Shown here piece after piece: positions 1-64,000 of a stretch of 64,000 nt of DNA (the first letter of the stretch is position 1; each line of letters opens with the position of its first letter). The stretch is from positions 1 to 64,000 of the forward strand of contig JANXCH010000009.1 of assembly GCA_025060295.1 (NCBI GenBank). Reading direction: 5' to 3'. The DNA is from Dehalococcoidia bacterium. Lineage in GTDB: Bacteria; Chloroflexota; Dehalococcoidia; Lucifugimonadales; HRBIN23. The notes beneath the pieces were generated by a model. It was not told the origin of the DNA, made no database searches, and saw only the letters and a program-made list of their open reading frames with translations. Position numbers and translations under genes: made by a program.

Positions 1-2
1 TC

Positions 3-31
3 ACACTGCCATGCACTCGGGCGTTTGTCAA
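3..31 (-). promoter_or_regulatory. Possible promoter reading off the left edge
   Basis: On the minus strand a TTGACA box (31 to 26) preceded by a run of C fits the -35 style seen elsewhere in this window. The matching -10 (CAGTGT at 8 to 3, 17-nt spacer) is poor and the gene it would serve lies outside the window, so this is only a suggestion. Confidence 0.3.
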
Positions 32-199
32 GGGGGTTGGGCGCCTTTTCCAGGACACTTGGCGCTTTTGAGACCTACATGTGGGCCTTTGGGTGGCCCT
101 AAGTGGAAGGTGTTTTCTATAGAAGCGGGGCGCACTGCGGGGGGGCACAGCTTCTCCAGGGTAGTGCCATGCACGAAGGGAACGGCGCAAGTCCACAGT

Positions 200-229
200 T
201 TGACATGCCCCCGTAAGGTGTGCTATGAT
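200..229 (+). promoter_or_regulatory. korAB promoter (TTGACA-N18-TATGAT)
   Basis: A perfect -35 TTGACA (200-205) and a -10 TATGAT (224-229) are separated by 18 nt. Transcription should begin near 236. The ATG at 225 lies inside the -10 element, which argues against it as a start and supports the start of korA at 285. Bases 1-199 hold no gene I can support. Confidence 0.75.
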
Positions 230-284
230 GAGACAGCCCAGGCGCGGTGAGATCGGCCCAGGCAGCCCACGCCGGGAGGAGGCT

Positions 285-2012
285 ATGCCCAAGAGCGAAA
301 TTGTCATCCGATTGGGCGGGGAAGGTGGTGAGGGGGTCATCTCCACGGGCGATATCTTTACCCTGGCATCGGCACGGACGGGCTACCATGTGTTTACCTT
401 CCGCACCTATCCCGCCGAGATCAAGGGGGGGCACGCCTGGTACCAGGTGCGTGTCGGGCCCCGCCCTGTCCTCTCCATGGGCGACCAGGTGGATGTCCTG
501 GTTGCCTTTAACCTGGAGGCCTATGAGAAGCACAAGCACCTCCTCAACACCGAAGAGGGGGTGCTTATTTATGACCCCGATGAGGTTACGCCCGAACCCC
601 GTCCCCGCACGGTCTTTTACCCCATCCCCTTCAATCGCATCGCCCGCCAGGACCTGAACTTTGTGCGGGGCAAGAATGTGGTGGTCACGGGGGTGCTGGC
701 GGGCCTGTTCGGCCTGGACCCCACCTCCCTCACCCAGTTCATCACCCAGCGCTATAAGCGGCGCGCCGAACTGTTGGACCAGAACCTCAAGGCCTTGGAA
801 GCCGGGCTGAACTACGCTCAGAAGAACTTGACCAAGGCGGACCCCTACTACCTGACGCCCACGGAACGGGTGGGCCGCCTGGTCATGAGCGGGAACGATG
901 CCATCGTGGCGGGTGCCCTGACTGCCGGGTGCCGCTTCTATGCCGGCTATCCCATCACCCCCGCCAGCGAAATTCTGGAACTGATGGCCCAGACTCTTCC
1001 CCGCTTGGGGGGAACCAGCTTGCAGGCCGAGGACGAAATCGCTGCCATTGGGGCGGTGCTGGGGGCCTCTTTTGCCGGCGTCAAGGCCATGACGGCCACC
1101 TCCGGCCCGGGCCTCTCGCTGATGACCGAGTTTATGGGCTGGAGCGGGATGGCCGAGGTGCCCTGCGTCATTGTGGATGCTCAACGCGCCGGCCCCAGCA
1201 CGGGGATGCCCACCAAACTGGAGCAAGGCGACCTCAACCACGCTCTGTTCGGTGGGCACGGGGAGTTCCCCCGCATCGTCATCGCCCCCGGCTCCGTGGA
1301 GGACGCCTTCTGGCAGATCATCAACGCCTTCAACTTGGCCGAAAAGTATCAGACGCCCGTCATCTTCCTGTCGGACCAGTCCCTTTCCCACCGCACCGAG
1401 TCGTTGCTGAAGCCTGATTTGTCCAAGGTGAAGGTGGTGGATCGCATTCAGCCCACTGCGGACGACCTGGCCAACGGCTACGAGCGCTTCGCTATCACCG
1501 AGACGGGTATCTCGCCTATGTCCATCCCTGGTACGCCAGGGGGGATGTATGTGGCCCCTGGGTTGGAGCACGATGAGAAGGGGCATGTGGATAACCCCTT
1601 GGCCTCCCACGAGAAGATGGTGCCCAAGCGCTTCCGCAAACTGGAGACTCTCCAGAAGGAACTGGAGGCGCCGCCCCGCTACGGCGCTCCGGACGCCCGC
1701 ATCGGGGTCATCGGGTGGGGCTCCACCGAGGGCGCCATCCGGGAGGCGGTGGAGCGCTGTGTGGCCAAGGGGATGAAGGTGGCTGCCCTCCACCCCAAGG
1801 TCCTCAACCCCCTGCCCGAAAAGCACCTGGAGCAGTTCATCTCCTCGATGGACATGGTCATTGTCCCGGAGATTAACTACACGGGGCAGTTCGCCCGCTA
1901 CCTGCGCAGTGTGTTCGGCATCCCGGTGGTGCGCATCAACAAATGGGGTGGCCTCCCCTTCACGGCCGGGGAGATTCAGCGCAAGATAGAGGAGGTTGTC
2001 AATGGTCGTTAG
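285..2012 (+). CDS. korA: 2-oxoacid:ferredoxin oxidoreductase, fused gamma-alpha subunit
   Basis: This 575-residue protein joins the gamma domain (about residues 1-190, with the glycine-rich IRLGGEGGEGV segment) to the alpha/pyrimidine-binding domain (from about 200, with FYAGYPITPASE and the GPSTGMPTK loop). With KorB it oxidatively decarboxylates a 2-oxoacid, most likely 2-oxoglutarate, to an acyl-CoA and passes electrons to ferredoxin. The fused gamma-alpha arrangement is typical of the two-subunit KorAB type; no ferredoxin domain is present, so the iron-sulfur cluster should sit in KorB. The start at 285 follows GGGAGGA at a good distance and lies downstream of the promoter. Its last 11 bases overlap korB, indicating translational coupling. 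Substrate choice between 2-oxoglutarate and another 2-oxoacid cannot be settled by eye. Confidence 0.92.
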   Translation: MPKSEIVIRLGGEGGEGVISTGDIFTLASARTGYHVFTFRTYPAEIKGGHAWYQVRVGPRPVLSMGDQVDVLVAFNLEAYEKHKHLLNTEEGVLIYDPDEVTPEPRPRTVFYPIPFNRIARQDLNFVRGKNVVVTGVLAGLFGLDPTSLTQFITQRYKRRAELLDQNLKALEAGLNYAQKNLTKADPYYLTPTERVGRLVMSGNDAIVAGALTAGCRFYAGYPITPASEILELMAQTLPRLGGTSLQAEDEIAAIGAVLGASFAGVKAMTATSGPGLSLMTEFMGWSGMAEVPCVIVDAQRAGPSTGMPTKLEQGDLNHALFGGHGEFPRIVIAPGSVEDAFWQIINAFNLAEKYQTPVIFLSDQSLSHRTESLLKPDLSKVKVVDRIQPTADDLANGYERFAITETGISPMSIPGTPGGMYVAPGLEHDEKGHVDNPLASHEKMVPKRFRKLETLQKELEAPPRYGAPDARIGVIGWGSTEGAIREAVERCVAKGMKVAALHPKVLNPLPEKHLEQFISSMDMVIVPEINYTGQFARYLRSVFGIPVVRINKWGGLPFTAGEIQRKIEEVVNGR

Positions 2013-2847
2013 CGCCATCCCCCTTACGGCGAAGGATTATAAGAGTGAGGTGAAGCCCACCTGGTGCCCCGGGTGTGGGGACTTTGCGGTGCTGTCGGCC
2101 ACCTATAAGGCTTTGGCTGACCTGCAACTGCGCCCGGAGAAGGTGGTGGTAGTATCGGGCATCGGATGCTCTAGCCGCATCCCGTATTTCTGCAACACCT
2201 ATGGCACCCATACCCTGCACGGGCGGGCCTTGCCCGTGGCGACCGGTATCAAGATGGCCCGTCCGGATCTGACGGTGGTGGTCATGGGCGGGGATGGCGA
2301 CCTGTTCAGCATTGGTGCCGGCCACTTCCCCCATGCCGCCCGCCGCAACCTGGATATCCTGACGGTGTGCATGGACAACCAGACTTACGGCCTTACCAAG
2401 GCCCAGTATTCCCCCACATCCTTCGTCGGCCACAAGAGTAAGTCTAGCCCCTATGGCACGGTGGAGATGCCCATGAACCCTGTGCTGATGGCGCTGGCGT
2501 CGGGGGCATCCTGGGTGGCACGGGGGTATTCGGGACGGCCCAAGCAACTCCAGGAACTCATCGTGGAGGGGATTCGTCATAAAGGGTTCGCCTTCCTGCA
2601 TGTGCAAAGCCCCTGCACCGAGTTCCATAACACCTATAACTACTACGACGCCCGCGTTCAGGATATCCCCAAGGACCACGACCCCACGGACTATATGGCG
2701 GCTATCCGCTTGGCCATGCCCCAGGAGAAGACCCTGCTAGGGGTGTTCTACCGCAGCGAGCGCCCTGTGTATGAGGAGCGCCTGCGGGCCTTTGAGCAGA
2801 TCAAGGTGGAGTTCGATCCCGACGAGTTCCTCTCCCGCTATGGGTAG
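2002..2847 (+). CDS. korB: 2-oxoacid:ferredoxin oxidoreductase, beta subunit
   Basis: The 281-residue beta subunit carries thiamine diphosphate and the [4Fe-4S] cluster. The early CPGCGDF motif and the later GIGCSS supply cluster cysteines, and GGDGDLFSIG followed by the DNQTYGLTKAQ segment is the TPP/Mg binding signature. It completes the korAB pair, feeding acyl-CoA into or out of the TCA cycle and reducing ferredoxin. ATG at 2002 is preferred over the in-frame TTG at 1996 because AGGAGG at 1990-1995 is correctly spaced only for the ATG. A strong terminator hairpin follows, so korAB appears to be a two-gene transcript. Confidence 0.93.
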   Translation: MVVSAIPLTAKDYKSEVKPTWCPGCGDFAVLSATYKALADLQLRPEKVVVVSGIGCSSRIPYFCNTYGTHTLHGRALPVATGIKMARPDLTVVVMGGDGDLFSIGAGHFPHAARRNLDILTVCMDNQTYGLTKAQYSPTSFVGHKSKSSPYGTVEMPMNPVLMALASGASWVARGYSGRPKQLQELIVEGIRHKGFAFLHVQSPCTEFHNTYNYYDARVQDIPKDHDPTDYMAAIRLAMPQEKTLLGVFYRSERPVYEERLRAFEQIKVEFDPDEFLSRYG

Positions 2848-2873
2848 CAGGGGGCAGCTGCCGAGATGGCGCC

Positions 2874-2905
2874 GGGGCCCTGCGCAGAGCAGGGCCCCTG
2901 TTTTT
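2874..2905 (+). terminator. Rho-independent terminator after korAB
   Basis: A perfect 10-bp stem (2874-2883 with 2889-2898) with a 5-nt loop is followed by TGTTTTT. It lies 26 bases after the korB stop. Confidence 0.8.
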
Positions 2906-2946
2906 GGGGCGCAGGGCGCTTGCGGGACGGAACAAGGTGGGGGGAG

Positions 2947-2975
2947 TTGCCACCCCCGAGGCTGTTGGGTATGAT
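2947..2975 (+). promoter_or_regulatory. Promoter for the flavin-domain/MenA fusion
   Basis: TTGCCA (2947-2952) and TATGAT (2970-2975) are 17 nt apart, just upstream of the gene starting at 3029. With the terminator before it, this makes that gene a separate transcription unit. Confidence 0.65.
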
Positions 2976-3028
2976 AGTGAAGGCCTTCTCAAAGCACGGG
3001 TGCGCGCTCCGATGGGAAGGAGGACGGC

Positions 3029-4411
3029 ATGAGCACCACTACCCTCTCTGCGGAAACGATGCAGGCCCTCAAAGCGGCCAAGCGCATCTTCCAACACAAC
3101 CGCACCATGACCTTGGTGAGCCACGCCGAAGGGCGCGTCTGGGCCAATAAGGTCTATTTCGCGGAAGAGGGCGGCTATCTCTACGGGGTGATTGAAAAAC
3201 CCACCCCCGGGCGCGGCCACCACTACCAGAACATCCTCCAGAACCCCAAGGTGTTCTTTATCATTGACCGTGGAGTGCCCGACCTCTTCCTGCAGGGGGA
3301 GGGGGAGATCGAAATCCTGGGGCCGGTGGCCGAGCGCCCCGAGCGCCACCTTCTGTTCCGCAAGGTGCCTCAGGCGGTGGTGTTCGCCAAGTACTTCCCC
3401 CTGCTGGTGTTCCGCATCCGCCCCACGCGTCTCCTGATCTCCGACTATCGGGTAGAATGGAAGCCCCGTGCCCAGGTGGAGGTAACGGATACGGTGCTGC
3501 AGGCCTTCCAGGGTCCTCTGCGCACCGCAACGCCCACCTGGAAGGTGTACTGGCAAGCGGTGCGCCCCTTCGCCTTTACCGTTACCTTTTTCGCCGCCCT
3601 GTTGGGTGGTCTGCTGGCTCCCACCCTGTCGTGGCCCCTGCTGGTGGCCACCCTTGTGGGTGCTCTGCTCGTCCACGCCGGGGTGAATGTGCTGAGCGAC
3701 TATATGGACTACCGTCGGGGCGTGGACACCTGGGCCACTTTAGGCTCCAGCCGGGTATTACCCGACCGCATGCTGTCGCCACGCCAGCACCTGGTCTTTG
3801 GGGTGGTGCTCCTGCTGGTGGCCGCGGGCATCGGGGGGGCGTTGACGGTTTTGCGGGGGCTTCCGGTGCTCTACATCGCCCTGGCGGGGGCTTTCCTGGG
3901 GGTCTTTTACACCGTTCCGCCTATCGGTTTGAAGTACCGCGCCCTGGGCGACTTGGCTGTGTTTCTGGCTTTCAATCCCCTGATGGCCCTGGGGGCTTAC
4001 TATGTGCAGGCCCAGGGTTTCGCCTGGGAGCCGGTCATCCTGTCCCTGCCGTTGGGCTTTCTGACCACGGCGATCTTACACGGCAATAACTTCCGCGATA
4101 TCCAGGACGACCAGCGGGCGGGCTTCACTACGGTGGCGGGGTATCTAGGGTTCAAGGGGTCGGGCTATTACTACCTGGCGCTGGTGGTGGCCACCTATGG
4201 GGCGGTGGCCGTCGCCATCGGCGTGGGGTTGCTGCCCTGGTGGGGTGTGCTGACCTTCCTGACCCTGCCTTTGGCGTGGCGCAATGTGCGGGCTGCCTTC
4301 CAGCCCCGAAGGGTTGCCTTCACCTTTCTAGACCTGGTTACTGCCCAGCTGCACCTCTACTTCGGGCTGGCGCTGGTGACCAGTGTGGTGTTGGGGCGCT
4401 GGGTGGGCTAG
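3029..4411 (+). CDS. Fusion of a PNPOx-like flavin-binding domain and a MenA/UbiA prenyltransferase
   Basis: The protein (460 residues) has two parts. Residues about 10-145 look like a pyridoxamine-phosphate-oxidase-type split-barrel flavin-binding domain (NRTMTLVSHAEGRVWANKVYF region). Residues about 165-460 are a polytopic UbiA-family prenyltransferase with both Asp-rich motifs: NVLSDYMDYRRGVDT near residue 220 and FRDIQDDQRAGF near 354. The sequence around these motifs is most like 1,4-dihydroxy-2-naphthoate prenyltransferase (MenA), which makes demethylmenaquinone in the membrane. AAGGAGG at 3017-3023 supports the start. Normal MenA proteins are about 290-310 residues and lack the N-terminal domain. 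Whether the flavin domain acts on the quinone, on F420/FMN, or is only structural is unknown. The gene stands alone on its own promoter. Confidence 0.82.
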   Translation: MSTTTLSAETMQALKAAKRIFQHNRTMTLVSHAEGRVWANKVYFAEEGGYLYGVIEKPTPGRGHHYQNILQNPKVFFIIDRGVPDLFLQGEGEIEILGPVAERPERHLLFRKVPQAVVFAKYFPLLVFRIRPTRLLISDYRVEWKPRAQVEVTDTVLQAFQGPLRTATPTWKVYWQAVRPFAFTVTFFAALLGGLLAPTLSWPLLVATLVGALLVHAGVNVLSDYMDYRRGVDTWATLGSSRVLPDRMLSPRQHLVFGVVLLLVAAGIGGALTVLRGLPVLYIALAGAFLGVFYTVPPIGLKYRALGDLAVFLAFNPLMALGAYYVQAQGFAWEPVILSLPLGFLTTAILHGNNFRDIQDDQRAGFTTVAGYLGFKGSGYYYLALVVATYGAVAVAIGVGLLPWWGVLTFLTLPLAWRNVRAAFQPRRVAFTFLDLVTAQLHLYFGLALVTSVVLGRWVG

Positions 4412-4426
4412 GCTGGGCTAAGGGGG

Positions 4427-4885
4427 CTAGTTGCCCTGGGGAACCTCCCCCAAAGGCTGGGAGGCGTACTTAGAGGGGCACTTGACGATGACCTGCTCGG
4501 CCACAAAGACCCCATTAGGCTGTAATTGCCCCTCCAAAACGATTTCCGAGTAGGGGTTGAAGAAGAGTTCGGGCACCACGCCGGTGTAGGTGGCGAGGAG
4601 GCGTCCTTCGCCCTTGGGGTCAGTGAGGACGAAGAAGGCCTGGGTGCTCCCAGGGACGCGCTGAAAAGAGCCTGCTACCAGTTTGCCGCTGACGCGCATG
4701 TCCTTGTGATAGGCCCGCTCCCCGAGAGCCAGCAGCTCGTCCACAGTTCGGTAATAGACGGTGGAGGAGCGGAAGGCGGTCCACCCGAAGTAGCCCAAAG
4801 AGGCCACGAGGAGCACCCCCACCAGAAGGAGTTTCCCGCCTCCCTGGCGCAACCAACCCTTGGGGGGAGAAGGCACCTGGTGCAT
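4427..4885 (-). CDS. ccmE: Cytochrome c maturation heme chaperone CcmE, CxxxY type
   Basis: This 152-residue protein has a short cytoplasmic N-terminus, one membrane anchor (about residues 15-36) and an OB-fold domain typical of CcmE, ending with VVPELFFNPYSEIVLEGQ and FVAEQVIVK. CcmE receives heme from CcmABCD and hands it to apocytochrome c outside the membrane. The residue that binds heme covalently is usually His in HxxxY; here the site reads Cys136-x3-Tyr140. The CxxxY variant is known from archaea and some sulfate reducers (the so-called System I*). No other ccm gene is in the window. The ATG has no Shine-Dalgarno sequence and begins about 7 nt after a good -10 box, so the transcript is probably leaderless. 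Confidence 0.85.
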   Translation of the reverse strand: MHQVPSPPKGWLRQGGGKLLLVGVLLVASLGYFGWTAFRSSTVYYRTVDELLALGERAYHKDMRVSGKLVAGSFQRVPGSTQAFFVLTDPKGEGRLLATYTGVVPELFFNPYSEIVLEGQLQPNGVFVAEQVIVKCPSKYASQPLGEVPQGN

Positions 4886-4892
4886 CGCTTTA

Positions 4893-4922
4893 AGTATATC
4901 CTCTGCGAAGGGTGCAGGGCAA
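4893..4922 (-). promoter_or_regulatory. ccmE promoter, probably giving a leaderless mRNA
   Basis: On the minus strand TTGCCC (4922-4917) and TATACT (4898-4893) are 18 nt apart. The ccmE ATG at 4885 starts 8 nt downstream of the -10 box, which is where transcription itself should begin. The promoter lies between larB and ccmE. Confidence 0.6.
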
Positions 4923-4927
4923 GGTCT

Positions 4928-5686
4928 CTAGGTGCCCACGGCGGTGCGCACGATGAGGCCAGCCAGGTAGCCTGCCCCGAAGCCGTTATCGATGTTGACC
5001 ACGGCCACGCCGGGAGCGCAGGAGTTGAGCATGGCCAGCAGGGCGGCGAGGCCGTGGAAACTGGCTCCATAGCCCACGCTGGTGGGGACGGCGATGACAG
5101 GGGCCTGCACCAGCCCCCCCACCACGCTCGGGAGTGCCCCCTCCATCCCCGCTACAACGACGATGGCCCGCGCCTTGGAGAGGTTGGGGAGCACATTCAG
5201 AAGGCGGTGCAGGCCCGCCACGCCCACATCGTAGAAGCGCTCCACTTGGCAATCCATTAGGGAGGCGACAAGGGCAGCCTCCTCGGCCACGGGCAGGTCG
5301 GCGGTGCCGGCGCATACCACAGCCACCCCCGGAACCGGGCGCGTCGCAGTGCGCCGATCTACGACGATAGCCCGTGCCGTCTCGTGCCACTGGGCGTCGG
5401 GCAGGAGGGCTTGGACGGCCTGAAAGTGGGCCGGGGTGGCACGGGTGACGAGGAGGCGGTCAGCACCTTCGGCCAGGCGCTGGGCGATGGTGGCCACCTG
5501 GTGGGGAGATTTGCCCATGCCGAAGATGACCTCTGGGAACCCCTTGCGCAGAGCGCGGTGCAGGTCGGGGCGGGCGAAGCCGAGGTCGGCGTAGGGGAGG
5601 TGGCGCAGGGTCTCCAGGGCTTCCTCCAACGACACCTCGCCCTGGCGCACGGCTTCCAGGAGTTGGCGGAGGCGCTGAGTATCTAT
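4928..5686 (-). CDS. larB: LarB, pyridinium-3,5-biscarboxylate mononucleotide synthase
   Basis: LarB carboxylates nicotinate adenine dinucleotide and releases AMP in the first step of the nickel-pincer nucleotide cofactor pathway. The N-terminal YADLGFARPDLHRALRKG segment, EVIFGMGKSP, and the C-terminal AIR-carboxylase-like core (VVAGMEGALPSVVGGL, PTSVGYGASF) match the family well. No LarC or LarE is nearby, so the rest of the pathway must lie elsewhere. The start is unusual. The first ordinary start codon (GTG at 5650) would drop 12 residues that LarB proteins normally have. A good GGGAGG (5698-5693) sits 6 nt before an in-frame ATA at 5686, giving an N-terminus reading (M)DTQRLRQLLEA, as expected for LarB. 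I annotate the ATA as start; this is inference. Confidence 0.8.
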   Translation of the reverse strand: MDTQRLRQLLEAVRQGEVSLEEALETLRHLPYADLGFARPDLHRALRKGFPEVIFGMGKSPHQVATIAQRLAEGADRLLVTRATPAHFQAVQALLPDAQWHETARAIVVDRRTATRPVPGVAVVCAGTADLPVAEEAALVASLMDCQVERFYDVGVAGLHRLLNVLPNLSKARAIVVVAGMEGALPSVVGGLVQAPVIAVPTSVGYGASFHGLAALLAMLNSCAPGVAVVNIDNGFGAGYLAGLIVRTAVGT

Positions 5687-5774
5687 AGTGTACCTCCCTT
5701 GCAGCGGTGCCCACGCTTAATGTACCAGCCGGCAGGAGAACAAGGCAAGGGCTGGAGGACTCCTAGGAAGCCCA

Positions 5775-5801
5775 GGGGGCCACCTGGAACAGGTGGCCCC
5801 C
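5775..5801 (-). terminator. Terminator-like hairpin between the collagen-like gene and larB
   Basis: A perfect 12-bp inverted repeat (5775-5786 and 5790-5801) with a 3-nt loop lies 26 bases past the end of the minus-strand lipoprotein gene. No U-run follows on the minus strand (a short TTT follows on the plus strand), so its termination strength is uncertain. Confidence 0.5.
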
Positions 5802-5827
5802 TTTGGATGCCCCGCAGAGCGATAGGG

Positions 5828-6427
5828 CTAGCCTGGGCGCGGTGTAGGTGTCGGTGTGGGCGTCGGCGGCCGCGGTGTAGGCGTCGGTGTGGGTGGCGGC
5901 GGGGTAACTTCGAGGGGTGCAGTGGCCACGGAGCCTTGGTCGCCGATCGCTTTGATGGTCCAGATGCCAGGCCCCAGTTGCGCCAACTGCCCCGCACCAC
6001 TTGTGAGGCGCAGAGCGCCGGAGGAGTTGGCCTCGTCGCCCACCAGGAGGAACTCACCGGTGGGGGTTACGGCCACCAGGATGACGGCCTCCCGGGGCTT
6101 GAAGCCGGAGAGGTAGGCGGTGAAGCGCTCGGCGGTGGTGTAGGTGGTCCTGGGGAAGACCAGGGTGGGTTCAGCCGAGGCCGGGGAGCCAGGCGGACCG
6201 GCAGGACCACGCTCACCCTGAGGGCCTTGAGGTCCTGGCGGACCTGCGGGGCCTTGCGGGCCGGGCGGACCCTGGGGGCCAGGCGGGCCAGCGGGGCCCG
6301 GCGGGCCTTGGGGGCCTGGTGGCCCTGCCACCCCTTGCGGGCCTTGACAGGCCGTCAGAGCCAGCACTCCTATCAGGGACAGTACGAGCAGAATACCAAG
6401 GAGCCGTGCGCTCGGGAAACCTTTCAC
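5828..6427 (-). CDS. Collagen-like surface lipoprotein
   Basis: The 199-residue product begins with a lipoprotein signal ending in LALTAC (Cys27 as the lipidated residue). It is followed directly by 18 uninterrupted Gly-X-Y triplets (about residues 29-82), mostly GPP, GPQ and GPA. Next comes a beta-rich domain of about 90 residues ([16 protein letters not shown] onward), then a C-terminal tail of repeated Thr-Pro units. This architecture suggests a cell-surface stalk or adhesin exported by Sec and anchored in a membrane. The GTG at 6427 is chosen because GGGGGG lies just before it and it opens a standard signal peptide; an in-frame ATG at 6493 lies beside the promoter -10 and is unlikely. No partner gene is evident. 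A promoter and a downstream hairpin make it monocistronic. Confidence 0.8.
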
Positions 6428-6499
6428 AGAACCCCCCTTCTCTGTGATAGTGCTGTGATCAGGCGGCCACCCCGAGCACCCCAACCCTATCACCCGCCT

Positions 6500-6528
6500 A
6501 GTCTAGGGAGATGGCGTCCAAGTGTCAA
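6500..6528 (-). promoter_or_regulatory. Promoter of the collagen-like gene
   Basis: Minus strand TTGACA (6528-6523), preceded by CCC, and TAGACT (6505-6500) are 17 nt apart, about 75 nt upstream of the GTG start. Confidence 0.6.
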
Positions 6529-6680
6529 GGGGTTGGAGCGTCCCTTTTTGCCTCAATTTCTAGAAGTGCTGGAGCGGACCGCTTCTCAGCTCAGGAAACG
6601 GTAAGGTGTGCCCGTTTGTTCCTCCCTGGGGCACCGCCCGCTGGGGCGCGGGGGTTTCCTCGTGTCCCACTCCATAGCGA

Positions 6681-6712
6681 AGGCCCTTGCGCTCCCCTCG
6701 CCGCAAGGGCCT
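6681..6712. terminator. Hairpin downstream of the HTH gene
   Basis: A perfect 11-bp inverted repeat (6681-6691 and 6702-6712) with a 10-nt loop lies 37 bases beyond the end of the minus-strand HTH gene. There is no clear U-run, so it may be a terminator or an mRNA 3-prime stabilising structure. Apart from this hairpin and the promoter at 6500-6528, I see nothing else in 6428-6748. Confidence 0.4.
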
Positions 6713-6748
6713 CTGCGGAGGCACGATGGGAAGACCGCCCCGGAGCAT

Positions 6749-6991
6749 TTACGGGCCCGTACGGGTAATGGACAGGTCCTCCCCCGGCGCCAGGGCGATG
6801 CGCCGCACTTGGATGCCCAGTTTGAGAAGCCAGTAGCCCAAGGTGGCCTTGCTGACCCCCAGTTCGTGGGCGGTGGCCGATAAACCCTTTTCGTTCACCA
6901 GTTCGGGCAGAAGACGCTCCAGGGGACGCCCATAACGCTCTTCCACCTGGAGCATCAGGCGGGTCTTGCGCACCTGCGGTTTGGACACCAT
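6749..6991 (-). CDS. Small helix-turn-helix DNA-binding protein
   Basis: An 80-residue basic protein whose middle (about residues 37-60, SATAHELGVSKATLGYWLLK) is a clear helix-turn-helix of the kind found in small phage-like and transposase-like regulators. The N-terminus (about 5-30) is charged and helical. The ATG at 6991 follows a long AAGGAGGAGGAGG purine tract. It has its own TTGACA promoter and divergent spacing from the DedA gene. The target sites are unknown; autoregulation or control of the divergent gene is possible but not shown. Confidence 0.7.
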   Translation of the reverse strand: MVSKPQVRKTRLMLQVEERYGRPLERLLPELVNEKGLSATAHELGVSKATLGYWLLKLGIQVRRIALAPGEDLSITRTGP

Positions 6992-7014
6992 AGCCTCCTC
7001 CTCCTTTACTCCAA

Positions 7015-7043
7015 AGGTTAGCACACCGTTTCCGTCTTGTCAA
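7015..7043 (-). promoter_or_regulatory. Promoter of the HTH gene
   Basis: Minus strand TTGACA (7043-7038) and TAACCT (7020-7015) are 17 nt apart, about 25 nt before the ATG at 6991. Confidence 0.55.
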
Positions 7044-7134
7044 GACCCTGTATAGGACAAGGAATGGCATTGGATAAGCGATGTTTAAAAAGTGTTTAGA
7101 ACGCTTTGAGGCGATGCCCTCGTGTCGTCTTATC

Positions 7135-7164
7135 TTGCCTTCCACCAGGTGATGGTGGTAAAGT
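7135..7164 (+). promoter_or_regulatory. Possible promoter of the DedA gene
   Basis: TTGCCT (7135-7140) and TAAAGT (7159-7164) are 18 nt apart, placing a transcript start about 30 nt before the ATG at 7201. Matches are moderate. Confidence 0.35.
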
Positions 7165-7200
7165 GCAGAAGGGGCCCAGTCCCGCACTCAAGGAGTGGCG

Positions 7201-7866
7201 ATGGAGCAGTTTCTTCTGCGGTGGGTTCAGACCGTGTACCAGACCTTAGGCTGGCCCGGTTTGGTGGCTCTGTCCGCCCTAGAAAGCGTCTTCGTCCCCA
7301 TGCCCAGCGAGGTGGTGATGCCTTTGGGGGGGTGGCTTCTCGTGCAGGCTCGGGGTCTGGGGGTGCCGGGTCTGATGCTGGCGGCCTTTTTGGGGGCATT
7401 CGGCCATCTGCTGGGCTCGTTGTTTCTGTATTGGGTGGGGGCAGTGTGGGGACGGGCTGTCTTGCTGCGGTGGGGACGTTGGGTTCTCCTCACACGGCAG
7501 GACCTGGATCAGGCCGAGCGCTGGTTCGCCAAATATGGCGAGGCCACTGTGTTCTTCGCCCGTCTGTTGCCTGTGGTGCGCAGTTTGGTCAGTTTCCCCG
7601 CAGGCGTGGCGCGCATGCATTTGGGCAAGTTTTGTGTGTATACCTTGCTCGGGGCGTTCCCCTGGTCGTTGGGCCTGGCATGGGGAGGCTACCTTTTGGG
7701 GGAGCATTGGGAGCGCATACGCCACCTGTCGCGCCCCTTCGACATTCCCGTTGTGGTGGTCCTGGGGGTTGGGGTGGTGTGGTGGCTGTGGCGTCGCATT
7801 CGGCAAGTGCGAGCAGAGGCGTCTCATCTGGACGATGCCGTAGGAGACGACATAAAGCGCGCTTGA
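7201..7866 (+). CDS. DedA-family inner-membrane protein
   Basis: A 221-residue polytopic membrane protein of the DedA/SNARE-associated family. The N-terminal ESVFVPMPSEVVM segment and the later FFARLLPVVRSLVSFPAG followed by a Met-rich turn are the family hallmarks, including the conserved Arg in the amphipathic re-entrant region. DedA proteins are linked to lipid (polyprenyl-phosphate or phosphatidylethanolamine) flipping and proton-motive-force homeostasis. The ATG at 7201 is preferred over a GTG at 7195 because AAGGAG (7190-7195) is properly spaced for the ATG. The DinB gene starts 23 bases downstream and is probably co-transcribed. Confidence 0.85.
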   Translation: MEQFLLRWVQTVYQTLGWPGLVALSALESVFVPMPSEVVMPLGGWLLVQARGLGVPGLMLAAFLGAFGHLLGSLFLYWVGAVWGRAVLLRWGRWVLLTRQDLDQAERWFAKYGEATVFFARLLPVVRSLVSFPAGVARMHLGKFCVYTLLGAFPWSLGLAWGGYLLGEHWERIRHLSRPFDIPVVVVLGVGVVWWLWRRIRQVRAEASHLDDAVGDDIKRA

Positions 7867-7889
7867 CCCCTGAAGACGAGGAGGTGCCT

Positions 7890-8399
7890 ATGTCCGGACC
7901 GCGCGTGCATGCCCTGCTGCGGGAACTGGAGGGGGCGCACGAGGCATTGGAGCGGGCTTTGGAGGGCATAACTCCGCGGGAACTGTATACGCCCCCCAAG
8001 GAGGGGGAGTGGTCGGTGGCCCAGGTGCTGGCCCACACCATCGAGATGGAGCCCTTTTGGCTCCGCAAGGTCTTGCTGGCCCGCCAGCAGGAGGCCCCCA
8101 CCCTCGCCCGTGCCACCGAGGCGGAGCGGGAGCAGCGCCTGCGCGCCGTGGCCGAGCACGGCCAGGATTCCCTGCCGGTCATTCTCTCCCGTATGGCCGA
8201 GGCCCACGCCGAGGCGGTGTCTATCCTTCTGCGCCTGGACGAGGCTGACCTGGCCCGGCCCTGTGTCTACCAGAATCGGCGGATGACGGTGCAGGCGTTC
8301 ATTGAGAGCGTTGCTCGCCACCTGAGGGAGCACGAAGCCCAAATCCGCGCCACACGCGAGGCCCTGGCTACCCCGGGGCAGACGGCTCCCGCCCGCTAG
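7890..8399 (+). CDS. DinB-superfamily protein
   Basis: A 169-residue protein with the four-helix DinB/YfiT-like fold pattern. HALLRELEGAHEALERAL opens the first helix, EWSVAQVLAHTIEME supplies the first conserved His, and SVARHLREHEAQIRATRE near the C-terminus supplies further His residues for a metal site. Members include mycothiol- and bacillithiol-dependent transferases and DNA-damage-inducible proteins of unknown activity. The substrate cannot be told from sequence. A GAGGAGG tract precedes the ATG. The 3-prime end overlaps the convergent coaBC stop by 4 bases. Confidence 0.8.
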   Translation: MSGPRVHALLRELEGAHEALERALEGITPRELYTPPKEGEWSVAQVLAHTIEMEPFWLRKVLLARQQEAPTLARATEAEREQRLRAVAEHGQDSLPVILSRMAEAHAEAVSILLRLDEADLARPCVYQNRRMTVQAFIESVARHLREHEAQIRATREALATPGQTAPAR

Positions 8400-9625
8400 C
8401 GGGCCGACGGTTGAACCTGCTCCGTTCGCTGCACCAAAAGGGCCTTCACCCGGTCCAGAATGCGCTGGGCTACCTCGTATTTGGGGAGCAGGGGCAGTTG
8501 TTCTATACCCCCCTCCTTGTCCAGGAGGACGACGCGGTTGGTCTCTGCCCCGAACCCGCTGTCGGCAGCGGTTACATCGTTGGCGGCGATGAGGTGCATG
8601 CCTTTGGCCTGGAGTTTTTCCCGGGCGTTGGCCAGCAGGTTCTCCGTCTCGGCAGCGAAGCCCACCTTAATGACTTTCCCGTCCACCTCGGCGATGATGT
8701 CGGGGTTGCGGGTGAGTTCCACTGTCCACAGGGGGGGGCCTTTTTTGATCTTTTGAGGGGCCAGGCGGGTGGGGCGGTAGTCGGCCACAGCGGCCGCCAT
8801 GATTAAGGCATCGGCCTCTCGGCACGCCTCCAGCACCGCATCCCGCATCTGGAGGGCTGTGGTTACCCGCCGCACCTCTACGCCTGCGGGGTCGGGCAAA
8901 CTGGTGGGGGCGGTGATCAGGATGGCGCGCGCCCCACGGTCGCGGGCTGCTTCCGCAACGGCATAGCCCATTTTGCCCGAGGAGCGGTTGGTTACCACCC
9001 GCACAGGGTCTATGGGTTCCTGGGTGCCTCCGGCCGTGGCGACGATGGTGTATCCCCGCAAATCGCCCGTTGCTCGGCCCAGCACCCAGCGCACATGTCC
9101 CAGGATGTCGGCGACTTCGGCCATGCGCCCCTTGCCCACCAGGCCGGAGGCCAGCCGCCCCTCCACCGGCCCAACCACATGCACGCCCCGTTTTTGGAGG
9201 CGTTCCAAGTGCTCCTGCAGAACAGGGTGGGCATACATGTGGGCGTCCATAGCGGGCACCACCACCAGCGGCGCACGGGAGGCCAAGGCGGTGGTGGTGA
9301 GCACATCATCGGTCAAGCCCACAGAGAGGCGGGCGATGGTGTGGGCTGTGGCAGGGCAGACGAGGATCAGGTCGGCCCGCAGGGCCAGGGCCACATGGTC
9401 CATAGCCGTTTCGGCGCGGGGATCAAACAGATCCGTCAGGACGGGGCGATGGGTGAGGGCCTGGAAGGTGAGGGGGGTGATGAATTGACACGCCTCGCGG
9501 GTGAGCACCGTGTCCACCAGAGCGCCGTGTTGCACCAGTTTGCTGGCCAGGTCGGCCGCCTTGAAGGAGGCGATGCTCCCCGTGACCCCCAGAACGATGT
9601 GCTTCCCGTGGAGAACCGTCGGCAT
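8396..9625 (-). CDS. coaBC: CoaBC: phosphopantothenoylcysteine decarboxylase / phosphopantothenate-cysteine ligase
   Basis: This bifunctional 409-residue enzyme joins cysteine to 4-phosphopantothenate (CoaB) and decarboxylates the product to 4-phosphopantetheine (CoaC). The flavoprotein CoaC half is N-terminal (IVLGVTGSIASFKAADLAS, later VVPAMDAHMYAHP). The CoaB half starts near residue 185 with VATAGGTQEPIDPVRVVTN and SSGKMGYAVAEAA, and has the KIKK motif further on. It is the last gene of a minus-strand coenzyme operon and lies 51 bases after coaX. The ATG at 9625 follows a GGAAGGGA tract; an in-frame upstream ATG exists but is poorly placed. Confidence 0.93.
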   Translation of the reverse strand: MPTVLHGKHIVLGVTGSIASFKAADLASKLVQHGALVDTVLTREACQFITPLTFQALTHRPVLTDLFDPRAETAMDHVALALRADLILVCPATAHTIARLSVGLTDDVLTTTALASRAPLVVVPAMDAHMYAHPVLQEHLERLQKRGVHVVGPVEGRLASGLVGKGRMAEVADILGHVRWVLGRATGDLRGYTIVATAGGTQEPIDPVRVVTNRSSGKMGYAVAEAARDRGARAILITAPTSLPDPAGVEVRRVTTALQMRDAVLEACREADALIMAAAVADYRPTRLAPQKIKKGPPLWTVELTRNPDIIAEVDGKVIKVGFAAETENLLANAREKLQAKGMHLIAANDVTAADSGFGAETNRVVLLDKEGGIEQLPLLPKYEVAQRILDRVKALLVQRTEQVQPSAR

Positions 9626-9675
9626 AGGTCCCTTCCTTTCTCCCAAAGGTAAGGGCCTCCCTGTGGGGGTGTGCC

Positions 9676-10449
9676 CTACCGCTCGGGGCGGTTCATCTCA
9701 TAAATAATACGCAGACCGTGCAAAATCAGGTCCGGGTTGACGGCAGTGAAGATGTCAGTCTCCCGGGCGATGAGGGAGACCAGCCCGCCAGTGCCGATGA
9801 CTTTGGCGTCGTCTCCCAGTTCCTCTTTGAAGCGCTTGACCAGGCCTTCCACCATGCCGATGTGGCCCAGGAGGACGCCTGACTGAATGGCGGCGACCGT
9901 GTTGCGCCCGATGGCGCTCTTGGGGCGCACCAGTTCCACCCGCCGCAGTTGGGAGGCGGAGGTGAACACCGCTTCGGCCACCACCTGGGGGCCGGGGTGA
10001 ATGGCGCCGCCCAGGTAGTCGCCGTCGCGGGTCACGGCGTCCAGCACCGTGAAGGTGCCCACCTCCACCACAATCACCGGCCCCCCATACAGGCGATAAG
10101 CGGCCGCCGACGCCGCCACGCGGTCGGCCCCCACATCCCGAGGGGTGTCGTACAGGATACGCATGCCTGTTTTGACGCCGGCCCCCACGATGAGGGGTTT
10201 CACCTGGAAAAAGGTGCGGCACATCTCCTCAAAGACCCAGGTAAGGGGGGGGACCACACTACATAAAGCGGCATCCCGTATGTGGGAGGGGTGCAGGCCC
10301 CGCAGGTTGAGCAGGGAGAGCAGGAGCACCCCGTAGTCATCAGGCATGCGGCGGGGGTCGGTGGCGACGCGCCAGGTGGCCACCAACTCCTCCCCCCGAA
10401 AGGCCCCGATCTTCACATTGCTGTTGCCGATGTCCAGGGCTAGGAGCAT
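9676..10449 (-). CDS. coaX: Type III pantothenate kinase
   Basis: The 257-residue CoaX phosphorylates pantothenate in the first committed step of CoA synthesis. It shows the ASKHA-fold phosphate-binding start LLALDIGNSNVKIGAF, the GADRVAASAAAY segment with its catalytic Asp, and GTFTVLDAV in the second phosphate motif. Type III kinases need a monovalent cation and are not inhibited by CoA, so flux control is expected to differ from CoaA-type kinases. It lies between nnrDE and coaBC; having CoaX and CoaBC side by side gives a three-step piece of the CoA pathway in one transcript. Confidence 0.93.
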   Translation of the reverse strand: MLLALDIGNSNVKIGAFRGEELVATWRVATDPRRMPDDYGVLLLSLLNLRGLHPSHIRDAALCSVVPPLTWVFEEMCRTFFQVKPLIVGAGVKTGMRILYDTPRDVGADRVAASAAAYRLYGGPVIVVEVGTFTVLDAVTRDGDYLGGAIHPGPQVVAEAVFTSASQLRRVELVRPKSAIGRNTVAAIQSGVLLGHIGMVEGLVKRFKEELGDDAKVIGTGGLVSLIARETDIFTAVNPDLILHGLRIIYEMNRPER

Positions 10450-10465
10450 GCTCTCCCCTCGCTGA

Positions 10466-12061
10466 TTATACCTTTTCTGATCCCATGACCGAGAAGGGAA
10501 GGTGATGCCCTGCCTTGAGGCCCTTGATAACGCGGGGAAGGAGGGGCAAAAGGTCTCCCGCTATAGTGCCAGCGTCGCCGATCTCCTGGCGGGCTACCTC
10601 CCCCGCCAAGCCGTGCAGGAAAACACCCAAACTGGCTGCATCAAAGGGATGCAGGCCTTGGGCCATAAGGCCTGCGATGGCTCCTGCCAGCACATCCCCC
10701 GTGCCCGCGGTGGCCAGGGCGGGGTTGGCGAAGGGGCTCAAGCGCACATTGCCCTCAGGGGAGGCGATGACGGTGAACGGCCCCTTGAGCACCACCGTAA
10801 CCCCCCAGCGTTGAGACGCCTCACGGGCCGTGCCCAAACGGTCCTGCTCCACCTCCTCAACTGTGCTGTCCAGCAGGCGGGCCATCTCCCCCGGGTGGGG
10901 AGTGAGCACAGCGGGTGCCCGCAGTTTCTCCCACCAGCGTTCCTGGCGGGCCAAGATGTTCAGGGCATCGGCGTCCAACAGCATGGGGATATGCAGGGGG
11001 GTCTCGCTGAGCAAGAGGTGGCGGAGAAGGGCTTCGGCGGCGGGGGTTTGTCCCAACCCGCATCCGATGAGGAGCACCTCAAACTGACTGGCGGAGCGGC
11101 GCAGCTCCCGAACCGCCTCCGGGGAGAAGACCCCGCTGGCCGCCTCCGGGAGGGGGAGGTGGGTAACTTCGGTCAACTTGGCGGCCAGGATGGGGTGGAT
11201 GCTGGTGGGTGCTGCCAGGGTAACATAGCCCGCCCCCACACGGGCAGCGCCCATACACGCCAGGTAGGCGGCACCGATGTAGCGGGGTGAGCCCACCACT
11301 GCCAGCACACGCCCGAAGGTGCCCTTATGGGCTGACAGGGGGCGAGGAGGGAGGGTGTGACGCGCCCACCGGGCGTCCAGCAGGTCCAGGGCGATGTCCT
11401 CGGCCAGGTGCTCTGGGATACCGATGTCCACCACCTCCAGGCGCCCTACCCGCTCGGCACCGGGGAACCGGAACAGACCGACTTTGGGGAAGCCCAGGGT
11501 GAGGGTAAGGTCGGCGTAGGGGGTGTGGGTGTCAACGGCACCCGTGTCCGCATCCAACCCCGAGGGGAGGTCCAGGGCCACAAGACGCACCTCCGGGCGC
11601 TCCCGTTGGGCGCAGACTGTGACATCCAACACCTCGGCGAACAGCCCTTCGAAGGGGCGGCGTCTGCCGATCCCTAAGATGGCGTCCAGCACCAGGTCGG
11701 CACGGGCCAGCAGGGTGCGGAGGGTGCGCAACTCCTCGTCGCTAGGGGCTTCCACCACCTCCACACCCCGTTGCCGAGCGGCGGTGAGTTTGGCGTCCTC
11801 GGGGGAGCGGGGCAGGATAAGGTAGGCGGTAACCTTTGCCCCCCACGAGGCCAGGTGGCGCGCCGCCACCAGGCCGTCGCCCCCGTTGTTGCCCGGGCCG
11901 ATGAGGGCCAGCACCTCCGCCCCGGGGCGCTTTCCCAGCATCGTCCAGACCTTCTCAGCCACCCGCAGGCCGGCGTTCTCCATCAAGGTGTCCCGGGTGA
12001 TGCCCAGGGCCTCGGCCTGTCGTTCCAGGCGACGCATCTGGTCAGCGGTTACCACCTTCAT
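10466..12061 (-). CDS. nnrDE: Bifunctional NAD(P)HX epimerase / dehydratase
   Basis: This 531-residue metabolite-repair enzyme has an N-terminal YjeF epimerase domain (about 1-215, with IGPGNNGGDGLVAARHL) and a C-terminal ADP-dependent dehydratase (about 230-525, ribokinase-like, with LTPHPGEMARLL and ATAGTGDVLAGAIAGL containing the catalytic Asp). Together they convert hydrated NADH/NADPH back to the native form. The start codon overlaps the acpS stop as ATGA (12058-12061) and there is no separate Shine-Dalgarno, so translation is likely coupled. The E. coli counterpart is often named nnr or yjeF. Confidence 0.92.
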   Translation of the reverse strand: MKVVTADQMRRLERQAEALGITRDTLMENAGLRVAEKVWTMLGKRPGAEVLALIGPGNNGGDGLVAARHLASWGAKVTAYLILPRSPEDAKLTAARQRGVEVVEAPSDEELRTLRTLLARADLVLDAILGIGRRRPFEGLFAEVLDVTVCAQRERPEVRLVALDLPSGLDADTGAVDTHTPYADLTLTLGFPKVGLFRFPGAERVGRLEVVDIGIPEHLAEDIALDLLDARWARHTLPPRPLSAHKGTFGRVLAVVGSPRYIGAAYLACMGAARVGAGYVTLAAPTSIHPILAAKLTEVTHLPLPEAASGVFSPEAVRELRRSASQFEVLLIGCGLGQTPAAEALLRHLLLSETPLHIPMLLDADALNILARQERWWEKLRAPAVLTPHPGEMARLLDSTVEEVEQDRLGTAREASQRWGVTVVLKGPFTVIASPEGNVRLSPFANPALATAGTGDVLAGAIAGLMAQGLHPFDAASLGVFLHGLAGEVARQEIGDAGTIAGDLLPLLPRVIKGLKAGHHLPFSVMGSEKV

Positions 12062-12468
12062 GGCGTTAGCGGGAGGGCAAGGATGGGGGTGTGTTCCCCT
12101 GCAGGCGTCGTCTCCCCGATGACGACGGCGATGGCCAGGTCGCGGCTGTGGGAGAGGGAGAGGGCGAAACGGCGGATGCCCAGGTGGTGGGCGCGGGCTA
12201 AGGCCCGCCCCGTCAGGCGGATGGTCGGGGGCTGGCCCCGTTCCCGCACCACCTCAATTTCTGTCCAGGAGACGCCCCGAATGCCCGTGCCCAGGGCTTT
12301 CATGACGGCCTCTTTGGCGGCGAAGCGGGTGGCCAACTGGGGGGCCTGTCCTCTGGCGTAGGAGAGCTCCTGGGGGGTGTAGATGCGCGTCAGAAAGCGC
12401 TCGCCCCACCGCTCCACGGCGCGGGCGATACGGGGGATTTCAATGATGTCCACGCCGATGTAGAGCAT
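12058..12468 (-). CDS. acpS: Holo-[acyl-carrier-protein] synthase
   Basis: A 136-residue AcpS-type phosphopantetheinyl transferase. It moves 4-phosphopantetheine from CoA to a serine of acyl carrier protein. The N-terminal LYIGVDIIEIPRIARAVERW supplies the Mg-binding Asp, and FAAKEAVMKALGTG supplies the conserved Glu and Lys. Its place inside the CoA operon fits, since CoA is its substrate. The start at 12468 is internal to a longer frame and was chosen for the AGGGGAAG tract and the family N-terminus. It lies 20 bases after the MTHFR gene. Confidence 0.93.
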   Translation of the reverse strand: MLYIGVDIIEIPRIARAVERWGERFLTRIYTPQELSYARGQAPQLATRFAAKEAVMKALGTGIRGVSWTEIEVVRERGQPPTIRLTGRALARAHHLGIRRFALSLSHSRDLAIAVVIGETTPAGEHTPILALPLTP

Positions 12469-12488
12469 GGCTTCCCCTGGTGTGGGGT

Positions 12489-13373
12489 TCACGGGGCGAC
12501 GGGGGCCAGGCCCGCTTGGGCCAGAATGGAGGGGATGTGGCGCTCCCATCCGATGGCCATAATGTGCACCCCCTGGCAGAGGGGGCGCACTGCACGAATG
12601 ATGCGTGCCGCCAGGGCGATGCTCGCGGCGGTGCGGTCGGGGGCCTTCTCCAGTTCGGCGATGAGGGGCTCGGGGATGAACACGCCGGGGAGGTTCTGAT
12701 TGAGATTACGGGCCATAGCCGCCGACTTGAGCACGATGATGCCCGCCAGGAAGGGCAGGCGGTAGTGCTCCACCCGCTTCATAAAGGTGCTGAACTTATC
12801 GGGCTCGTAGATGGCTTGCGTTTGGAAGAAGCGGGCGCCGGCGGCGATTTTCTCCTCTAGGCGTTGGAGTTCCTTGTCCAGGTCTTTAGCCCCAGGGTTG
12901 ACCACCGCCCCCAGGTGGAACTGGGGTGCCCCTTTGAGGGGATTGCCCGCCAAATCGTGCCCCTCCATAAGGGCTGAAGCCGCCTTCAGGATGCCGATGG
13001 CCTCCAGGTCAAAGACGGCCTTTGCCTCGGGGTGGTCGCCCGTACCTGGCGGGTCACCGCTCATGACGGCGATGTTGTGGATGCCTAAAGCCGCTGCCGC
13101 CAGCAATTCAGCCTGGATAGCGATGCGGTTGCGGTCGCGCCCGGTGATTTGCAGGATCGGCTCTAGGCCGTGGTCCAACAAAAAGCGGGCGGGGGCGATG
13201 GGGGCCATAGCCATGCGTGCCCCGGTGCAATCGGTCAGGTTGAAGGCGTCTACCATTCCCCGCAGGGCTTGGGCCTTGCTAAGCATCTCGGAAAGGTCTG
13301 TGCCTTTAGGGGGATTGAGTTCTACCGTGACGACGAAGCGTCCTGCGGTCAGCGCATCACGGAAACGGCTCAT
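12489..13373 (-). CDS. metF: Methylenetetrahydrofolate reductase family protein
   Basis: A 294-residue TIM-barrel flavoenzyme of the MTHFR family, which reduces 5,10-methylene-THF to 5-methyl-THF. Seen features are the opening VVTVELNPPKGTD (conserved Glu), the NLTDCTGARM and MSGDPPGTGDHPEAK loops, and FFQTQAIYEPDKF with the substrate-side Gln. The ATG at 13373 follows AAAGGAG at 11 nt, slightly long. It heads the coenzyme operon ending in coaBC. In some Chloroflexota and acetogens such short MTHFRs work without NAD(P)H specificity domains; the electron donor here is unknown. Confidence 0.85.
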   Translation of the reverse strand: MSRFRDALTAGRFVVTVELNPPKGTDLSEMLSKAQALRGMVDAFNLTDCTGARMAMAPIAPARFLLDHGLEPILQITGRDRNRIAIQAELLAAAALGIHNIAVMSGDPPGTGDHPEAKAVFDLEAIGILKAASALMEGHDLAGNPLKGAPQFHLGAVVNPGAKDLDKELQRLEEKIAAGARFFQTQAIYEPDKFSTFMKRVEHYRLPFLAGIIVLKSAAMARNLNQNLPGVFIPEPLIAELEKAPDRTAASIALAARIIRAVRPLCQGVHIMAIGWERHIPSILAQAGLAPVAP

Positions 13374-13496
13374 GGTGTGTTGCACTCCTTTCAGCCATTA
13401 TAGCCTCCCGACTGGGGGGTGTCCAATGGCGCGGGGCGATCCCCCTGTCCACCAGGGGGCAGGGGTGCGTCCCGGGGTGAGGTGTCTTGGGGGGGC

Positions 13497-13525
13497 TTGT
13501 GTTGGGCGCGCTTGGCTTTTATGAT
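13497..13525 (+). promoter_or_regulatory. Promoter of the enoyl-CoA hydratase gene
   Basis: TTGTGT (13497-13502) and TATGAT (13520-13525) are 17 nt apart, with a transcript start expected about 20 nt before the AAGGAGG that precedes the ATG at 13553. Confidence 0.6.
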
Positions 13526-13552
13526 GCTGGCAGAGCGGACAAGGAGGTGCCT

Positions 13553-14326
13553 ATGCCCTACGAAACTTTGCTGTACCAGCAGGAGGGGATGCTGGGAGTG
13601 TTATCCCTGAACCGTCCCCATCGCCTGAATGCTTTGAGTCGGCAACTGGTGCAGGAGTTGGACGCCTTTTTCAGCGAGGTGGAGCGCAAACGGGACGTGC
13701 GGGTGCTTATTCTGAGAGGGGAGGGGCGTTCCTTCTGTGCGGGAGCAGATATCAAGGAGATGGCCGAGGAGGAGCCAGGGGTTGCCTTACCCCGCGCTAC
13801 TACCCGCATCGCCACCCGCTTGGAGAACCTGCCTTGTATCACCATTGCGGCCGTGCACGGGTATGCAGTGGGAGGGGGCTGTGAACTGGCCATGGCGTGT
13901 GACCTGCGTGTCGCCTCGGAGGATGCCCAGTTCGGCCAGCCGGAGGTGAAGTTGGGCATTTTGCCCGGCGCAGGGGGGACGCAACGCCTCCCCCGTCTTA
14001 TTGGCATCGGGCGGGCGAAGGAGCTGATGTATATTGGGGACTTCATTGACGCGCGCACCGCCCTGGCGTGGGGTCTGGTGAACCGCGTCGTCCCTGCGGA
14101 GCGCCTCATGGACGAGGCCAAGGCGCTGGCCCAGGTGCTCTTGCAGCGGCCTCCGCTGGCTTTGGCGCTGATCAAGTCCTGTGTGCAGGTGGGGATGCAG
14201 ATGGACCTGTACTCGGCCCTGGAGTATGAGGCGCGGTGCTCCACCATCTTGCACGCCTCGGAGGACCGCAAGGAGGGGATGCGTGCCTTTGTGGAGAAGC
14301 GTCCCCCCGTGTTCAAGGGGCGGTAG
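13553..14326 (+). CDS. Enoyl-CoA hydratase/isomerase family protein
   Basis: A 257-residue crotonase-superfamily enzyme. FCAGADIKEM and YAVGGGCELAMACDLR form the oxyanion hole, and both catalytic acids of true hydratases are present: Glu in GGGCELA and Glu in FGQPEVKLGILPGAGG. It probably hydrates trans-2-enoyl-CoA in fatty-acid or amino-acid breakdown. AAGGAGG precedes the ATG. It is monocistronic between the coenzyme operon and an unknown gene; the exact chain length of substrate cannot be read. Confidence 0.9.
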   Translation: MPYETLLYQQEGMLGVLSLNRPHRLNALSRQLVQELDAFFSEVERKRDVRVLILRGEGRSFCAGADIKEMAEEEPGVALPRATTRIATRLENLPCITIAAVHGYAVGGGCELAMACDLRVASEDAQFGQPEVKLGILPGAGGTQRLPRLIGIGRAKELMYIGDFIDARTALAWGLVNRVVPAERLMDEAKALAQVLLQRPPLALALIKSCVQVGMQMDLYSALEYEARCSTILHASEDRKEGMRAFVEKRPPVFKGR

Positions 14327-14356
14327 GTCGCCTGCCCGCTCGGCGAGACGGGCATC

Positions 14357-14386
14357 TTGACGCCCTCGGTGTCGTTATATTATCAT
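14357..14386 (+). promoter_or_regulatory. Promoter of the unknown gene at 14409
   Basis: TTGACG (14357-14362) and TATCAT (14381-14386) are 18 nt apart; an overlapping TATTAT at 14378 gives a 15-nt spacer instead. The short leader reaches the ATG at 14409, which has GGAGGG just upstream. Confidence 0.55.
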
Positions 14387-14408
14387 GCGAGACGACACTG
14401 GAGGGCCA

Positions 14409-14855
14409 ATGCTGGAGATTACTTTCAGCGGGGGGGTGCTCCGCTGTCCGGAGACGCCCGAGTTCCTAGAGGTGGCGATGCACTTGCTGCAGGTGTTGAG
14501 GGAGCAGGAGCGGGCGGGGCAGGCTCGGCGAGGGGGTGAGGGCGTGCCCTCGCCCCTGCGCCCCTCGGCATCCCCCCCACCCGCTGCCTCGCCCCCCCCT
14601 GGCGCTTCTTCAGCCCCTGTATCCCCGTCTCCGGGGCGGGTGCGGTGGTTCGTTACCCATCGCCCGCGCATTCAGATAGGGCCGGGGCAGGTGGTGGAGC
14701 CGTCCAGCATTCAGGAGCTGAAGGAGTTTCTGCAGGCGCGGGGTCTGACGCCGCACCCCCGTGGAGACGCCTCCATGCTCCTATGGCAGGTGCGGGTGCG
14801 TCTGGGCCTGCCGGTGGAGGCAGCGCCCGTGGAGGGGGCTACAGGGACTCCTTGA
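14409..14855 (+). CDS. Unknown protein: two short conserved-looking ends joined by a Pro/Ser/Ala linker
   Basis: I do not recognise this 148-residue protein. The N-terminal 38 residues (LEITFSGGVLRCPETPEF onward) form a compact helix-containing piece with one Cys. Residues about 42-75 are low complexity, rich in Pro, Ser and Ala. The C-terminal 70 residues (VRWFVTHRPRIQIGPG onward) look folded, with a helical IQELKEFLQARGLT segment that resembles a small binding domain. No signal peptide or membrane segment is seen. It has a good promoter and ribosome site. Its end overlaps the convergent uvrC stop by 17 bases. Confidence 0.6.
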   Translation: MLEITFSGGVLRCPETPEFLEVAMHLLQVLREQERAGQARRGGEGVPSPLRPSASPPPAASPPPGASSAPVSPSPGRVRWFVTHRPRIQIGPGQVVEPSSIQELKEFLQARGLTPHPRGDASMLLWQVRVRLGLPVEAAPVEGATGTP

Positions 14856-16716
14856 GACGTTGGGCCAAAGCCCATGTCATCCCGGGCAGGGCGGCGATGC
14901 GCTCCACCGGGGCATCTTTGATGGCTTTGAGGGAGCCGAAGGTGCGCAAGAGGAGGCGCTTGCGCTTGGGGCCGATGCCCGGCACGGTGTCCAAGACGGA
15001 GCTGGTCTGCCGTTTGGAGCGCAGACGCTGATGGTAGGAGACGGCGAAGCGGTGGGCTTCGTCCCGCAGGCGCTGCACCAAGAAAAGCCCTTGGGAGCCG
15101 CGGGGCAGAAGGATGGGCTCGGGGGCGTGGGGCACAAACAGTTCCTCCCGCTCTTTTGCCAGGGCGGCGAGGGGGATGAAGTCGGTGGATAGGCCCAATG
15201 CCAGGAACACCTCTTGGGCCACCGAGAGGTGCCCTTTGCCTCCGTCCACCACCACCAGGTCGGGGACGATGCCCCACGCCTCCTGGTCGGGGGGTGTGTT
15301 GCCTGGGGCGAACAGGTGGGGGGCTTTGCGGTAGGCCTCGGCCAGGCGGGTGAAACGCCGGCGCAGAACTTCCCGGAGCATGGCGTAGTCGTCTATCCCC
15401 TGGACGGTGCGCACTTTGAAGCGGCGGTAGTGGGCGCGGTGGGGCTTCCCATGCACGAACACTACCATGCTCCCCACGGCATCCGTGCCCCGGATGTTGG
15501 AGATGTCGTAGCATTCGATGCGGACGGGGAGGCGGGGGAGGTTGAGGGCCTCCTGCACCTCGGCCAGGGCCTTTTGCAAGGCGTCTTGGTCGGCCAGGGC
15601 GCGGGCTTGCTGCAAGCGTAACCCCTCCTGGGCATTCTCCGTGGCCATGTCCAATAGGCGCTTTTTGGCTCCCCGCTTGGGCACCATCAGGCGCACGGGT
15701 GCGCCGCGCTTGGCGGTCAGGGTTTGGGCGATAAGGTTGGCGTCCTGGGGCAGGCAGGGGACGACCACAAGGGGTGGGATAAAGGTAGCGGCCTGGTAAA
15801 ACTGGAGAAGGAAGTGGGCCAGCACCTGGGCGGGGGGCTCGTCCTGAGTGCCTTCTAGGGAGAAGTGGTCGCGCTCCACCAGTTTGCCTTGGCGGATGAA
15901 GAACACCTCGGCGCGGGCCTGGGCGTGCTCGTGAGCCAGGGCGATGATGTCCATATCCTCCCGCTTCAAGGAGACGACCTTCTGCTCTTCCAGCACCTGT
16001 TGGATGGCGCGAATCTGGTCGCGCAGGCCGGCGGCCCGTTCAAAGTCCCACCTCTCGGCGGCCTCCCGCATCTGCTGATGGAGCCTGCGCAGGACCTCTT
16101 CCGCCTTGCCCTGCAGGAACTGGATGACCTGTTGGATGATCTCCCGATACCCCTCGCGGGAGATGTAGCCTGTGCAGGGGGCGGCACACCGGTGGATGAA
16201 GTATTCCAGGCAGGGGCGGGGGTCTGTGCCGGTGATGGTCTTGGTGCAGGAGCGGTAGGGGAACAGGCGTTTCAGGAGGTCTAAGGTGCGGCGCACCGAG
16301 CCCGCCGAGGCGTAGGGGCCGAAGTACAGGGCCCCGTCCGCATGCACCTTGCGGGTGAAGTAGACGAGGGGGAAATCCTCCTGCAGGTCAATGCGGATGT
16401 AGGGGTAGGTTTTGTCGTCCCGCAGGCGGGTATTGTAGGGAGGGCGATGGCGCTTGATGAGGGTGTTTTCCAAAAGGAGCGCTTCGCTCTCCGAGTGGGT
16501 GAGGATGACCTCCAGGTCGGCGGCGCGGGCGAGCATGCGGCGGATTTTGGGGGGATGGTCAGCGCTGTCGGCGCAATAGGCCCTCCCCCGGTCGCGCAGA
16601 CGCGCCGCCTTGCCCACATAGAGCACCTGGCCGCGTGCGTCGAGGAACATGTAGACGCCGGGACGGTCAGGTAAAGCCTTGAGGCGCTCCTGGAGGGCAG
16701 GGGTGGGGGTCTCCAT
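14839..16716 (-). CDS. uvrC: Excinuclease ABC subunit C
   Basis: The 625-residue UvrC makes both incisions around a DNA lesion after UvrAB loading. The order is an N-terminal GIY-YIG nuclease (RPGVYMFLDARGQVLYVGKA), a Cys-rich middle segment (CLEYFIHRCAAPCTGYI), the UVR motif that contacts UvrB near 210-245, the RNase-H-like nuclease (IECYDISNIRGTDAVGSMVV and DLVVVDGGKGHLSVA), and a C-terminal helix-hairpin-helix (VPGIGPKRKRLLLRTFGS). Length is normal. AGGAGGGG lies 7 nt before the ATG. It ends a minus-strand operon after a small membrane protein, a kinase-like gene and rpiB. Confidence 0.96.
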   Translation of the reverse strand: METPTPALQERLKALPDRPGVYMFLDARGQVLYVGKAARLRDRGRAYCADSADHPPKIRRMLARAADLEVILTHSESEALLLENTLIKRHRPPYNTRLRDDKTYPYIRIDLQEDFPLVYFTRKVHADGALYFGPYASAGSVRRTLDLLKRLFPYRSCTKTITGTDPRPCLEYFIHRCAAPCTGYISREGYREIIQQVIQFLQGKAEEVLRRLHQQMREAAERWDFERAAGLRDQIRAIQQVLEEQKVVSLKREDMDIIALAHEHAQARAEVFFIRQGKLVERDHFSLEGTQDEPPAQVLAHFLLQFYQAATFIPPLVVVPCLPQDANLIAQTLTAKRGAPVRLMVPKRGAKKRLLDMATENAQEGLRLQQARALADQDALQKALAEVQEALNLPRLPVRIECYDISNIRGTDAVGSMVVFVHGKPHRAHYRRFKVRTVQGIDDYAMLREVLRRRFTRLAEAYRKAPHLFAPGNTPPDQEAWGIVPDLVVVDGGKGHLSVAQEVFLALGLSTDFIPLAALAKEREELFVPHAPEPILLPRGSQGLFLVQRLRDEAHRFAVSYHQRLRSKRQTSSVLDTVPGIGPKRKRLLLRTFGSLKAIKDAPVERIAALPGMTWALAQRLKESL

Positions 16717-16729
16717 ATCAGTGCCCCTC

Positions 16730-16984
16730 CTAGCGCAGGAGGAGCCAGAGCACCAGCAGGATAGCTAAGCACATCCCTGCGACGATGCCAACGGCCGCCA
16801 ACTCCCGCCCGATGGGAAGACGCATACTCGGTGCACCGGGCGGTGGACGGAGGGAAGGGGAAAGGGCGGGACGTGGGGTCTCGGGGGCAGGGGCAGAGGG
16901 CTTAGGGGGCAGGGTGGCTGTCCCGGTGGGAGCGGGGGTGTTGAGGAAGCGGGGCCGACGGCCCCGGCGGGTCTTCCTGGGCAT
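16730..16984 (-). CDS. Small single-pass membrane protein of unknown function
   Basis: This 84-residue protein has a very basic N-terminus (PRKTRRGRRPRF), a Pro/Thr/Ala-rich linker to about residue 55, and one hydrophobic C-terminal segment (about 62-83, VGIVAGMCLAILLVLWLLLR). The layout suggests a tail-anchored protein with a cytoplasmic, possibly nucleic-acid-binding, tail. AAGGAG precedes the ATG. It sits between the kinase-like gene (14 bases away) and uvrC (13 bases away), so co-expression is likely. No known family is recognised. Confidence 0.6.
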   Translation of the reverse strand: MPRKTRRGRRPRFLNTPAPTGTATLPPKPSAPAPETPRPALSPSLRPPPGAPSMRLPIGRELAAVGIVAGMCLAILLVLWLLLR

Positions 16985-16998
16985 GGGTGTCGGCTCCT

Positions 16999-17697
16999 TT
17001 AGGGTGTGGCTGGGGGCCAGTAGAGTCTGGCCAGGTGGACAATGAAATCGGCCGCTTGGTGGAAAGTGAGCAACCCCGTGTTAAGCACCAAGTGGTACTG
17101 ATGGGGTGTGCTGGGGTCGGTTTTGAAAAAGCGCCGGTAGTAAACATCCCGGGCCCGTTCCACCTGAGCGATATGGCGTTCGGCGCGAGGCCTGTCCAGA
17201 TGCTCCCGCTCCATAATGACCGCCAGGCGTCGTTCATAGGGGGCGACCAGGCCGATATGGAGGGCGCGGGGGTGATCCTGGAGCACCAGGTTAGAGGCTC
17301 GACCTACCACCACGATGTTGTCGCTCTGGGCCAGGGTGCGTATGGCTTGGCTGATGGCCTCCACGAAGCGACGGTCGTCCATCTCTTGGGCGGGTTCGTG
17401 GGTGCCCTCGGGGTAGGGTTGTAACAGCAGGGCGTCCATGCTGGCCCCGAAGTAGGGGTCGCCTCCGGCCAGGGCGCTGCGCTCCAGGACGCGCTGGAGT
17501 AGGCGGGCGGCCCGTTCGCCTAGGGTGGGGGAGCGCTCCTCCCGCTGGGCCAGGGCTGCCACCGGCACCCGTATGCGCCGGCTGGCTTCGGCCAGCACCA
17601 GGCGGTCCACATAGTCCATTCCCAGGGTGCGGGCGACCTCCACGCCCACCTCGGGGGCACCGCTTCCATACTCGCCGTTGATGGTGATGACCGGCAT
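16999..17697 (-). CDS. Cytidylate-kinase-like family protein
   Basis: A 232-residue protein of the cytidylate-kinase-like P-loop family. The N-terminal ITINGEYGSGAPEVGVEVA matches the family's phosphate loop but has GSGA where GSGG/GSGK is common, and no Lys directly after it. Later segments NIVVVGRASNLVL and APYERRLAVIMEREHLDRP match the family LID region with conserved Arg residues. The substrate of this family is unproven; some members are encoded next to regulators or nucleotidases. It lies 11 bases after rpiB and 14 bases before a small membrane gene. GGAGGGG precedes the ATG. Confidence 0.75.
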   Translation of the reverse strand: MPVITINGEYGSGAPEVGVEVARTLGMDYVDRLVLAEASRRIRVPVAALAQREERSPTLGERAARLLQRVLERSALAGGDPYFGASMDALLLQPYPEGTHEPAQEMDDRRFVEAISQAIRTLAQSDNIVVVGRASNLVLQDHPRALHIGLVAPYERRLAVIMEREHLDRPRAERHIAQVERARDVYYRRFFKTDPSTPHQYHLVLNTGLLTFHQAADFIVHLARLYWPPATP

Positions 17698-17707
17698 ACC
17701 GCCCCTC

Positions 17708-18163
17708 CTACCGCCCCAGGCGGGCAGAAAGTGTATCCCTCTCCTTCAGCCAAGTGATGTTGGCCTCTTCCGAAGGGTCGGGTTGGGCTGTGAACCAGGC
17801 GTCCAGTATCTCTTGCGCCACGGCGGGGGTGGTGAGGCGCAGGCTCATGCACAGCACATTGGCGTCGTTCCATTTGCGGGCGCCGGCGGCGGTGGGGGCG
17901 TCGGGGCAGAGGGCGGCCCGCACCCCAGGGACTTTGTTGGCCGCCATGCAGACCCCTGTGCCCGTCCAGCAGAACAGGATGCCCTGCTGGCACTCTCCCG
18001 AGGCCACCGCCTCCCCCACCCTCTGGGCCACGACGGGCCAGTTGGGGTTGTCCCCCTCCCGCAGGGCGCCGAAGGGGACGACCTGGTGCCCCAGCCGGCG
18101 CAGGTGCTCCAGCACCCAGGTGGTCAGGGGGGTAGCCTCGTCGCTGCCGATGGCGATGCGCAT
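17708..18163 (-). CDS. RpiB/LacAB-family sugar-phosphate isomerase, divergent active site
   Basis: The 151-residue protein has the RpiB fold: an N-terminal IAIGSDEATP strand-loop, the ILFCWTGTGVCMAANKVPG anion loop, and ARKWNDANVLCMSLR. RpiB interconverts ribose 5-phosphate and ribulose 5-phosphate. The Cys expected as base is present (FCWTGTG). However, the usual DHA near the start reads DEA, the Gly after the Cys is Trp, and the usual His in ARxHNDANVL is Trp. These changes touch phosphate and ring-opening residues, so the substrate may not be ribose 5-phosphate. It heads a minus-strand operon through uvrC. Confidence 0.78.
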   Translation of the reverse strand: MRIAIGSDEATPLTTWVLEHLRRLGHQVVPFGALREGDNPNWPVVAQRVGEAVASGECQQGILFCWTGTGVCMAANKVPGVRAALCPDAPTAAGARKWNDANVLCMSLRLTTPAVAQEILDAWFTAQPDPSEEANITWLKERDTLSARLGR

Positions 18164-18219
18164 GGTCCTCCCTCACCTGCTAGGGTAGCGGGTTGGGGGC
18201 CGATGCGCAAGGTGGGGGA

Positions 18220-18777
18220 CTAGTCCCGCTCCATTTGGACCCACGAGGGAGTGGTGGTATGCACAGTCGCTCGAACCCGTTCCTGGAGGGCAGGCAAGGT
18301 CTCTCGGGGGGCCGAGGGGAGGTTAAGGGCACGGCTAAGGGTGTCGGAGAGCGGCGGGAAGGTCTCTCGGGGGGCCGAGGGGAGATTAAGGGCACGGCTA
18401 ACGGTGTCGGTCAGGGGAAGGAAAGATTCGTGAAATCCAGAGGGGAGCCACAGGGCGCGGCGCACACCCTCCAACAGGTTAAGCATATAAGTCAAAGGTG
18501 GGGGCACAGAGGGTTCCACCTTCGCAGGAATGCCTGGCATCGGTGGAGGGCCGGGTGGCATAGGGGGGATGCGAATCAGATCACCTTTATCGTCGGGTGG
18601 AGGGTCGGGCAGGATGGTGATGGGGGGTTCTTTCGTGGGAGCGGGAGGGGGGTCTGGGGTCGTTGCGGGGGGTGGCTCCTTGGCCAACAGGTACAACCCC
18701 CAGGGGGCGAACAGATACCCCAGGAGGAACGCCCCAAGGGCTACCCCCAAGGCGGTGAGCAGGCGTTGCCGCCACAT
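18220..18777 (-). CDS. Membrane-anchored Pro-rich protein with 21-residue repeats
   Basis: I do not recognise the family. The 185-residue product has an N-terminal anchor (about residues 6-32, LTALGVALGAFLLGYLFAP), then a long Pro/Thr/Asp-rich stretch (about 35-90) and a C-terminal part built of a 21-residue unit. Two copies are near perfect (LSRALNLPSAPRET core) and a third, upstream, is degenerate (RALWLPSGFHES). The unit looks amphipathic. It is the last of three minus-strand genes driven by the strong promoter at 20146-20174 and begins 12 bases after the preceding stop. A role as a surface or periplasmic stalk partner of the two neighbouring phage-tail-like proteins is inference. Confidence 0.65.
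   Translation of the reverse strand: MWRQRLLTALGVALGAFLLGYLFAPWGLYLLAKEPPPATTPDPPPAPTKEPPITILPDPPPDDKGDLIRIPPMPPGPPPMPGIPAKVEPSVPPPLTYMLNLLEGVRRALWLPSGFHESFLPLTDTVSRALNLPSAPRETFPPLSDTLSRALNLPSAPRETLPALQERVRATVHTTTPSWVQMERD
18298..18423. repeat. Tandem 63-bp coding repeat
   Basis: Two adjacent 63-bp units (18298-18360 and 18361-18423) are close to identical for about the first 50 bases and keep reading frame inside the gene 18220-18777. A third, diverged unit is visible only in protein sequence. The pattern indicates slippage or unequal crossover, not a mobile element. Confidence 0.75.
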
Positions 18778-18789
18778 AGGCCCACTCCG

Positions 18790-19410
18790 TTAGGGCAGGA
18801 TAAAGGTGAGGAAGAACTCCACACTGGAACCGGCAGGCTTGTGTACCGGCGGGAAGGTCACGCGGTTGAACAGGAGAGTGCGGTTGGCGTCCCGCAGGCC
18901 CGCCTCACGATAGACCTCATCGGCAGTGGTGGTACCGATGCGGAAAACCATCGTCACGCTAGTGCTGGCGACATCCACGGCAGGGGTATAAAGGCGAGAC
19001 ACGAAGCGGACGGCCCGCTCCAGTGCCGTGTCCGAGGCGGTGGGCGGGTTGCACACCCCGTCAGCGCCACAGTCGCCCACCTCCAGCACTGTCAGGCTTA
19101 GGTTGTCGCCAGGGATGCTAGCGGGGGTCCAGAAGGGGCCGAAGGCTTCGGCAAGGAAGGCAGCCTTACCGATGTCGGTGATAATGTTGCGGGCCTCGTG
19201 GCGGGCCACCACCTGTCCGTCGGGGTCGTAGAGGACCACGGCCATGCGCCCCTGCAGGCCGAGGGGGCCCGCCTCCCCTTCGGGCACCACCCCAACCACA
19301 GGGGGCGACTGTCCCGTGCGGGTGCGGACGAAGGCATAGCCTTGCAGGGCGAGACCCCCCAACAAGGCCACGAGGCTGATCACCAGGATGGCTATTCTCG
19401 CTTTTGCCAT
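18790..19410 (-). CDS. Membrane-anchored protein with a phage-tail-like domain (paralog B)
   Basis: A 206-residue protein with one N-terminal membrane anchor (about 5-28) and an extracytoplasmic beta domain. The domain resembles phage tail or fibre proteins: a LYDPDGQVV opening, NIITDIGKAAFLAEAF, VLEVGDCGADGVCNPP, SDTALERAV, then the EVYREAGLRD strand and LLFNRVTFPPVHKP. The order of a loop with NPPTxSDTALE followed by an E(V/I)GL-type strand is commonly seen in tail structural proteins. It is clearly paralogous to the next gene upstream, sharing DCGAD, VCNPPT and SDTALER. GGAGGG precedes the ATG at 19410. No capsid, portal or tail-tape gene is near, so this is probably a host-encoded surface protein. 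Confidence 0.68.
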   Translation of the reverse strand: MAKARIAILVISLVALLGGLALQGYAFVRTRTGQSPPVVGVVPEGEAGPLGLQGRMAVVLYDPDGQVVARHEARNIITDIGKAAFLAEAFGPFWTPASIPGDNLSLTVLEVGDCGADGVCNPPTASDTALERAVRFVSRLYTPAVDVASTSVTMVFRIGTTTADEVYREAGLRDANRTLLFNRVTFPPVHKPAGSSVEFFLTFILP

Positions 19411-19458
19411 AGCGTCCCTCCTATGAGCAGGCCAAGGATGCACAGCGGGCTCTTTCGT

Positions 19459-20112
19459 TTAGGGGAAACGGAACTCCATGGATACCACAAGGAATTCGGC
19501 GTTAGTATAGACTACGGGGGGGGTGAGCAGCACACGGTTGACCAAGACTCCACCAGAACTGCTAACAATACCCACTTCACGAATGGTACCCCCACCACCA
19601 CCGATACGGTATTCAAGGGATACCGTTTTGTTCGGGATGTCCAAAGCACTAGAGTGGAAGGCCATTGTATGCAAGTATCTCTCCAATGCGGTGTCACTAG
19701 GGGTGGGCGGATTGCAGACGTTATCCGCGCCACAATCGCCTAACTGCACAACTCCCGGCAGGTGAGCATCTGCTCCTCCGGGGTTGGGATCTATGGGGTT
19801 GAATGCGTCGAATGCCTCACTGAGAATGGATGCTTTGCCCCGGTGGGTGATGAGGTTGTTGACGGAGCGCTCGTCCACCAGGTTGCCCTGGGAGTCATAG
19901 AGGCGGATGTGCATGCGCCCCCGCAGGGCCAGGCTCTCCCGCAAGCCATCGGATGGGGTCTCGGCGGCTGGGGAGGTGTGCTGGGTAAGGGTGGGAGCCT
20001 GGGTGGGGGAGGTCTTGGAACGGGTAAGGGCCACCTGCACAGCGGAGCCGATAAGGAAGGCTAGCGCCCCCACCAACAACAGCACCGGCAGAAACAGTCC
20101 ACGCCTGCGCAT
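19459..20112 (-). CDS. Membrane-anchored protein with a phage-tail-like domain (paralog A)
   Basis: The 217-residue paralog of the preceding entry has an Arg-rich start, one membrane anchor (about 8-29), a Thr/Pro/Ser linker, then the same beta domain: LRGRMHIRLYDSQGN, NNLITHRGKASILSEAF, VQLGDCGADNVCNPPTPSD, TALERYL, TIREVGIVSSSGG and VLVNRVLLTPPVV. The Cys pair in DCGADNVC is conserved in both paralogs and may form a disulfide. Two ATGs compete: 20118 abuts GGGAGG with no spacing, while 20112 is 6 nt away, so I take 20112. It is the first gene of a three-gene unit under a near-consensus promoter. Function is unknown; surface attachment or assembly is a guess. Confidence 0.7.
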   Translation of the reverse strand: MRRRGLFLPVLLLVGALAFLIGSAVQVALTRSKTSPTQAPTLTQHTSPAAETPSDGLRESLALRGRMHIRLYDSQGNLVDERSVNNLITHRGKASILSEAFDAFNPIDPNPGGADAHLPGVVQLGDCGADNVCNPPTPSDTALERYLHTMAFHSSALDIPNKTVSLEYRIGGGGGTIREVGIVSSSGGVLVNRVLLTPPVVYTNAEFLVVSMEFRFP

Positions 20113-20145
20113 GCGCATCCTCCCATTAGCAAGTGTGGACGCACC

Positions 20146-20174
20146 ACTATAGCAAACCCACAAGAGGGTGTCAA
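20146..20174 (-). promoter_or_regulatory. Strong promoter of the surface-protein cluster
   Basis: Minus strand TTGACA (20174-20169) and TATAGT (20151-20146) are exactly 17 nt apart and preceded by CCC. It lies between xerD and the first phage-tail-like gene, separating the cluster from xerD transcription. Confidence 0.8.
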
Positions 20175-20183
20175 GGGAGTGTG

Positions 20184-21080
20184 CTAGCGGGCGCGGGGGT
20201 GGGCCTTGTCGTAGGCCTCTTGAAGGTGCTGGTTGGTGAGGTAGGTGTAGATCTGGGTGGTGGCGATGCTGGCGTGGCCCAACAGTTCCTGCACGTGGCG
20301 CAGGGGTGCCCCGCCTCGGAGCAGGTGGGTGGCGAAACTGTGGCGCAGGGTGTGGGGGGTAACAGGGGAGGTGATGCCCGCCTTGCGGGCATACCCCTTC
20401 AAAATCAGCCAGAAGCCCTGGCGGGTAAGGCGCTCCCCCCGTTGGTTGACGAACAGGGCCTGCTCCCGCAAATCGGGGACAAGGCGGGGGCGTCCCCGCT
20501 CCAGGTAAGCCCTCAGGGCCTCCTCTGCCACTGAGTGGATGGGGATGACCCGCTCCTTGTTCCCCTTGCCCCGGCACCGCACTGTCCCTTCCCGCAGGTT
20601 AATATCCCGCAGATCCAACCCGGTTAACTCGCTCACCCGCATCCCCGTAGCGTACAGGAGTTCCAGCATAGCCCGGTCGCGCAGGGCTTCGGGGGTCTGC
20701 TCCTTCCCCGTCGCTTGCAGGAGCCGTTCCACCTCTTCCTCGGAAAGGGCTTTGGGGAGGTGGCGTCCCGCTTTGGGGGAGCCCAGGTCTTCGGCGGGGT
20801 TGCTGGCCAGCACCCCTTCCCGCACCAAGAAGTGGAGGAGGGACTTGACCGCCGCCACCCGGCGGGCCAGGGTGGTGTTGGTGTAGCGCTTCTCTAGAAG
20901 CCACAGCACGAAGCGGGTCAAAACCCCCAGGTCAACCTGATCCCATCGGCTGATGCGCTCCTGGGTGGTCAGGAACTCCAGGAGTTGGTGCAAATCGTTA
21001 CGATAGGCGGCAATGGTGTGAGGGGATGCCCCCCGCTCCACGGCCAGGTGTTCCAGGAAGGCGTCTATCTGCTCTTTCAC
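20184..21080 (-). CDS. xerD: Site-specific tyrosine recombinase, XerD type
   Basis: A 298-residue tyrosine recombinase with an N-terminal SAM-like core-binding domain (about 1-90) and a C-terminal catalytic domain. All catalytic residues are visible: Arg148 in ATGMRVSEL, Lys172 in GKGNKER, His243 and Arg246 in HTLRHSFA, His269 in LLGHASIATT and Tyr278 in QIYTY. Spacing matches XerD of chromosome dimer resolution. The start is GTG at 21080 after AAGGGGG. No att-like direct repeats or other integration genes are seen, so a housekeeping role is more likely than a mobile-element integrase. A partner XerC is not in the window. Confidence 0.9.
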   Translation of the reverse strand: MKEQIDAFLEHLAVERGASPHTIAAYRNDLHQLLEFLTTQERISRWDQVDLGVLTRFVLWLLEKRYTNTTLARRVAAVKSLLHFLVREGVLASNPAEDLGSPKAGRHLPKALSEEEVERLLQATGKEQTPEALRDRAMLELLYATGMRVSELTGLDLRDINLREGTVRCRGKGNKERVIPIHSVAEEALRAYLERGRPRLVPDLREQALFVNQRGERLTRQGFWLILKGYARKAGITSPVTPHTLRHSFATHLLRGGAPLRHVQELLGHASIATTQIYTYLTNQHLQEAYDKAHPRAR

Positions 21081-21113
21081 GATGCACCCCCTTGGGCTGG
21101 GTGCTTCCTTCTG

Positions 21114-21812
21114 CTAGGGCGAGGCCCGTGCCCGTAGGCGACGGCGGGAGGAGGGGGACCGCTCATCCCCTGCGGCCAGGGATACACCTTTGCCCAGCAC
21201 GATAGGCCCGGCGGGCAGGCTCCAGGCCAGGGCCACGGGCGGAAAGAGGGCCACAGCGATAACCACAGTCCAGGACAGCCAGGCCCACCACAGCGGCGCA
21301 GTTCGGTGGGCTGTATGGACCACGGTGAACAGGAAGGCCCAGGGGATGGACAGGTACCCCAGCAGGAGGAGGGTGGAGCGCACTTTGTCCACCTGGGTGG
21401 CCATCTGCACCAGGTAGGCTCTGGCAGCGGGGTCGTGGGTGGCGTAAAGGCTGGCGAAGATGGGGTCAAGTACCGCATGCCACAAGAATGCCAGGGCGGT
21501 AGCCAGCATGGCGATGCCCCCCGCCAGCAGGGCGAGCCATCCCAGGGGGCGGTTCCTCTCCCGCAGGGGGTGCGTGGCTCCCCATACCGCTACCCCCAGC
21601 AAGAAGAAGAAGGCTGTCAGCACAAGGTGCTCTCCTATCCAGAAGGGGAGCAGATGCCCCTGCAGAGTGCGCATGGCGTCGGGCAGCGGAGTGTGCAGGG
21701 GGGGCAGGCCATCGGGGCGCAAGGCGACCAGTAGGGGAACACTGATGAGGAGCAGGGCTGACCCCGCCACCGCACACCATCCGCCCACACGGGAGGGAGA
21801 AAAGGCCCCCAT
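21114..21812 (-). CDS. Polytopic membrane protein of unknown function
   Basis: A 232-residue hydrophobic protein with about six membrane segments (roughly 12-32, 60-80, 90-112, 145-165, 172-195 and 198-212) and a short Arg-rich C-terminal tail that should be cytoplasmic. No catalytic motif is recognised. The layout is similar to DUF4386-like membrane proteins, but I cannot assign it. The ATG at 21812 fits AGGTGG better than the GTG at 21821. It lies 33 bases upstream of xerD and may be co-transcribed with it. Confidence 0.65.
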   Translation of the reverse strand: MGAFSPSRVGGWCAVAGSALLLISVPLLVALRPDGLPPLHTPLPDAMRTLQGHLLPFWIGEHLVLTAFFFLLGVAVWGATHPLRERNRPLGWLALLAGGIAMLATALAFLWHAVLDPIFASLYATHDPAARAYLVQMATQVDKVRSTLLLLGYLSIPWAFLFTVVHTAHRTAPLWWAWLSWTVVIAVALFPPVALAWSLPAGPIVLGKGVSLAAGDERSPSSRRRLRARASP

Positions 21813-21881
21813 AGCTACCACCTATCTAGGCCTCCGAGGAGGCCCCACGGCCCGTCTCAACGGGCAAAGTGTCGCACCCTT

Positions 21882-21912
21882 ATACTAGGCGCTGGGACTT
21901 CGGCCCTGTCAA
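21882..21912 (-). promoter_or_regulatory. Possible promoter for the membrane protein and xerD
   Basis: Minus strand TTGACA (21912-21907), again preceded by CCC, and TAGTAT (21887-21882) with a 19-nt spacer. The spacer is long, so strength is uncertain. Confidence 0.45.
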
Positions 21913-21988
21913 GGGCGAAAAAGGGGCATAAAAGGGCAATTTGCGAGGGCGCAACCCCTAACCGAGAGGGCCTTTGTGCACTCCGAAT

Positions 21989-22891
21989 CTACCCCGCCCC
22001 GCGCAGACGGGGGTCCAGGAGGTCCCGCAAAGCGTCCCCGAACATATTGAAGGCGAACACGGCCAGGGAGAGGGCCACGCCTGGCCAAATGGCCATCCAG
22101 GGGGCTTCATACATGTAGCGCAGGCCCTCCAGGCTGAGCATACCGCCCCAGGTGGGCCGCGGGGGTGGCACCCCATACCCCAGGAAGGAGAGGCTCGCCT
22201 CGGTGAGAATGATGGTGCCCAGGCCGATAGTAGCCAACACGATGACCGTGGCCATGGTGTTGGGCACCACATGGGCCAGCATAATGCGCAAGGGTGTGGC
22301 TCCTATGGCGCGGGCGGCTTCAATGTACTGGTTCTCCTTGATGGAGAGGGCGACACCCCGAATCACGCGGGAGTTGGCGATGCCCGAGGAGATGCCCAGC
22401 ACCACGGTGATCTGCACCAGCCCCGGCCCCGTAAGAGACAACACGGTGAGCAAAATCAGCAGGCCCGGGAAGGCCATCCAGGCGTCCACGAGCCGTTGAA
22501 GGATGATATCGGTGCGTCCGCCGAAGTAGGCGGAGGGGACACCGATGAGGAGGGAGACCAGCGAAGCGATCACAACAGCCACAAAGCCGATGGCCAGGGA
22601 GATGCGTGCCCCATAGACAATGCGGGTAAACACATCGCGTCCTAGCTGGTCGGCTCCCAACCAGTGGGCCCTGCTATAGCCGGCGAAGCGGTCGGTCAAG
22701 ATAGCCTCAGCGTAGCCGTAGGGGGTAATGAATTCTGCGAAGATGGCCGCGAAGGTCATGATAAGGAGGATAATGGCCCCCACCAGCCCCAGGGGTTTGG
22801 TGCGCACCAGGCGCACCAGCACCTCAGCCCACCAGGGCATGCGGCGCTTCCACACGGTTTGCAGACCAACCGTCGCCTCGGCCTGACGCAT
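21989..22891 (-). CDS. dppC: Peptide-type ABC transporter permease (DppC/OppC family)
   Basis: A 300-residue inner-membrane permease with the N-terminal OppC segment and a binding-protein-dependent transport domain of about five further helices. The EAA loop reads EAARAIGATPLRIMLAHVVPN, the contact site for the ATPase. It follows dppB by 15 bases and should pair with it. Substrates of this family include di- and oligopeptides, nickel and glycosides; they cannot be told apart here. ATPase genes (dppD, dppF) are absent on both sides. Confidence 0.9.
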   Translation of the reverse strand: MRQAEATVGLQTVWKRRMPWWAEVLVRLVRTKPLGLVGAIILLIMTFAAIFAEFITPYGYAEAILTDRFAGYSRAHWLGADQLGRDVFTRIVYGARISLAIGFVAVVIASLVSLLIGVPSAYFGGRTDIILQRLVDAWMAFPGLLILLTVLSLTGPGLVQITVVLGISSGIANSRVIRGVALSIKENQYIEAARAIGATPLRIMLAHVVPNTMATVIVLATIGLGTIILTEASLSFLGYGVPPPRPTWGGMLSLEGLRYMYEAPWMAIWPGVALSLAVFAFNMFGDALRDLLDPRLRGAG

Positions 22892-22906
22892 GCTCTCCCT
22901 CCCAGG

Positions 22907-23851
22907 CTAACGATAGCGGATGCGCGGGTCCAGGTAGGCGTAACTGATATCCACTGCCAGGTTGAGCAGGATAACGAAGGTGGCCAGAATGAGGTTGATG
23001 CCCTGCACCACCGGGTAGTCCCGCCGAATGAGGGCTTCAAAGAAGAACTGTCCTACCCCCGGCAGGCGAAAGATGGACTCAATGATCACCGAGCCCCCAA
23101 TGAGGAAGGGCATCTGGATGCCGATGATGCTCACCACGGGGATAAGGGCGTTCTTGAGGGCGTGGCGGGTAATGATCACCTGCTCCGACAGGCCCTTGGC
23201 CCAGGCGGTGCGGATATAGTCCTGGCGCATCACCTCCAGCATGGCGGAGCGCATAATGCGCATGACCGGGCCGGCCCGCGTCAGCCCGAACACCAGGGCG
23301 GGGATGGCCATGATCTTCAAGTTCTCCAGGGGATTCTCGGTGAAGGAAACATAGGTCCACACGGGTGTCCACCGCAGGTAGATGGAGGGGAGCACCACCA
23401 CCAGCACCGCCAGCCAAAAGAAGGGGATAGCCAGCATAGCGATGGCGAAGATGCGCCCCAGGTAGTCGGCCCAGGAGTCCTGGCGAATAGCGGAAATCAC
23501 CCCCACCCCAACCCCGATGACCACCGAAACGATTATGGTCAGGATAGCCAGTTCCAGGGTAACGGGGAAGCGGCGGGCAAACTCCTGCACGATGGGCTGT
23601 TTCGTCCAGAGGGAATGGCCCAAGTCGCCTCGGAAGATGTCACTAATCCAGGTAGCATACTGGACCAGGATAGGCCGGTCCAGGCCAAGCTCTTTGCGCA
23701 GGGCCTCCACTGTGGGGGCATACGCATACCCCTCCAGCATTTGGTGCACCACATCCCCAGGCAGGAAGCGAAGCATCAAGAAGACGACGATGGTTACCAC
23801 AAAAAGGGTGGGAACAACATAAAACATCCGGCGCAGGATGTATTGGCGCAT
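22907..23851 (-). CDS. dppB: Peptide-type ABC transporter permease (DppB/OppB family)
   Basis: A 314-residue permease with the typical DppB start (a Tyr/Ile/Leu-rich first helix with RRMFYVVPTLFVV), the FLPGDVV periplasmic segment and an EAA-type loop (RTAWAKGLSEQVIITRHALKN). It forms the pore with DppC. AGGGGG precedes the ATG. Transcription should start from the promoter at 24101-24130, leaving a leader of about 240 nt that contains a possible small ORF. Confidence 0.9.
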   Translation of the reverse strand: MRQYILRRMFYVVPTLFVVTIVVFLMLRFLPGDVVHQMLEGYAYAPTVEALRKELGLDRPILVQYATWISDIFRGDLGHSLWTKQPIVQEFARRFPVTLELAILTIIVSVVIGVGVGVISAIRQDSWADYLGRIFAIAMLAIPFFWLAVLVVVLPSIYLRWTPVWTYVSFTENPLENLKIMAIPALVFGLTRAGPVMRIMRSAMLEVMRQDYIRTAWAKGLSEQVIITRHALKNALIPVVSIIGIQMPFLIGGSVIIESIFRLPGVGQFFFEALIRRDYPVVQGINLILATFVILLNLAVDISYAYLDPRIRYR

Positions 23852-23871
23852 CGGTTCCCCCTACCGCTCTT

Positions 23872-24057
23872 CTAGTTACTTCTGGATGAGTGGACCAGTG
23901 GTGTGTGGAAGCCTGCTGCACGACGGCCCGCACCCGGGGGTGGATGCACACAGGGCGACGCCGTGTCCCGCACAGAGGGTTGGTGCGGTGGAATGCTGGA
24001 AAGGCGCTGGAGGGGGCATGAACTCTCAAGTTGCCGATTGCGGATAGCGCGCCGCAT
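23872..24057 (-). CDS. Possible leader ORF upstream of dppB
   Basis: A 61-codon frame starts 5 nt after a near-perfect AAAGGAGGT and ends 20 bases before dppB. The predicted peptide is basic at its start (RRAIRNRQLESSC) and then rich in Pro, His and Ser. It has no family I know and no hydrophobic segment. Its strong promoter and ribosome site contrast with the lack of protein-like composition, so it may be a regulatory leader peptide, or the leader RNA itself may be the functional element. Apart from this frame and the promoter, 23852-24275 shows nothing. Confidence 0.35.
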   Translation of the reverse strand: MRRAIRNRQLESSCPLQRLSSIPPHQPSVRDTASPCVHPPPGAGRRAAGFHTPLVHSSRSN

Positions 24058-24100
24058 GCGGACCTCCTTTCCCGTCCGCAAGGTGGCACAAGGTGGCATT

Positions 24101-24130
24101 AGTATAGGAACGGTGTACGCCCTTTGTCAA
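24101..24130 (-). promoter_or_regulatory. Promoter of the dppBC transcript
   Basis: Minus strand TTGACA (24130-24125), preceded by CCCCC, and TATACT (24106-24101) are 18 nt apart. It lies between the binding-protein gene and dppB, so the permeases can be transcribed separately from the binding protein. Confidence 0.75.
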
Positions 24131-24275
24131 GGGGGCAGAGGGGGATGATGGATTTTTTGCCCGCGCAGTGAGTGCAACTAGGCGGAAACCGTTCGCTTAG
24201 GGAATCCCGAAGCAAAGCAAGGCAGGGGACGACAGTTGGCGTACCTTGTCAGAAAGGGGGGCGCCCCGCTCTGGG

Positions 24276-26051
24276 TTATGGCCCCTCTACCCAGGTCCAC
24301 TGCAGAATTTTGCCTGTGCCGTGGGAGTCGTGCTGGACGAAGTTGCGCACCCGGGGGGCGTGGACGCTATAGGAGTAGCCGATGGGCAAGTAAATGTAGT
24401 AGGCCTTGTCCAGCAGGTAGCGCTGTATCTCCAAGACGATACGGCGGCGCTCGGCAGGGTCCAGTGCCTGGCGCTGGGCTACCAGGAGGGGGGTCAAATG
24501 GGGGTCATCCACGTGGGAGCGGTTGTTAGCTTGGCCAGGGTAGTAGAAGCCGTAGAGCCAGTCGTCCACCTCGCCGAAGGGGGTTACAGGGCCGATGGCC
24601 ATGTGCTCATAGCGTCCCACAAAGGTGGTGGACACATAAAGGCCCAGGTCTTGGGGGTTGGGGATGATGCGAAAGCCCGCCCCCTCCAGATCCTGCTGGG
24701 TAAGGGCATAACGGGATTCCCAGATGGGCCCATAGAACACGGGGGCATAGTTCAGGGTAACGGCAAGGCCCTGGGGGTAACCCGCCTCGGTCAGGAGGCG
24801 GCGGGCCTCGGCGGGGTCGTAACCGATGTAATACTTCAGGCGGGCGGGGTCCTCTCGGCTGATGTCCAGTTTCCAGGCTTGCAGGGCGCAGGGGACAGGC
24901 CCGTTGTCTATGCACCCTTCCCCTTCGTGGAGGGTGGCCAGCCACGCCTGGCGGTTGATGGCCAGCGACACCGCCCGCCGCACCCGAATGTCGTTGAAGG
25001 GGGGGCGGTCGGTACGCATGTAGATGTGTCCCATATCCACCCGCAGGTATTTGGTTTGGGGGATGTCGGGACGGACTTTCGCTAAGGGGCGGGCCTCCTC
25101 TTCGGTGATGAAGCCCCGGTAGCCAACGGTGTCCACACGCCCCGCCCGCAAAAGGGCCAGGCGGGTGGCGGGGTCGGCCACCACCTCCCACACCACCTGC
25201 TCCAGATAGGGGGAGCCCTCCACGTAGAAGGCGGGGTTGTTCTTGTAGACCAGTTGGACACCGCGGGTGTAGGTCTCCAGGGTGAAGGGGCCGGTGCCGA
25301 TGGTGGTCTCAACGGTGTTGAAGTCGCGGAAGGTGCCCCCCTCTTTGGGCAGGATATACATGAAGGAGGGGTCGGCCAGGTTGTGCAGGAGAGGGGCGTG
25401 GGGGGCCTTCAGGCGCAGGCGCAGGGTGGAGGCGTCCACTACCTCGATGGCGTCGATGGGTTCGGCGCGGTAACGGAAGATGGAGCGGGCGGCGAAGCGC
25501 TCCAAAGAGTACTTGACATCCTCGGCATCCAGAAGGCGGGCGTTGACGGGGGGTCTGTTGTGCCATCGGACGCCTTTACGCAGGTACAGGGTGAGGGTTT
25601 TACCGTCGGGGGAGAACTCCCAGCGCTCGGCCAAATCGGGGTAGATGGTGTAGTCGGCGGGGAACTTCTGTTCGTGGGGGTAGGGGAAGCGCAGGAGGCC
25701 GTTGTAGACATAACTCCCGTGGGCTTGGGTGGGGGAACTGATGAAGGCGTGGATGTCCAGGCTGGGGGGTTCGGGGGCGGCGTAGCGGAAGGTGCCTCCG
25801 TAGCGGGGGCGGGCTATCGGCGCGGGTGTGGGGATGGGGGTGGGTGTTGGGGTGGGCAGAAGGATGGGGGGCGTGGTGGGGGCAGCGTCAGGGGTGGTAG
25901 GCGCAGGCCCCTCGGGCACGGGGGCAACGGTGGGTGCCGAGACAGGGGCGGGCGGGACACCAGGGGTGGCGGTGGGTGTCGGCGCTCCCGCCGGGCGACA
26001 GGCCAGAAGCGCCAGGGCCGCAAGGCTCACGAGCACTCCGACAAGGCGCAC
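24276..26051 (-). CDS. Peptide/solute-binding lipoprotein of an ABC importer (family 5)
   Basis: A 591-residue extracellular solute-binding protein. The lipobox LALLAC (Cys18) is followed by a long Pro/Thr linker (about residues 20-75, TPTPTPIPTPAP) before the globular domain. The domain begins GGTFRYAAPEPPSLD, and features such as TLYLRKGVRWHNRPPVNARL and FNDIRVRRAVSLAINRQAW mark SBP family 5. The extended linker suggests display through a thick layer. The start is GTG at 26051 after a G-rich tract. Promoter at 26114-26142. It precedes dppBC on the same strand by 425 bases and very likely serves them. Confidence 0.9.
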   Translation of the reverse strand: MRLVGVLVSLAALALLACRPAGAPTPTATPGVPPAPVSAPTVAPVPEGPAPTTPDAAPTTPPILLPTPTPTPIPTPAPIARPRYGGTFRYAAPEPPSLDIHAFISSPTQAHGSYVYNGLLRFPYPHEQKFPADYTIYPDLAERWEFSPDGKTLTLYLRKGVRWHNRPPVNARLLDAEDVKYSLERFAARSIFRYRAEPIDAIEVVDASTLRLRLKAPHAPLLHNLADPSFMYILPKEGGTFRDFNTVETTIGTGPFTLETYTRGVQLVYKNNPAFYVEGSPYLEQVVWEVVADPATRLALLRAGRVDTVGYRGFITEEEARPLAKVRPDIPQTKYLRVDMGHIYMRTDRPPFNDIRVRRAVSLAINRQAWLATLHEGEGCIDNGPVPCALQAWKLDISREDPARLKYYIGYDPAEARRLLTEAGYPQGLAVTLNYAPVFYGPIWESRYALTQQDLEGAGFRIIPNPQDLGLYVSTTFVGRYEHMAIGPVTPFGEVDDWLYGFYYPGQANNRSHVDDPHLTPLLVAQRQALDPAERRRIVLEIQRYLLDKAYYIYLPIGYSYSVHAPRVRNFVQHDSHGTGKILQWTWVEGP

Positions 26052-26113
26052 GATAGTCCCCCACCCTTAGTCCGTGAGACCCCGCAACAGAGGTTGTTCC
26101 AAACTTCACGATT

Positions 26114-26142
26114 ACTATAGTCCCCCCTGCCCCGTTTGTCAA
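26114..26142 (-). promoter_or_regulatory. Promoter of the binding-protein gene
   Basis: Minus strand TTGACA (26142-26137), preceded by CCCCC, and TATAGT (26119-26114) are 17 nt apart, about 60 nt before the GTG start. Confidence 0.75.
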
Positions 26143-26207
26143 GGGGGCTTGCCCGAGGCGCGCGTGCTGGGGGCGTTGTGGGCAAAGGGCTGGGTTGGGC
26201 GTTCGGG

Positions 26208-26213
26208 TATAAT
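26208..26213 (+). promoter_or_regulatory. Consensus -10 box before pccB
   Basis: A perfect TATAAT lies 36 nt before the pccB ATG. No good -35 hexamer is found at 16-18 nt; TTGGGC at 26195 is only 7 nt away. The promoter may depend on an activator. Confidence 0.4.
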
Positions 26214-26248
26214 ATATGGCAACGCTGGAACGGTGTCGTTGAGGGCGT

Positions 26249-27811
26249 ATGGACAACCAGACCTCTTTGCCCCCGAAACTGGAGCACCTCTTGCGCCTGC
26301 AGGCCCAGGCCCGCTTAGGCGGGGGGGAAAAGCGCATTCAGCAACAGCACGGCAAGGGTAAACTCACCGCTCGGGAGCGCATCGCCCTGTTTCTGGACGA
26401 GGGGAGTTTCCACGAACTGGACATGTTCGTCACCCACCGCACCTCCGAGTTCGGCTTGGCAGAGCAGAAGGTGCTGGGGGATGCGGTGGTAACGGGCTGG
26501 GGGACGGTGGACGGGCGCACGGTGTTTGTGTATGCCCAGGACTTTACAGTGCTGGGAGGCTCCCTGTCGGAGGCGGTGGCCGAGAAGATCTGCAAGATTA
26601 TGGACTTGGCTATGAAGGTGGGAGCTCCCGTGGTGGGGATGTGCGACTCGGGCGGGGCACGTATTCAAGAGGGGGTGCTGAGCTTGGCGGGGTATGGGGA
26701 GATCTTCAAACGCAATGTGCTGGCCAGTGGGGTTATTCCCCAGATTTCGGTTATCTTGGGCCCGAGCGCCGGGGGAGCCACCTACTCCCCCGCCCTCACC
26801 GACTTCGTGTTCATGGTGCGGGGCATCGGGCAGATGTATATCACCGGCCCCGATGTCATCAAGGCGGTAACGGGGGAGGAGGTGACCCACGAAGAGCTGG
26901 GGGGTGCCCACGTCCATACCACCAAGAGCGGGGTGGCTCACTTCGCCTTTGACACGGAGCAGGAGTGTTTACAGCAGGTGCGTCGTCTCCTCTCTTTTCT
27001 CCCCAGTAACAACACGGAGGACCCTCCTATCCTGGATACGGGCGACCCTCCTGACCGGCGGGACGAGGCTCTGCGGGTGCTGGTGCCCGAGAACCCGATG
27101 AAGTCCTACGATGTGAAGGAGGTGATACGGCGGGTGGTGGACCAGGGGGATTTTCTGGAGGTGCACGAGCGGTGGGCACCCAATATCGTGGTCGGGTTTG
27201 CGCGCCTGGCGGGGCGCGCCGTGGGGGTAGTGGCCCAACAGCCCCAGCACCTGGCGGGCGTGCTGGACATTGATGCCTCGGTGAAAGCGGCCCGCTTCGT
27301 GCGCTTCTGCGATTGCTTCAACATCCCGTTAGTCACTTTCGTGGATGTGCCGGGCTTCATGCCGGGCGTGCACCAGGAGCACGGGGGCATCATCCGCCAC
27401 GGGGCCAAGCTCATCTACGCCTACACGGAGGCGACGGTGCCCAAAGTGAGTGTGCTGTTGCGCAAGGCGTATGGGGGGGCCTATCTGGTGATGAGCAGCA
27501 AGCACCTGCGGGGCGACATCAACTACGCCTGGCCGACAGGAGAGGTGGCGGTGATGGGGCCGGAGGGGGCGGTGAACATCCTCTATCGGGAGCACCTGGC
27601 AAAACACCCCGATCCGGAGGGGGAGCGGGCGCGCCTCATTCAGGACTACAAGGAGCGTTTCGCTAACCCCTATGTGGCCGCCAGCCGGGGGTTCCTGGAC
27701 GATGTGATAGACCCTGCCGAGACACGCCCCAAAATCATCCGCGCCCTGGCGATGCTGGCCAACAAACGGGATACCCTTCCTCCCAAGAAGCACGGCAACA
27801 TCCCCCTATAG
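26249..27811 (+). CDS. pccB: Acyl-CoA carboxylase, carboxyltransferase (beta) subunit
   Basis: The 520-residue carboxyltransferase moves the carboxyl group from carboxybiotin to an acyl-CoA such as propionyl-CoA. The two crotonase-like halves are seen: [18 protein letters not shown] in the first and [18 protein letters not shown] in the second, each forming oxyanion pockets, and the length equals that of PccB. It is followed 11 bases later by a biotin-carrier gene. No biotin carboxylase (AccC) is in the window. Activity on acetyl-CoA or methylcrotonyl-CoA cannot be excluded. It would connect propionate breakdown to succinyl-CoA and the TCA genes nearby. Confidence 0.9.
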
Positions 27812-27822
27812 GTGTCTGGACC

Positions 27823-28176
27823 GTGTCTGTGCCGTCGGTGTGGCGACAGGTGCCCTGGCAGGCCCGAGGCATGCGCCTCTTCCGGCGGGGGGTCTCCTCT
27901 CTGTATCCCCACATCCCCGGCCACCTGCACACCTTACCCCTGCCCCCCCGACCACCCGCAGTGCGGGAGAACCGTCTGGTGGCACCGATGCCGGGGGTTG
28001 TGACCCGCTATCTGGTGGAGGAGGGGCAGCGGGTGCAGGAGGGGCAAGTGGTGGCCTATTTGGAGGCCATGAAAATGGAGAACGCCCTCACGGCCCCGTG
28101 CGGGGGTGTGGTGCGCCTGCAGGGCCGCCCCGGCCAGAAGGTCCAGAGGGGGGAGGTCTTGGCTATAATAGAGTGA
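27823..28176 (+). CDS. Biotin/lipoyl carrier protein (acyl-CoA carboxylase BCCP)
   Basis: A 117-residue carrier. The C-terminal 75 residues are a biotinyl domain with the EAMKMEN motif, where the central Lys is biotinylated, flanked by VAPMPGVVTRYLVEEGQ and RGEVLAIIE. The N-terminal 45 residues are Pro/Arg-rich and look like a linker. The GTG at 27823 gives the longest frame and lies just after the pccB stop; an internal ATG at about codon 17 is possible. It must combine with a separate biotin carboxylase encoded elsewhere. Confidence 0.85.
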   Translation: MSVPSVWRQVPWQARGMRLFRRGVSSLYPHIPGHLHTLPLPPRPPAVRENRLVAPMPGVVTRYLVEEGQRVQEGQVVAYLEAMKMENALTAPCGGVVRLQGRPGQKVQRGEVLAIIE

Positions 28177-28189
28177 AGCCTTGTCGCCA

Positions 28190-28222
28190 GGGGAGCGCCA
28201 GGGAGGGTGCTCCCCCCTTTTA
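28190..28222 (+). terminator. Terminator after the carboxylase genes
   Basis: A 7-bp GC stem (28190-28196 and 28210-28216) with a 13-nt loop is followed by CCTTTT. It lies 13 bases past the carrier gene. Confidence 0.5.
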
Positions 28223-28241
28223 TGGGGGCAGGCCTATAGGT

Positions 28242-28247
28242 ATACTC
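28242..28247 (+). promoter_or_regulatory. Possible -10 box before the IDH-MDH pair
   Basis: TATACT at 28242 lies after the terminator and 82 nt before the next ATG. The -35 region is weak (TTTTAT), so only the -10 is annotated. Confidence 0.3.
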
Positions 28248-28329
28248 TATCAGGGGTTTTGGGGTATTCTATGGGGCAGACAGACAGAGGGGGAGGCACA
28301 CGGAGCGTCAGGAGCAACGGAGGGAGCAT

Positions 28330-30373
<2,044 letters not shown>

Positions 30374-30397
30374 CGCCATCGGGGATCTCAGTGTGCC

Positions 30398-30428
30398 AGG
30401 AGGGGGGAATCCCCCCTCCTTGTGTTTT
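30398..30428 (+). terminator. Terminator after icd-mdh
   Basis: A perfect 10-bp stem (30398-30407 and 30411-30420) with a 3-nt loop is followed by TGTGTTTT. Confidence 0.75.
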
Positions 30429-30494
30429 GGGCGGCACCCCATGCAGGGGTTGTCCCCACGCGCCGTAGCATACAATAGACAAGTGGAGGCGCCG

Positions 30495-31430
30495 ATGCAC
30501 GGCCCCTTGTCGGACGAGGCCATCCGAGTAGAGGGCCTGGTGAAGCGGTACGGCACGCTGGTGGCCGTGAACGAGGTTTCCTTTACGGTGCGCAAAGGGG
30601 AGATCTTCGGCGTTCTCGGCCCCAACGGCGCGGGGAAGACCACCCTCCTTGAGACCATTGAGGGCCTGCTCACCCCCGATGCGGGGCGCACCCTGGTGTT
30701 GGGCATGGACACCCATCAGGAGCCCCATAAGGTGAAGGAGCGGATTGGGGTACACCTGCAGGCCTCGGCCTATTTTGAGTTCCTCACTCTAAAGGAGATT
30801 TTGCACCTGTTCGGGCGTTTGTATCGGCGGCGTCTCCCCCCGATGGAGTTGCTGCGGATGGTGGGGCTGGAGGAGAAGGCCAACAGCACGGTGGCCAAAC
30901 TGTCGGGCGGGCAGAAACAGCGGTTCGCCATCGCCGCCGCTCTGGTCAACGACCCCGAGGTGCTGTTTTTGGACGAGCCCACCACGGGCCTGGATCCTCA
31001 AGCCCGCCGCAGTCTGTGGGAGTTTATTCAACAGGTGCACCGCCAGGGGCGGACGGTGGTGCTCACCACCCACTATATGGAGGAGGCCCAGTTCCTCTGC
31101 CAACGGGTGGCCATTATGGACCGGGGGACAATTGTGGCCTTGGATACTCCGATGGGCTTGGTGCGGCGTTTAGAGCAACCCTATGTGGTGAAGGTGGTCA
31201 GTTCACGCCCGTTGGCGGTGGAGGTGCTGGGGCGATTGGATGGGGTGAAAGGGCAGGTGGTGCACCAGAACGGCACCTATCACCTGCGATCGGCCGATGC
31301 TACCCGCACGTTGCGGGACTTGCTGGCGTGGGCACAGGCTCACGCGGTGCCTTTGGAGCACCTGGAGGTGACGTCGGCCACCTTGGAGGATGTGTTCCTC
31401 GCCTTGACGGGGAGGCGGTTGCAGGACTAG
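30495..31430 (+). CDS. ABC-2 type exporter, ATP-binding subunit
   Basis: A 311-residue ATPase with Walker A (LGPNGAGKTT), the signature LSGGQKQR, Walker B (VLFLDEPTTGLDP) and the switch His in VVLTTHYMEEA. The C-terminal 90 residues form the domain typical of DrrA/NatA/CcmA-like exporters. It works with the permease encoded 10 bases downstream. Family members export drugs, lipids or antibiotics, or act in resistance. The substrate is unknown. GGAGG precedes the ATG at 30495; a longer frame exists upstream but overlaps the terminator. Confidence 0.9.
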   Translation: MHGPLSDEAIRVEGLVKRYGTLVAVNEVSFTVRKGEIFGVLGPNGAGKTTLLETIEGLLTPDAGRTLVLGMDTHQEPHKVKERIGVHLQASAYFEFLTLKEILHLFGRLYRRRLPPMELLRMVGLEEKANSTVAKLSGGQKQRFAIAAALVNDPEVLFLDEPTTGLDPQARRSLWEFIQQVHRQGRTVVLTTHYMEEAQFLCQRVAIMDRGTIVALDTPMGLVRRLEQPYVVKVVSSRPLAVEVLGRLDGVKGQVVHQNGTYHLRSADATRTLRDLLAWAQAHAVPLEHLEVTSATLEDVFLALTGRRLQD

Positions 31431-31440
31431 GAGGTGGACG

Positions 31441-32511
31441 GTGCTGTGGCCCTTGGTAGTGGCCAACCTGAAGATGCTCCTACGCGACCGCGTGGCCCTG
31501 TTCTGGGCTTTGCTGTTCCCGGTCGTCTTTGTGGTGGGCTTTGGCTTCTTCCGGTTCGGGGAACCGCCCACCAGCACGGTGGCGGTGGTGGACCACGCCC
31601 AGAACGGGGCATCCCAGGGTTTTCTGGCGGCGCTGGGGGCCAATCCGGTGCTGAAGTTGGAGCCTTACCCCGATGAGGAGCGGGCGCGCACCGCCCTGAC
31701 GCAGGGGGATGTGCGCTATGCGCTTATCCTGCCGCCGGAGTTCGGGCGGGGGGGCGAAGCGTCCACGGTTACCATGTTGTACGACCGCGCCCAAGTCACG
31801 GCCCCACTGGTGGTGGGGGTGGTGCAACGCTATGTGGATGAGATGAACTTACACCTCATCGGGGCGCAGCGGGTGCTGTCTTTGCAGGCTGAGCCTGTTC
31901 AATCGCGCCGTCTGCGCTACTTTGACTTCGTGCTGCCGGGCTTGGTGGGAATGGCGGTGATGCAGTTCTCAATCATTGGGATGGCGGTGGGGCTGGCGGA
32001 GGCAAGGGAACTGAAACTGTTGAAGCGGTTGCAGACCACACCCCTGTCGGTGGGGACTTTCTTTTTGGCCCGCGTGCTGGCCAATATGGTCTTGGCAGGG
32101 GTGCAGGCGGGGTTGCTCCTAGCGGTCGGGGTTTTGGCTTTTGACGCCTATATTGTCCCGCGCGGGCTGGTGTGGGGCATTCCTTTGATCATGGTGAGCA
32201 ATATGATCTTCCTCAACTTGGGGTTTGTGGCGGGGGCTGTCTCCAAGACAGTGAACGCCGCCAGCGGGTTGGGCAACGCCATCGCCATGCCTATGATGAT
32301 CTTCTCGGGGGTATTTTTTGACACGGCAGGTTTGCCCCGTGTGTTGGCGGTGATGGCCCAATACTTGCCCCTGACGCCCCTTATTGACTCCCTGCGGGGG
32401 ATGCTGTTAGAGGCCAAGCCCCTGTGGGCCTATCCCGTGGATTTGGCTATCCTGGGGGGCTGGATGGTGGTGAGCGCTGTGCTGGCTGTCCGCTTGTTCC
32501 GTTTTACCTAA
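31441..32511 (+). CDS. ABC-2 type exporter, permease subunit
   Basis: A 356-residue permease with an N-terminal membrane segment (about 17-36), a large extracytoplasmic domain (about 40-170), then five further helices (170-350), the usual ABC-2 plan. AGGAGG lies 7 nt before the GTG start. It pairs with the ATPase gene just upstream. The 3-prime end overlaps the convergent SIMPL gene by 4 bases. Confidence 0.88.
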   Translation: MLWPLVVANLKMLLRDRVALFWALLFPVVFVVGFGFFRFGEPPTSTVAVVDHAQNGASQGFLAALGANPVLKLEPYPDEERARTALTQGDVRYALILPPEFGRGGEASTVTMLYDRAQVTAPLVVGVVQRYVDEMNLHLIGAQRVLSLQAEPVQSRRLRYFDFVLPGLVGMAVMQFSIIGMAVGLAEARELKLLKRLQTTPLSVGTFFLARVLANMVLAGVQAGLLLAVGVLAFDAYIVPRGLVWGIPLIMVSNMIFLNLGFVAGAVSKTVNAASGLGNAIAMPMMIFSGVFFDTAGLPRVLAVMAQYLPLTPLIDSLRGMLLEAKPLWAYPVDLAILGGWMVVSAVLAVRLFRFT

Positions 32512-33317
32512 GGCAGGGCGAACAGGGCCTGCACCGTAACGGTTACCGTCAGTTCCCCGGGGCTGATAGGTGTGGGTGTCTCGGGGGCCGTCGCCGCCCG
32601 CATCGCCTCCAGCGGGGCGAGGGGCACACCGCCCCCCGCTTCACTCAAAGAGATCAGCTTACCCAAACTGATGCCGGCGGCCGAGGCCATCTGGCGGGCT
32701 TTGTCTAAAGCGTCTTTGACAGCCGCCTCCCGTGCCTGGGCCAGGGCGCGCCGGTGCTCCCCATCCTCCACTCCGAAGGCGATGCCCTGCACCCGTACCA
32801 GGTTCCCCCCCGCTGCCACGGCATCGTCTATCACCGTGCCGATGCGGTCCAGGGCGCGCACTTTCACGCTTACCAGGTTGCTCACCTGGTAGCCGATGAG
32901 CACCTGCTCCCCTTGCCGTTCGCCGCCGGGGAGGACGCGCTCCCGGTAGGTGTAAAGAGGCTGAATGGTGAAGTAGCGGGTTTGGATATCCCGCTCGGCG
33001 ATGCCGTTGGCCTTGAGGGCGTCCAGGATGCGCCTCAAGGCGCGGGCGGCTTCGTCGCGGGCGGCGCTCACGGTGTCGGCGCGGGCCTCTACTCCCAGGG
33101 AGAGGTGGGCCACAGTGGGGGTAAGGGTAAGCCGTCCCTCGCCCGTTACCCAGAGGCCGGCGGGCTGGGAGGGCTGCACCACCAGGGAGGCACCGGTGGC
33201 CGGGAGTGCAGGTGGGGCACCCGGGGCAGTGCTGGCAGGGGGACTGGCGGGACGGGTGCACCCGACTAAAACCCATACGGTAAGGGCCAAAGCGAAAGCC
33301 AAAGCGTATCGGCGCAT
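32508..33317 (-). CDS. SIMPL-domain (DUF541) lipoprotein
   Basis: A 269-residue protein with a lipoprotein signal (lipobox VLVGC, Cys20), a Pro/Ala/Ser spacer, and the SIMPL/DUF541 domain (VTGEGRLTLTPTVAHLSLG onward, with the repeated Val/Thr beta strands and a Gln/Tyr-rich YQVSNLVSVKV). The family occurs in periplasmic and surface proteins; the best-known members were linked to oxidative-stress tolerance and to IRAK signalling, but the molecular role is unclear. Convergent with the ABC permease. Confidence 0.85.
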   Translation of the reverse strand: MRRYALAFALALTVWVLVGCTRPASPPASTAPGAPPALPATGASLVVQPSQPAGLWVTGEGRLTLTPTVAHLSLGVEARADTVSAARDEAARALRRILDALKANGIAERDIQTRYFTIQPLYTYRERVLPGGERQGEQVLIGYQVSNLVSVKVRALDRIGTVIDDAVAAGGNLVRVQGIAFGVEDGEHRRALAQAREAAVKDALDKARQMASAAGISLGKLISLSEAGGGVPLAPLEAMRAATAPETPTPISPGELTVTVTVQALFALP

Positions 33318-33386
33318 GGGCCACCTCCACCAGGGGCTCCACAGGATACTACACTGCGCAGCAGTGAAAGGTTCCCAAGAGGGAAA

Positions 33387-33974
33387 CTAGGCCATCCGGC
33401 GCACCAGGCGTGCCAGGGCCAGCATCAGGAGCAAGACGCCAGTCACCACGCCTTCCACAAGGCCCCAGGCCAGAAGGGGACGGGGGGTCGGCTTGGGCAG
33501 AGCCTCGCCGATAGGTGTAGGAGAGGGGGACGGGGGTGGGACCGCCTCTTTGGGGATGTCGGGGGCAAGGATGAGCACGCTTTGACCGGGCTGAGTAGCC
33601 GAGGCAGCAGGGGGAGGCAGGGGAGTGCCCTGACGAGCCTGGAAGCCGAGGGAGAGATCCGTGGCCACCAGAACCATCAGGAGCAGACCCATAGCCACCG
33701 CGCTGGGAACGAGCAGGTGGGGGACGGCCAAGCGCGGGGCAGGATGCGGTGCAGGTGGGGCGATGCGAATGGGGGAGGACGGTTGCTCTTGGGGAAGGGT
33801 CTGGAGCCACTGACGCACCTGGCGCAAGTCCTCCACCATCCGACGGCACTCCGCACACACCTCCAGGTGCCTTTCTATGCGTAGACGCTCCCCTTTGCTC
33901 ACCTGGTCGTCCAGGAAGCAGGAGAGCATTTCTGGGCTGGGATGCGCCCCACGACGCCGTCCCCACAGCCACAT
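33387..33974 (-). CDS. Membrane-anchored anti-sigma factor with zinc finger
   Basis: This protein (195 residues) has an N-terminal zinc anti-sigma motif HLEVCAECR (H-x3-C-x2-C), a membrane segment around residues 90-112, a Pro-rich extracytoplasmic stretch, and a second hydrophobic C-terminal segment (about 168-190). It lies directly downstream of an ECF sigma gene, with 19 bases between them, as is usual for such pairs: the N-domain binds the sigma factor and the outside part senses. A GTG at 33983 is an alternative start, but ATG at 33974 fits the GAGGGGG tract better. Confidence 0.85.
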   Translation of the reverse strand: MWLWGRRRGAHPSPEMLSCFLDDQVSKGERLRIERHLEVCAECRRMVEDLRQVRQWLQTLPQEQPSSPIRIAPPAPHPAPRLAVPHLLVPSAVAMGLLLMVLVATDLSLGFQARQGTPLPPPAASATQPGQSVLILAPDIPKEAVPPPSPSPTPIGEALPKPTPRPLLAWGLVEGVVTGVLLLMLALARLVRRMA

Positions 33975-33993
33975 ATAGGTCACACCCCCTCTG

Positions 33994-34575
33994 CTAAGGA
34001 GAACGGAGGGAGGTGGGGAGAAGTTCCTTTTTGCTCAGCAGGAAGGTGCGCATAGCCAGGCGGGCGCGGCTGAGGCGAGATTTGACGGTGCCGATGGGGA
34101 CGCCCATCACCTGTGCCGCCTCCTCGTAGGAGAGGCCCTGCACATCCACCAGGAGGATGGCGAGGCGCTGGTCAGGGGGGAGGGCCTTCAGACCCTGGGC
34201 GATGGCCTCCCGCAGTTCCCGGCGCAAGGCGTAGTCTTCGGGGGCCTCATCGTTACTGGGGAACGGTGTGGTGGGGTCCTCCTCGGCCATGCCCTCCAGG
34301 GAGAGGGTCTTCCGCCGATAACCGGAGCGTAGGTGGTCGCGGCAGGCATTGACAGCAATGCGCAACAGCCAGGCGCGAAAGTTCCCCTCGTGGAAGGAGT
34401 GAATGTTCTGATAGGCAGAGAGGAAGGTCTCCTGGGTGGCGTCTTCGGCGGCGGCCCGGTCGCCCAGCATGCGGTAGGCCAGGGTGAACACCTGCCCCTG
34501 GTAGCGGACCACTAGGCGGTTGAAGGCCTCGGAATCCCCTTGCTTGCTCTGGGCGATGAGCAGGGCGTCGTCCAC
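33994..34575 (-). CDS. ECF RNA polymerase sigma factor
   Basis: A 193-residue group-4 sigma factor. Region 2 holds FTLAYRMLGDRAAAEDATQ (core and -10 recognition), and region 4 holds EEAAQVMGVPIGTVKSRLSRA, a helix-turn-helix for the -35. It should direct a stress regulon controlled by the zinc anti-sigma factor encoded next. The start is GTG at 34575 after GGGGTGGAG. Upstream, TATGAT at 34600-34595 on the minus strand could be a -10 but no -35 is clear, and it may be autoregulated by its own recognition sites. Confidence 0.9.
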   Translation of the reverse strand: MDDALLIAQSKQGDSEAFNRLVVRYQGQVFTLAYRMLGDRAAAEDATQETFLSAYQNIHSFHEGNFRAWLLRIAVNACRDHLRSGYRRKTLSLEGMAEEDPTTPFPSNDEAPEDYALRRELREAIAQGLKALPPDQRLAILLVDVQGLSYEEAAQVMGVPIGTVKSRLSRARLAMRTFLLSKKELLPTSLRSP

Positions 34576-34641
34576 ACTCCACCCCTAACCTTATATCATA
34601 CCCCCGATGAAGGCTCTGATAGTATAAGGACAGGAGGCGCA

Positions 34642-35751
34642 GTGCGGCGTTGGCTGGTGCTGGGGGTGGTGCTCCTTGTCGTCATAGGTGTCGGGTGGAG
34701 CCCGCCGGGGCGCACCTCCCTGAAGACCGCTCTGTTCGTAACCCAAATCCTGCCTCAACTGCCGGTGCAGCCCCAGAAGTGGTTCGCCCCCGAGCCCCGG
34801 GTGCGGGAGGTGCGCTTTCCCACCCCCCGTGGGGAGGCGATTGCAGACCTGTATGAGCCGTCCCGCTCTGGCCGGAGGGGAGCGGTCGTCCTTTTTTTGG
34901 GGGTCAACCCGGCGGGACGGGACGATCCGCGGGTGGTGAACCTGGGGAAAGCCCTGGCCCGTGCAGGCATTGTAACCCTTATCCCCTGGTCCGAGCCGAT
35001 GACCCAGAACCGCATTGATCCTGCGGAGGTGGAGATGCTGGTGGGGGCGTATCAGTATTTGGTGGGGTTGCCCGGTGTGGACGCCCGGCGGGTGGGGATG
35101 GGGGGGTTTTGCGTGGGGGCGTCGTTTGCCTTGATGGCCGCTGCCGACCCCCGCATCCGCGACCAGGTGGCCTTTGTAAACGCCCTGAGCGTGTACTTTG
35201 ATGCCCGCGACCTGGTGGTGCAAATCGCCTCCCGCACCCGTTTCTGGAATGGCCTGCAGGAGCCTTGGGAGCCGGACCCCCTCACACGGGAGGTGTTCGA
35301 GGGGCACTTGGTGGCCTCCCTGCCCCCAGAGGAGGGGGAGTTGGTGCAACGCGCCCTGGCTGGCGATGCCACGGCGCGGGAAAGCCTTTCCCCCGAGGGG
35401 CGGGCCGTCCTGGGCCTGCTGGAAGGCGCCACACTGGAGGAGGCCCGCGTGCTGCTGTCCCACCTGCCGGCGGAGGGCCAGGAGTTTCTGCGGCGCATCT
35501 CCCCTTCCCAGTATCTGGACGGGCTGCGGGCGCCCGTGCTCATTATGCAGGACCGAGAGGATGCCCTGGTCCCGGCGTCAGAGGCGCGCCGCCTGGCCCA
35601 AGCCTTGCGGGGGAAGGTGCCCGTGCGCTATACCGAGTTCACCCTGTTTCGCCATGTGGACCCGGCACGCCCTGTCAGCCCCTTCGTTTTTGTGAGGGAG
35701 GTGGGGAAACTGTTCCGCCACCTCTACGCCATTATGAGCCTGGCGGGGTAG
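34642..35751 (+). CDS. Membrane-anchored alpha/beta hydrolase of the dienelactone-hydrolase type
   Basis: A 369-residue protein with one N-terminal membrane segment (about 4-20) and an alpha/beta-hydrolase domain. The nucleophile elbow is GMGGFCVGAS with Cys157, the hallmark of dienelactone hydrolases, and the acid is probably Asp in MQDREDALVP with His in LFRHVDP. A helical insertion (about residues 215-290) is longer than in DLH. The GTG at 34642 fits AGGAGG. It is divergent from the ECF sigma gene, sharing a short spacer, and could belong to its regulon. The substrate is unknown. Confidence 0.75.
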   Translation: MRRWLVLGVVLLVVIGVGWSPPGRTSLKTALFVTQILPQLPVQPQKWFAPEPRVREVRFPTPRGEAIADLYEPSRSGRRGAVVLFLGVNPAGRDDPRVVNLGKALARAGIVTLIPWSEPMTQNRIDPAEVEMLVGAYQYLVGLPGVDARRVGMGGFCVGASFALMAAADPRIRDQVAFVNALSVYFDARDLVVQIASRTRFWNGLQEPWEPDPLTREVFEGHLVASLPPEEGELVQRALAGDATARESLSPEGRAVLGLLEGATLEEARVLLSHLPAEGQEFLRRISPSQYLDGLRAPVLIMQDREDALVPASEARRLAQALRGKVPVRYTEFTLFRHVDPARPVSPFVFVREVGKLFRHLYAIMSLAG

Positions 35752-36700
35752 GCGATTCCCCCTCCCAGTCCTGCAGGACACGGCTGATGTAGGTTTTCTC
35801 CTCCTCGGTGAGGGGGGGTAAGGCGGAGGCTGCCATGTTCTCCCGCACCTGCTCGGGCGTCTTGGCCCCCGGGATGACCACCGAGATGGCAGGATTGTCC
35901 AGGACGAAGCGGATGGCCAGGTGGGCTAGGCTCCTCTGGGGAGAGGTGAGGGGGCGCAACGCCTCCGCCGCCCGCACCAGGCGGCGTATGTAGGCCCGTG
36001 GCCACAGGTGACGGATGTCCCCCGGGGGGAAGGTGGCATCCTCGGTGTATTTACCTGTCAGGAAGCCGTTGTGGAGGGGCTCCCGGGCGATGATGCCCAC
36101 GCCCTGCTGGTGGGCCAAAGGGAAGAGGTCTACTGCCATCTCCTGGCGCAGGAGGTTGTAGACGGCTTGCAGAGCGGCGGGACGACCCGTCCGCAGGGCA
36201 GCCATCCCCTCCTGGGGGGCGTGGATGGAGACGCCGTAAAAACGTATTTTGCCCTCTTTCTGCAGGTCCTCCAAGACGGCGAAGAAACCGGGGTGAAAAA
36301 GGAAGGGGAGGGGGGGGTTGTGGAGTTGGTAGAGATCTATCACGTCGCGGCGGAGGCGGCGCAAGCTCTGCTCGCAGGCGAAGCGGATGTAGCGGGGGGA
36401 GAAGTCCATAACTACGCCGTGGGGGCGGTAGAAGTTGCCCCCCACCTTGGTCGCCACCACCACATCGGGGCGATTGCCCACTACCTCTCCCACCAGTTCC
36501 TCGCTGTGGCCGTGGCCGTAGACATCGGCGGTGTCGAAGAAGGTGCACCCCAAGTCCAGGGCCTCCTGGAGGGCGCGTCGGGAGACGGCGTCATCGGTGG
36601 GGCCGTAGCTGTTGCCGTAGAGGTTGCCGCCGATGGCCCAGGCTCCGAAGCCCACCTCCGACACCAAAAGGCCTGTGGTGCCTAGCGGGCGTGTGCGCAT
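35732..36700 (-). CDS. Aldo/keto reductase
   Basis: A 322-residue TIM-barrel aldo/keto reductase. The catalytic tetrad can be placed: Asp in FFDTADVYG, Tyr in the same motif, Lys in VVVATKVGG, and His near YQLHNPP. The C-terminal ISVVIPGAKTPEQVRENMAA segment binds NADP(H). The start at 36700 (fifth codon of the longest frame) follows TGAGG at a good distance. It converges on the hydrolase gene with 20 bases of overlap. Substrate unknown. Confidence 0.9.
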   Translation of the reverse strand: MRTRPLGTTGLLVSEVGFGAWAIGGNLYGNSYGPTDDAVSRRALQEALDLGCTFFDTADVYGHGHSEELVGEVVGNRPDVVVATKVGGNFYRPHGVVMDFSPRYIRFACEQSLRRLRRDVIDLYQLHNPPLPFLFHPGFFAVLEDLQKEGKIRFYGVSIHAPQEGMAALRTGRPAALQAVYNLLRQEMAVDLFPLAHQQGVGIIAREPLHNGFLTGKYTEDATFPPGDIRHLWPRAYIRRLVRAAEALRPLTSPQRSLAHLAIRFVLDNPAISVVIPGAKTPEQVRENMAASALPPLTEEEKTYISRVLQDWEGESPTPPGS

Positions 36701-36775
36701 ACGCAACCTCATCACCCGTGCTGTGGGGAGGGGGCGTATGGTATCTTACCCCTAGGGCTTAGGGGGAGGGAGCCG

Positions 36776-37234
36776 ATGAACTTCTGGATGATCACCCTCA
36801 CTCCCCAAGAGTATGAGGACTTGCGGGGGCGGAAGTTCGCCAGCCTTTACCTGCACCCCCGGCACAAGCGCAAGGCCGATCGCATGGCCGTGGGGGATCG
36901 GGTGTTGCTCTTTGTGAAGAAAAAGCAGGTGTTCGCGGGCACCGCCACCGTGGCCGGGCCTGCCCAAGCCGAGGGGAGCCCCCCCCAGCGCTTGGTGGTT
37001 CCCTTGCAGCCAGTTTTGGTGCCGGAGGAGGTCCCAGCGGTGGATGCCCGCCTGCTGGCCCCCAGCCTGGAATACGTGAAGCGGTGGCGTCCCGAGGATT
37101 GGCCCTTGGCTTTTGTGGAGCAGATGCACTTGCTCTCCCGGCGGGATTTTGAGGTGGTGGAAACGGAGCTGCGTCGGGCCACACGGGGGCGGAGGGTACC
37201 CCCCTCTCCCCATCACGCCCCTTCGGGCACATAG
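36776..37234 (+). CDS. EVE/PUA-like domain protein
   Basis: A 152-residue small protein. The N-terminal NFWMITLTPQEYEDLR and the MAVGDRVLLFVKKKQVFAG core match the EVE fold, which binds modified nucleobases in DNA or RNA. Such proteins are often found near restriction or RNA-modification genes; none is present here. GGAGGGAG precedes the ATG. The 3-prime end overlaps the convergent MDR dehydrogenase by 22 bases. Confidence 0.7.
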   Translation: MNFWMITLTPQEYEDLRGRKFASLYLHPRHKRKADRMAVGDRVLLFVKKKQVFAGTATVAGPAQAEGSPPQRLVVPLQPVLVPEEVPAVDARLLAPSLEYVKRWRPEDWPLAFVEQMHLLSRRDFEVVETELRRATRGRRVPPSPHHAPSGT

Positions 37235-38259
37235 ACCAGTTTGCCGATAACCTGGTCTTTTTCCATCATCTCCTGACCGCGGGGCACCTCCCGCAGGGGG
37301 AGGATGTGGTGGATGACGGGGCGGATTTTGCCCGCCTCTACCCACCGCAGGGCTTGCAGCAGTTCGGCCTTATTCCCCATATGGGAGCCGAGGAAGTTCA
37401 GTTGCTTGTTCCATAGGAAGCGCAGGTCGGTGGTGGCTTCAAAGCCCGAGGTGGCCCCACAGGTTACCAGGGTGCCTCCCCACCGCAGGGCGCGGACGCT
37501 GGTGGGAAAAGTGGCCTGTCCCACATGCTCAAAGACGATGTCCACACCCCGACGGTTGGTGATGCGTCGCACCTCCTCGTAGACATCCTGTTTGGCGCGA
37601 TTGATGACGAACTCGGCACCCAGGTCGGCCACTTTGCGGGCCTTCTCTTCACTGCTCACCACGGCGATGGGGCGTGCCCCGAATAGGCGACAGATTTGGA
37701 TGGCCATGACCCCCAACCCGCCCGCCCCTCCCCATATAAGGACGAAGTCGCCCGGCTGCACCCGTGCCCGGCTCACCAGCATGCGCCAGGCGGTCATGAG
37801 CACCAGAGGCAGGGAGGCGGCTTCAGCGAAAGAGAGGGCTTTCGGTTTGGGGATGATGTTGACGGCGGGCAGTTTGGCATACTGGGCGTGGCCCCCGTCG
37901 TTGGGGCCGGTCTGGAAGCCCCAGATCTTGAAATCCCGACAGAAGAACTCCTGCCCGCCTGTGCACATCTCGCAGGTGCGGCACGCCAGGGAGGGGTGCA
38001 CCAGCACCTCGTCGCCCACTTTGATGCCTGTCACGGCGCTCCCCACCTCCACCACCACCCCCGCCGCATCGGAGCCCGAGACATGGGGCAGGATGATCTG
38101 CATCCCTGGCAAGCCACGGCGCGCCCAAATGTCGGTGTAGTTGGCGGCTGCCGCTTTCACGTGTATGACCACTTCGTTGGGCCCAGGTTTGGGGTCGGGG
38201 ATGTCCTTATACTGCAGAACTTCGGGGCCCCCGTGCCGTTCAAAGACAACTGCCTTCAT
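37213..38259 (-). CDS. Zinc-type alcohol dehydrogenase / quinone oxidoreductase (MDR family)
   Basis: A 348-residue medium-chain dehydrogenase/reductase. It keeps the structural-zinc cysteine run CRTCEMCTGGQEFFC (four Cys) and a Rossmann segment IWGGAGGLGVMAIQI. The usual catalytic-zinc Cys of alcohol dehydrogenases near the start is not evident, since the ANYTDIWARRG segment takes that place, so it may act as a quinone or enoyl reductase. NADPH versus NADH use cannot be read. It is divergent from sfsA. Confidence 0.85.
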   Translation of the reverse strand: MKAVVFERHGGPEVLQYKDIPDPKPGPNEVVIHVKAAAANYTDIWARRGLPGMQIILPHVSGSDAAGVVVEVGSAVTGIKVGDEVLVHPSLACRTCEMCTGGQEFFCRDFKIWGFQTGPNDGGHAQYAKLPAVNIIPKPKALSFAEAASLPLVLMTAWRMLVSRARVQPGDFVLIWGGAGGLGVMAIQICRLFGARPIAVVSSEEKARKVADLGAEFVINRAKQDVYEEVRRITNRRGVDIVFEHVGQATFPTSVRALRWGGTLVTCGATSGFEATTDLRFLWNKQLNFLGSHMGNKAELLQALRWVEAGKIRPVIHHILPLREVPRGQEMMEKDQVIGKLVYVPEGA

Positions 38260-38275
38260 CTGTCCCCCTTTGGGC

Positions 38276-38302
38276 TTGGGTGGGCGTAGCGTTTTTTATG
38301 AT
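38276..38302 (+). promoter_or_regulatory. Possible promoter of the sfsA-nth pair
   Basis: TTGGGT (38276-38281) and TATGAT (38297-38302) are 15 nt apart, a short spacing. Transcription would begin about 48 nt before the ATG at 38358. Confidence 0.35.
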
Positions 38303-38357
38303 ACGGGACTCGCCAGGTGTGGGCAACACTGCGTCGCTATCATGGGGGCGAGGGTGT

Positions 38358-39074
38358 ATGCGGTTGCCTCCCCTTGTGCAGGCCATTTTCCTGGAGCGCC
38401 TGAACCGTTTTGCGGGACGGGTGCTGGTAGACGGCTCCCCTGCTTTGGTGCATATAGCCAACTCGGGGCGGATGTGGGAACTCCTACAGCGGGGGCGGGT
38501 GTGCTGGGTAACGCCCCGTGTAGGGGCAGTGCGCAAGACAGTGTATGACCTGGTGCTGGTGGATGTGGGGCATACTTTGGCATCGGCGGATGCGCGCTTG
38601 CCCTCCGCCCTGCTGGCAGAGGCGATTGGGGAAAGGCGTGTGCCCGCGTTCCAGGGGTGGCGCCTGCGGGGGCGGGAGGTGCCCTTCGGCCATAGCCGAT
38701 TGGACCTGCTCCTGGAACGGGACGGACGCCTGTGCTGGGTGGAGGCCAAGTCGGTCACGCTGGTGGAGGAGGGTGTGGGCCTGTTCCCCGATGCGCCCAC
38801 CAGCCGCGGCCAACGCCATATGGCCAGCCTGGTAGAGGCGGTGGGCCAGGGGCATCGGGCGTGTGTGGTGTTTGTTGTCCAACGGGAGGATGCCCACGCC
38901 TTCGCCCCCAACGACCCCGCAGACCCGGCTTTTGGGGAGGCGTTGCGCTCCGCCTTAGCCCAGGGGGTGGAGGCCTACGCTTATCGGTGTCGTGTCGGGT
39001 TGGACGAGGTGCGTTTGGATACACCCCTGCCGGTGTGGACACGCTATCCCGCAGAGGGGCACCGTGGGCACTGA
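38358..39074 (+). CDS. sfsA: SfsA-family (sugar fermentation stimulation) protein
   Basis: A 238-residue SfsA homolog. The N-terminal ERLNRFAGRVLVDG, the later HIANSGRMWELLQ segment with Arg-rich loops, the SRLDLLLERDGRLCWVEAKSV nuclease-like core (Asp and Glu-x-Lys) and RGQRHMASLVEAVGQGH match the family. The fold resembles PD-(D/E)XK nucleases with an OB domain; in E. coli it affects maltose gene expression, but no molecular function is agreed. It overlaps the next gene by 11 bases. Confidence 0.87.
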   Translation: MRLPPLVQAIFLERLNRFAGRVLVDGSPALVHIANSGRMWELLQRGRVCWVTPRVGAVRKTVYDLVLVDVGHTLASADARLPSALLAEAIGERRVPAFQGWRLRGREVPFGHSRLDLLLERDGRLCWVEAKSVTLVEEGVGLFPDAPTSRGQRHMASLVEAVGQGHRACVVFVVQREDAHAFAPNDPADPAFGEALRSALAQGVEAYAYRCRVGLDEVRLDTPLPVWTRYPAEGHRGH

Positions 39075-39783
39075 TACGCTGCGCCGGCTAGTAGAGGAGG
39101 TTTACCAGCGCCTCTACCGTGCCTATGGCCCCCAAGGGTGGTGGCCAGGGGACGGGGCCTTGGAGGTGTGCATCGGGGCCATTCTGACCCAGGCTGCAGC
39201 GTGGAGGAATGTAGAGCGTGCCTTGGGCAACCTGAAACGGGTGGGGGCGTTGTCACCGGCGGCCCTGCGGGCCCTCCCTTTGGAGGAGTTGGCTCGGTTG
39301 GTGCGCCCCTCGGGGTATTTCACGGTGAAGGCCCGCAAGGTGAAGGCCTTCGTGGAGCACCTGGCCCGCTACAACGACGACCTGGAGGCTTTCTTCGCCC
39401 AGGATACTCAAGCCCTACGGGCGGAACTGCTGGGGATCTACGGCATCGGGGAGGAGACGGCCGACGACATCCTGCTGTATGCGGCGGGGAAGCCCGTGTT
39501 CGTGGTGGACGCCTATACCATCCGCATCTTCCAGCGCTTGGGGGTGGTGGGGGAGCGAGCGCGCTACGGGGAGGTACAACGCCTGTTTATGGAGCATATG
39601 CCTGCCGATGTGGTTACCTTCCAGGAGTACCATGCCCTTCTGGTGCGCTTGGGCAAGGAGGTATGCCGGAAGCGTGCCCCCCGCTGTGGGGTGTGCCCCC
39701 TGCTGGATCTGTGCCCCACGGGGCGTCGTTCCCTGGCGTCGGTTACTCCTGTATCTCTTCAATCGGGTCGCCCACCTGGATGA
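39064..39783 (+). CDS. Endonuclease-III-related DNA glycosylase, Lys-lacking type
   Basis: A 239-residue helix-hairpin-helix GPD glycosylase with a C-terminal [4Fe-4S] loop: the four Cys are spaced C-x6-C-x2-C-x5-C in CRKRAPRCGVCPLLDLC. The HhH motif LGIYGIGEETADDILLYA is followed by VVDAYTIRIF, which contains the catalytic Asp. The Lys found in endonuclease III (GVGxKTA) is Glu here, so it should be a monofunctional glycosylase, as in the HP0602/MagIII-like group that removes alkylated bases. The GTG at 39064 overlaps the end of sfsA and is the likely start. Convergent with the MOSC gene. Confidence 0.8.
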   Translation: MGTDTLRRLVEEVYQRLYRAYGPQGWWPGDGALEVCIGAILTQAAAWRNVERALGNLKRVGALSPAALRALPLEELARLVRPSGYFTVKARKVKAFVEHLARYNDDLEAFFAQDTQALRAELLGIYGIGEETADDILLYAAGKPVFVVDAYTIRIFQRLGVVGERARYGEVQRLFMEHMPADVVTFQEYHALLVRLGKEVCRKRAPRCGVCPLLDLCPTGRRSLASVTPVSLQSGRPPG

Positions 39784-40213
39784 TGCCGGTGGTCAGGATG
39801 TCGGCACGCAGGCCGGCCTTGTGCACCAGCGGCTCCAGGATGGGTTTGCCGGTGAGGCCCTCCAGATATGCGCAGGGCTCGCACAGGCGCATGCCGACGC
39901 ACACGACGGGGCCGATGCGGAAGCGCTTGCCCACCAGGGGGGCCAAGGCTATGCCCCGAGTGGTGATGTTGCGGCGGTGTTCGGTGGGCAAGAGGCGAAT
40001 GCCCCGCTCCTGCCACAGGGCGTCCAGCACCTCGGCCTCTATAAGGGTGAGTTGGCGGCCGGTGCCGGGGGTGGAGGAGTAATACCCCTTGCCCAGGGCA
40101 TAGCGGTCGCCCTCCAGCCCCAGGCCGGCGATGGCGCGGACGCGCTCAACCGGCAGCATGGGCTGGCCCGGCCCCGTGGCGATGCAGATGGTCTCAACTC
40201 GTCCCGATGGCAT
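39743..40213 (-). CDS. MOSC-domain protein
   Basis: A 156-residue MOSC-domain protein. The C-terminal half with VGMRLCEPCAYLEGLTG carries the conserved Cys, and GRQLTLIEAEVLDAL lies before it. MOSC domains occur in molybdenum cofactor sulfurases and in Mo-enzymes such as YiiM and mARC; stand-alone forms may carry sulfur or act in detoxification. It is last in a minus-strand run after two CaiB-type transferases, 10 bases past the upstream stop, and overlaps the convergent glycosylase by 41 bases. Confidence 0.82.
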   Translation of the reverse strand: MPSGRVETICIATGPGQPMLPVERVRAIAGLGLEGDRYALGKGYYSSTPGTGRQLTLIEAEVLDALWQERGIRLLPTEHRRNITTRGIALAPLVGKRFRIGPVVCVGMRLCEPCAYLEGLTGKPILEPLVHKAGLRADILTTGIIQVGDPIEEIQE

Positions 40214-40222
40214 AACCCGACC

Positions 40223-41530
40223 CTACGAAGTCACCACATCGGGAGCCAACTCTGTGCCGATGTGGCCCTCGGCGATGAGTTGCTGGTATTCGGCGTCGCT
40301 GAACTTGAGGAGGGTCTTGTAGACATACTCGTTGTCCTGGCCCAGGCGCACAGGGCCCCGACGGATGGTGGGGGGTGTGGCGGACATGGTGAAGGGCGCG
40401 CCGGGGTAGAGGTGCTCGCCACAGTCCTCTTGGGAGGCTTTCTTGAAGAAGCCCCGGGCCTGCAGGTGGGGGTCGTTATAGGCGTCCCGCTGGTCCATCA
40501 CGGGGCCGGCGGGTACTCCTGCCCGCTGGAGCAGGTGGAACACCTCATAGGGGGTGTGGAGGCTAGTCCAGGATTCAATGAGTTTGTCCAGGTCGTCGTG
40601 GTGCTTGTAGCGGCTGATGGCGTCGGCGAAGCGGGGGTCGGTGGCCCATTCGGGATGGCCAGTGGCCTGGCAGAACTTGACGAACTGGTCATCGTTAAAG
40701 ATGGTGATGGCGCACCAGCGGTCCTCGCCCTTACAGCGGTAGACGCCCTGGATAGCCCAGGGATGGCGGTTGCCCAAGGTGCGCTGGACGCGCCCGTTCA
40801 TGGTGTAGTCCAGGATGGCTTGCCCCAGGTAGGGCATAAAGTTTTCAATCTGGGAGAGTTCCACCAACTGACCCTTACCTGTGCGCTGACGGTAGTGTAA
40901 AGCGGCCAGCACGGCGAAGGCAGCTCCCGCCCCGGAGGCGGCGTCGGCGGCGTAGACGGGGGTAACGGCGGTGGGGTCCATGTCGGGATAGCCCCGCAGG
41001 GTGTTGTGGCCCGCCACACCCTCATTCATGGAGCCCAGTAGGCGGTAGTTAGCGTACTTCCCGGTATTGCCCAGGGCGGGCATCCGCACGAAGATGATGT
41101 CGGGCTTGATGGAGCGCAGCCAGTCATAGGTAATGCCCATTTTATCCATGGTTTCGGTGACGTTGTTCTCTATGACCACATCGGAGATCTTGACCAGGCG
41201 GGCGAGGATCTCCTTGCCTTTGGGCACCCGCAGGTCTACGGTCATGCTGAGTTTGTTGGAGGCGTGGGAGTTGAACATAGGTGAGCGGTTCCAGGGGCGC
41301 TGGCCGGGGTCGCGGTTGGGCATGCCCCAGATCCACGGGGGCTGCCCCCGCTGCACGACGGCTTTGGGGGGGCGGGGGAGAGGCCCCCGTGTGAGGGGCT
41401 GGAAGAACTTGATGGACTCCACACGGATGACCTCCGCACCCAGGTGGGCCAACAGGAAGCAGGCGTAGGGGCCTGCCCACACTACGGTGATGTCCACGAT
41501 GCGGATGCCTTCCAGGGGGAGACGGGGCAT
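40223..41530 (-). CDS. Family III CoA transferase (CaiB/BaiF type) 1
   Basis: A 435-residue family III CoA transferase, which moves CoA between carboxylates through an aspartyl-CoA thioester. The N-terminal GIRIVDITVVWAGPYACFLL, the SMTVDLRVPKGKEILARLV nucleotide-binding region, and the central VYAADAASGAGAAFAVLAAL segment are family marks; the exact catalytic Asp is not pinned down by eye. AAGGAGGG precedes the ATG. It forms an operon with the LLM oxidoreductase and a second CaiB gene, suggesting a catabolic set for an unknown carboxylic acid. Confidence 0.85.
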   Translation of the reverse strand: MPRLPLEGIRIVDITVVWAGPYACFLLAHLGAEVIRVESIKFFQPLTRGPLPRPPKAVVQRGQPPWIWGMPNRDPGQRPWNRSPMFNSHASNKLSMTVDLRVPKGKEILARLVKISDVVIENNVTETMDKMGITYDWLRSIKPDIIFVRMPALGNTGKYANYRLLGSMNEGVAGHNTLRGYPDMDPTAVTPVYAADAASGAGAAFAVLAALHYRQRTGKGQLVELSQIENFMPYLGQAILDYTMNGRVQRTLGNRHPWAIQGVYRCKGEDRWCAITIFNDDQFVKFCQATGHPEWATDPRFADAISRYKHHDDLDKLIESWTSLHTPYEVFHLLQRAGVPAGPVMDQRDAYNDPHLQARGFFKKASQEDCGEHLYPGAPFTMSATPPTIRRGPVRLGQDNEYVYKTLLKFSDAEYQQLIAEGHIGTELAPDVVTS

Positions 41531-41562
41531 GGCGACCCTCCTTACCACAGGATTGGCCAGGC

Positions 41563-42777
41563 CTAGATCACATTCTGTTCCCGAAGTTTGACCAGGTCCT
41601 CTTTGCTGTAACCCAGCATTCCGCAGAGCACCTCCTCGTTGTGTTGCCCCAACAGGGGGGCCGGGCGGCGCAACTGCCAGGGGGTCTCGCTCATGATGAA
41701 GGGGCGGGCGGGCATTTTCACCTTGCCGGCCACGGGATGCTCTACCTCCACAAAGGCCCCCCGCTGATTGAACACGGGGTCGTTGACCACATCGGCCACG
41801 GTGTTGACAGGGGCAGAGAGGACGCGGTGGCGTTGGGCCAGTTCCCACAGTTCGGCCATCGTGTGCTCCATCAGCCAGGGGAAGAAGTGGCTCTCAAACT
41901 CCTCCTTGAGGGCGGGGTCTTGCTGGGCGGTGGGGGCATACCATTTGGGGTCGCGGAGCCAGTCGGGGTTGCCCAGCATCTCCACCGCCTGGCGGAAGCG
42001 TCCCAGCCCGCTCATGATCTCAAAGTAGCCGTCCTTACAGGGGTAGATGCCGATGGGATAGCCCGCTTGCCCCAGGGGGATGCGCCCACTGACTTCGCCC
42101 GTGTATTGGTAGGCCACCAGGGCTGGCATGCGCCGGTCTTGACTGCCCAGTTGGGTCTCCATGAGGGAGATGTCCACATGCTGGCCCAGGGACTGGTGAC
42201 GGGCGGCGAACACGGCCCCCAGGGTGGCCAGGGCGGCGATGTTGCCGGCCAGGAACTGGCAAATGGTGCCGTACATCTTGACCGGCTCACGGAAGTCCAG
42301 GCCGGTGCTATACAGTTCCCCGCCCATGCCGTAAATGATGATCTCGGACGCCAGGTAGTCCCGGTACGGGCCGGTCTGCCCAAAGTTGGAGATGGAGGTG
42401 TAGACGAGGGTGGGCTTGTGGGCATGGAGGGTGGGGTAGTCCAAGCCGAACTTGGCCATCGTGCCCGGCCGAAAACTCTCCACAATGATGTCGGCCCATT
42501 CCACCAGTTGGCGGGCGATTTTCTTGCCGGCCTCGGTTTTGAGGTTGAGGGTGATGGAGCGCTTGTTGGTGTTCAGGAGGAGGAACAGACCGCTCTTCTC
42601 GGGGTGGGGGTCGTCGTTGGGGAAGGGGCCCCAGCGGCGGGCGGGATCCCCCCCATCGGGGCGTTCTACCTTGATGACATCGGCCCCAAAGTCGGCCAGG
42701 AGTTTGGTGCAGTAGGGGCCGGCGATGGCGTGGGTGAAGTCCAGCACTTTCACATCGGACAGGGCCATGTCCAGCAT
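41563..42777 (-). CDS. Family III CoA transferase (CaiB/BaiF type) 2
   Basis: The second family III CoA transferase, 404 residues, is clearly of the same family but not a close duplicate of the first. It opens with SDVKVLDFTHAIAGPYCTKLL and contains SITLNLKTEAGKKIARQLV and VDISLMETQLGS, the central catalytic Asp region. Two starts compete: ATG at 42777 follows GGGAGG at 7 nt and is chosen; ATG at 42813 has only a weak site. It lies 32 bases before the first transferase. The two proteins may act on different CoA donors or form a heteromer. Confidence 0.85.
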   Translation of the reverse strand: MLDMALSDVKVLDFTHAIAGPYCTKLLADFGADVIKVERPDGGDPARRWGPFPNDDPHPEKSGLFLLLNTNKRSITLNLKTEAGKKIARQLVEWADIIVESFRPGTMAKFGLDYPTLHAHKPTLVYTSISNFGQTGPYRDYLASEIIIYGMGGELYSTGLDFREPVKMYGTICQFLAGNIAALATLGAVFAARHQSLGQHVDISLMETQLGSQDRRMPALVAYQYTGEVSGRIPLGQAGYPIGIYPCKDGYFEIMSGLGRFRQAVEMLGNPDWLRDPKWYAPTAQQDPALKEEFESHFFPWLMEHTMAELWELAQRHRVLSAPVNTVADVVNDPVFNQRGAFVEVEHPVAGKVKMPARPFIMSETPWQLRRPAPLLGQHNEEVLCGMLGYSKEDLVKLREQNVI

Positions 42778-42869
42778 GGGGGCACCTCCCACCGTGTGCA
42801 GGGCTTTGGGCATATGGTAACCTTGCCTTTCTGTCGGCGCAAGGGGCCAAGATGGCGCTTCACAGCCTT

Positions 42870-43889
42870 TTATACGGTTTTCAGGGCTGCGAGCAGTTGG
42901 CGAAGGGCATTGTCGCCGGGGCCTGACGTCGTGGGAAGGGGGAGGGCGATGCGGGTGGCGTGCCCCGCGTACTTCTCCTTCAGGCGGGGGAAAATGCTGT
43001 CGTAAGTGCCCACCACGCAGAAGGCGTCTACCATCTGGTCGGTTATTAAGGAGGCAATCTCCTTCCATCGGCCCTGCAGGGTAAGGTCGTGGAGGCGGAG
43101 GGTAACATCCCCCCAGCCGTGTAAGTCCATGACGGCCTTGTAGGTGCGGGTGGAGGCGTAGAAGGCGATGCGCCGACGCGTAACCTCCAGGTTCTGCAAC
43201 ACCTCCTCTTCGGTAGCGCCCGTAACGATGAACCCCCCGCCGGAGATCTCCACATCTTTCAAAGACTTGCCAGCCTTGCGGGCTCCTGCTTCAATGGCGG
43301 GCAAGGCGACTTCAGCGATGTACTTCCAGGTCATGAAGCCGTGCAACAGGACGCCGTCGGCTACTTCGGCAGCTAGGCGCGCCATATAAGGGTTGACGGC
43401 GGCCAGGTAGACGGGGATGCGGGGGTGAGCGATGGGGCCAGGATTGAACTCGGGGGTCATGAGGGTGAAGGTGTAATGCTGGCCGCGGAAGTTGAGGGGA
43501 GTGCCGTTCTGCCAGCAGTCCCAGATGGCGCGCAGGGCCTGCACATATTCGCGAATACGGGGGCCGGGAGCACTCCACGCCACGCTGAAGCGCCGTTCGT
43601 TGTGGCCCTTGACCTGAGTGCCCAGCCCCAGTTCAAAGCGCCCCTGGGAGAAGGCCTGTAGGTTCCACGCCTCGTAGGCGACGACCATGGGCGAGCGGGG
43701 AAAGGCCACGGCAATAGCGGTGCCCACGCGGGCCTGCTGGGTATGTTCGGCCGCTAAAGTGGCGGTGAGGAAGGGATCAGTGGTCAGTTCGCTGAGGGTG
43801 ACGCCGTCGTAGCCCAGGTGTTCGGCACGGCGGGCTTCGGCGGGCACCTCAGCCAAGGTGCGCCCGCGCAGGGGGGCGTAGACTTTCAT
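42870..43889 (-). CDS. Luciferase-like (LLM class) flavin-dependent oxidoreductase
   Basis: A 339-residue TIM-barrel protein of the bacterial-luciferase/F420 family. Features are the N-terminal EHLGYDGVTLSELTTDP, QARVGTAIAVAFPRSP and FELGLGTQVKGHNERRF, and the C-terminal VGTYDSIFPRLKEKYAG. The cofactor could be F420 or FMN; distribution in F420-making lineages makes F420 plausible. GGGAGG precedes the ATG and a TTGACA promoter lies just upstream, so this is the first gene of the catabolic run through the two CaiB transferases and MOSC. Confidence 0.85.
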   Translation of the reverse strand: MKVYAPLRGRTLAEVPAEARRAEHLGYDGVTLSELTTDPFLTATLAAEHTQQARVGTAIAVAFPRSPMVVAYEAWNLQAFSQGRFELGLGTQVKGHNERRFSVAWSAPGPRIREYVQALRAIWDCWQNGTPLNFRGQHYTFTLMTPEFNPGPIAHPRIPVYLAAVNPYMARLAAEVADGVLLHGFMTWKYIAEVALPAIEAGARKAGKSLKDVEISGGGFIVTGATEEEVLQNLEVTRRRIAFYASTRTYKAVMDLHGWGDVTLRLHDLTLQGRWKEIASLITDQMVDAFCVVGTYDSIFPRLKEKYAGHATRIALPLPTTSGPGDNALRQLLAALKTV

Positions 43890-43916
43890 GGCCTCACCTC
43901 CCGTAGTGCTGAAATC

Positions 43917-43944
43917 ACTGTAGAGAATTGGGCGGGGGTGTCAA
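43917..43944 (-). promoter_or_regulatory. Promoter of the LLM-CaiB operon
   Basis: Minus strand TTGACA (43944-43939), preceded by CCCCC, and TACAGT (43922-43917) are 16 nt apart. Confidence 0.65.
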
Positions 43945-43964
43945 GGGGGCGGAAGGGGGGCAGG

Positions 43965-44531
43965 CTAGGGGGTGTCTTTGGGCTGTTGCCAGAGGGTGTA
44001 GAAGCCGGGCTCCTCGCCCAGAAGGGCCTTCTGCAGATACTGGCGCTCCAAACGGCGCAGGGTTTCGTGCTCCTGCTCCAGGAACCGCTGGAGGGCTTGG
44101 GCGGCTTGGGCTTGGAAGGAGGGCGGTGCCAGATGGTCTACCAACTCTCCCAGGGCCTCGGCGATGGTGCGTCCGCTCCGTGCCAAGGCCTGTCCCGCCA
44201 CCAGGAACACCCCGATGCGCGGCAGGGATGGGCTTTCCGGGGGGATGTCCAGGCGGCGCAAAATGGCTTTCAACCCCGCCTCCCGCAGGATACCCTCGAG
44301 GCGCGTGGGCAGAACCATCAGGTGGGCCAAGGGGAAAGGCTCCTGCTCCCGAAGGGCTTCACTGAAGGCCCTCTCCACCTCTTGGTAGAAGGTGGTATCC
44401 AAAGCCTCCCGCCAGGGGATGAATAGCACACGGGGGGTGCCCGGCACCTCGGGGCGTGTGTCGGTTACGAGGAACTCCTCTAGATGGGGGAAGAGGTAGA
44501 TGGAGACTTGGGGGTGTTCCTCCGACGCCAT
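43965..44531 (-). CDS. Hypothetical cytoplasmic protein
   Basis: A 188-residue protein with no family I recognise. It is soluble, mostly helical in its C-terminal half (SFQAQAAQALQRFLEQEHET onward), and mixed alpha/beta before that (RVLFIPWREALDTTFYQEV). No signal peptide, metal site or nucleotide motif is obvious. GAGGAGG precedes the ATG at 44531. It lies upstream of the LLM operon promoter and 73 bases downstream of the HpcH aldolase gene. Confidence 0.65.
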   Translation of the reverse strand: MASEEHPQVSIYLFPHLEEFLVTDTRPEVPGTPRVLFIPWREALDTTFYQEVERAFSEALREQEPFPLAHLMVLPTRLEGILREAGLKAILRRLDIPPESPSLPRIGVFLVAGQALARSGRTIAEALGELVDHLAPPSFQAQAAQALQRFLEQEHETLRRLERQYLQKALLGEEPGFYTLWQQPKDTP

Positions 44532-44604
44532 ACGCCTCCTCTTCCTCACCTAATTGTAACGCAACGAGAGAGGATGTTTGGGGCAACGATGGCAGGAACG
44601 GGGG

Positions 44605-45381
44605 TTAGCCCTTGCCGCGCACCTGGGCCAGCAAGTCGCGGGCTGCTTCCACAGCCATCTGGGCGAAGGAGAGGGTGAAGAAGCGCACGCCCAAGCTGTG
44701 CCAGCGGCGCAGGGCCTCGAGGTCGCGGGGGCGTATGCCCCCCAAGCCCACCACCTTCCCCGCCCGCCGAGCACGGGTGACGATGTCTTCCACAGCCTGT
44801 TGGACTGTGGGATGGTCTGTCTTGCCCAGGTATCCCAATGACTGGGACAAATCGCCCGGGCCGATATGGACAGCGTCCAGCCCCGGCACCCTCAGGATGC
44901 TGTCCAGGTTCTGCCAGCCCTCTTTGTCCTCCACCATGCCCGAGACCAGCACCTCCCGGTTGGCGAAGGCGAAGGGGTTGGCATCTTGGATACCAATTGT
45001 CCAACGGGCGCCGATGTAGCCGGCGAAGCCCCGCTCCCCTTCGGGGGCGAAACGGGCGGCGCGCACTGCCTCCTGGGCGTCGTGTGCGGTGCGGATGTGG
45101 GGGACAATGATTCCCGCCGCTCCCCTGTCCAATGCCCGCAAGATGGCCTCGGGGTGGTTGGCGGGGACGCGCACCAGGGGGGTAACCCCCACCACCTCGG
45201 CGGCGCGGCACAGGTCCTCCAGAGATTCCGCGGTGATGGGGCCGTGCTCACAGTCCAGCATGACGAAGTCCAGGCCCGCCAGGCCCGCCAGTTCCACGAT
45301 GGAGGGCGAGGGGGTCTGGATGATCCACCCGTAAACGGCTTGGTCTTGGAGGAGTTTGGCTTTTGTGGCGTTGGGGCGCAC
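44605..45381 (-). CDS. HpcH/HpaI-family aldolase
   Basis: A 258-residue class II pyruvate aldolase of the HpcH/HpaI/citrate-lyase-beta family. DFVMLDCEHGPITAESL has the catalytic His and metal-side Asp, LVRVPANHPEAILRALDRGA carries the conserved Arg, and AVHIGPGDLSQSLGY has the metal-binding Asp. It cleaves 2-keto-4-hydroxy acids to pyruvate or glyoxylate plus an aldehyde; the exact substrate is unclear. The start is GTG at 45381 after AAGGAG, and a consensus TATAAT lies 28 nt upstream. Confidence 0.85.
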   Translation of the reverse strand: MRPNATKAKLLQDQAVYGWIIQTPSPSIVELAGLAGLDFVMLDCEHGPITAESLEDLCRAAEVVGVTPLVRVPANHPEAILRALDRGAAGIIVPHIRTAHDAQEAVRAARFAPEGERGFAGYIGARWTIGIQDANPFAFANREVLVSGMVEDKEGWQNLDSILRVPGLDAVHIGPGDLSQSLGYLGKTDHPTVQQAVEDIVTRARRAGKVVGLGGIRPRDLEALRRWHSLGVRFFTLSFAQMAVEAARDLLAQVRGKG

Positions 45382-45408
45382 GGATGCTCCTTCGTAGAGG
45401 CTGTGTCT

Positions 45409-45414
45409 ATTATA
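45409..45414 (-). promoter_or_regulatory. TATAAT box before the HpcH aldolase gene
   Basis: A perfect minus-strand -10 (45414-45409) at a sensible distance from the GTG start. The -35 region is not recognisable. Confidence 0.45.
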
Positions 45415-45697
45415 TCCTTCCGGCGGAATCTCTGGCGGGCCACCGTATGGTGTAGATCATCGCACCGATGCGGATGTGCTTCAGGTCTGACTGACCTGAA
45501 CTGCCGAGGGTTCCATCCGGCTGCAAATACTGGTGCCCCTTTACAACCCATTGACCATTGGGCTGGAGGTAACGTATCCTTTGGGAGCGCGTGCACCACG
45601 GCCCGTCCTGCTCTTCAGGCCGAAGCAAGGGGCGGTGTCTCGGATACGCATAGGCGTCAGGGCTCCCGCGCGGTGGCCCGCTAGCTAGTGGCCACAT
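45410..45697 (-). pseudogene. Possible remnant of a small gene
   Basis: A 95-codon frame whose C-terminal half looks like real protein: an internal near-repeat (YLQPNGQW and YLQPDGTLG) then IGAMIYTIRW. The N-terminal part is poor in protein-like composition and no ribosome site is seen. Its end coincides with the -10 box of the aldolase gene. I read it as a decaying or spurious frame. Confidence 0.25.
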
Positions 45698-45899
45698 TGC
45701 GGCCCAGGCTCTCGAGCAGTGGCTTTTGACACAGGTACAGGGCATTCTGGACTCCCACGCCCCCGTGCTCATAGACCTCGCGAACAGGGTGGATGCCATC
45801 CTGATAGACTTGGCTGCAGGGGTTCTGGACGAAACGGCGTTCCGCCAAGCCTCCGCCGAGATGGTTTGACCGGGTAACGCGCCCATGGGCTAAGGGCAC
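45681..45899 (-). pseudogene. Possible C-terminal remnant of an unknown gene
   Basis: A frame of about 72 codons whose final 45 residues are protein-like (VREVYEHGGVGVQNALYL), with no credible start or ribosome site. It fits the tail of a lost gene. Together with the previous entry it fills 45382-45942, which otherwise shows nothing. Confidence 0.25.
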
Positions 45900-45942
45900 C
45901 CATCCCTTGTGTGGGGCAGTGGCTTGAGCTGCTATGGATGGG

Positions 45943-46683
45943 TTACCCCGCTACGATTTTCTCCTGGGCGAACTGGGGATAGGCGGGGGCCAGGCGCTCC
46001 CGCACCGTTGTGCGCAAGGCGCGGAGTTCTTGCTGGGTGGGCTCGGGGGTGGTGCGGAAGTCCGCAGCCAGTTCCAGAGGGAAGCCCGTGTTGGCCTGCA
46101 CCTCCTCAACAGTGTGGCCAGGGTGGACGGATTCCAGTTCCCAGCCCGGCGGGTCTTTGCGGAAGCGGAGCACAGCCATCGGCGTTACGCATTTATACGG
46201 GCCGCCGGGGCGGTAGACGGTTGGGGGCGTGCTCCCCGCTCCCGAGATGAAATCCACCCGCTCCACGAAGGTGCGGCGGGTATGTTCGGTGCGGAACAGG
46301 ATCACCCGCTTGGCCATGTAATACAGCATTCCTGAGCCGTAGGCCCCTGGCATGCGCACCCGCGGCTGGTAGTAGTCGCCGATAACGTGCAGATTGAAAT
46401 TGCCAAAGCGGTCAATCTGGATGCCGCTGAGGAAGAAGAGGTCGAGTTTGCCCCGTTGGGCCAGGAAGTGAATCCCGCTGGCATCGGGGAAGGGGTTGAA
46501 ACGGGGATCGGGGTGCTCCAAGATAATGATCCTGGCGCGGGGGGCGTAGATAGCCTGGGCCAAGAGAAGCCCCGCCGCCGGCAGAGGTGAGGCCATGCCC
46601 GTGGCACAGGTCTCTCCATCGCGCACCTCCCGGGCGATTACACAGGCCATCAGTTCCTCCACGGTATAGCGGGGTATGGGCAT
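45943..46683 (-). CDS. Family I CoA transferase, beta subunit (GctB/IpdB-like)
   Basis: A 246-residue subunit of the glutaconate-CoA-transferase-like group. ACVIAREVRDGETCATGMA opens the domain, and FFLSGIQIDRFGNFNLHVIG and ERVDFISGAGSTPP follow the family. Family I transferases use a Glu in the beta subunit, usually in an SENG motif; here the equivalent place reads LEHPD, so the Glu is kept but its surroundings differ. It would work with the alpha gene immediately upstream, whose frame is interrupted. GGAGGAG precedes the ATG. Confidence 0.8.
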   Translation of the reverse strand: MPIPRYTVEELMACVIAREVRDGETCATGMASPLPAAGLLLAQAIYAPRARIIILEHPDPRFNPFPDASGIHFLAQRGKLDLFFLSGIQIDRFGNFNLHVIGDYYQPRVRMPGAYGSGMLYYMAKRVILFRTEHTRRTFVERVDFISGAGSTPPTVYRPGGPYKCVTPMAVLRFRKDPPGWELESVHPGHTVEEVQANTGFPLELAADFRTTPEPTQQELRALRTTVRERLAPAYPQFAQEKIVAG

Positions 46684-46693
46684 GGCTCCTCCC

Positions 46694-47551
46694 CTAGGCG
46701 GGCGTGCGGATGCCTACCAGAGCCTGATACTCCTCTTCGCTGCGCGGGCCCAGCACATAGCGCTCCAGGTACTCACCGACCTGGCCCTGTTTGGCCGCCT
46801 GGGCATAGGTGCGGATGTGAGCCATATCGGGCGGGTAGCGTCCCGGCATCCCTGTGGGGTGGGCGCCGAAGGGCAGATGCACCACGGCGGTGATGTAGAT
46901 ACCCGGGATGAAGGTTCCCTCGGCGTCCCGAGGCGACAAGGGTCCGTGCACCACCTCCTCGGCGGTAACGATGACAGCGTCAGCGGCGCGAGCCATAGGC
47001 ACCGCCTCCTGCCGTCCCGGGACGATGCAGTTGCCCTCCTCGTCGGCAACCAAAGCGTGAAAGAGGGCCACCGAGGGGTTCAAAGCGGGGCAAACGACAA
47101 TCTCCTCGCTCGGGTTGAAGGGATGGGGTATGACTTTCCAGTCGGTGCGGGCGCGCAGGAGGTCCGAGCCAAATAGCCCCCGCACGGGGACAAAGGGGAC
47201 GCCCATGGCTCCAGCCTGGAGCATGGAGAGGATGACCCCTCAGGTGTTGTCCAGGACTGTGAGGGTGCCGGCCTTGACGGCCCGCTCGAAGTTGGGGGCA
47301 GTGCCCAGTTCCCCCAGGCGCATATGGCAGGTTTCGATCTGGGCCACAAGCCCCGCCCCGATGAGAAGGTCGCAGTTGATGCTCCCGCCCGTTACACCCA
47401 GCAGGCGCAGGGGGCGGGTTCCTTCGCGCACCAGGGCACGCACAAACCCCATGGGCTGGGCCAGGAACTCCCCTGGAAGGGTCAGGCCGATGAGGTCGTG
47501 GGGTTTGACCATACGGACGGCCTGGTCAAGGGTGGTAACCTTGCTGGGCAT
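46694..47551 (-). pseudogene. Family I CoA transferase, alpha subunit, interrupted by one in-frame UGA
   Basis: The alpha subunit runs from ATG 47551 (after GGGAGG) to 46694. One TGA codon at 47242-47240 splits it, while the frame on both sides stays open and conserved: before it ...RAVKAGTLTVLDNT, after it GVILSMLQAGAMGVPF, as expected for contiguous GctA/IpdA-like proteins. Total length would be about 285 residues, near normal. UGA is used as an ordinary stop elsewhere in the window. The cause may be a nonsense mutation, a sequencing error, or readthrough. The partner beta subunit begins 11 bases downstream and looks intact. Confidence 0.75.
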
Positions 47552-47644
47552 GGGGCACACCTCCCGCACCCCTGGGGGTGGTTCGCCCCTATCTTACCAC
47601 AGGCATAGGGGAGATGTCTGCTTGAGGGGCGCTAGGGCGCAGCC

Positions 47645-48343
47645 TTACAGGTGAGGTGTTTCAGTGATTTGGTCGTCCTCTTCCCAGGCGCCCTTGCCGA
47701 TCAGGGGCACGAAGCGACACGCCCCCAAAGTGCGCAGGGAGTAGCCCTCCCGTGTGCGAACGACCCGCATCAAATCCTGTTCGTAGCGTGAGCCGATGGG
47801 GATGACCATGCGGCCGCCGATGGCCAGTTGTTCCAGGAGCACCCGCGGCAAAGTGGGTGCTCCTGCGGTCACGAGGATGGCGTGGAAGGGGGCCTCCTCG
47901 GGGCAGCCGAGCACCTCCCCCGCCGGGCGCACCTCCACGCGGTTGCCATAGCCCAAGGCCTCCAGAATCGCCCGTGCTGAGTGCAAAAGGTGAGGAACCC
48001 GTTCCACTGTAATCACCTTGCCCCGCGGCACCAGTTCAGCCAGAACGGCAGCCTGGTAGCCACTTCCTGTGCCGATTTCCAGCACCTTGTCGGTGGGCTG
48101 CAAGTCCAGGGCGGAGGTCATCAGGCAGACGATAAAGGGTTGGGAGATAGTTTGGCCCCAGCCGATGGGCAGGGGTATGTCTTCATACGCCAAGTGGCGC
48201 AAGGCGGGGGGCACGAAACGCTCCCGGGGCACCCGCTCCATGGCCTGAATCACCCGTTCATCCAGCCCCTCGGCTTGGCGCTCCCGGCGTAATAAGGCGA
48301 AAAGGCGCTCCTTGGCCTCCTCCAGGTCGCCGGTGTGCTCCAT
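47645..48343 (-). CDS. pcm: Protein-L-isoaspartate O-methyltransferase
   Basis: A 232-residue SAM-dependent methyltransferase. RERFVPPALRHLAYEDIPLP and IGWGQTISQPFIVCLMTSAL are the isoaspartyl-substrate motif, and KVLEIGTGSGYQAAVLAEL is the SAM-binding loop. It repairs isomerised aspartyl residues in aged proteins. It ends the corA-MBL-Mut7C-acuC-pcm run, 70 bases after acuC. Confidence 0.93.
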   Translation of the reverse strand: MEHTGDLEEAKERLFALLRRERQAEGLDERVIQAMERVPRERFVPPALRHLAYEDIPLPIGWGQTISQPFIVCLMTSALDLQPTDKVLEIGTGSGYQAAVLAELVPRGKVITVERVPHLLHSARAILEALGYGNRVEVRPAGEVLGCPEEAPFHAILVTAGAPTLPRVLLEQLAIGGRMVIPIGSRYEQDLMRVVRTREGYSLRTLGACRFVPLIGKGAWEEDDQITETPHL

Positions 48344-48413
48344 GTGTCGTCCCCCTTCCTGCCCCGCCCAGTGGTGGTGCGGGAGAGGCCGTGGCGCTGC
48401 TTGGGGACGTTCT

Positions 48414-49547
48414 TCACGCCAGGGCGGACAGCCCGTGCAGAGGGAAGACCAGGCGCTTCACCTCTGCCACCGACGCTTCGGCATACCTGCGCACCAGACG
48501 GCGTTGGGTCTCGTCCAGGGGCTGGGGGTCATCCTGCAAACGCCGGATCCCGTAGCGTTCTTGGAAGGACGCCGGGATGGTATCGGGGAGGTCCATCCCC
48601 ACCATCACGGCATACGCCCACGCCCATCCCCGCGCCACGGCGCTCAGATCATAGCCCCCGCCCCCAAAGGCGAGCCACCGCCCCCGAGCCAGCGCCTGCA
48701 AGTCGCGCACCACGGCAATGAACCCTTGCACGGTCATCTTCATGTGGGTAATGGGTGTGTCCCGATGGGTATCAATGCCCAGTTGGGTGGCCAGCACATC
48801 GGGGCAAAAGGCGTTAATGAGGGGGGGCACTACCTCCCGAAAGGCCCACAGATAGGTCTCATCGTCGGTATACGGGGCGAGGGGAACATTCACTGCATAG
48901 CCTCGCCCTTTGCCCACCCCGATTTCGTGGACAAAGCCCGTGCCGGGGAACAGGTACTCCCCGGATTCGTGCAGGGAGATGGTGAGCACCTGGTCGGTGT
49001 CATAGAAGGCGAACTGCACCCCATCCCCGTGGTGGGCGTCAATGTCGATGTAGGCCACCTTCAACCCCCTGCGAAGCAAGGACTGGATAGCAATAACGAC
49101 GTCGTTGAAGATGCAGAAGCCCGAGGCGTAGTTGGGCATGGCGTGGTGCAGGCCCCCTGCGAAGTTTACCGCCGCCCCTACGCTCCCCTGGGCCACCAGG
49201 TCGGCGGCCACCAAGGAGGCTCCCACTGCCCAGGCGCTGGCCTCAAACATCCCGGGGAACACGGGGTTATCCCCCTCCTGGGAGAAGTTGTAGCGAAGGG
49301 GATTGATGCGGGTTTCACCACCACTGAGGCTTTGCACGGCCTCTACATAATCGGGGGTGTGGAACCACAGGAGCTCCTCTGGAGTGGCCATACGCGGGGG
49401 AACAAGGCGGGCGTGGGGATGCTGGAATACGCCGTAGGCTTCTAACAGTTCGTAGACCAGGCGCAGGCGGCGAGGCACGAGGGGGTGGTCCTGGCGCAGG
49501 ACGTATTGGGTGAGGACAGGGGCATACACAAAGGCTGCGGTGCTCAT
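48414..49547 (-). CDS. acuC: Histone-deacetylase-family protein (AcuC type)
   Basis: A 377-residue arginase/deacetylase-fold protein. Zinc ligands and catalytic residues are visible: the HH pair in GGLHHAMPNY, Asp and His in YIDIDAHHGDGVQ, and the second Asp in LGIDTHRDTPITH. AcuC deacetylates acetyl-CoA synthetase in Bacillus; here the substrate is not known, and no acs gene is in the window. Its ATG overlaps the Mut7-C stop as ATGA (49544-49547), so expression is coupled. Confidence 0.9.
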   Translation of the reverse strand: MSTAAFVYAPVLTQYVLRQDHPLVPRRLRLVYELLEAYGVFQHPHARLVPPRMATPEELLWFHTPDYVEAVQSLSGGETRINPLRYNFSQEGDNPVFPGMFEASAWAVGASLVAADLVAQGSVGAAVNFAGGLHHAMPNYASGFCIFNDVVIAIQSLLRRGLKVAYIDIDAHHGDGVQFAFYDTDQVLTISLHESGEYLFPGTGFVHEIGVGKGRGYAVNVPLAPYTDDETYLWAFREVVPPLINAFCPDVLATQLGIDTHRDTPITHMKMTVQGFIAVVRDLQALARGRWLAFGGGGYDLSAVARGWAWAYAVMVGMDLPDTIPASFQERYGIRRLQDDPQPLDETQRRLVRRYAEASVAEVKRLVFPLHGLSALA

Positions 49548-50062
49548 AGACGCTCCTGAACAGGGGCTACGGAATGCAGGAGGGCGTGCAGGCGGTGTTC
49601 CATCTGACGCCAGTGGCTTCCTCGCCAATAGAGACGCCCACAGGAGGGGCACCGGCGGAACTCGCGCTGGGTGCGTTGCACATACGGGGGAGCGTGGGTG
49701 TGCACCTCCGCGGGGCTGGCGGCAACCAGGGGGGTGTTGCACCGGATGCACCGGGTAAAGGGACGAGGGGGGCCTAACCCTGGCCAGGTGAGAACCTCTT
49801 GTACCTGCTGGTCCAGATGCTCGCTGTGCACGAGCAGAACGCGCACGAGGCCCCGTCGCACAGGGGGGGCCTGGGGCAGATGACGGTCGCGGGTCAGCAG
49901 GATACGCCCTTGTGCGTGGGCCAGGGCCAGGAGATCCTGGTCGTGGATGTGGGGGGCGTTGAGGACATCGTAGCCCAGGGCCCGCAGCCACTTGGCCAAA
50001 CGCCCCACATTGACATCCGCCAACAGAAGTGGGGACCCCCCCTCAACAAAAGCCCCGTTCAT
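49544..50062 (-). CDS. Mut7-C RNase-domain protein
   Basis: A 172-residue protein. The N-terminal half is the Mut7-C PIN-like nuclease fold (LLLADVNVGRLAKWLRALGYD and GRILLTRDRHLP with the acidic residues). The C-terminal half is a zinc ribbon (CIRCNTPL and CPSCGRLYWRGSHW). Such proteins are predicted RNases or toxin-like nucleases; activity is unproven for most. The ATG overlaps the stop of the upstream hydrolase as ATGA (50059-50062). Confidence 0.82.
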   Translation of the reverse strand: MNGAFVEGGSPLLLADVNVGRLAKWLRALGYDVLNAPHIHDQDLLALAHAQGRILLTRDRHLPQAPPVRRGLVRVLLVHSEHLDQQVQEVLTWPGLGPPRPFTRCIRCNTPLVAASPAEVHTHAPPYVQRTQREFRRCPSCGRLYWRGSHWRQMEHRLHALLHSVAPVQERL

Positions 50063-50832
50063 ACCTCCGTCTGCCACCCCTCCACACCGATATGGAAGGT
50101 GATACCCAACGGCCCCAAGCGCTGGTGCACCTCACGGATCACTTCGTCCCTGACCCCGGGGTTGATGTGGGCGACGACCAGGCGCAGGGGCGTATCCCGT
50201 CGGCGCAGGAGGGCCTCCACCGCTTGGGCCATGGTGGAGGGGGTCAGGTGGCCTGCGGCCGTAGCCCGCCCCAGCAGGCGGTCGGGCATGGTGGTCTCGA
50301 TGACCAGCAGGTCGGGGCGAGTGTGCTCCCAAGCGGTGGATACCTGGGGGCCGCAGTCGCCCGTGTAGAACACGACCTTGCCCTCGGGTGTGGTGAGCTC
50401 CCACCCCACGCTGGGGACACTGTGGGGCACGGGCACCGCTCGCACCTGGTAGCCCTGCAGGGAAAAGGGGTGCAGAGGTTCCACCGGCACCAGACGCACA
50501 AGGGGAGCCTCGGGTGAGGGACGGCGGGAGAAGTCCACGTAGAGGGTGCCGTCCAAGAGGTAGCGGCGTAGGTGCTCTAAGGTGTCGGGCAAACCATAGA
50601 TGAACAGGGGAGCGCCCCGCTCCAGAATGTTGAGCCCCAGCAGAGGGATGTCGCGGATGTGGTCGTAGTGGCGGTGGGTCAGGAGGAGGGCCTGCAGGCG
50701 AGCCTGCTCGGGCAGGGTCAGGGCACCCGTCAAACCGCCTGCGTCTAGGGCCAGGGTGGTGTCCACCAAAATGGACATGGGGCGGTGGGGGCCAGCTTCG
50801 CTCTGATGGGCACCCAGGAAGCGGAGGCGCAT
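50059..50832 (-). CDS. MBL-fold metallo-hydrolase
   Basis: A 257-residue metallo-beta-lactamase-fold hydrolase. LLLTHRHYDHIRDIPLL holds the HxHxDH metal motif; further ligands are His in VPVPHSVPSVGW, Asp in VFYTGDCG and His in VVAHINPG. It resembles the phosphodiesterase/RNase-Z-like groups, so a nucleotide or RNA substrate is plausible but open. It is one base from the corA stop and overlaps the next gene. Confidence 0.85.
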   Translation of the reverse strand: MRLRFLGAHQSEAGPHRPMSILVDTTLALDAGGLTGALTLPEQARLQALLLTHRHYDHIRDIPLLGLNILERGAPLFIYGLPDTLEHLRRYLLDGTLYVDFSRRPSPEAPLVRLVPVEPLHPFSLQGYQVRAVPVPHSVPSVGWELTTPEGKVVFYTGDCGPQVSTAWEHTRPDLLVIETTMPDRLLGRATAAGHLTPSTMAQAVEALLRRRDTPLRLVVAHINPGVRDEVIREVHQRLGPLGITFHIGVEGWQTEV

Positions 50833-50833
50833 G

Positions 50834-51787
50834 CTACACCCACTTGTTGAGACGGAACCACCACCACAAGACCACTCCCAGAAGGATGCCCGCCCCCGTG
50901 GTGATCCAAAAGGCCTGGGGGTGTTCGGCGATGGGCAACTGCAAGTTCATGCCGTAGAGGGTGCCAATGATGGTGATGGGAAGCAAAGCCGTGAAGATGA
51001 CGGTGAGGATGCGCAGGGCGTCGTTGGTAAGTTGGTTGGAGAGGGTGAAAAGGGTCTCGTTGAGCCCTTGCGTTACCTCCCGCAGTTCCTCCAGTTCAGC
51101 CCAGATACGGCGGGTGTGGTCGGCCAAGTCGCCGAAGTAGACATCGGGGTCCACCTTCAAGAAGGGATATTCTCGCCGCTCCAACAGTTCCATCACTCCG
51201 ATTTGGGGGCGAATGATGCGGCGAAAGGCGATAATATCCCGCCGGATATAGGACAGGCGCTCGGCCACTTGGCGGGTGCCTCGCTCGAACAGGTGCTCCT
51301 CCACCTCGTCCACCTGGTCCATAATCTTGCCCAGGATGGGGAAGCAGTAGTCCACCAACACATCCAAAATGCGATACAGCAGGTAGCCCGAGGAGCGGGC
51401 CATCAGTTCGTCCCGCACCGCTTCACTCTGCTGGCAGTCGGTGAACAGTTTCACCAGGGGTTTCAGTTCCCCCCGGTGGACGGTAACCACATAGTGGGCC
51501 CCGGCGAAGATGGCCACCTGGCTGGGCAGGGTGAGGCGCATCTGCTTGTTGAACAGGGGGAAGTGCACCACCAGGAAGATATGGTCGTCGAACTCGTCCA
51601 CTTTGGGCAACTGGACCCGGGAGAGGCAGTCGTCCAGGGCGAGGGGGTGGAAGTTGAAGCGGGCGCGCAGGTATTCCATTTCGGCCATAGTTGGCCGTTC
51701 CACATTCAGCCAGGTGAGGCCCTTCCAGGTAATGGACTGGACCTCAACACGCGCCAGGCTCGTGGTGGTCAACGCATCCCCTCGCAC
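50834..51787 (-). CDS. corA: CorA-type magnesium/cobalt transporter
   Basis: A 317-residue divalent-cation channel. The large N-terminal cytoplasmic domain is followed by two C-terminal membrane helices joined by the YGMN signature loop (IIGTLYGMNLQLPI). The protein ends with the usual basic RLNKWV. The annotated GTG at 51787 is uncertain: a TTG at 51772 has a better GAGGGG and fits a TACAAT -10 at 51804-51799. It heads a run of five overlapping or near-overlapping genes. Confidence 0.9.
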   Translation of the reverse strand: MRGDALTTTSLARVEVQSITWKGLTWLNVERPTMAEMEYLRARFNFHPLALDDCLSRVQLPKVDEFDDHIFLVVHFPLFNKQMRLTLPSQVAIFAGAHYVVTVHRGELKPLVKLFTDCQQSEAVRDELMARSSGYLLYRILDVLVDYCFPILGKIMDQVDEVEEHLFERGTRQVAERLSYIRRDIIAFRRIIRPQIGVMELLERREYPFLKVDPDVYFGDLADHTRRIWAELEELREVTQGLNETLFTLSNQLTNDALRILTVIFTALLPITIIGTLYGMNLQLPIAEHPQAFWITTGAGILLGVVLWWWFRLNKWV

Positions 51788-51897
51788 AACCAGCTCTTAT
51801 TGTAGCACCCACGGGCCAGGGGTATGGGAGCGGAGGCGGGGTCATCAGGATGTGCGCGGCAAGGGGGATGTGCTACACTGGCCCTGGGAGGGGAGCA

Positions 51898-52830
51898 GTG
51901 GAGAGCCTGATCGTGCATACCATGCCCCGCCTGACCCATCCGGTGCTGATCACGGCCTTTGCCGGTTGGCCGGATGCCCAGGAGGGTGCGACCTATGCCG
52001 TGCGCTACCTGGTGCGCCATTTGGGGGCCACGGCTTGCGCGAGTATTGACCCCGAGGAGTTCTACGACTTCCAACGGGTGCGCCCCGTCGTCTATTTGAA
52101 CGAGCGGGGGGAGCGGGTCATCCATTGGCCCAGCAACGACTTCTACGCCTGGCAAGGGGAGGGTGCACCTTTCGGTCTCTTGCTGTTCGTGGGCATTGAA
52201 CCCCACCTGCGGTGGAAGACCTTCACCCGCACCATTCTGAGCTTGGCGCACCAGGTGGGGGTGGAGCGGGTGGTGATGTTGGGAAGCCTTCTGGACGCTG
52301 TGCCCCACACGCGGGAGGTGCGCATCACCGGCACGGCCAATCGCCCCGACCTGCGCCGAACGCTGGAAAGGTTGGGGGTGTTCAGTTCCCGCTATCAAGG
52401 GCCGACCGGCATTGGCACCGCCCTCAGCGAGGCGTGCACTCAAGCCCACCTCCCCTTCTGCTCCTTGTGGGCCCATTCGCCCCACTACCTGCAGACCTCT
52501 CCCAATCCCAAGTCCAGCCTCGCCCTGCTAAGCCGTTTAGAGCGTCTGTTGGGAGTAACTTTCCCCCTGGGTGCCTTGCGGGGGATGGTTGTGGCCTTTG
52601 AGGCCGAGGTGGGCAAGGCCATCGCCGGCAACGCTGAGATGCTGGCTCACCTGCGGCGGCTGGAAGAGGCGCATGATTTGCTGGCGGAACGGCCCCCCGA
52701 ACGCCAAGAGGAACTCCCCGCGCCGGAGGAGATGGTCAGGGAGTTGGAGGAGTTCCTGCGTCAGCAGGGGCGGGGCAACGGAGGGTCGGAATTGCCCGGT
52801 CGGGGCACACCGTCGGGAAGTGGGTCATAG
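51898..52830 (+). CDS. PAC2-family (proteasome-assembly-chaperone-like) protein
   Basis: A 310-residue PAC2-family protein. The N-terminal PVLITAFAGWPDAQEGATYA, the DFYAWQGEGAPFGLLLFVGIEP segment, VVMLGSLLDAVPHTREVRI and PTGIGTALSEAC follow the family, and the C-terminal 80 residues are acidic helix (EEMVRELEEFLRQQGRG). In Actinobacteria some members accompany the proteasome; no proteasome gene is seen here. The GTG at 51898 follows GGGAGGGGAG. It is divergent from corA. Confidence 0.8.
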   Translation: MESLIVHTMPRLTHPVLITAFAGWPDAQEGATYAVRYLVRHLGATACASIDPEEFYDFQRVRPVVYLNERGERVIHWPSNDFYAWQGEGAPFGLLLFVGIEPHLRWKTFTRTILSLAHQVGVERVVMLGSLLDAVPHTREVRITGTANRPDLRRTLERLGVFSSRYQGPTGIGTALSEACTQAHLPFCSLWAHSPHYLQTSPNPKSSLALLSRLERLLGVTFPLGALRGMVVAFEAEVGKAIAGNAEMLAHLRRLEEAHDLLAERPPERQEELPAPEEMVRELEEFLRQQGRGNGGSELPGRGTPSGSGS

Positions 52831-52888
52831 CCCTCCTCCTGCACACGGGGGCTTGACACGGCGCGGTGTCTCTGCAAGGGGCGACGGG

Positions 52889-53182
52889 CTAACTGGGGGA
52901 GGGGGCGTTACCTTGCCCCAGCACCAGGCGGGCCTCAGCCCCCACGCCCAACTCCGCACAATCCAGGAAGGTGGAGTAAATCGCCTTGTCCACGGCGCGG
53001 CGAAGCCACGGTTCCTGGGCCAGGACGTCTCCCGCTTCCTGGCGCAGACGCACCAGGCGCATCAGGCGCTGGAGGAAGTAAGCCTGGAGGGGCGTATACG
53101 CGCGCACATGCCCTTGGGATACGAAGGGGGGGTGCCCGCCCACCGTCGGGCGCTGACCGGTGCTCCGAGATTGCTCCTGCAT
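52889..53182 (-). CDS. Small conserved-looking protein of unknown function
   Basis: A 97-residue protein rich in helix-forming residues (AYFLQRLMRLVRLRQEAGDV, then DKAIYSTFLDCAELG). No membrane segment, metal site or DNA-binding motif is obvious. The ATG at 53182 has GAGG close by, and the gene has a good promoter (TTGGGG-N16-TATAAT). It lies between the PAC2 gene and divergent modA. Confidence 0.6.
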   Translation of the reverse strand: MQEQSRSTGQRPTVGGHPPFVSQGHVRAYTPLQAYFLQRLMRLVRLRQEAGDVLAQEPWLRRAVDKAIYSTFLDCAELGVGAEARLVLGQGNAPSPS

Positions 53183-53204
53183 CGCCTCGCCACCTCCATC
53201 TTTG

Positions 53205-53232
53205 ATTATATACCACACCCGTGTGCCCCCAA
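53205..53232 (-). promoter_or_regulatory. Promoter of the small unknown gene
   Basis: Minus strand TTGGGG (53232-53227) and a consensus TATAAT (53210-53205) are 16 nt apart. Confidence 0.6.
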
Positions 53233-53301
53233 GTATAGGCCATTCCCCTTTCCCTTTTCTAGAGGCTGGCGGTCAAGTTTGGGTTGAGTTTTAGTTGAGA
53301 A

Positions 53302-54084
53302 ATGGTCAAGAGAGGTTATCTGCTCCTGGGTGCTCTGGCCTTCTTGGTGTGGGTGAGTGGGGCGTGCCAGCGCAGTGAGGGGGACATCCCTTCGGCCCTG
53401 ACGGTGGCAGCAGCGGCGGACCTGACCTTCGCCTTCCGCGAGATGGGGCAACGCTTTCAGGAGCAGACGGGCATCCCCGTTACCTTCACCTTTGGCTCCT
53501 CGGGGCAGTTGGCTCACCAGATTGAATACGGCGCCCCTGTGGATGTGTTCGCTTCAGCCGATATGGCTCTGGTGGAGGACCTGGTGCGCAAGGGCTTGGC
53601 CTATGCCGACACTCTCGCCCTCTATGCGCGGGGGCGCATCGGGGTGTGGGCTCGCCCTGATAGCCCCCTGGAGTTGGGGGGGCTGGAGGACTTGGCCCGC
53701 CCCGAAATCCGTCGCATCGCCATCGCTAACCCCCAGCATGCCCCCTATGGCGTGGCAGCCCGCCAGGCTCTCCAGAGCGTTGGCCTTTGGGATGCTCTGC
53801 GTCCCAAACTGGTGCTGGGGGAGAATGTGCGCCAAGCCCTCCAGTATGCCGAGACAGGCAATGCGGATGTGGCCATCGTCGCCTTGGCCCTGGCGGTGCG
53901 CACACCGGGCAAGTGGTACCTGATCCCCGAAGAGGTGCACGCCCCCATAGAGCAAGGGATTGTGGTGGTCAAGGGGACGCGCCAGGAGGCTCAGGCGCGG
54001 CGCTTCGTGCAGTTCGTGCTGGGGGCCGAGGGGCGCGCCATTCTCCAGCGCTACGGATTCGTGGTTCCCCACGCCAGCCCCTAG
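53302..54084 (+). CDS. modA: Molybdate-binding lipoprotein ModA
   Basis: A 260-residue periplasmic or surface binding protein for molybdate/tungstate. The lipobox VSGAC (Cys22) is followed by SALTVAAAADLTFAFREM, GSSGQLAHQIEYGAPVDVFASAD and VVVKGTRQEAQARRFVQFVL, all typical of ModA. The permease and ATPase (modBC) are not adjacent. No strong Shine-Dalgarno is seen before the ATG. The end overlaps convergent plsY by 4 bases. Confidence 0.9.
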   Translation: MVKRGYLLLGALAFLVWVSGACQRSEGDIPSALTVAAAADLTFAFREMGQRFQEQTGIPVTFTFGSSGQLAHQIEYGAPVDVFASADMALVEDLVRKGLAYADTLALYARGRIGVWARPDSPLELGGLEDLARPEIRRIAIANPQHAPYGVAARQALQSVGLWDALRPKLVLGENVRQALQYAETGNADVAIVALALAVRTPGKWYLIPEEVHAPIEQGIVVVKGTRQEAQARRFVQFVLGAEGRAILQRYGFVVPHASP

Positions 54085-54755
54085 CGGGCGGGGGGGATGC
54101 CCCTCTCCTGCCAGGGCACGTGGGTGGGCACATCCCTGTCGTACAGGATGCGCCAGACGAACACCTTATACCAGGGGTAGCGCCCGTCGGGGCGCTCCCA
54201 GTTGGCCAAGAGGCGCTTCAGGGCCACCAAACCCAACAGGCCGACAGTCAGCCAGAAATGAGGACGCCCGGGGACCAGTGCACCCCACACAGGAAGGGAG
54301 AGGAAGCCGATCCCTATCCACAAAGCGGTGGAGCGAAACACCAGCCACCCCGGCCCCATGGCCACGGCGAACCCCAGCAGTTCCCAGGGCACTCCCGGGA
54401 GGGGTGCGCCGATTAGCACCCCTAGGGAGGTGGCTACGCCCCGCCCCCCCGTGAAACGCAGGTAGGGCGACCAGTTGTGACCGGCCACCAATGCCAATCC
54501 CACGCCCATTTGTTGGGGCACAGAGAGGCCCACAACTTTACATAACAGGAGGGGGAGGGTGCCCTTTCCCAAAGCGTCAAAGACCCCCACCAGAAACCCC
54601 AACCGTGCCCCCACCGCTCGGGCCACATTGGATGCTCCAATATTCCCCGAGCCGACGCGTCGCAGGTCTATCCCCGCTTTCCAGCGGGCGGCCACGTAGG
54701 CGGTGGGGAACCCGCCCCACAGGTAAGCCGCTAGGAGAGCCAGCCAAGTCTCCAT
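54081..54755 (-). CDS. plsY: Acylphosphate-dependent glycerol-3-phosphate acyltransferase PlsY
   Basis: A 224-residue inner-membrane enzyme that transfers an acyl group from acyl-phosphate to glycerol 3-phosphate in phospholipid synthesis. Family motifs are SGNIGASNVARAVG, the Lys/Gly site FDALGKGTLPL, and GHNWSPYLRFTGGRGVAT. About five membrane helices are seen. The C-terminal 50 residues are longer than usual and hydrophilic. It begins 7 bases after the PHP gene, without a clear ribosome site of its own, so coupling is likely. Confidence 0.9.
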   Translation of the reverse strand: METWLALLAAYLWGGFPTAYVAARWKAGIDLRRVGSGNIGASNVARAVGARLGFLVGVFDALGKGTLPLLLCKVVGLSVPQQMGVGLALVAGHNWSPYLRFTGGRGVATSLGVLIGAPLPGVPWELLGFAVAMGPGWLVFRSTALWIGIGFLSLPVWGALVPGRPHFWLTVGLLGLVALKRLLANWERPDGRYPWYKVFVWRILYDRDVPTHVPWQERGIPPAR

Positions 54756-54761
54756 AAGCGC

Positions 54762-55631
54762 TTACGACGGGTGCGGGGACGATGACACCGGCTGCTTCCC
54801 GGACAGGGCAAAGAGCCCTTCCACCACCTCCCAAGGGGGGCCGACACTCCCCGGCTCCACCTCTCCTGGGGTGTGGAAGGCGTGGTAATCGCTGCCGCCA
54901 ACGGGGAGCAGGGCGTGCTCCCGTGCCAAAGCCAAAAGGGCAGACACCTGGTCAGAGGTGTAATCACCGTAGTAGACCTCCATGCCCGCCAGGCCCGCCT
55001 CTTTCAGTTCCTTCAGCCAGCGGGGGAGGTCTGTGATGTCCCGGGGGTGGGCCAGGGCGGGGATCCCCCCCCTCTGGCGAATGAAACGGATGGCCTCGGC
55101 AGGGGGGAACTTGTCCCGTTCCACATAGGCGGGGCCGTGCCGTCCGATCCAGCGGTCAAAGGCCTCTTTGAGGCTGGAGACATAGCCCTTCTCCAGCATG
55201 GCCTGGGCGATATGGGGCCGGCCCACCGAGGAGGCGCCTCCCGCAATTTCCAACACCCGTTCCCAGCGGATGTCCATCCCGAAGGCGCGTAAGCGCTCCA
55301 GCATCTTGTGGGCACGGGCGATGCGCCCCTGGCGGAGGCGGTGCAACACCTCCTGTAACACTCCATCCTCTTCCCGCAGGAAATAGCCGAGCAGATGAAT
55401 CTCTTCGCCGGGCACATCGGTGGAGAACTCCACGCCGGGAATCAGGGTCATGTGGGGGTGGCGGTGGACCTCGGCACGTGCCTCGGCCAGACCGTCGGTG
55501 GTGTCGTGGTCGGTGATGGCGATAACCCGTAAACCCCGCTGCGCGCACAGGCGCACCAGAGCCGTGGGGCGCAAGCGCCCATCCGAGGCGGTAGTGTGCA
55601 GGTGCAGGTCGGCGAGGACGGGAGAGGGCAT
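54762..55631 (-). CDS. PHP-domain phosphoesterase (RNase AM/TrpH-like)
   Basis: A 289-residue polymerase-and-histidinol-phosphatase domain protein. ADLHLHTTASDGRLRP, VIAITDHDTTDGLAEA and PGVEFSTDVPGEEIHLLGYF give the metal ligands, and VGGSDYHAFHTPGE adds the last His. The layout matches the RNase AM (YciV/TrpH) group, which acts on 3-prime,5-prime nucleotide bisphosphates and on 5-prime ends of RNA. It directly follows the YmdB-like gene (the stop of that gene is at 55632). Confidence 0.87.
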   Translation of the reverse strand: MPSPVLADLHLHTTASDGRLRPTALVRLCAQRGLRVIAITDHDTTDGLAEARAEVHRHPHMTLIPGVEFSTDVPGEEIHLLGYFLREEDGVLQEVLHRLRQGRIARAHKMLERLRAFGMDIRWERVLEIAGGASSVGRPHIAQAMLEKGYVSSLKEAFDRWIGRHGPAYVERDKFPPAEAIRFIRQRGGIPALAHPRDITDLPRWLKELKEAGLAGMEVYYGDYTSDQVSALLALAREHALLPVGGSDYHAFHTPGEVEPGSVGPPWEVVEGLFALSGKQPVSSSPHPS

Positions 55632-56396
55632 CTAGCGCTCCTGGCGGTCCACACGGACAATAGAGCGGGCACGGCCCGTCTGCTCGTCAATGTCCACCAG
55701 CACGGCGTTGAGCACCGCCACTCCTCCCGCCACGCTGAAACGGCGCGGGGTTTGGGTCAGGAAGCGTTGGATGATCTCCCCCACCTCCACGCCGATAATG
55801 GAGTGCAAGGGGCCGCACATACCCACATCGGTGATGAAGGCGGTGCCTTTGGGAAGGATGCGGGGATCCGCGGTGGGGACGTGGGTATGGGTGCCCAGCA
55901 CGGCGCTCACCCGCCCGTCCAAGTACCAGCCCAGGGCTTGCTTTTCGCTGGTGGCCTCGGCGTGAAAATCCACGATGATGATTTTGGCCCCTTGTAAGCG
56001 CTGCAGGAGGGCATCGGCGGTGCGGAAGGGGCAGTCAATGGGGGCCATGAACGTCCGCCCCTGCAGGTTGACCACCACCACCTCACCCCGTTGGAGGTAG
56101 CCCTTGCCCGGCAGGTTGGGGGGGTAGTTCAGGGGGCGCAGCACGGGCAGGTCGCTATCCAAGTGGGGGATGAAGTCCTTTTGGTCCCAGATGTGGTTGC
56201 CGGAGGTGATGATGTCCACCCCCGCCTGGAGGATTTCCTGGGCTGTGTCCAGGGTAAGGCCATTGCCACCAGCGGCGTTCTCGCCGTTGGCGATGACAAG
56301 ATCGGGTGTCAGGTCCTTGCGGAGGATGGGCAAAAAAATCTGCAAGGCCCGACGCCCGGGCTTGCCCACCACATCGCCGATGAAGAGCACACGCAT
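55632..56396 (-). CDS. YmdB-like metallophosphoesterase (TIGR00282)
   Basis: A 254-residue calcineurin-like phosphoesterase. Metal ligands appear in LFIGDVVGKPGR, IANGENAAGGNGLT, TSGNHIWDQKDF and VDFHAEATSEK with GTHTHVPTADPR. In Bacillus YmdB hydrolyses 2-prime,3-prime-cAMP and is usually paired with RNase Y, which is not seen here. The ATG at 56396 follows GGAGGGGG. Confidence 0.9.
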   Translation of the reverse strand: MRVLFIGDVVGKPGRRALQIFLPILRKDLTPDLVIANGENAAGGNGLTLDTAQEILQAGVDIITSGNHIWDQKDFIPHLDSDLPVLRPLNYPPNLPGKGYLQRGEVVVVNLQGRTFMAPIDCPFRTADALLQRLQGAKIIIVDFHAEATSEKQALGWYLDGRVSAVLGTHTHVPTADPRILPKGTAFITDVGMCGPLHSIIGVEVGEIIQRFLTQTPRRFSVAGGVAVLNAVLVDIDEQTGRARSIVRVDRQER

Positions 56397-56503
56397 GGCA
56401 ACCCCCTCCATAGAATACTGGAAGGGGGGGAGTGCTGTGAAGGGCTAGCGGCCCGTGGGCCGTCGTGCTATGCTGAGCGCATATGGGAAAAAGGGGAACA
56501 GCC

Positions 56504-56884
56504 ATGTTTAGCACGCGTGTCGCCTCGAGGACTTTAGAGCGCCTGGCCACCCAGCTGGGAAACCCCTCTCCCCGCTGGAGACGGGCGGCAGCAGCCCTTG
56601 CCCTAGAGGCGGAGACGCTTCTGCGGAGCCTCCACCTGCGCCAGCCCCAGGAGGCGATGGGGGTTTTGGAGGCCCTGTTCCGCGCCTTTCTGGTGGGCAA
56701 GGGGGTGTCCCCGAATGAGGACACCCCTTCGTTTTACCCCGTGATGGGGGGCCTGTTCACCCTGCTGGTAGAGGAGGTGCGGGGCAAACACGAAACCCAC
56801 TACCCGTACCTGGCTGGTGTTCTGGCGGCCATTTTGGCGCAGAGGGGGTCGCGGGGACGGCGTCGCCCGTCCTCCCGTCGATAG
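56504..56884 (+). CDS. Small helical protein of unknown function
   Basis: A 126-residue protein, mostly helix (LEAETLLRSLHLRQPQEAMG, then VMGGLFTLLVEEVRG), with an Arg/Ser-rich C-terminal tail (RGSRGRRRPSSRR) that may bind nucleic acid. No known family. The ATG at 56504 follows AGGGG at 8 nt; an ATG at 56483 has no such site and lies too near a TATGCT box at 56469. It is 8 bases before the CocE gene and probably co-transcribed. Confidence 0.55.
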   Translation: MFSTRVASRTLERLATQLGNPSPRWRRAAAALALEAETLLRSLHLRQPQEAMGVLEALFRAFLVGKGVSPNEDTPSFYPVMGGLFTLLVEEVRGKHETHYPYLAGVLAAILAQRGSRGRRRPSSRR

Positions 56885-56892
56885 GGTGGCCT

Positions 56893-58695
56893 ATGGCCTC
56901 GGATGTGCACGTGCACCGCAATATCCCCATCCCTCTGCGGGATGGGGTGGTTCTGGCGGGTGACCTCTACCTTCCCCCTGGGCCTGGGCCTTTCCCTGTG
57001 CTTATGGAGCGCACCCCCTACAACAAATCATCCCCCCAGCGCCAGGAGCAAGGGGTCTGGTTTGCCCGAAGGGGCTATGCCGTCCTCTTCCAGGATGTGC
57101 GGGGGCGCTACGCCTCGGGGGGAATGTTCACCAAATATACGGACGACGGGCGCGATGGAGTGGACACTGTGGCATGGGTGGTGGGTCAGCCCTGGTGCAA
57201 CGGGAAAGTAGGCACCTTTGGTATCTCCTACGGCGCCCATACCCAAGCGGCCCTGGCCTCCGCGGAGGGAGACAAGAGGGGTGTGGCGGCCTTATTCCTG
57301 GACGCAGGGGGCTTTTCCAACGCCTTTCTGCACGGTGTGCGCCACCAAGGGGCCTTTGAGCTGCGTCAGGCGGTGTGGGCCTATACCCAGGCCCTCCAGT
57401 CCCCCGAGGCCCAGCGCAACCCCCTTATCCAGCGCGCCCTAGAGGCGGAAGACCTACGGGCCTGGTTCACCCGCATGCCCTGGAAGGCGGGCCACTCCCC
57501 TTTGCGGTGGACACCTTCCTACGAGGCCTACCTGCTGGAACTCTGGACCCATAGCCAGTTTGACGCCTACTGGAAGCAGGTGGGCCTGTACGCCGAGGGG
57601 TATTACCATCGTTGGCCGGATGTGCCCATCTTGGTGCTGGGGTCGTGGTATGATCCGTATGCCCGCACTGCGTGCGACACCTTTGTGGGCCTGCGCAAGG
57701 CGGGGCGGACAAAGGTGCGCCTGGTGATGGGGGCGTGGACGCACGGCCAGCACCAGAACGGCTACGCCGGGGATGTGGACTTCGGCACCGAAGCGCGCCT
57801 CCCCGGCAACTTGGCCGAGGACTACAACCATTTTCGCCTGCGGTGGTTTGACTACGTCCTGCGGGGCCTGCCCACGGGGATGGGGGAGCCCCCGGTGCTC
57901 CTGTTTGTGATGGGCGGGGGGAGCGGGCGCAAGACCCCCAGCGGCCGGCTAGATCACGGGGGGCAGTGGCGCGCCGAGAACGAGTGGCCTCTGGCCCGCA
58001 CCCGCTGGACGCCCTACTACCTGCATGCCGGGGGGTTGCTGGCTCCTGAGCCTCCTCGTTCCACCAGCGGTTACAGTCGGTACACCTTTGACCCGCGCCG
58101 TCCCGTGCCCACCATTGGGGGTGCTATCTCTTCGGGTTCCCCTCTGATGGAGCCGGGGGCCTACGACCAGCGGGAGGACGCCCGATTTTTCGGATGCCAG
58201 CCCCCCTACTTGCCTTTGGCCTCCCGCCCCGATGTGCTAGTGTTCCAGACCCCACCTTTAGAGCGGGATGTGGAGGTAACAGGCCCCATCACTGCCCACC
58301 TGTATGTCTCCTCCACGGCCCCTGACACCGACTTCACGGTGAAACTGATAGATGTGTACCCGCCTAACGAGGATTACCCCCAGGGCTTTGCCATGAACCT
58401 CACGGATAGCATCTTCCGCGCCCGCTTCCACGCCTCCTGGGAGCGGGAGGAGCTCCTTGAGCCGGGGCGCATCTACCACCTGACAGTAGAGCTGTTCCCC
58501 ACCAGCAACTTGTTCAAGGCGGGGCATCGCATCCGTGTGGACATCTCCTCCAGCAACTTCCCGCGCTTTGATGTGAACCCCAACACCGGGGAGCCTTTGG
58601 GCCGTTCGGGGGCCTGGCAGATAGCCATCAACACGGTGCACCACAACGCCATTTGCCCCTCGCACATCGTCTTACCCGTTATCCCCACCGAGTAG
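56893..58695 (+). CDS. CocE/NonD-family serine hydrolase (X-Pro dipeptidyl-peptidase-like)
   Basis: A 600-residue hydrolase of the S15/CocE family. The N-terminal alpha/beta-hydrolase domain has the nucleophile elbow GTFGISYGAHTQ (Ser112); the likely Asp is in VLGSWYDPYA and the His in GAWTHGQHQNGYAG. The C-terminal X-Pro-type jelly-roll (from about 400) includes DTDFTVKLIDVYPPN and HRIRVDISSSNFPRFDVNP. Members hydrolyse esters or amides such as cocaine or glutaryl-7-ACA. No signal peptide. It lies 4 bases before the threonine synthase ATG. Confidence 0.9.
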   Translation: MASDVHVHRNIPIPLRDGVVLAGDLYLPPGPGPFPVLMERTPYNKSSPQRQEQGVWFARRGYAVLFQDVRGRYASGGMFTKYTDDGRDGVDTVAWVVGQPWCNGKVGTFGISYGAHTQAALASAEGDKRGVAALFLDAGGFSNAFLHGVRHQGAFELRQAVWAYTQALQSPEAQRNPLIQRALEAEDLRAWFTRMPWKAGHSPLRWTPSYEAYLLELWTHSQFDAYWKQVGLYAEGYYHRWPDVPILVLGSWYDPYARTACDTFVGLRKAGRTKVRLVMGAWTHGQHQNGYAGDVDFGTEARLPGNLAEDYNHFRLRWFDYVLRGLPTGMGEPPVLLFVMGGGSGRKTPSGRLDHGGQWRAENEWPLARTRWTPYYLHAGGLLAPEPPRSTSGYSRYTFDPRRPVPTIGGAISSGSPLMEPGAYDQREDARFFGCQPPYLPLASRPDVLVFQTPPLERDVEVTGPITAHLYVSSTAPDTDFTVKLIDVYPPNEDYPQGFAMNLTDSIFRARFHASWEREELLEPGRIYHLTVELFPTSNLFKAGHRIRVDISSSNFPRFDVNPNTGEPLGRSGAWQIAINTVHHNAICPSHIVLPVIPTE

Positions 58696-58699
58696 GGCT

Positions 58700-59866
58700 A
58701 TGCGCAGTTACCTGTCCCACCTGGAGTGCACCGCCTGCGGGCGCGTGTGCTCTGCCGAGCAGGTGCACACGGTGTGTCCGGCCTGCGGCAGGGTGCTGTA
58801 TGCGCGCTACGACCTCGAGAGGGCGCGGAATGCTGTGGACCCCAAGATGGTGGCGGGGCGTCCCCGCTCCATGTGGCGGTGGTGGGAGGTGCTCCCCGTG
58901 CGCGACCCCAGGAATATCGTCTCCCTCGGAGAAGGGGACACGCCCCTGCTGCCTGCCCCCCGCTTGGGGCAACGGTTGGGCTGCGCCCGCCTCTACATTA
59001 AAGACGAAAGCCTCAACCCCACGGGCACCTTCAAGGCGCGGGGGCAGGCCGCAGCCGTCTCCCGGGCTAAGGAGTTGGGGGTGAAGGGGCTGGTCATCCC
59101 CTCGGCGGGCAACGCCGCCGGTGCCATGGCAGCCTACGCGGCGCGCGCCGGCCTGCCCGCCTATGTGTTCATGCCACAGGACGCCCCCGAGGCCAACAAG
59201 AAGGAGTGCGCCGTGGCGGGGGCGCACCTGGAACTGGTAGCGGGGCACATCGGCGATGCGGGACGCCTCAGCCGCGTGCGCGCCCAGGAACTGGGGCTGC
59301 TGGATGTCTCCACCCTGCGGGAGCCGTATCGGGTAGAGGGGAAAAAGATCATGGGCTACGAGATTGTGGAGGGCTTAGGGTGGCGTTACCCCGGAGCTAT
59401 CGTGTACCCTACGGGCGGGGGTACGGGATTGGTGGGGATGTGGAAGGCCTTTGATGAGATGGAGGCGTTAGGGTGGGTGGAGGGGCCACGCCCCAAGATG
59501 TTCTGCGTGCAGGCCGAGGGGTGTGCTCCCATCGTGCGGGCCTTCCAGGAGGGCAAGGAGCGGGCAGAACCGTTCCCCCATCCCCAGACCATCGCCTCGG
59601 GGCTGCGGGTGCCGGCGCCCTTTGCCGATTACCTTATTCTCCAAGTGGTTCGCGCCAGCGGGGGGAGTGCCCTGGCCGTCAGCGACCGGGAGATGGTGGA
59701 GTGTGTGCGGGAGATGGCTTCTCTGGAGGGAGTGTTCGCTTGCCCTGAAGGGGCGGCCACCCTTGCGGGCCTCAAGCGCCTGCTGGCGGAGGGGCGCATC
59801 AACCCCGACGAGCCCATCATCCTACTGAACACCGGGAGCGGGCTAAAGTATCTAGATGTGCTCTGA
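58700..59866 (+). CDS. thrC: Threonine synthase
   Basis: A 388-residue PLP enzyme converting O-phosphohomoserine to threonine. The N-terminal zinc-ribbon-like segment (CTACGRV and CPACGRVL) is found in many bacterial ThrC. The PLP Lys is in NPTGTFKARG, the phosphate loop in SAGNAAGAMAAYAAR, and YPTGGGTGLVG binds the cofactor phosphate. Length is typical of the short class. The end overlaps convergent sdhA by 15 bases. It follows the CocE gene closely, though the two functions are unrelated. Confidence 0.9.
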   Translation: MRSYLSHLECTACGRVCSAEQVHTVCPACGRVLYARYDLERARNAVDPKMVAGRPRSMWRWWEVLPVRDPRNIVSLGEGDTPLLPAPRLGQRLGCARLYIKDESLNPTGTFKARGQAAAVSRAKELGVKGLVIPSAGNAAGAMAAYAARAGLPAYVFMPQDAPEANKKECAVAGAHLELVAGHIGDAGRLSRVRAQELGLLDVSTLREPYRVEGKKIMGYEIVEGLGWRYPGAIVYPTGGGTGLVGMWKAFDEMEALGWVEGPRPKMFCVQAEGCAPIVRAFQEGKERAEPFPHPQTIASGLRVPAPFADYLILQVVRASGGSALAVSDREMVECVREMASLEGVFACPEGAATLAGLKRLLAEGRINPDEPIILLNTGSGLKYLDVL

Positions 59867-61567
59867 GCCGATGCCGGGAGGGCGCAGGCGGGTGAAACGC
59901 ACAGGCTCCGTCCAGAAGCGGGAGGCGTTCCCCTCGGTGCGCTGCACCAAAATGTTGCGGAGCCACTCTTGGTCGTTCGTCTGGGGGAAGTCGGTGCGGT
60001 AGTGGCTCCCGCGCGACTCGGTGCGTAGGAGGGCGCTCTGCACCAACAGGCGCGAGACCGTCAACATACTGCGCAGATCCAGCCACACCTGCCAGGCCAT
60101 GTTGAACTCCCGCACAGGGGGCACAGAAGCGCGGTGTAGGCGCTCCTCTAACGCGTTTAAGCCCGCCAGGGCGTCCTGCAGGCCCTGGGCATTGCGTACC
60201 ACGCCCGCCTTCTCCCACATCAGGTCTTGCAACGCTTTGCGCAGGGCGAACACCGACTCCTCGCCGTTGCAGGAGAAGGGGGCAAGGGCCTGCTCCCACG
60301 CCTCTTGCACTGCCGAGGGGGACACGGAAGGCTCAGGGCGGGTGCCCGCCTCTTGGGCGGCGCAGTCGCCCGCCCGCCCGCCGAACACGGTGGACTCGGC
60401 AATGCCGTTGCCACCCAGGCGGTTGGCCCCGTGAACCCCGCCGGCGTCCTCCCCGGCCACCAGCAGGCCGGGGATGTTGGTGTGGCACCAGGGGTCAATG
60501 CGCGCCCCGCCCATGTGGAAGTGGGCTGTGGGGGAGACGGGCACCGGCCCCCGTGCCAGGTCATACCCCGCCTCCCGACAGCGCTGGGCCATGCCGGGGA
60601 AGGTGCGCTCCACGAACTCCGCCCCCAGGTGGGAGGCGTCCAGGAGCACTGCCCCTTCGGGGGTGCCCCGCCCCTCTTGGATTTCCAGGTAACTGGCCCG
60701 CGCCACGATGTCCCGGGTGGAGCGCTCCATCCTCTGGGGGTCATAGCGGGCCATGAAGCGCTCGCCTCGGGCGTTGTAGAGGCGTGCGCCTGCCCCCCGC
60801 AGGCCCTCCTCCAGCACCGCCCCCGTCAGCACCGAGGGGCCAGCGATGATGCCTGTGGGGTGGAACTGGTACATCTCCATGTCTTGGAGCACCACCCCCG
60901 CCCGCCAGCACATGGCCATGCCATCTCCCGCCTTCTCCAAAGAGGGGGCGGAGATGCGGTAGAGACGTGCCCCCCCACCCGTTGCCACAATGGTGACGCG
61001 GGCGAGGGCCACCAGGGGCTGACCCGTGCGGATGTTCAACAAGAGGGCACCCCCACACCCTCCGTCTCGGGCGGGGAGTAAGTCCAACGCACGGTGTTCG
61101 TCCAGCAGGGTTACAGAGGTGCCCAGCAGGCGCTCCTTGAGGCGGGTCATCACCTCAATGCCCGTCAGGTCGCCTTTGTGGACGGTGCGGTCAAAACTCT
61201 GGCCGGCGAAGGGCTTTTGGGCGATGCGTCCATCGGGGCGGCGGTCAAAAAAGCACCCGATGCGCTCCAACTCGGCGATGCGCTGGGGGGCCTCGCTCAC
61301 CAACACCCAGGCCAACTCCTGGTCGTTGAGCCACGCTCCGCCTTTGAGGGTGTCCAGGAAGTGGGCCTCCAAGGAGTCGGCGGGGTCCAGGACGGCGTTG
61401 AAGCCCCCCTGCACCATGCGGGTGCACCCGCTCTGCCCCACCAGCCCCTTGGCCACGACGGTAATGGCTAAGCGGGGGTCTGTGTGCTCGGCGTGCAGGG
61501 CGGCGAACAGGCCCGCCCCGCCCCCACCGAGAATAAGGATGTCGGTGCGTAGGGTAGGGAAGTCCAC
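59852..61567 (-). CDS. sdhA: Succinate dehydrogenase/fumarate reductase flavoprotein
   Basis: The 571-residue flavoprotein oxidises succinate to fumarate (or the reverse). The FAD motif LILGGGGAGLFAALHA opens it, and active-site features include FAGQSFDRTVHKGDLTG, ISPTAH-like VSPTAHFHMGG, and GANRLGGNGIAESTVFG. In usual SdhA the residue that binds FAD covalently is His in SHTxxAQGG; here the segment reads GCTRMVQGG, with Cys48 at that position. FAD may therefore be held non-covalently or differently. The GTG start overlaps the sdhB stop by one base. Confidence 0.92.
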   Translation of the reverse strand: MDFPTLRTDILILGGGGAGLFAALHAEHTDPRLAITVVAKGLVGQSGCTRMVQGGFNAVLDPADSLEAHFLDTLKGGAWLNDQELAWVLVSEAPQRIAELERIGCFFDRRPDGRIAQKPFAGQSFDRTVHKGDLTGIEVMTRLKERLLGTSVTLLDEHRALDLLPARDGGCGGALLLNIRTGQPLVALARVTIVATGGGARLYRISAPSLEKAGDGMAMCWRAGVVLQDMEMYQFHPTGIIAGPSVLTGAVLEEGLRGAGARLYNARGERFMARYDPQRMERSTRDIVARASYLEIQEGRGTPEGAVLLDASHLGAEFVERTFPGMAQRCREAGYDLARGPVPVSPTAHFHMGGARIDPWCHTNIPGLLVAGEDAGGVHGANRLGGNGIAESTVFGGRAGDCAAQEAGTRPEPSVSPSAVQEAWEQALAPFSCNGEESVFALRKALQDLMWEKAGVVRNAQGLQDALAGLNALEERLHRASVPPVREFNMAWQVWLDLRSMLTVSRLLVQSALLRTESRGSHYRTDFPQTNDQEWLRNILVQRTEGNASRFWTEPVRFTRLRPPGIGSEHI

Positions 61568-62301
61568 TACCCCCTCCCCAGGGTAAGAAGGGATTTCAAG
61601 CGATAGGCTACCACTTTTCGGCGCAGGCGTTGGATGGCATCGGTGGGGGCCAAGCCCTTAGGGCACACGGCGGTGCAGTCCAGCATCGTATGACACCGCC
61701 ACAGCCCCCCCTCGTGAGCGATGCGGGTGAGGCGCTGGGGGCGCTGGGTATCGCGCGGGTCGGCCACCAGCACATAGGCGCGGTTGAGGGCCGCCGGCCC
61801 CAAAAAGTCGGGGGCCATCCCCACCATCCGACAGGCCGACAGGCATAACCCACAGGCGATGCACTCCCGATGGGCGTCTATGGCCTCCCGGCGGGGGTCA
61901 TCCTGGCGCATGACGACGGGCGCTATCTGGTCGGGGGCGGGCACCAGATAGGGGAGGATGCGCCGATAGCGCTCAAAGAAGGGGGCCATATCCACCACCA
62001 GGTCACGCACCACGGGGAGGTGGGCCATAGGCTCTAGGGTGATGCTCTCGCCCACAGTGTGCACATAGGTGCGGCAGGCCAACCCCTCCCGCCCGTTGAT
62101 GCGCATGCCACAGGTGCCACACATCCCCACCCGGCAGGCACAGCGGAAGGCGATGGTGGGGTCCTGCTCCGCCTGAAGGGTGAACAGCAGGTCTAGGACA
62201 GTGGCCCGCTCCTGGCGAAGGGGAAGGGAATAAGTTTGCCAGCGTCCCGTCTGGCCGGATGGCCCCGAACGCCAGATGCGGACGGTTACCGTGCGGGGCA
62301 T
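61567..62301 (-). CDS. sdhB: Succinate dehydrogenase iron-sulfur subunit
   Basis: A 244-residue iron-sulfur protein. The [2Fe-2S] cysteines are in CACRVGMCGTCGM with the fourth in GLACRT; the [4Fe-4S] set is CIACGLCLSACR and the third cluster is CHTMLDCTAVCPKG. It carries electrons from FAD to the quinone. It lies between sdhD and sdhA, with 4 bases before it and a one-base overlap after it. Confidence 0.93.
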   Translation of the reverse strand: MPRTVTVRIWRSGPSGQTGRWQTYSLPLRQERATVLDLLFTLQAEQDPTIAFRCACRVGMCGTCGMRINGREGLACRTYVHTVGESITLEPMAHLPVVRDLVVDMAPFFERYRRILPYLVPAPDQIAPVVMRQDDPRREAIDAHRECIACGLCLSACRMVGMAPDFLGPAALNRAYVLVADPRDTQRPQRLTRIAHEGGLWRCHTMLDCTAVCPKGLAPTDAIQRLRRKVVAYRLKSLLTLGRG

Positions 62302-62305
62302 CCTT

Positions 62306-62695
62306 CTACCTCACGAAGGCCCACAGGGCCATAAGACCGTACACAAAGGCCACCAGGCCCACACCCCACAGGCCCAGGGTAACCCAGCGCCTGTGGGGGG
62401 CCAAGGGGCGCCACTCCAAAAGGACGCCCCGCAAGCCGTTCAGACCGTGAAACAGAGCCAGGCCCAGCAAGGCCCCGTCTACCAGCAGAAAAACCAGGCT
62501 CTGTAGGCGCAAACGCACCAGGTGAAAGAGGACAAGTTCCTCTTGCTGACCTGCCACCACCTTGCCGATGTCGGCGAAGTGGGTAACCCAGATGTGCAGG
62601 CCCACCAGGAAGATAAGGGCCACACCCGATACCCTTTGCAGAAGCCAGGGCCAGAACCCTTGGGGGCGCACGGGGGCCTCACCAGGCGTATGCAT
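62306..62695 (-). CDS. sdhD: Succinate dehydrogenase membrane anchor subunit D
   Basis: A 129-residue protein with three membrane helices. SGVALIFLVGLHIWVTHF in the first and LGLALFHGLNGLRGVL in the second each contain a His suited to heme b and to quinone contact. The ATG at 62695 is inside a longer frame and fits the SdhCD length. It is separated from sdhC by 2 bases. With sdhC it forms the two-subunit quinone anchor. Confidence 0.85.
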   Translation of the reverse strand: MHTPGEAPVRPQGFWPWLLQRVSGVALIFLVGLHIWVTHFADIGKVVAGQQEELVLFHLVRLRLQSLVFLLVDGALLGLALFHGLNGLRGVLLEWRPLAPHRRWVTLGLWGVGLVAFVYGLMALWAFVR

Positions 62696-62697
62696 CC

Positions 62698-63087
62698 CTA
62701 CCCCCTCCGCAAGATAAGGGGCCACACAGCCCATGTGGCGCCGGCCATCGCCAGGGCGATGAGGGCCAGGCCCGCCCAGAACAGGCGCTCCTGGTGGCGC
62801 AGGGCGATGCCCGCCTCCAACAGCATCACCCGCAGGCCCATGACGCCGTGGTAGAGAACAGCCAAAATCAGAAACAGGTCGGCCACGACAAATGGGGGGC
62901 TTTGGAGGATTTTCAGGAGGCGGTCAAAGGCGTCGGGCCCCCGCAGGGCGGTGGAGATGACGGCGATGTGGGCCAGGAGGTAGAGCACCAGGGCCACCCC
63001 GCTGATGCGCAGGCCCAGCCACGCCCACCAGCCGATGCGCCCCTGTATCCAACGCCGACGCACCTCCGACGAGGGGTGGAAGATCAT
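62698..63087 (-). CDS. sdhC: Succinate dehydrogenase membrane anchor subunit C
   Basis: A 129-residue three-helix anchor, similar in plan to sdhD. ISGVALVLYLLAHIAV and LAVLYHGVMGLRVMLL hold the heme-axial His candidates. It accepts electrons from SdhB and reduces menaquinone. The ATG overlaps the stop of the DUF3006 gene as ATGA (63084-63087), showing that DUF3006 and sdh are read together. Confidence 0.87.
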   Translation of the reverse strand: MIFHPSSEVRRRWIQGRIGWWAWLGLRISGVALVLYLLAHIAVISTALRGPDAFDRLLKILQSPPFVVADLFLILAVLYHGVMGLRVMLLEAGIALRHQERLFWAGLALIALAMAGATWAVWPLILRRG

Positions 63088-63344
63088 GCGGGCCTCTCCT
63101 GCCGACTGCGCTCCAGGAGGCGTTGGAGTTTGGCTTGGATGCGTTGGCGGCGGGCCTGGGTCTCCTGGGGGTCGCGCTGGGCACTCACCAGGCGTCCGTT
63201 TTCTATCTCCACCACGAGCCAGTCGCCGGCCTCCAGGGCTTGGGGCAGGTGGGCCAGGGGCACCACCATCTCCCGCTCCTCCTCCCCCACCAGGAGCACC
63301 GCCAAGTTGCCTTCTATACGGTCAACGGCGGCCTTTTCCTTCAC
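63084..63344 (-). CDS. DUF3006-family protein
   Basis: A small protein of 86 residues. EKAAVDRIEGNLAVLLVG and VVPLAHLPQALEAGDWLVVEIE match DUF3006, a domain often found next to ComEC-like or MBL-fold genes, as here. It is acidic with a helical C-terminus (RRQRIQAKLQRLLERSRQ). Its role is unknown. ATGA overlaps join it to the genes on both sides (63341-63344 and 63084-63087). Confidence 0.82.
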   Translation of the reverse strand: MKEKAAVDRIEGNLAVLLVGEEEREMVVPLAHLPQALEAGDWLVVEIENGRLVSAQRDPQETQARRQRIQAKLQRLLERSRQERPA

Positions 63345-64000
63345 GGCTGGCGCTCCGTTTGCACCTGCAGGGTTTTGCCGTTGGTGCTCAGGATAATAGT
63401 GCCATACTTATCGGTGCCGTACACGGTCACCCCGCGGCTGAGCAGGTTTTGCAGAGGCTCCTTATGGGGATGGCCATAGGGGTTGTCCCGGCCGGCCGAG
63501 TAGACGGCGATGCGGGGGCGCACCCGCTCCACGAAGAAGGGCCAGGTGGAGGTGCGGGAGGCGTGGTGGCCCATCTTCAGCACATCGGCCCTCAGGTCCG
63601 CTCCGGTGGACACCAAACGCTCCTCAGCTGCCCGCTCTGCATCCCCCATCAGCAGAAAGGATACCTCCCCATAGGTAACCTTGACCACCACCGAGTTGTT
63701 GTTGCGGTCGGGGAAACGGGGCTCCGATGGATTGAGCACTTCCACGGTTACCGAGCCGAAGGGAATGCGGTCGCCCCGAGTGGGCACCCGCACGGGGGCA
63801 CGGGAGGCGTCCAGGGCGTCTAGGAACTCCTCGTAGGTGCGGGTGGTGTTGATATCCCCGCTCACATACACCTCCCCCACGGGGAAACGGCGGAGCACTT
63901 CTATTAGGCCGCCGATGTGGTCGGCGTCGGGGTTGGTGGCGATGAGCACGTCCACCCGTTGGACGCCTACCTTTGCCAAGTAGTCGGCGAACCCGCCGCG
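63341..64000 (-). CDS. ComEC-like MBL-fold metallo-hydrolase (N-terminus outside the window)
   Basis: The window cuts this gene at its 5-prime end; 219 codons are present. The MBL motif reads LIATNPDADHIGGLIEVL (NPDADH), followed by PFGSVTVEVLNPSEP, NNNSVVVKVTYGEVSFLLMGDA and LKMGHHASRTS. This is the ComEC C-terminal / competence-type hydrolase arrangement, probably secreted or membrane-linked. Whether ComEC transmembrane domains precede it cannot be seen. It is coupled to DUF3006 by an ATGA overlap. Confidence 0.85.
   Translation of the reverse strand, partial: RGGFADYLAKVGVQRVDVLIATNPDADHIGGLIEVLRRFPVGEVYVSGDINTTRTYEEFLDALDASRAPVRVPTRGDRIPFGSVTVEVLNPSEPRFPDRNNNSVVVKVTYGEVSFLLMGDAERAAEERLVSTGADLRADVLKMGHHASRTSTWPFFVERVRPRIAVYSAGRDNPYGHPHKEPLQNLLSRGVTVYGTDKYGTIILSTNGKTLQVQTERQP

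Follow-up and report, generated by a model that had tools for sequence, protein, structure and literature searches.

Can a domain of the type found on viral tails serve as a resident membrane protein of a bacterium? The question is raised by three adjacent genes, here called A, B and C, in a stretch of 64,000 nucleotides from a Dehalococcoidia bacterium (GenBank assembly GCA_025060295.1, contig JANXCH010000009.1), which we refer to as the window. The three open reading frames lie within positions 18220-20118 in the order A, B, C on the minus strand. An earlier reading made from the letters alone (the sequence-only reading) had described A and B as anchored paralogues with a tail-like domain and C as a Pro-rich partner, and had considered a host surface structure a real possibility. 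The features considered below are as follows.

20146..20174, minus strand: predicted sigma-70-type promoter upstream of A (TTGACA-17-TATAGT, extended -10)
19459..20112, minus strand: gene A, 217 aa, N-terminal membrane helix and predicted tail-type beta domain
19462..19929, minus strand: beta domain of A, about residues 62-217, from the alignment with B and phage relatives
18790..19410, minus strand: gene B, 206 aa, N-terminal membrane helix and predicted tail-type beta domain
19318..19407, minus strand: membrane helix of B, from hydrophobicity and the AlphaFold model, in which residues 2-31 are helical
18793..19263, minus strand: beta domain of B, residues 50-206, from Foldseek and the AlphaFold model, in which the strand core is mostly at pLDDT above 85
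18220..18777, minus strand: gene C, 185 aa, N-terminal membrane helix, Pro-rich stretch and 21-residue repeats
18259..18447, minus strand: repeat region of C, LPSGFHESFLPLTDTVSRALN / LPSAPRETFPPLSDTLSRALN / LPSAPRETLPALQERVRATVH
18199..20181, no strand: variable slot holding the trio, from comparison with a same-genus genome

The gene descriptions given by the sequence-only reading proved accurate with respect to reading frames, helices, shared motifs, repeats and the promoter match. Aligned over 163 residues, the paralogues A and B are 39% identical (E = 1e-31) and share the motifs DCGAD, VCNPPT, SDTALER and RE(V/A)G(I/L); each consists of one N-terminal helix followed by the same beta domain. 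All three proteins carry a single strongly hydrophobic N-terminal segment, with best 19-residue Kyte-Doolittle means of 2.51, 2.41 and 2.13 for A, B and C, respectively. Inspection by eye revealed no prepilin motif in either A or B, and a pilin-type anchor was dropped from consideration. Translation of A may start at an ATG at 20112 or 20118, the former being better spaced to a GGAGG sequence as judged by eye. C is an anchored Pro-rich protein (38 of 185 residues are Pro) whose repeats sit at its end; at the DNA level they comprise one 63-nt tandem pair of 89% identity, and a third, more diverged copy is visible by eye in the translation.

The promoter sequence upstream of A matches the consensus at 11 of 12 positions, against a chance expectation of 0.5 (mean over shuffles of the region), and lies about 34 bp from the ATG at 20112. 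The intergenic gaps are short (48 bp between A and B, 12 bp between B and C), so co-transcription of the three genes is plausible from the sequence. Of the near-consensus promoter that all three genes had been proposed to share, the site itself thus stands, while a single transcript from it is a plausible extension. A search for RNA families gave no match.

The assignment of the beta domain to a phage-tail type is supported by sequence profiles, by structure prediction aided by phage relatives and by structural comparison. Residues 61-203 of B match the viral family phrog_5417 with an E value of 1e-12, covering nearly the whole family, and A matches the same family with an E value of 0.0028. 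Residues 96-193 of B also match PF12571 (E = 9.8e-4), with a score of 19.6 bits that does not reach the curated cut-off of 23; the PF12571 search with A gave no match. In an alignment of B with 36 phage relatives, the VGD and T-L motifs and the REAGL and NRV strands are in register. An AlphaFold model of B built from a 4-sequence alignment had a pLDDT of 59.5, and addition of the 36 phage relatives raised this value to 79.9, as would be expected if the alignment with the phage proteins is structurally right.

The models and Foldseek comparisons cover B alone. Against viral models, the first model of B (pLDDT 59.5) gave 21 matches at E<=1e-3. Tail fibres appear in this set, from Stenotrophomonas phage Ponderosa and from Xanthomonas phage phi31, and so do proteins of haloarchaeal tailed and lipothrix-type viruses. 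Against the PDB, the second model gave a sole match below 1e-3, a tail chain of Haloferax tailed virus 1 (E = 6.7e-5, probability 1.00). The TM-scores of the Foldseek matches are modest (0.3-0.5), which sets the kinship of B to tail proteins at the level of the fold. The tail-like beta fold anticipated by the sequence-only reading was thus recovered in the models of B. Other searches were less productive: a profile restricted to phage proteins of the TDLQ-type subgroup did not recover A or B, although the aligned motifs coincide; single-protein searches found no relatives in 58 related genomes or viral contigs; genome contigs searched with A1 gave none; a single-protein search of phages returned one weak tail-collar match (E = 0.2); and a sequence search for a solved-structure match returned none.

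A clue to where such a domain acts comes from an unanchored phrog_5417 copy (E = 5.8e-20) in a 6 Mb Chloroflexota genome (L100:16429-16902). Baseplate and PAAR genes precede it, and a tail-fibre-like gene follows directly; this context places the domain at the tail tip. The contractile-tail-like cluster to which it belongs (L100:9764-18102) includes baseplate wedge proteins, PAAR and the phrog_5417 protein, and near-identical gene arrangements are found in two further genomes of that genus, L042 and L044.

The surroundings of the trio are of a different nature. The genes tested beside it are housekeeping genes, with an xerC/D-type recombinase before the trio, rpiB after it and a cytidylate-kinase-like gene; uvrC and ABC permeases were recognized as further neighbours by reading of the sequence. 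Tests of seven genes, at the trio and next to it, found no capsid, portal, terminase, tail or lysis gene except the tail-type domain itself, in agreement with what the sequence-only reading had stated about virion genes. With these neighbours, and with a same-genus genome in which the same flanks occur without the trio, the locus does not appear as part of a virion or tailocin cluster. Similarity to the same-genus genome ends at the xerC stop codon and returns just upstream of rpiB; between these points the same-genus genome has, in place of the 1,983 bp with the trio, 1,448 bp that are unrelated and contain a methyltransferase-like ORF. The trio was either gained in the source genome or lost in the same-genus genome. 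Given this replacement (L028:7054-8501), the xerC-rpiB slot may be a place where genes turn over. The exact A-B-C trio is present only in the source genome among the genomes searched and is absent from the same locus of the sister species, and the expectation that the three genes would stay together across genomes was not borne out.

What does recur is a gene pair. With A and B as query, a search of 393 genomes of the class yielded one remote anchored relative worth following (G102, E = 3.2e-6); others were reached through phrog_5417 and a mixed profile. The combined profile matched at E<=0.01 in 22 of the 197 genomes of the window's order, a count that includes the source genome and two weak matches left out of the family, and also in two genomes of another Chloroflexota class. 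Weak matches in L049, L050, L051, L072 and L073 (E values of 0.002-0.006) were excluded from the family, and a match in L005 (G134) was rejected as due to chance because it falls in an apparent P-type ATPase. In all, about 20 genomes from at least two Chloroflexota classes contain remote anchored relatives. Their anchored protein bears the motif EGIxVHGxWxIEVxDPDG...NALT, and a hydrophobic N-terminal segment is present in 18 of 20 such proteins, compared with 1 of 80 among the viral relatives. Two relatives show what by eye looks like a lipobox instead of such an anchor.

In nearly all of these loci, the gene directly downstream encodes a protein with a signal peptide and with repeats, each about 20 residues long, of the form VxVxExIxVxD; the gap between the two genes is mostly no more than about 50 bp and never exceeds 216 bp. 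When a strict criterion for these repeats was applied to the 268 genes called in the related loci, it selected 10, each of them the immediate downstream neighbour of an anchored gene; among 73 window genes it selected none. The figure of 10 is conservative because several partners with degenerate repeats escape the criterion. Some partners match dockerin, DUF11, Big, PKD or IPTL-CTERM. The genes upstream of the pairs vary among lineages, which indicates that the recurring unit, hereafter the module, is the pair itself. Searches of two phage collections with the module proteins, including an alignment of a 4-member subset, found no module, and the module proteins match phage families weakly. 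The proposal of a host surface system thus draws support from the recurring pair, if not from conservation of the exact trio. We found no literature on anchored tail-type proteins in Chloroflexota among open-licence papers.

Several individual loci show additional features. At the end of four partners (L087:7547-8302, L090:7358-8119, L092:5152-5922 and L094:7493-8074), an SGSC stretch with its Cys is followed by a hydrophobic segment and then by basic residues, an arrangement that resembles C-terminal sorting signals. Two other partners (L060:677-1354 and L029:13639-14529) appear to join repeats and a dockerin-like domain. At two loci (L054:645-1229 and L057:2278-2694), the anchored gene is directly preceded by a gene for a lipoprotein, perhaps a third module component; the two lipoproteins have a C-terminal domain in common (FFLxLVEPxE...VVGxTRVDAVVTVND). 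One module copy (L084:6293-6838, in G045) is broken by an in-frame stop, with no repeat partner found adjoining it.

Is the trio itself a member of this module? A profile of the module built without A and B, run against 403 window ORFs, placed A at the top (E = 7e-6) and B next (E = 0.004), with the third-ranked ORF at 1.4; the module recruits had been found by a profile that contained A and B, and this ranking is thus not fully independent. A comparison of A and B with the module by hhalign gave probabilities of 95-96% over about 45-59 columns, which correspond to the first beta hairpin, and the module compared with a profile of phage proteins plus A and B gave 89% probability over the first beta hairpin alone. 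A whole-genome search with the module profile did not find A or B at E<=1e-4. The N-terminal anchor of the module is present in A and B as a hydrophobic segment, which the model of B renders as a helix. C lies directly downstream, as a partner should, and has 21-residue repeats; these lack the VxVxExIxVxD pattern and score like shuffled sequences. Kinship of the C repeats to those of the module partners was rejected, since 1106 of 5000 shuffles score as high, and no clear homologue of C was found in 194 genomes of the order, where the matches are weak (best E = 8e-4). C is thus a counterpart of the repeat partner by position, without significant kinship in sequence. Given a match confined to the hairpin, the incomplete independence of the profile test, the miss in the whole-genome search and the mismatch of C, we treat the trio as a possible divergent relative of the module.

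We favor, with moderate confidence, a reading in which A and B are host-owned proteins that use a membrane-anchored tail-collar-type domain to hold a surface fibre or adhesin. The N-terminal helix would hold a beta domain of the viral tail-fibre collar or adapter type outside the cytoplasmic membrane. By analogy with P2-like tail fibres, whose collar domain has been suggested to attach the fibre to the baseplate (PMC6363177), this domain may provide a fixed base for fibre docking. The co-encoded repeat protein, here the Pro-rich C, would be the stalk or fibre that reaches through or is attached to the outer coat, and adhesion or attachment of the surface layer would be its likely use. S-layered envelopes without an outer membrane have been reported in Dehalococcoidia (PMC10284905), and in such an envelope a base formed by A and B would face the wall and the surface layer. 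A more far-reaching version, which we put forward only tentatively, is that scattered Chloroflexota of at least two classes possess an undescribed structure akin to an inside-out tail tip, in which an anchored collar with a docked repeat fibre serves adhesion or fastening of the surface layer, with A-B-C as a divergent form in which two subunits would make up the collar and a Pro-rich protein the stalk.

Other explanations make different use of the same observations. A and B could be true anchored tail-type proteins taken from a virus independently of the module, with C an unrelated Pro-rich envelope protein; this explanation, which we consider possible if somewhat doubtful, accounts for the closer match of whole-length B to phrog_5417 (E = 1e-12) than to the module (E = 0.004), for the weak matches of the module proteins to phage families and for a C that has neither a repeat match nor a clear homologue. 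It leaves aside the N-terminal hairpin that links all three groups, together with the shared anchor and gene order, in which an anchored gene is followed by that of an anchored or secreted repeat protein.

A second departure from our favored surface-structure reading would make A and B functionless, as decayed tail genes of a prophage or tailocin, or as a former lysogenic-conversion gene with a signal anchor. The closest named relatives of the domain are indeed viral, one species has the trio where its sister lacks it, and A is lower in GC (58.9%) and GC3 (67.4%) than most of its neighbours. The frames of A and B are intact, though, behind a strong promoter match, no virion gene adjoins them, and the anchored family with its partner recurs in about 20 genomes while two phage collections yielded none; we regard such a remnant as unlikely. 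Similarly improbable in our estimation is a role in phage exclusion, in which a displayed tail-fibre-type domain acts as a decoy that competes for receptors or blocks docking of incoming tails. Fold homology to viral tail proteins, a patchy distribution and a variable xerC-rpiB slot with other content in the sister species would all fit defence-type genes. Against this role, most relatives have as partner a repeat protein that is secreted and that sometimes carries adhesion-type or sorting domains, which is more like a surface structure, and the pairs in other genomes adjoin differing housekeeping genes, with no defence genes noted there.

If the surface-structure reading is correct, a viral tail adapter domain would be serving as a resident membrane protein in bacteria about whose envelopes little is understood. 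The Chloroflexota gene pair would then offer a defined surface system that can be tested by experiment, and the position of the free copy in L100 near baseplate genes hints at a function for the viral family phrog_5417, to which no role has been assigned.

The arrangement in A and B is distinct from those of the nearest known systems. PF12571 (Phage_tail_fib, DUF3751), of which B is a partial profile match, is the N-terminal collar domain of P2-like tail fibres; in those phages it begins a long fibre, whereas in A and B it stands alone behind a membrane helix. The motif positions of phrog_5417 coincide with those of B, but its viral members lack the CGADxVCNPPT insertion of A and B and rarely have the hydrophobic N-terminal segment that both proteins carry. 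The best solved-structure match to B, chain BD of 9h4p from Haloferax tailed virus 1, is a virion tail protein of 953 residues, with a TM-score of 0.44 by the query length of B. The free copy in L100 comprises the same domain as A and B but has no membrane anchor and resides amid baseplate and tail-fibre genes. From the Chloroflexota module (L075-L096 and L029), A and B differ in the second half of the protein, in their two tandem copies and in a C without the VxVxExIxVxD repeat; with it they share the N-terminal anchor, the first beta hairpin and a surface-type protein encoded downstream.
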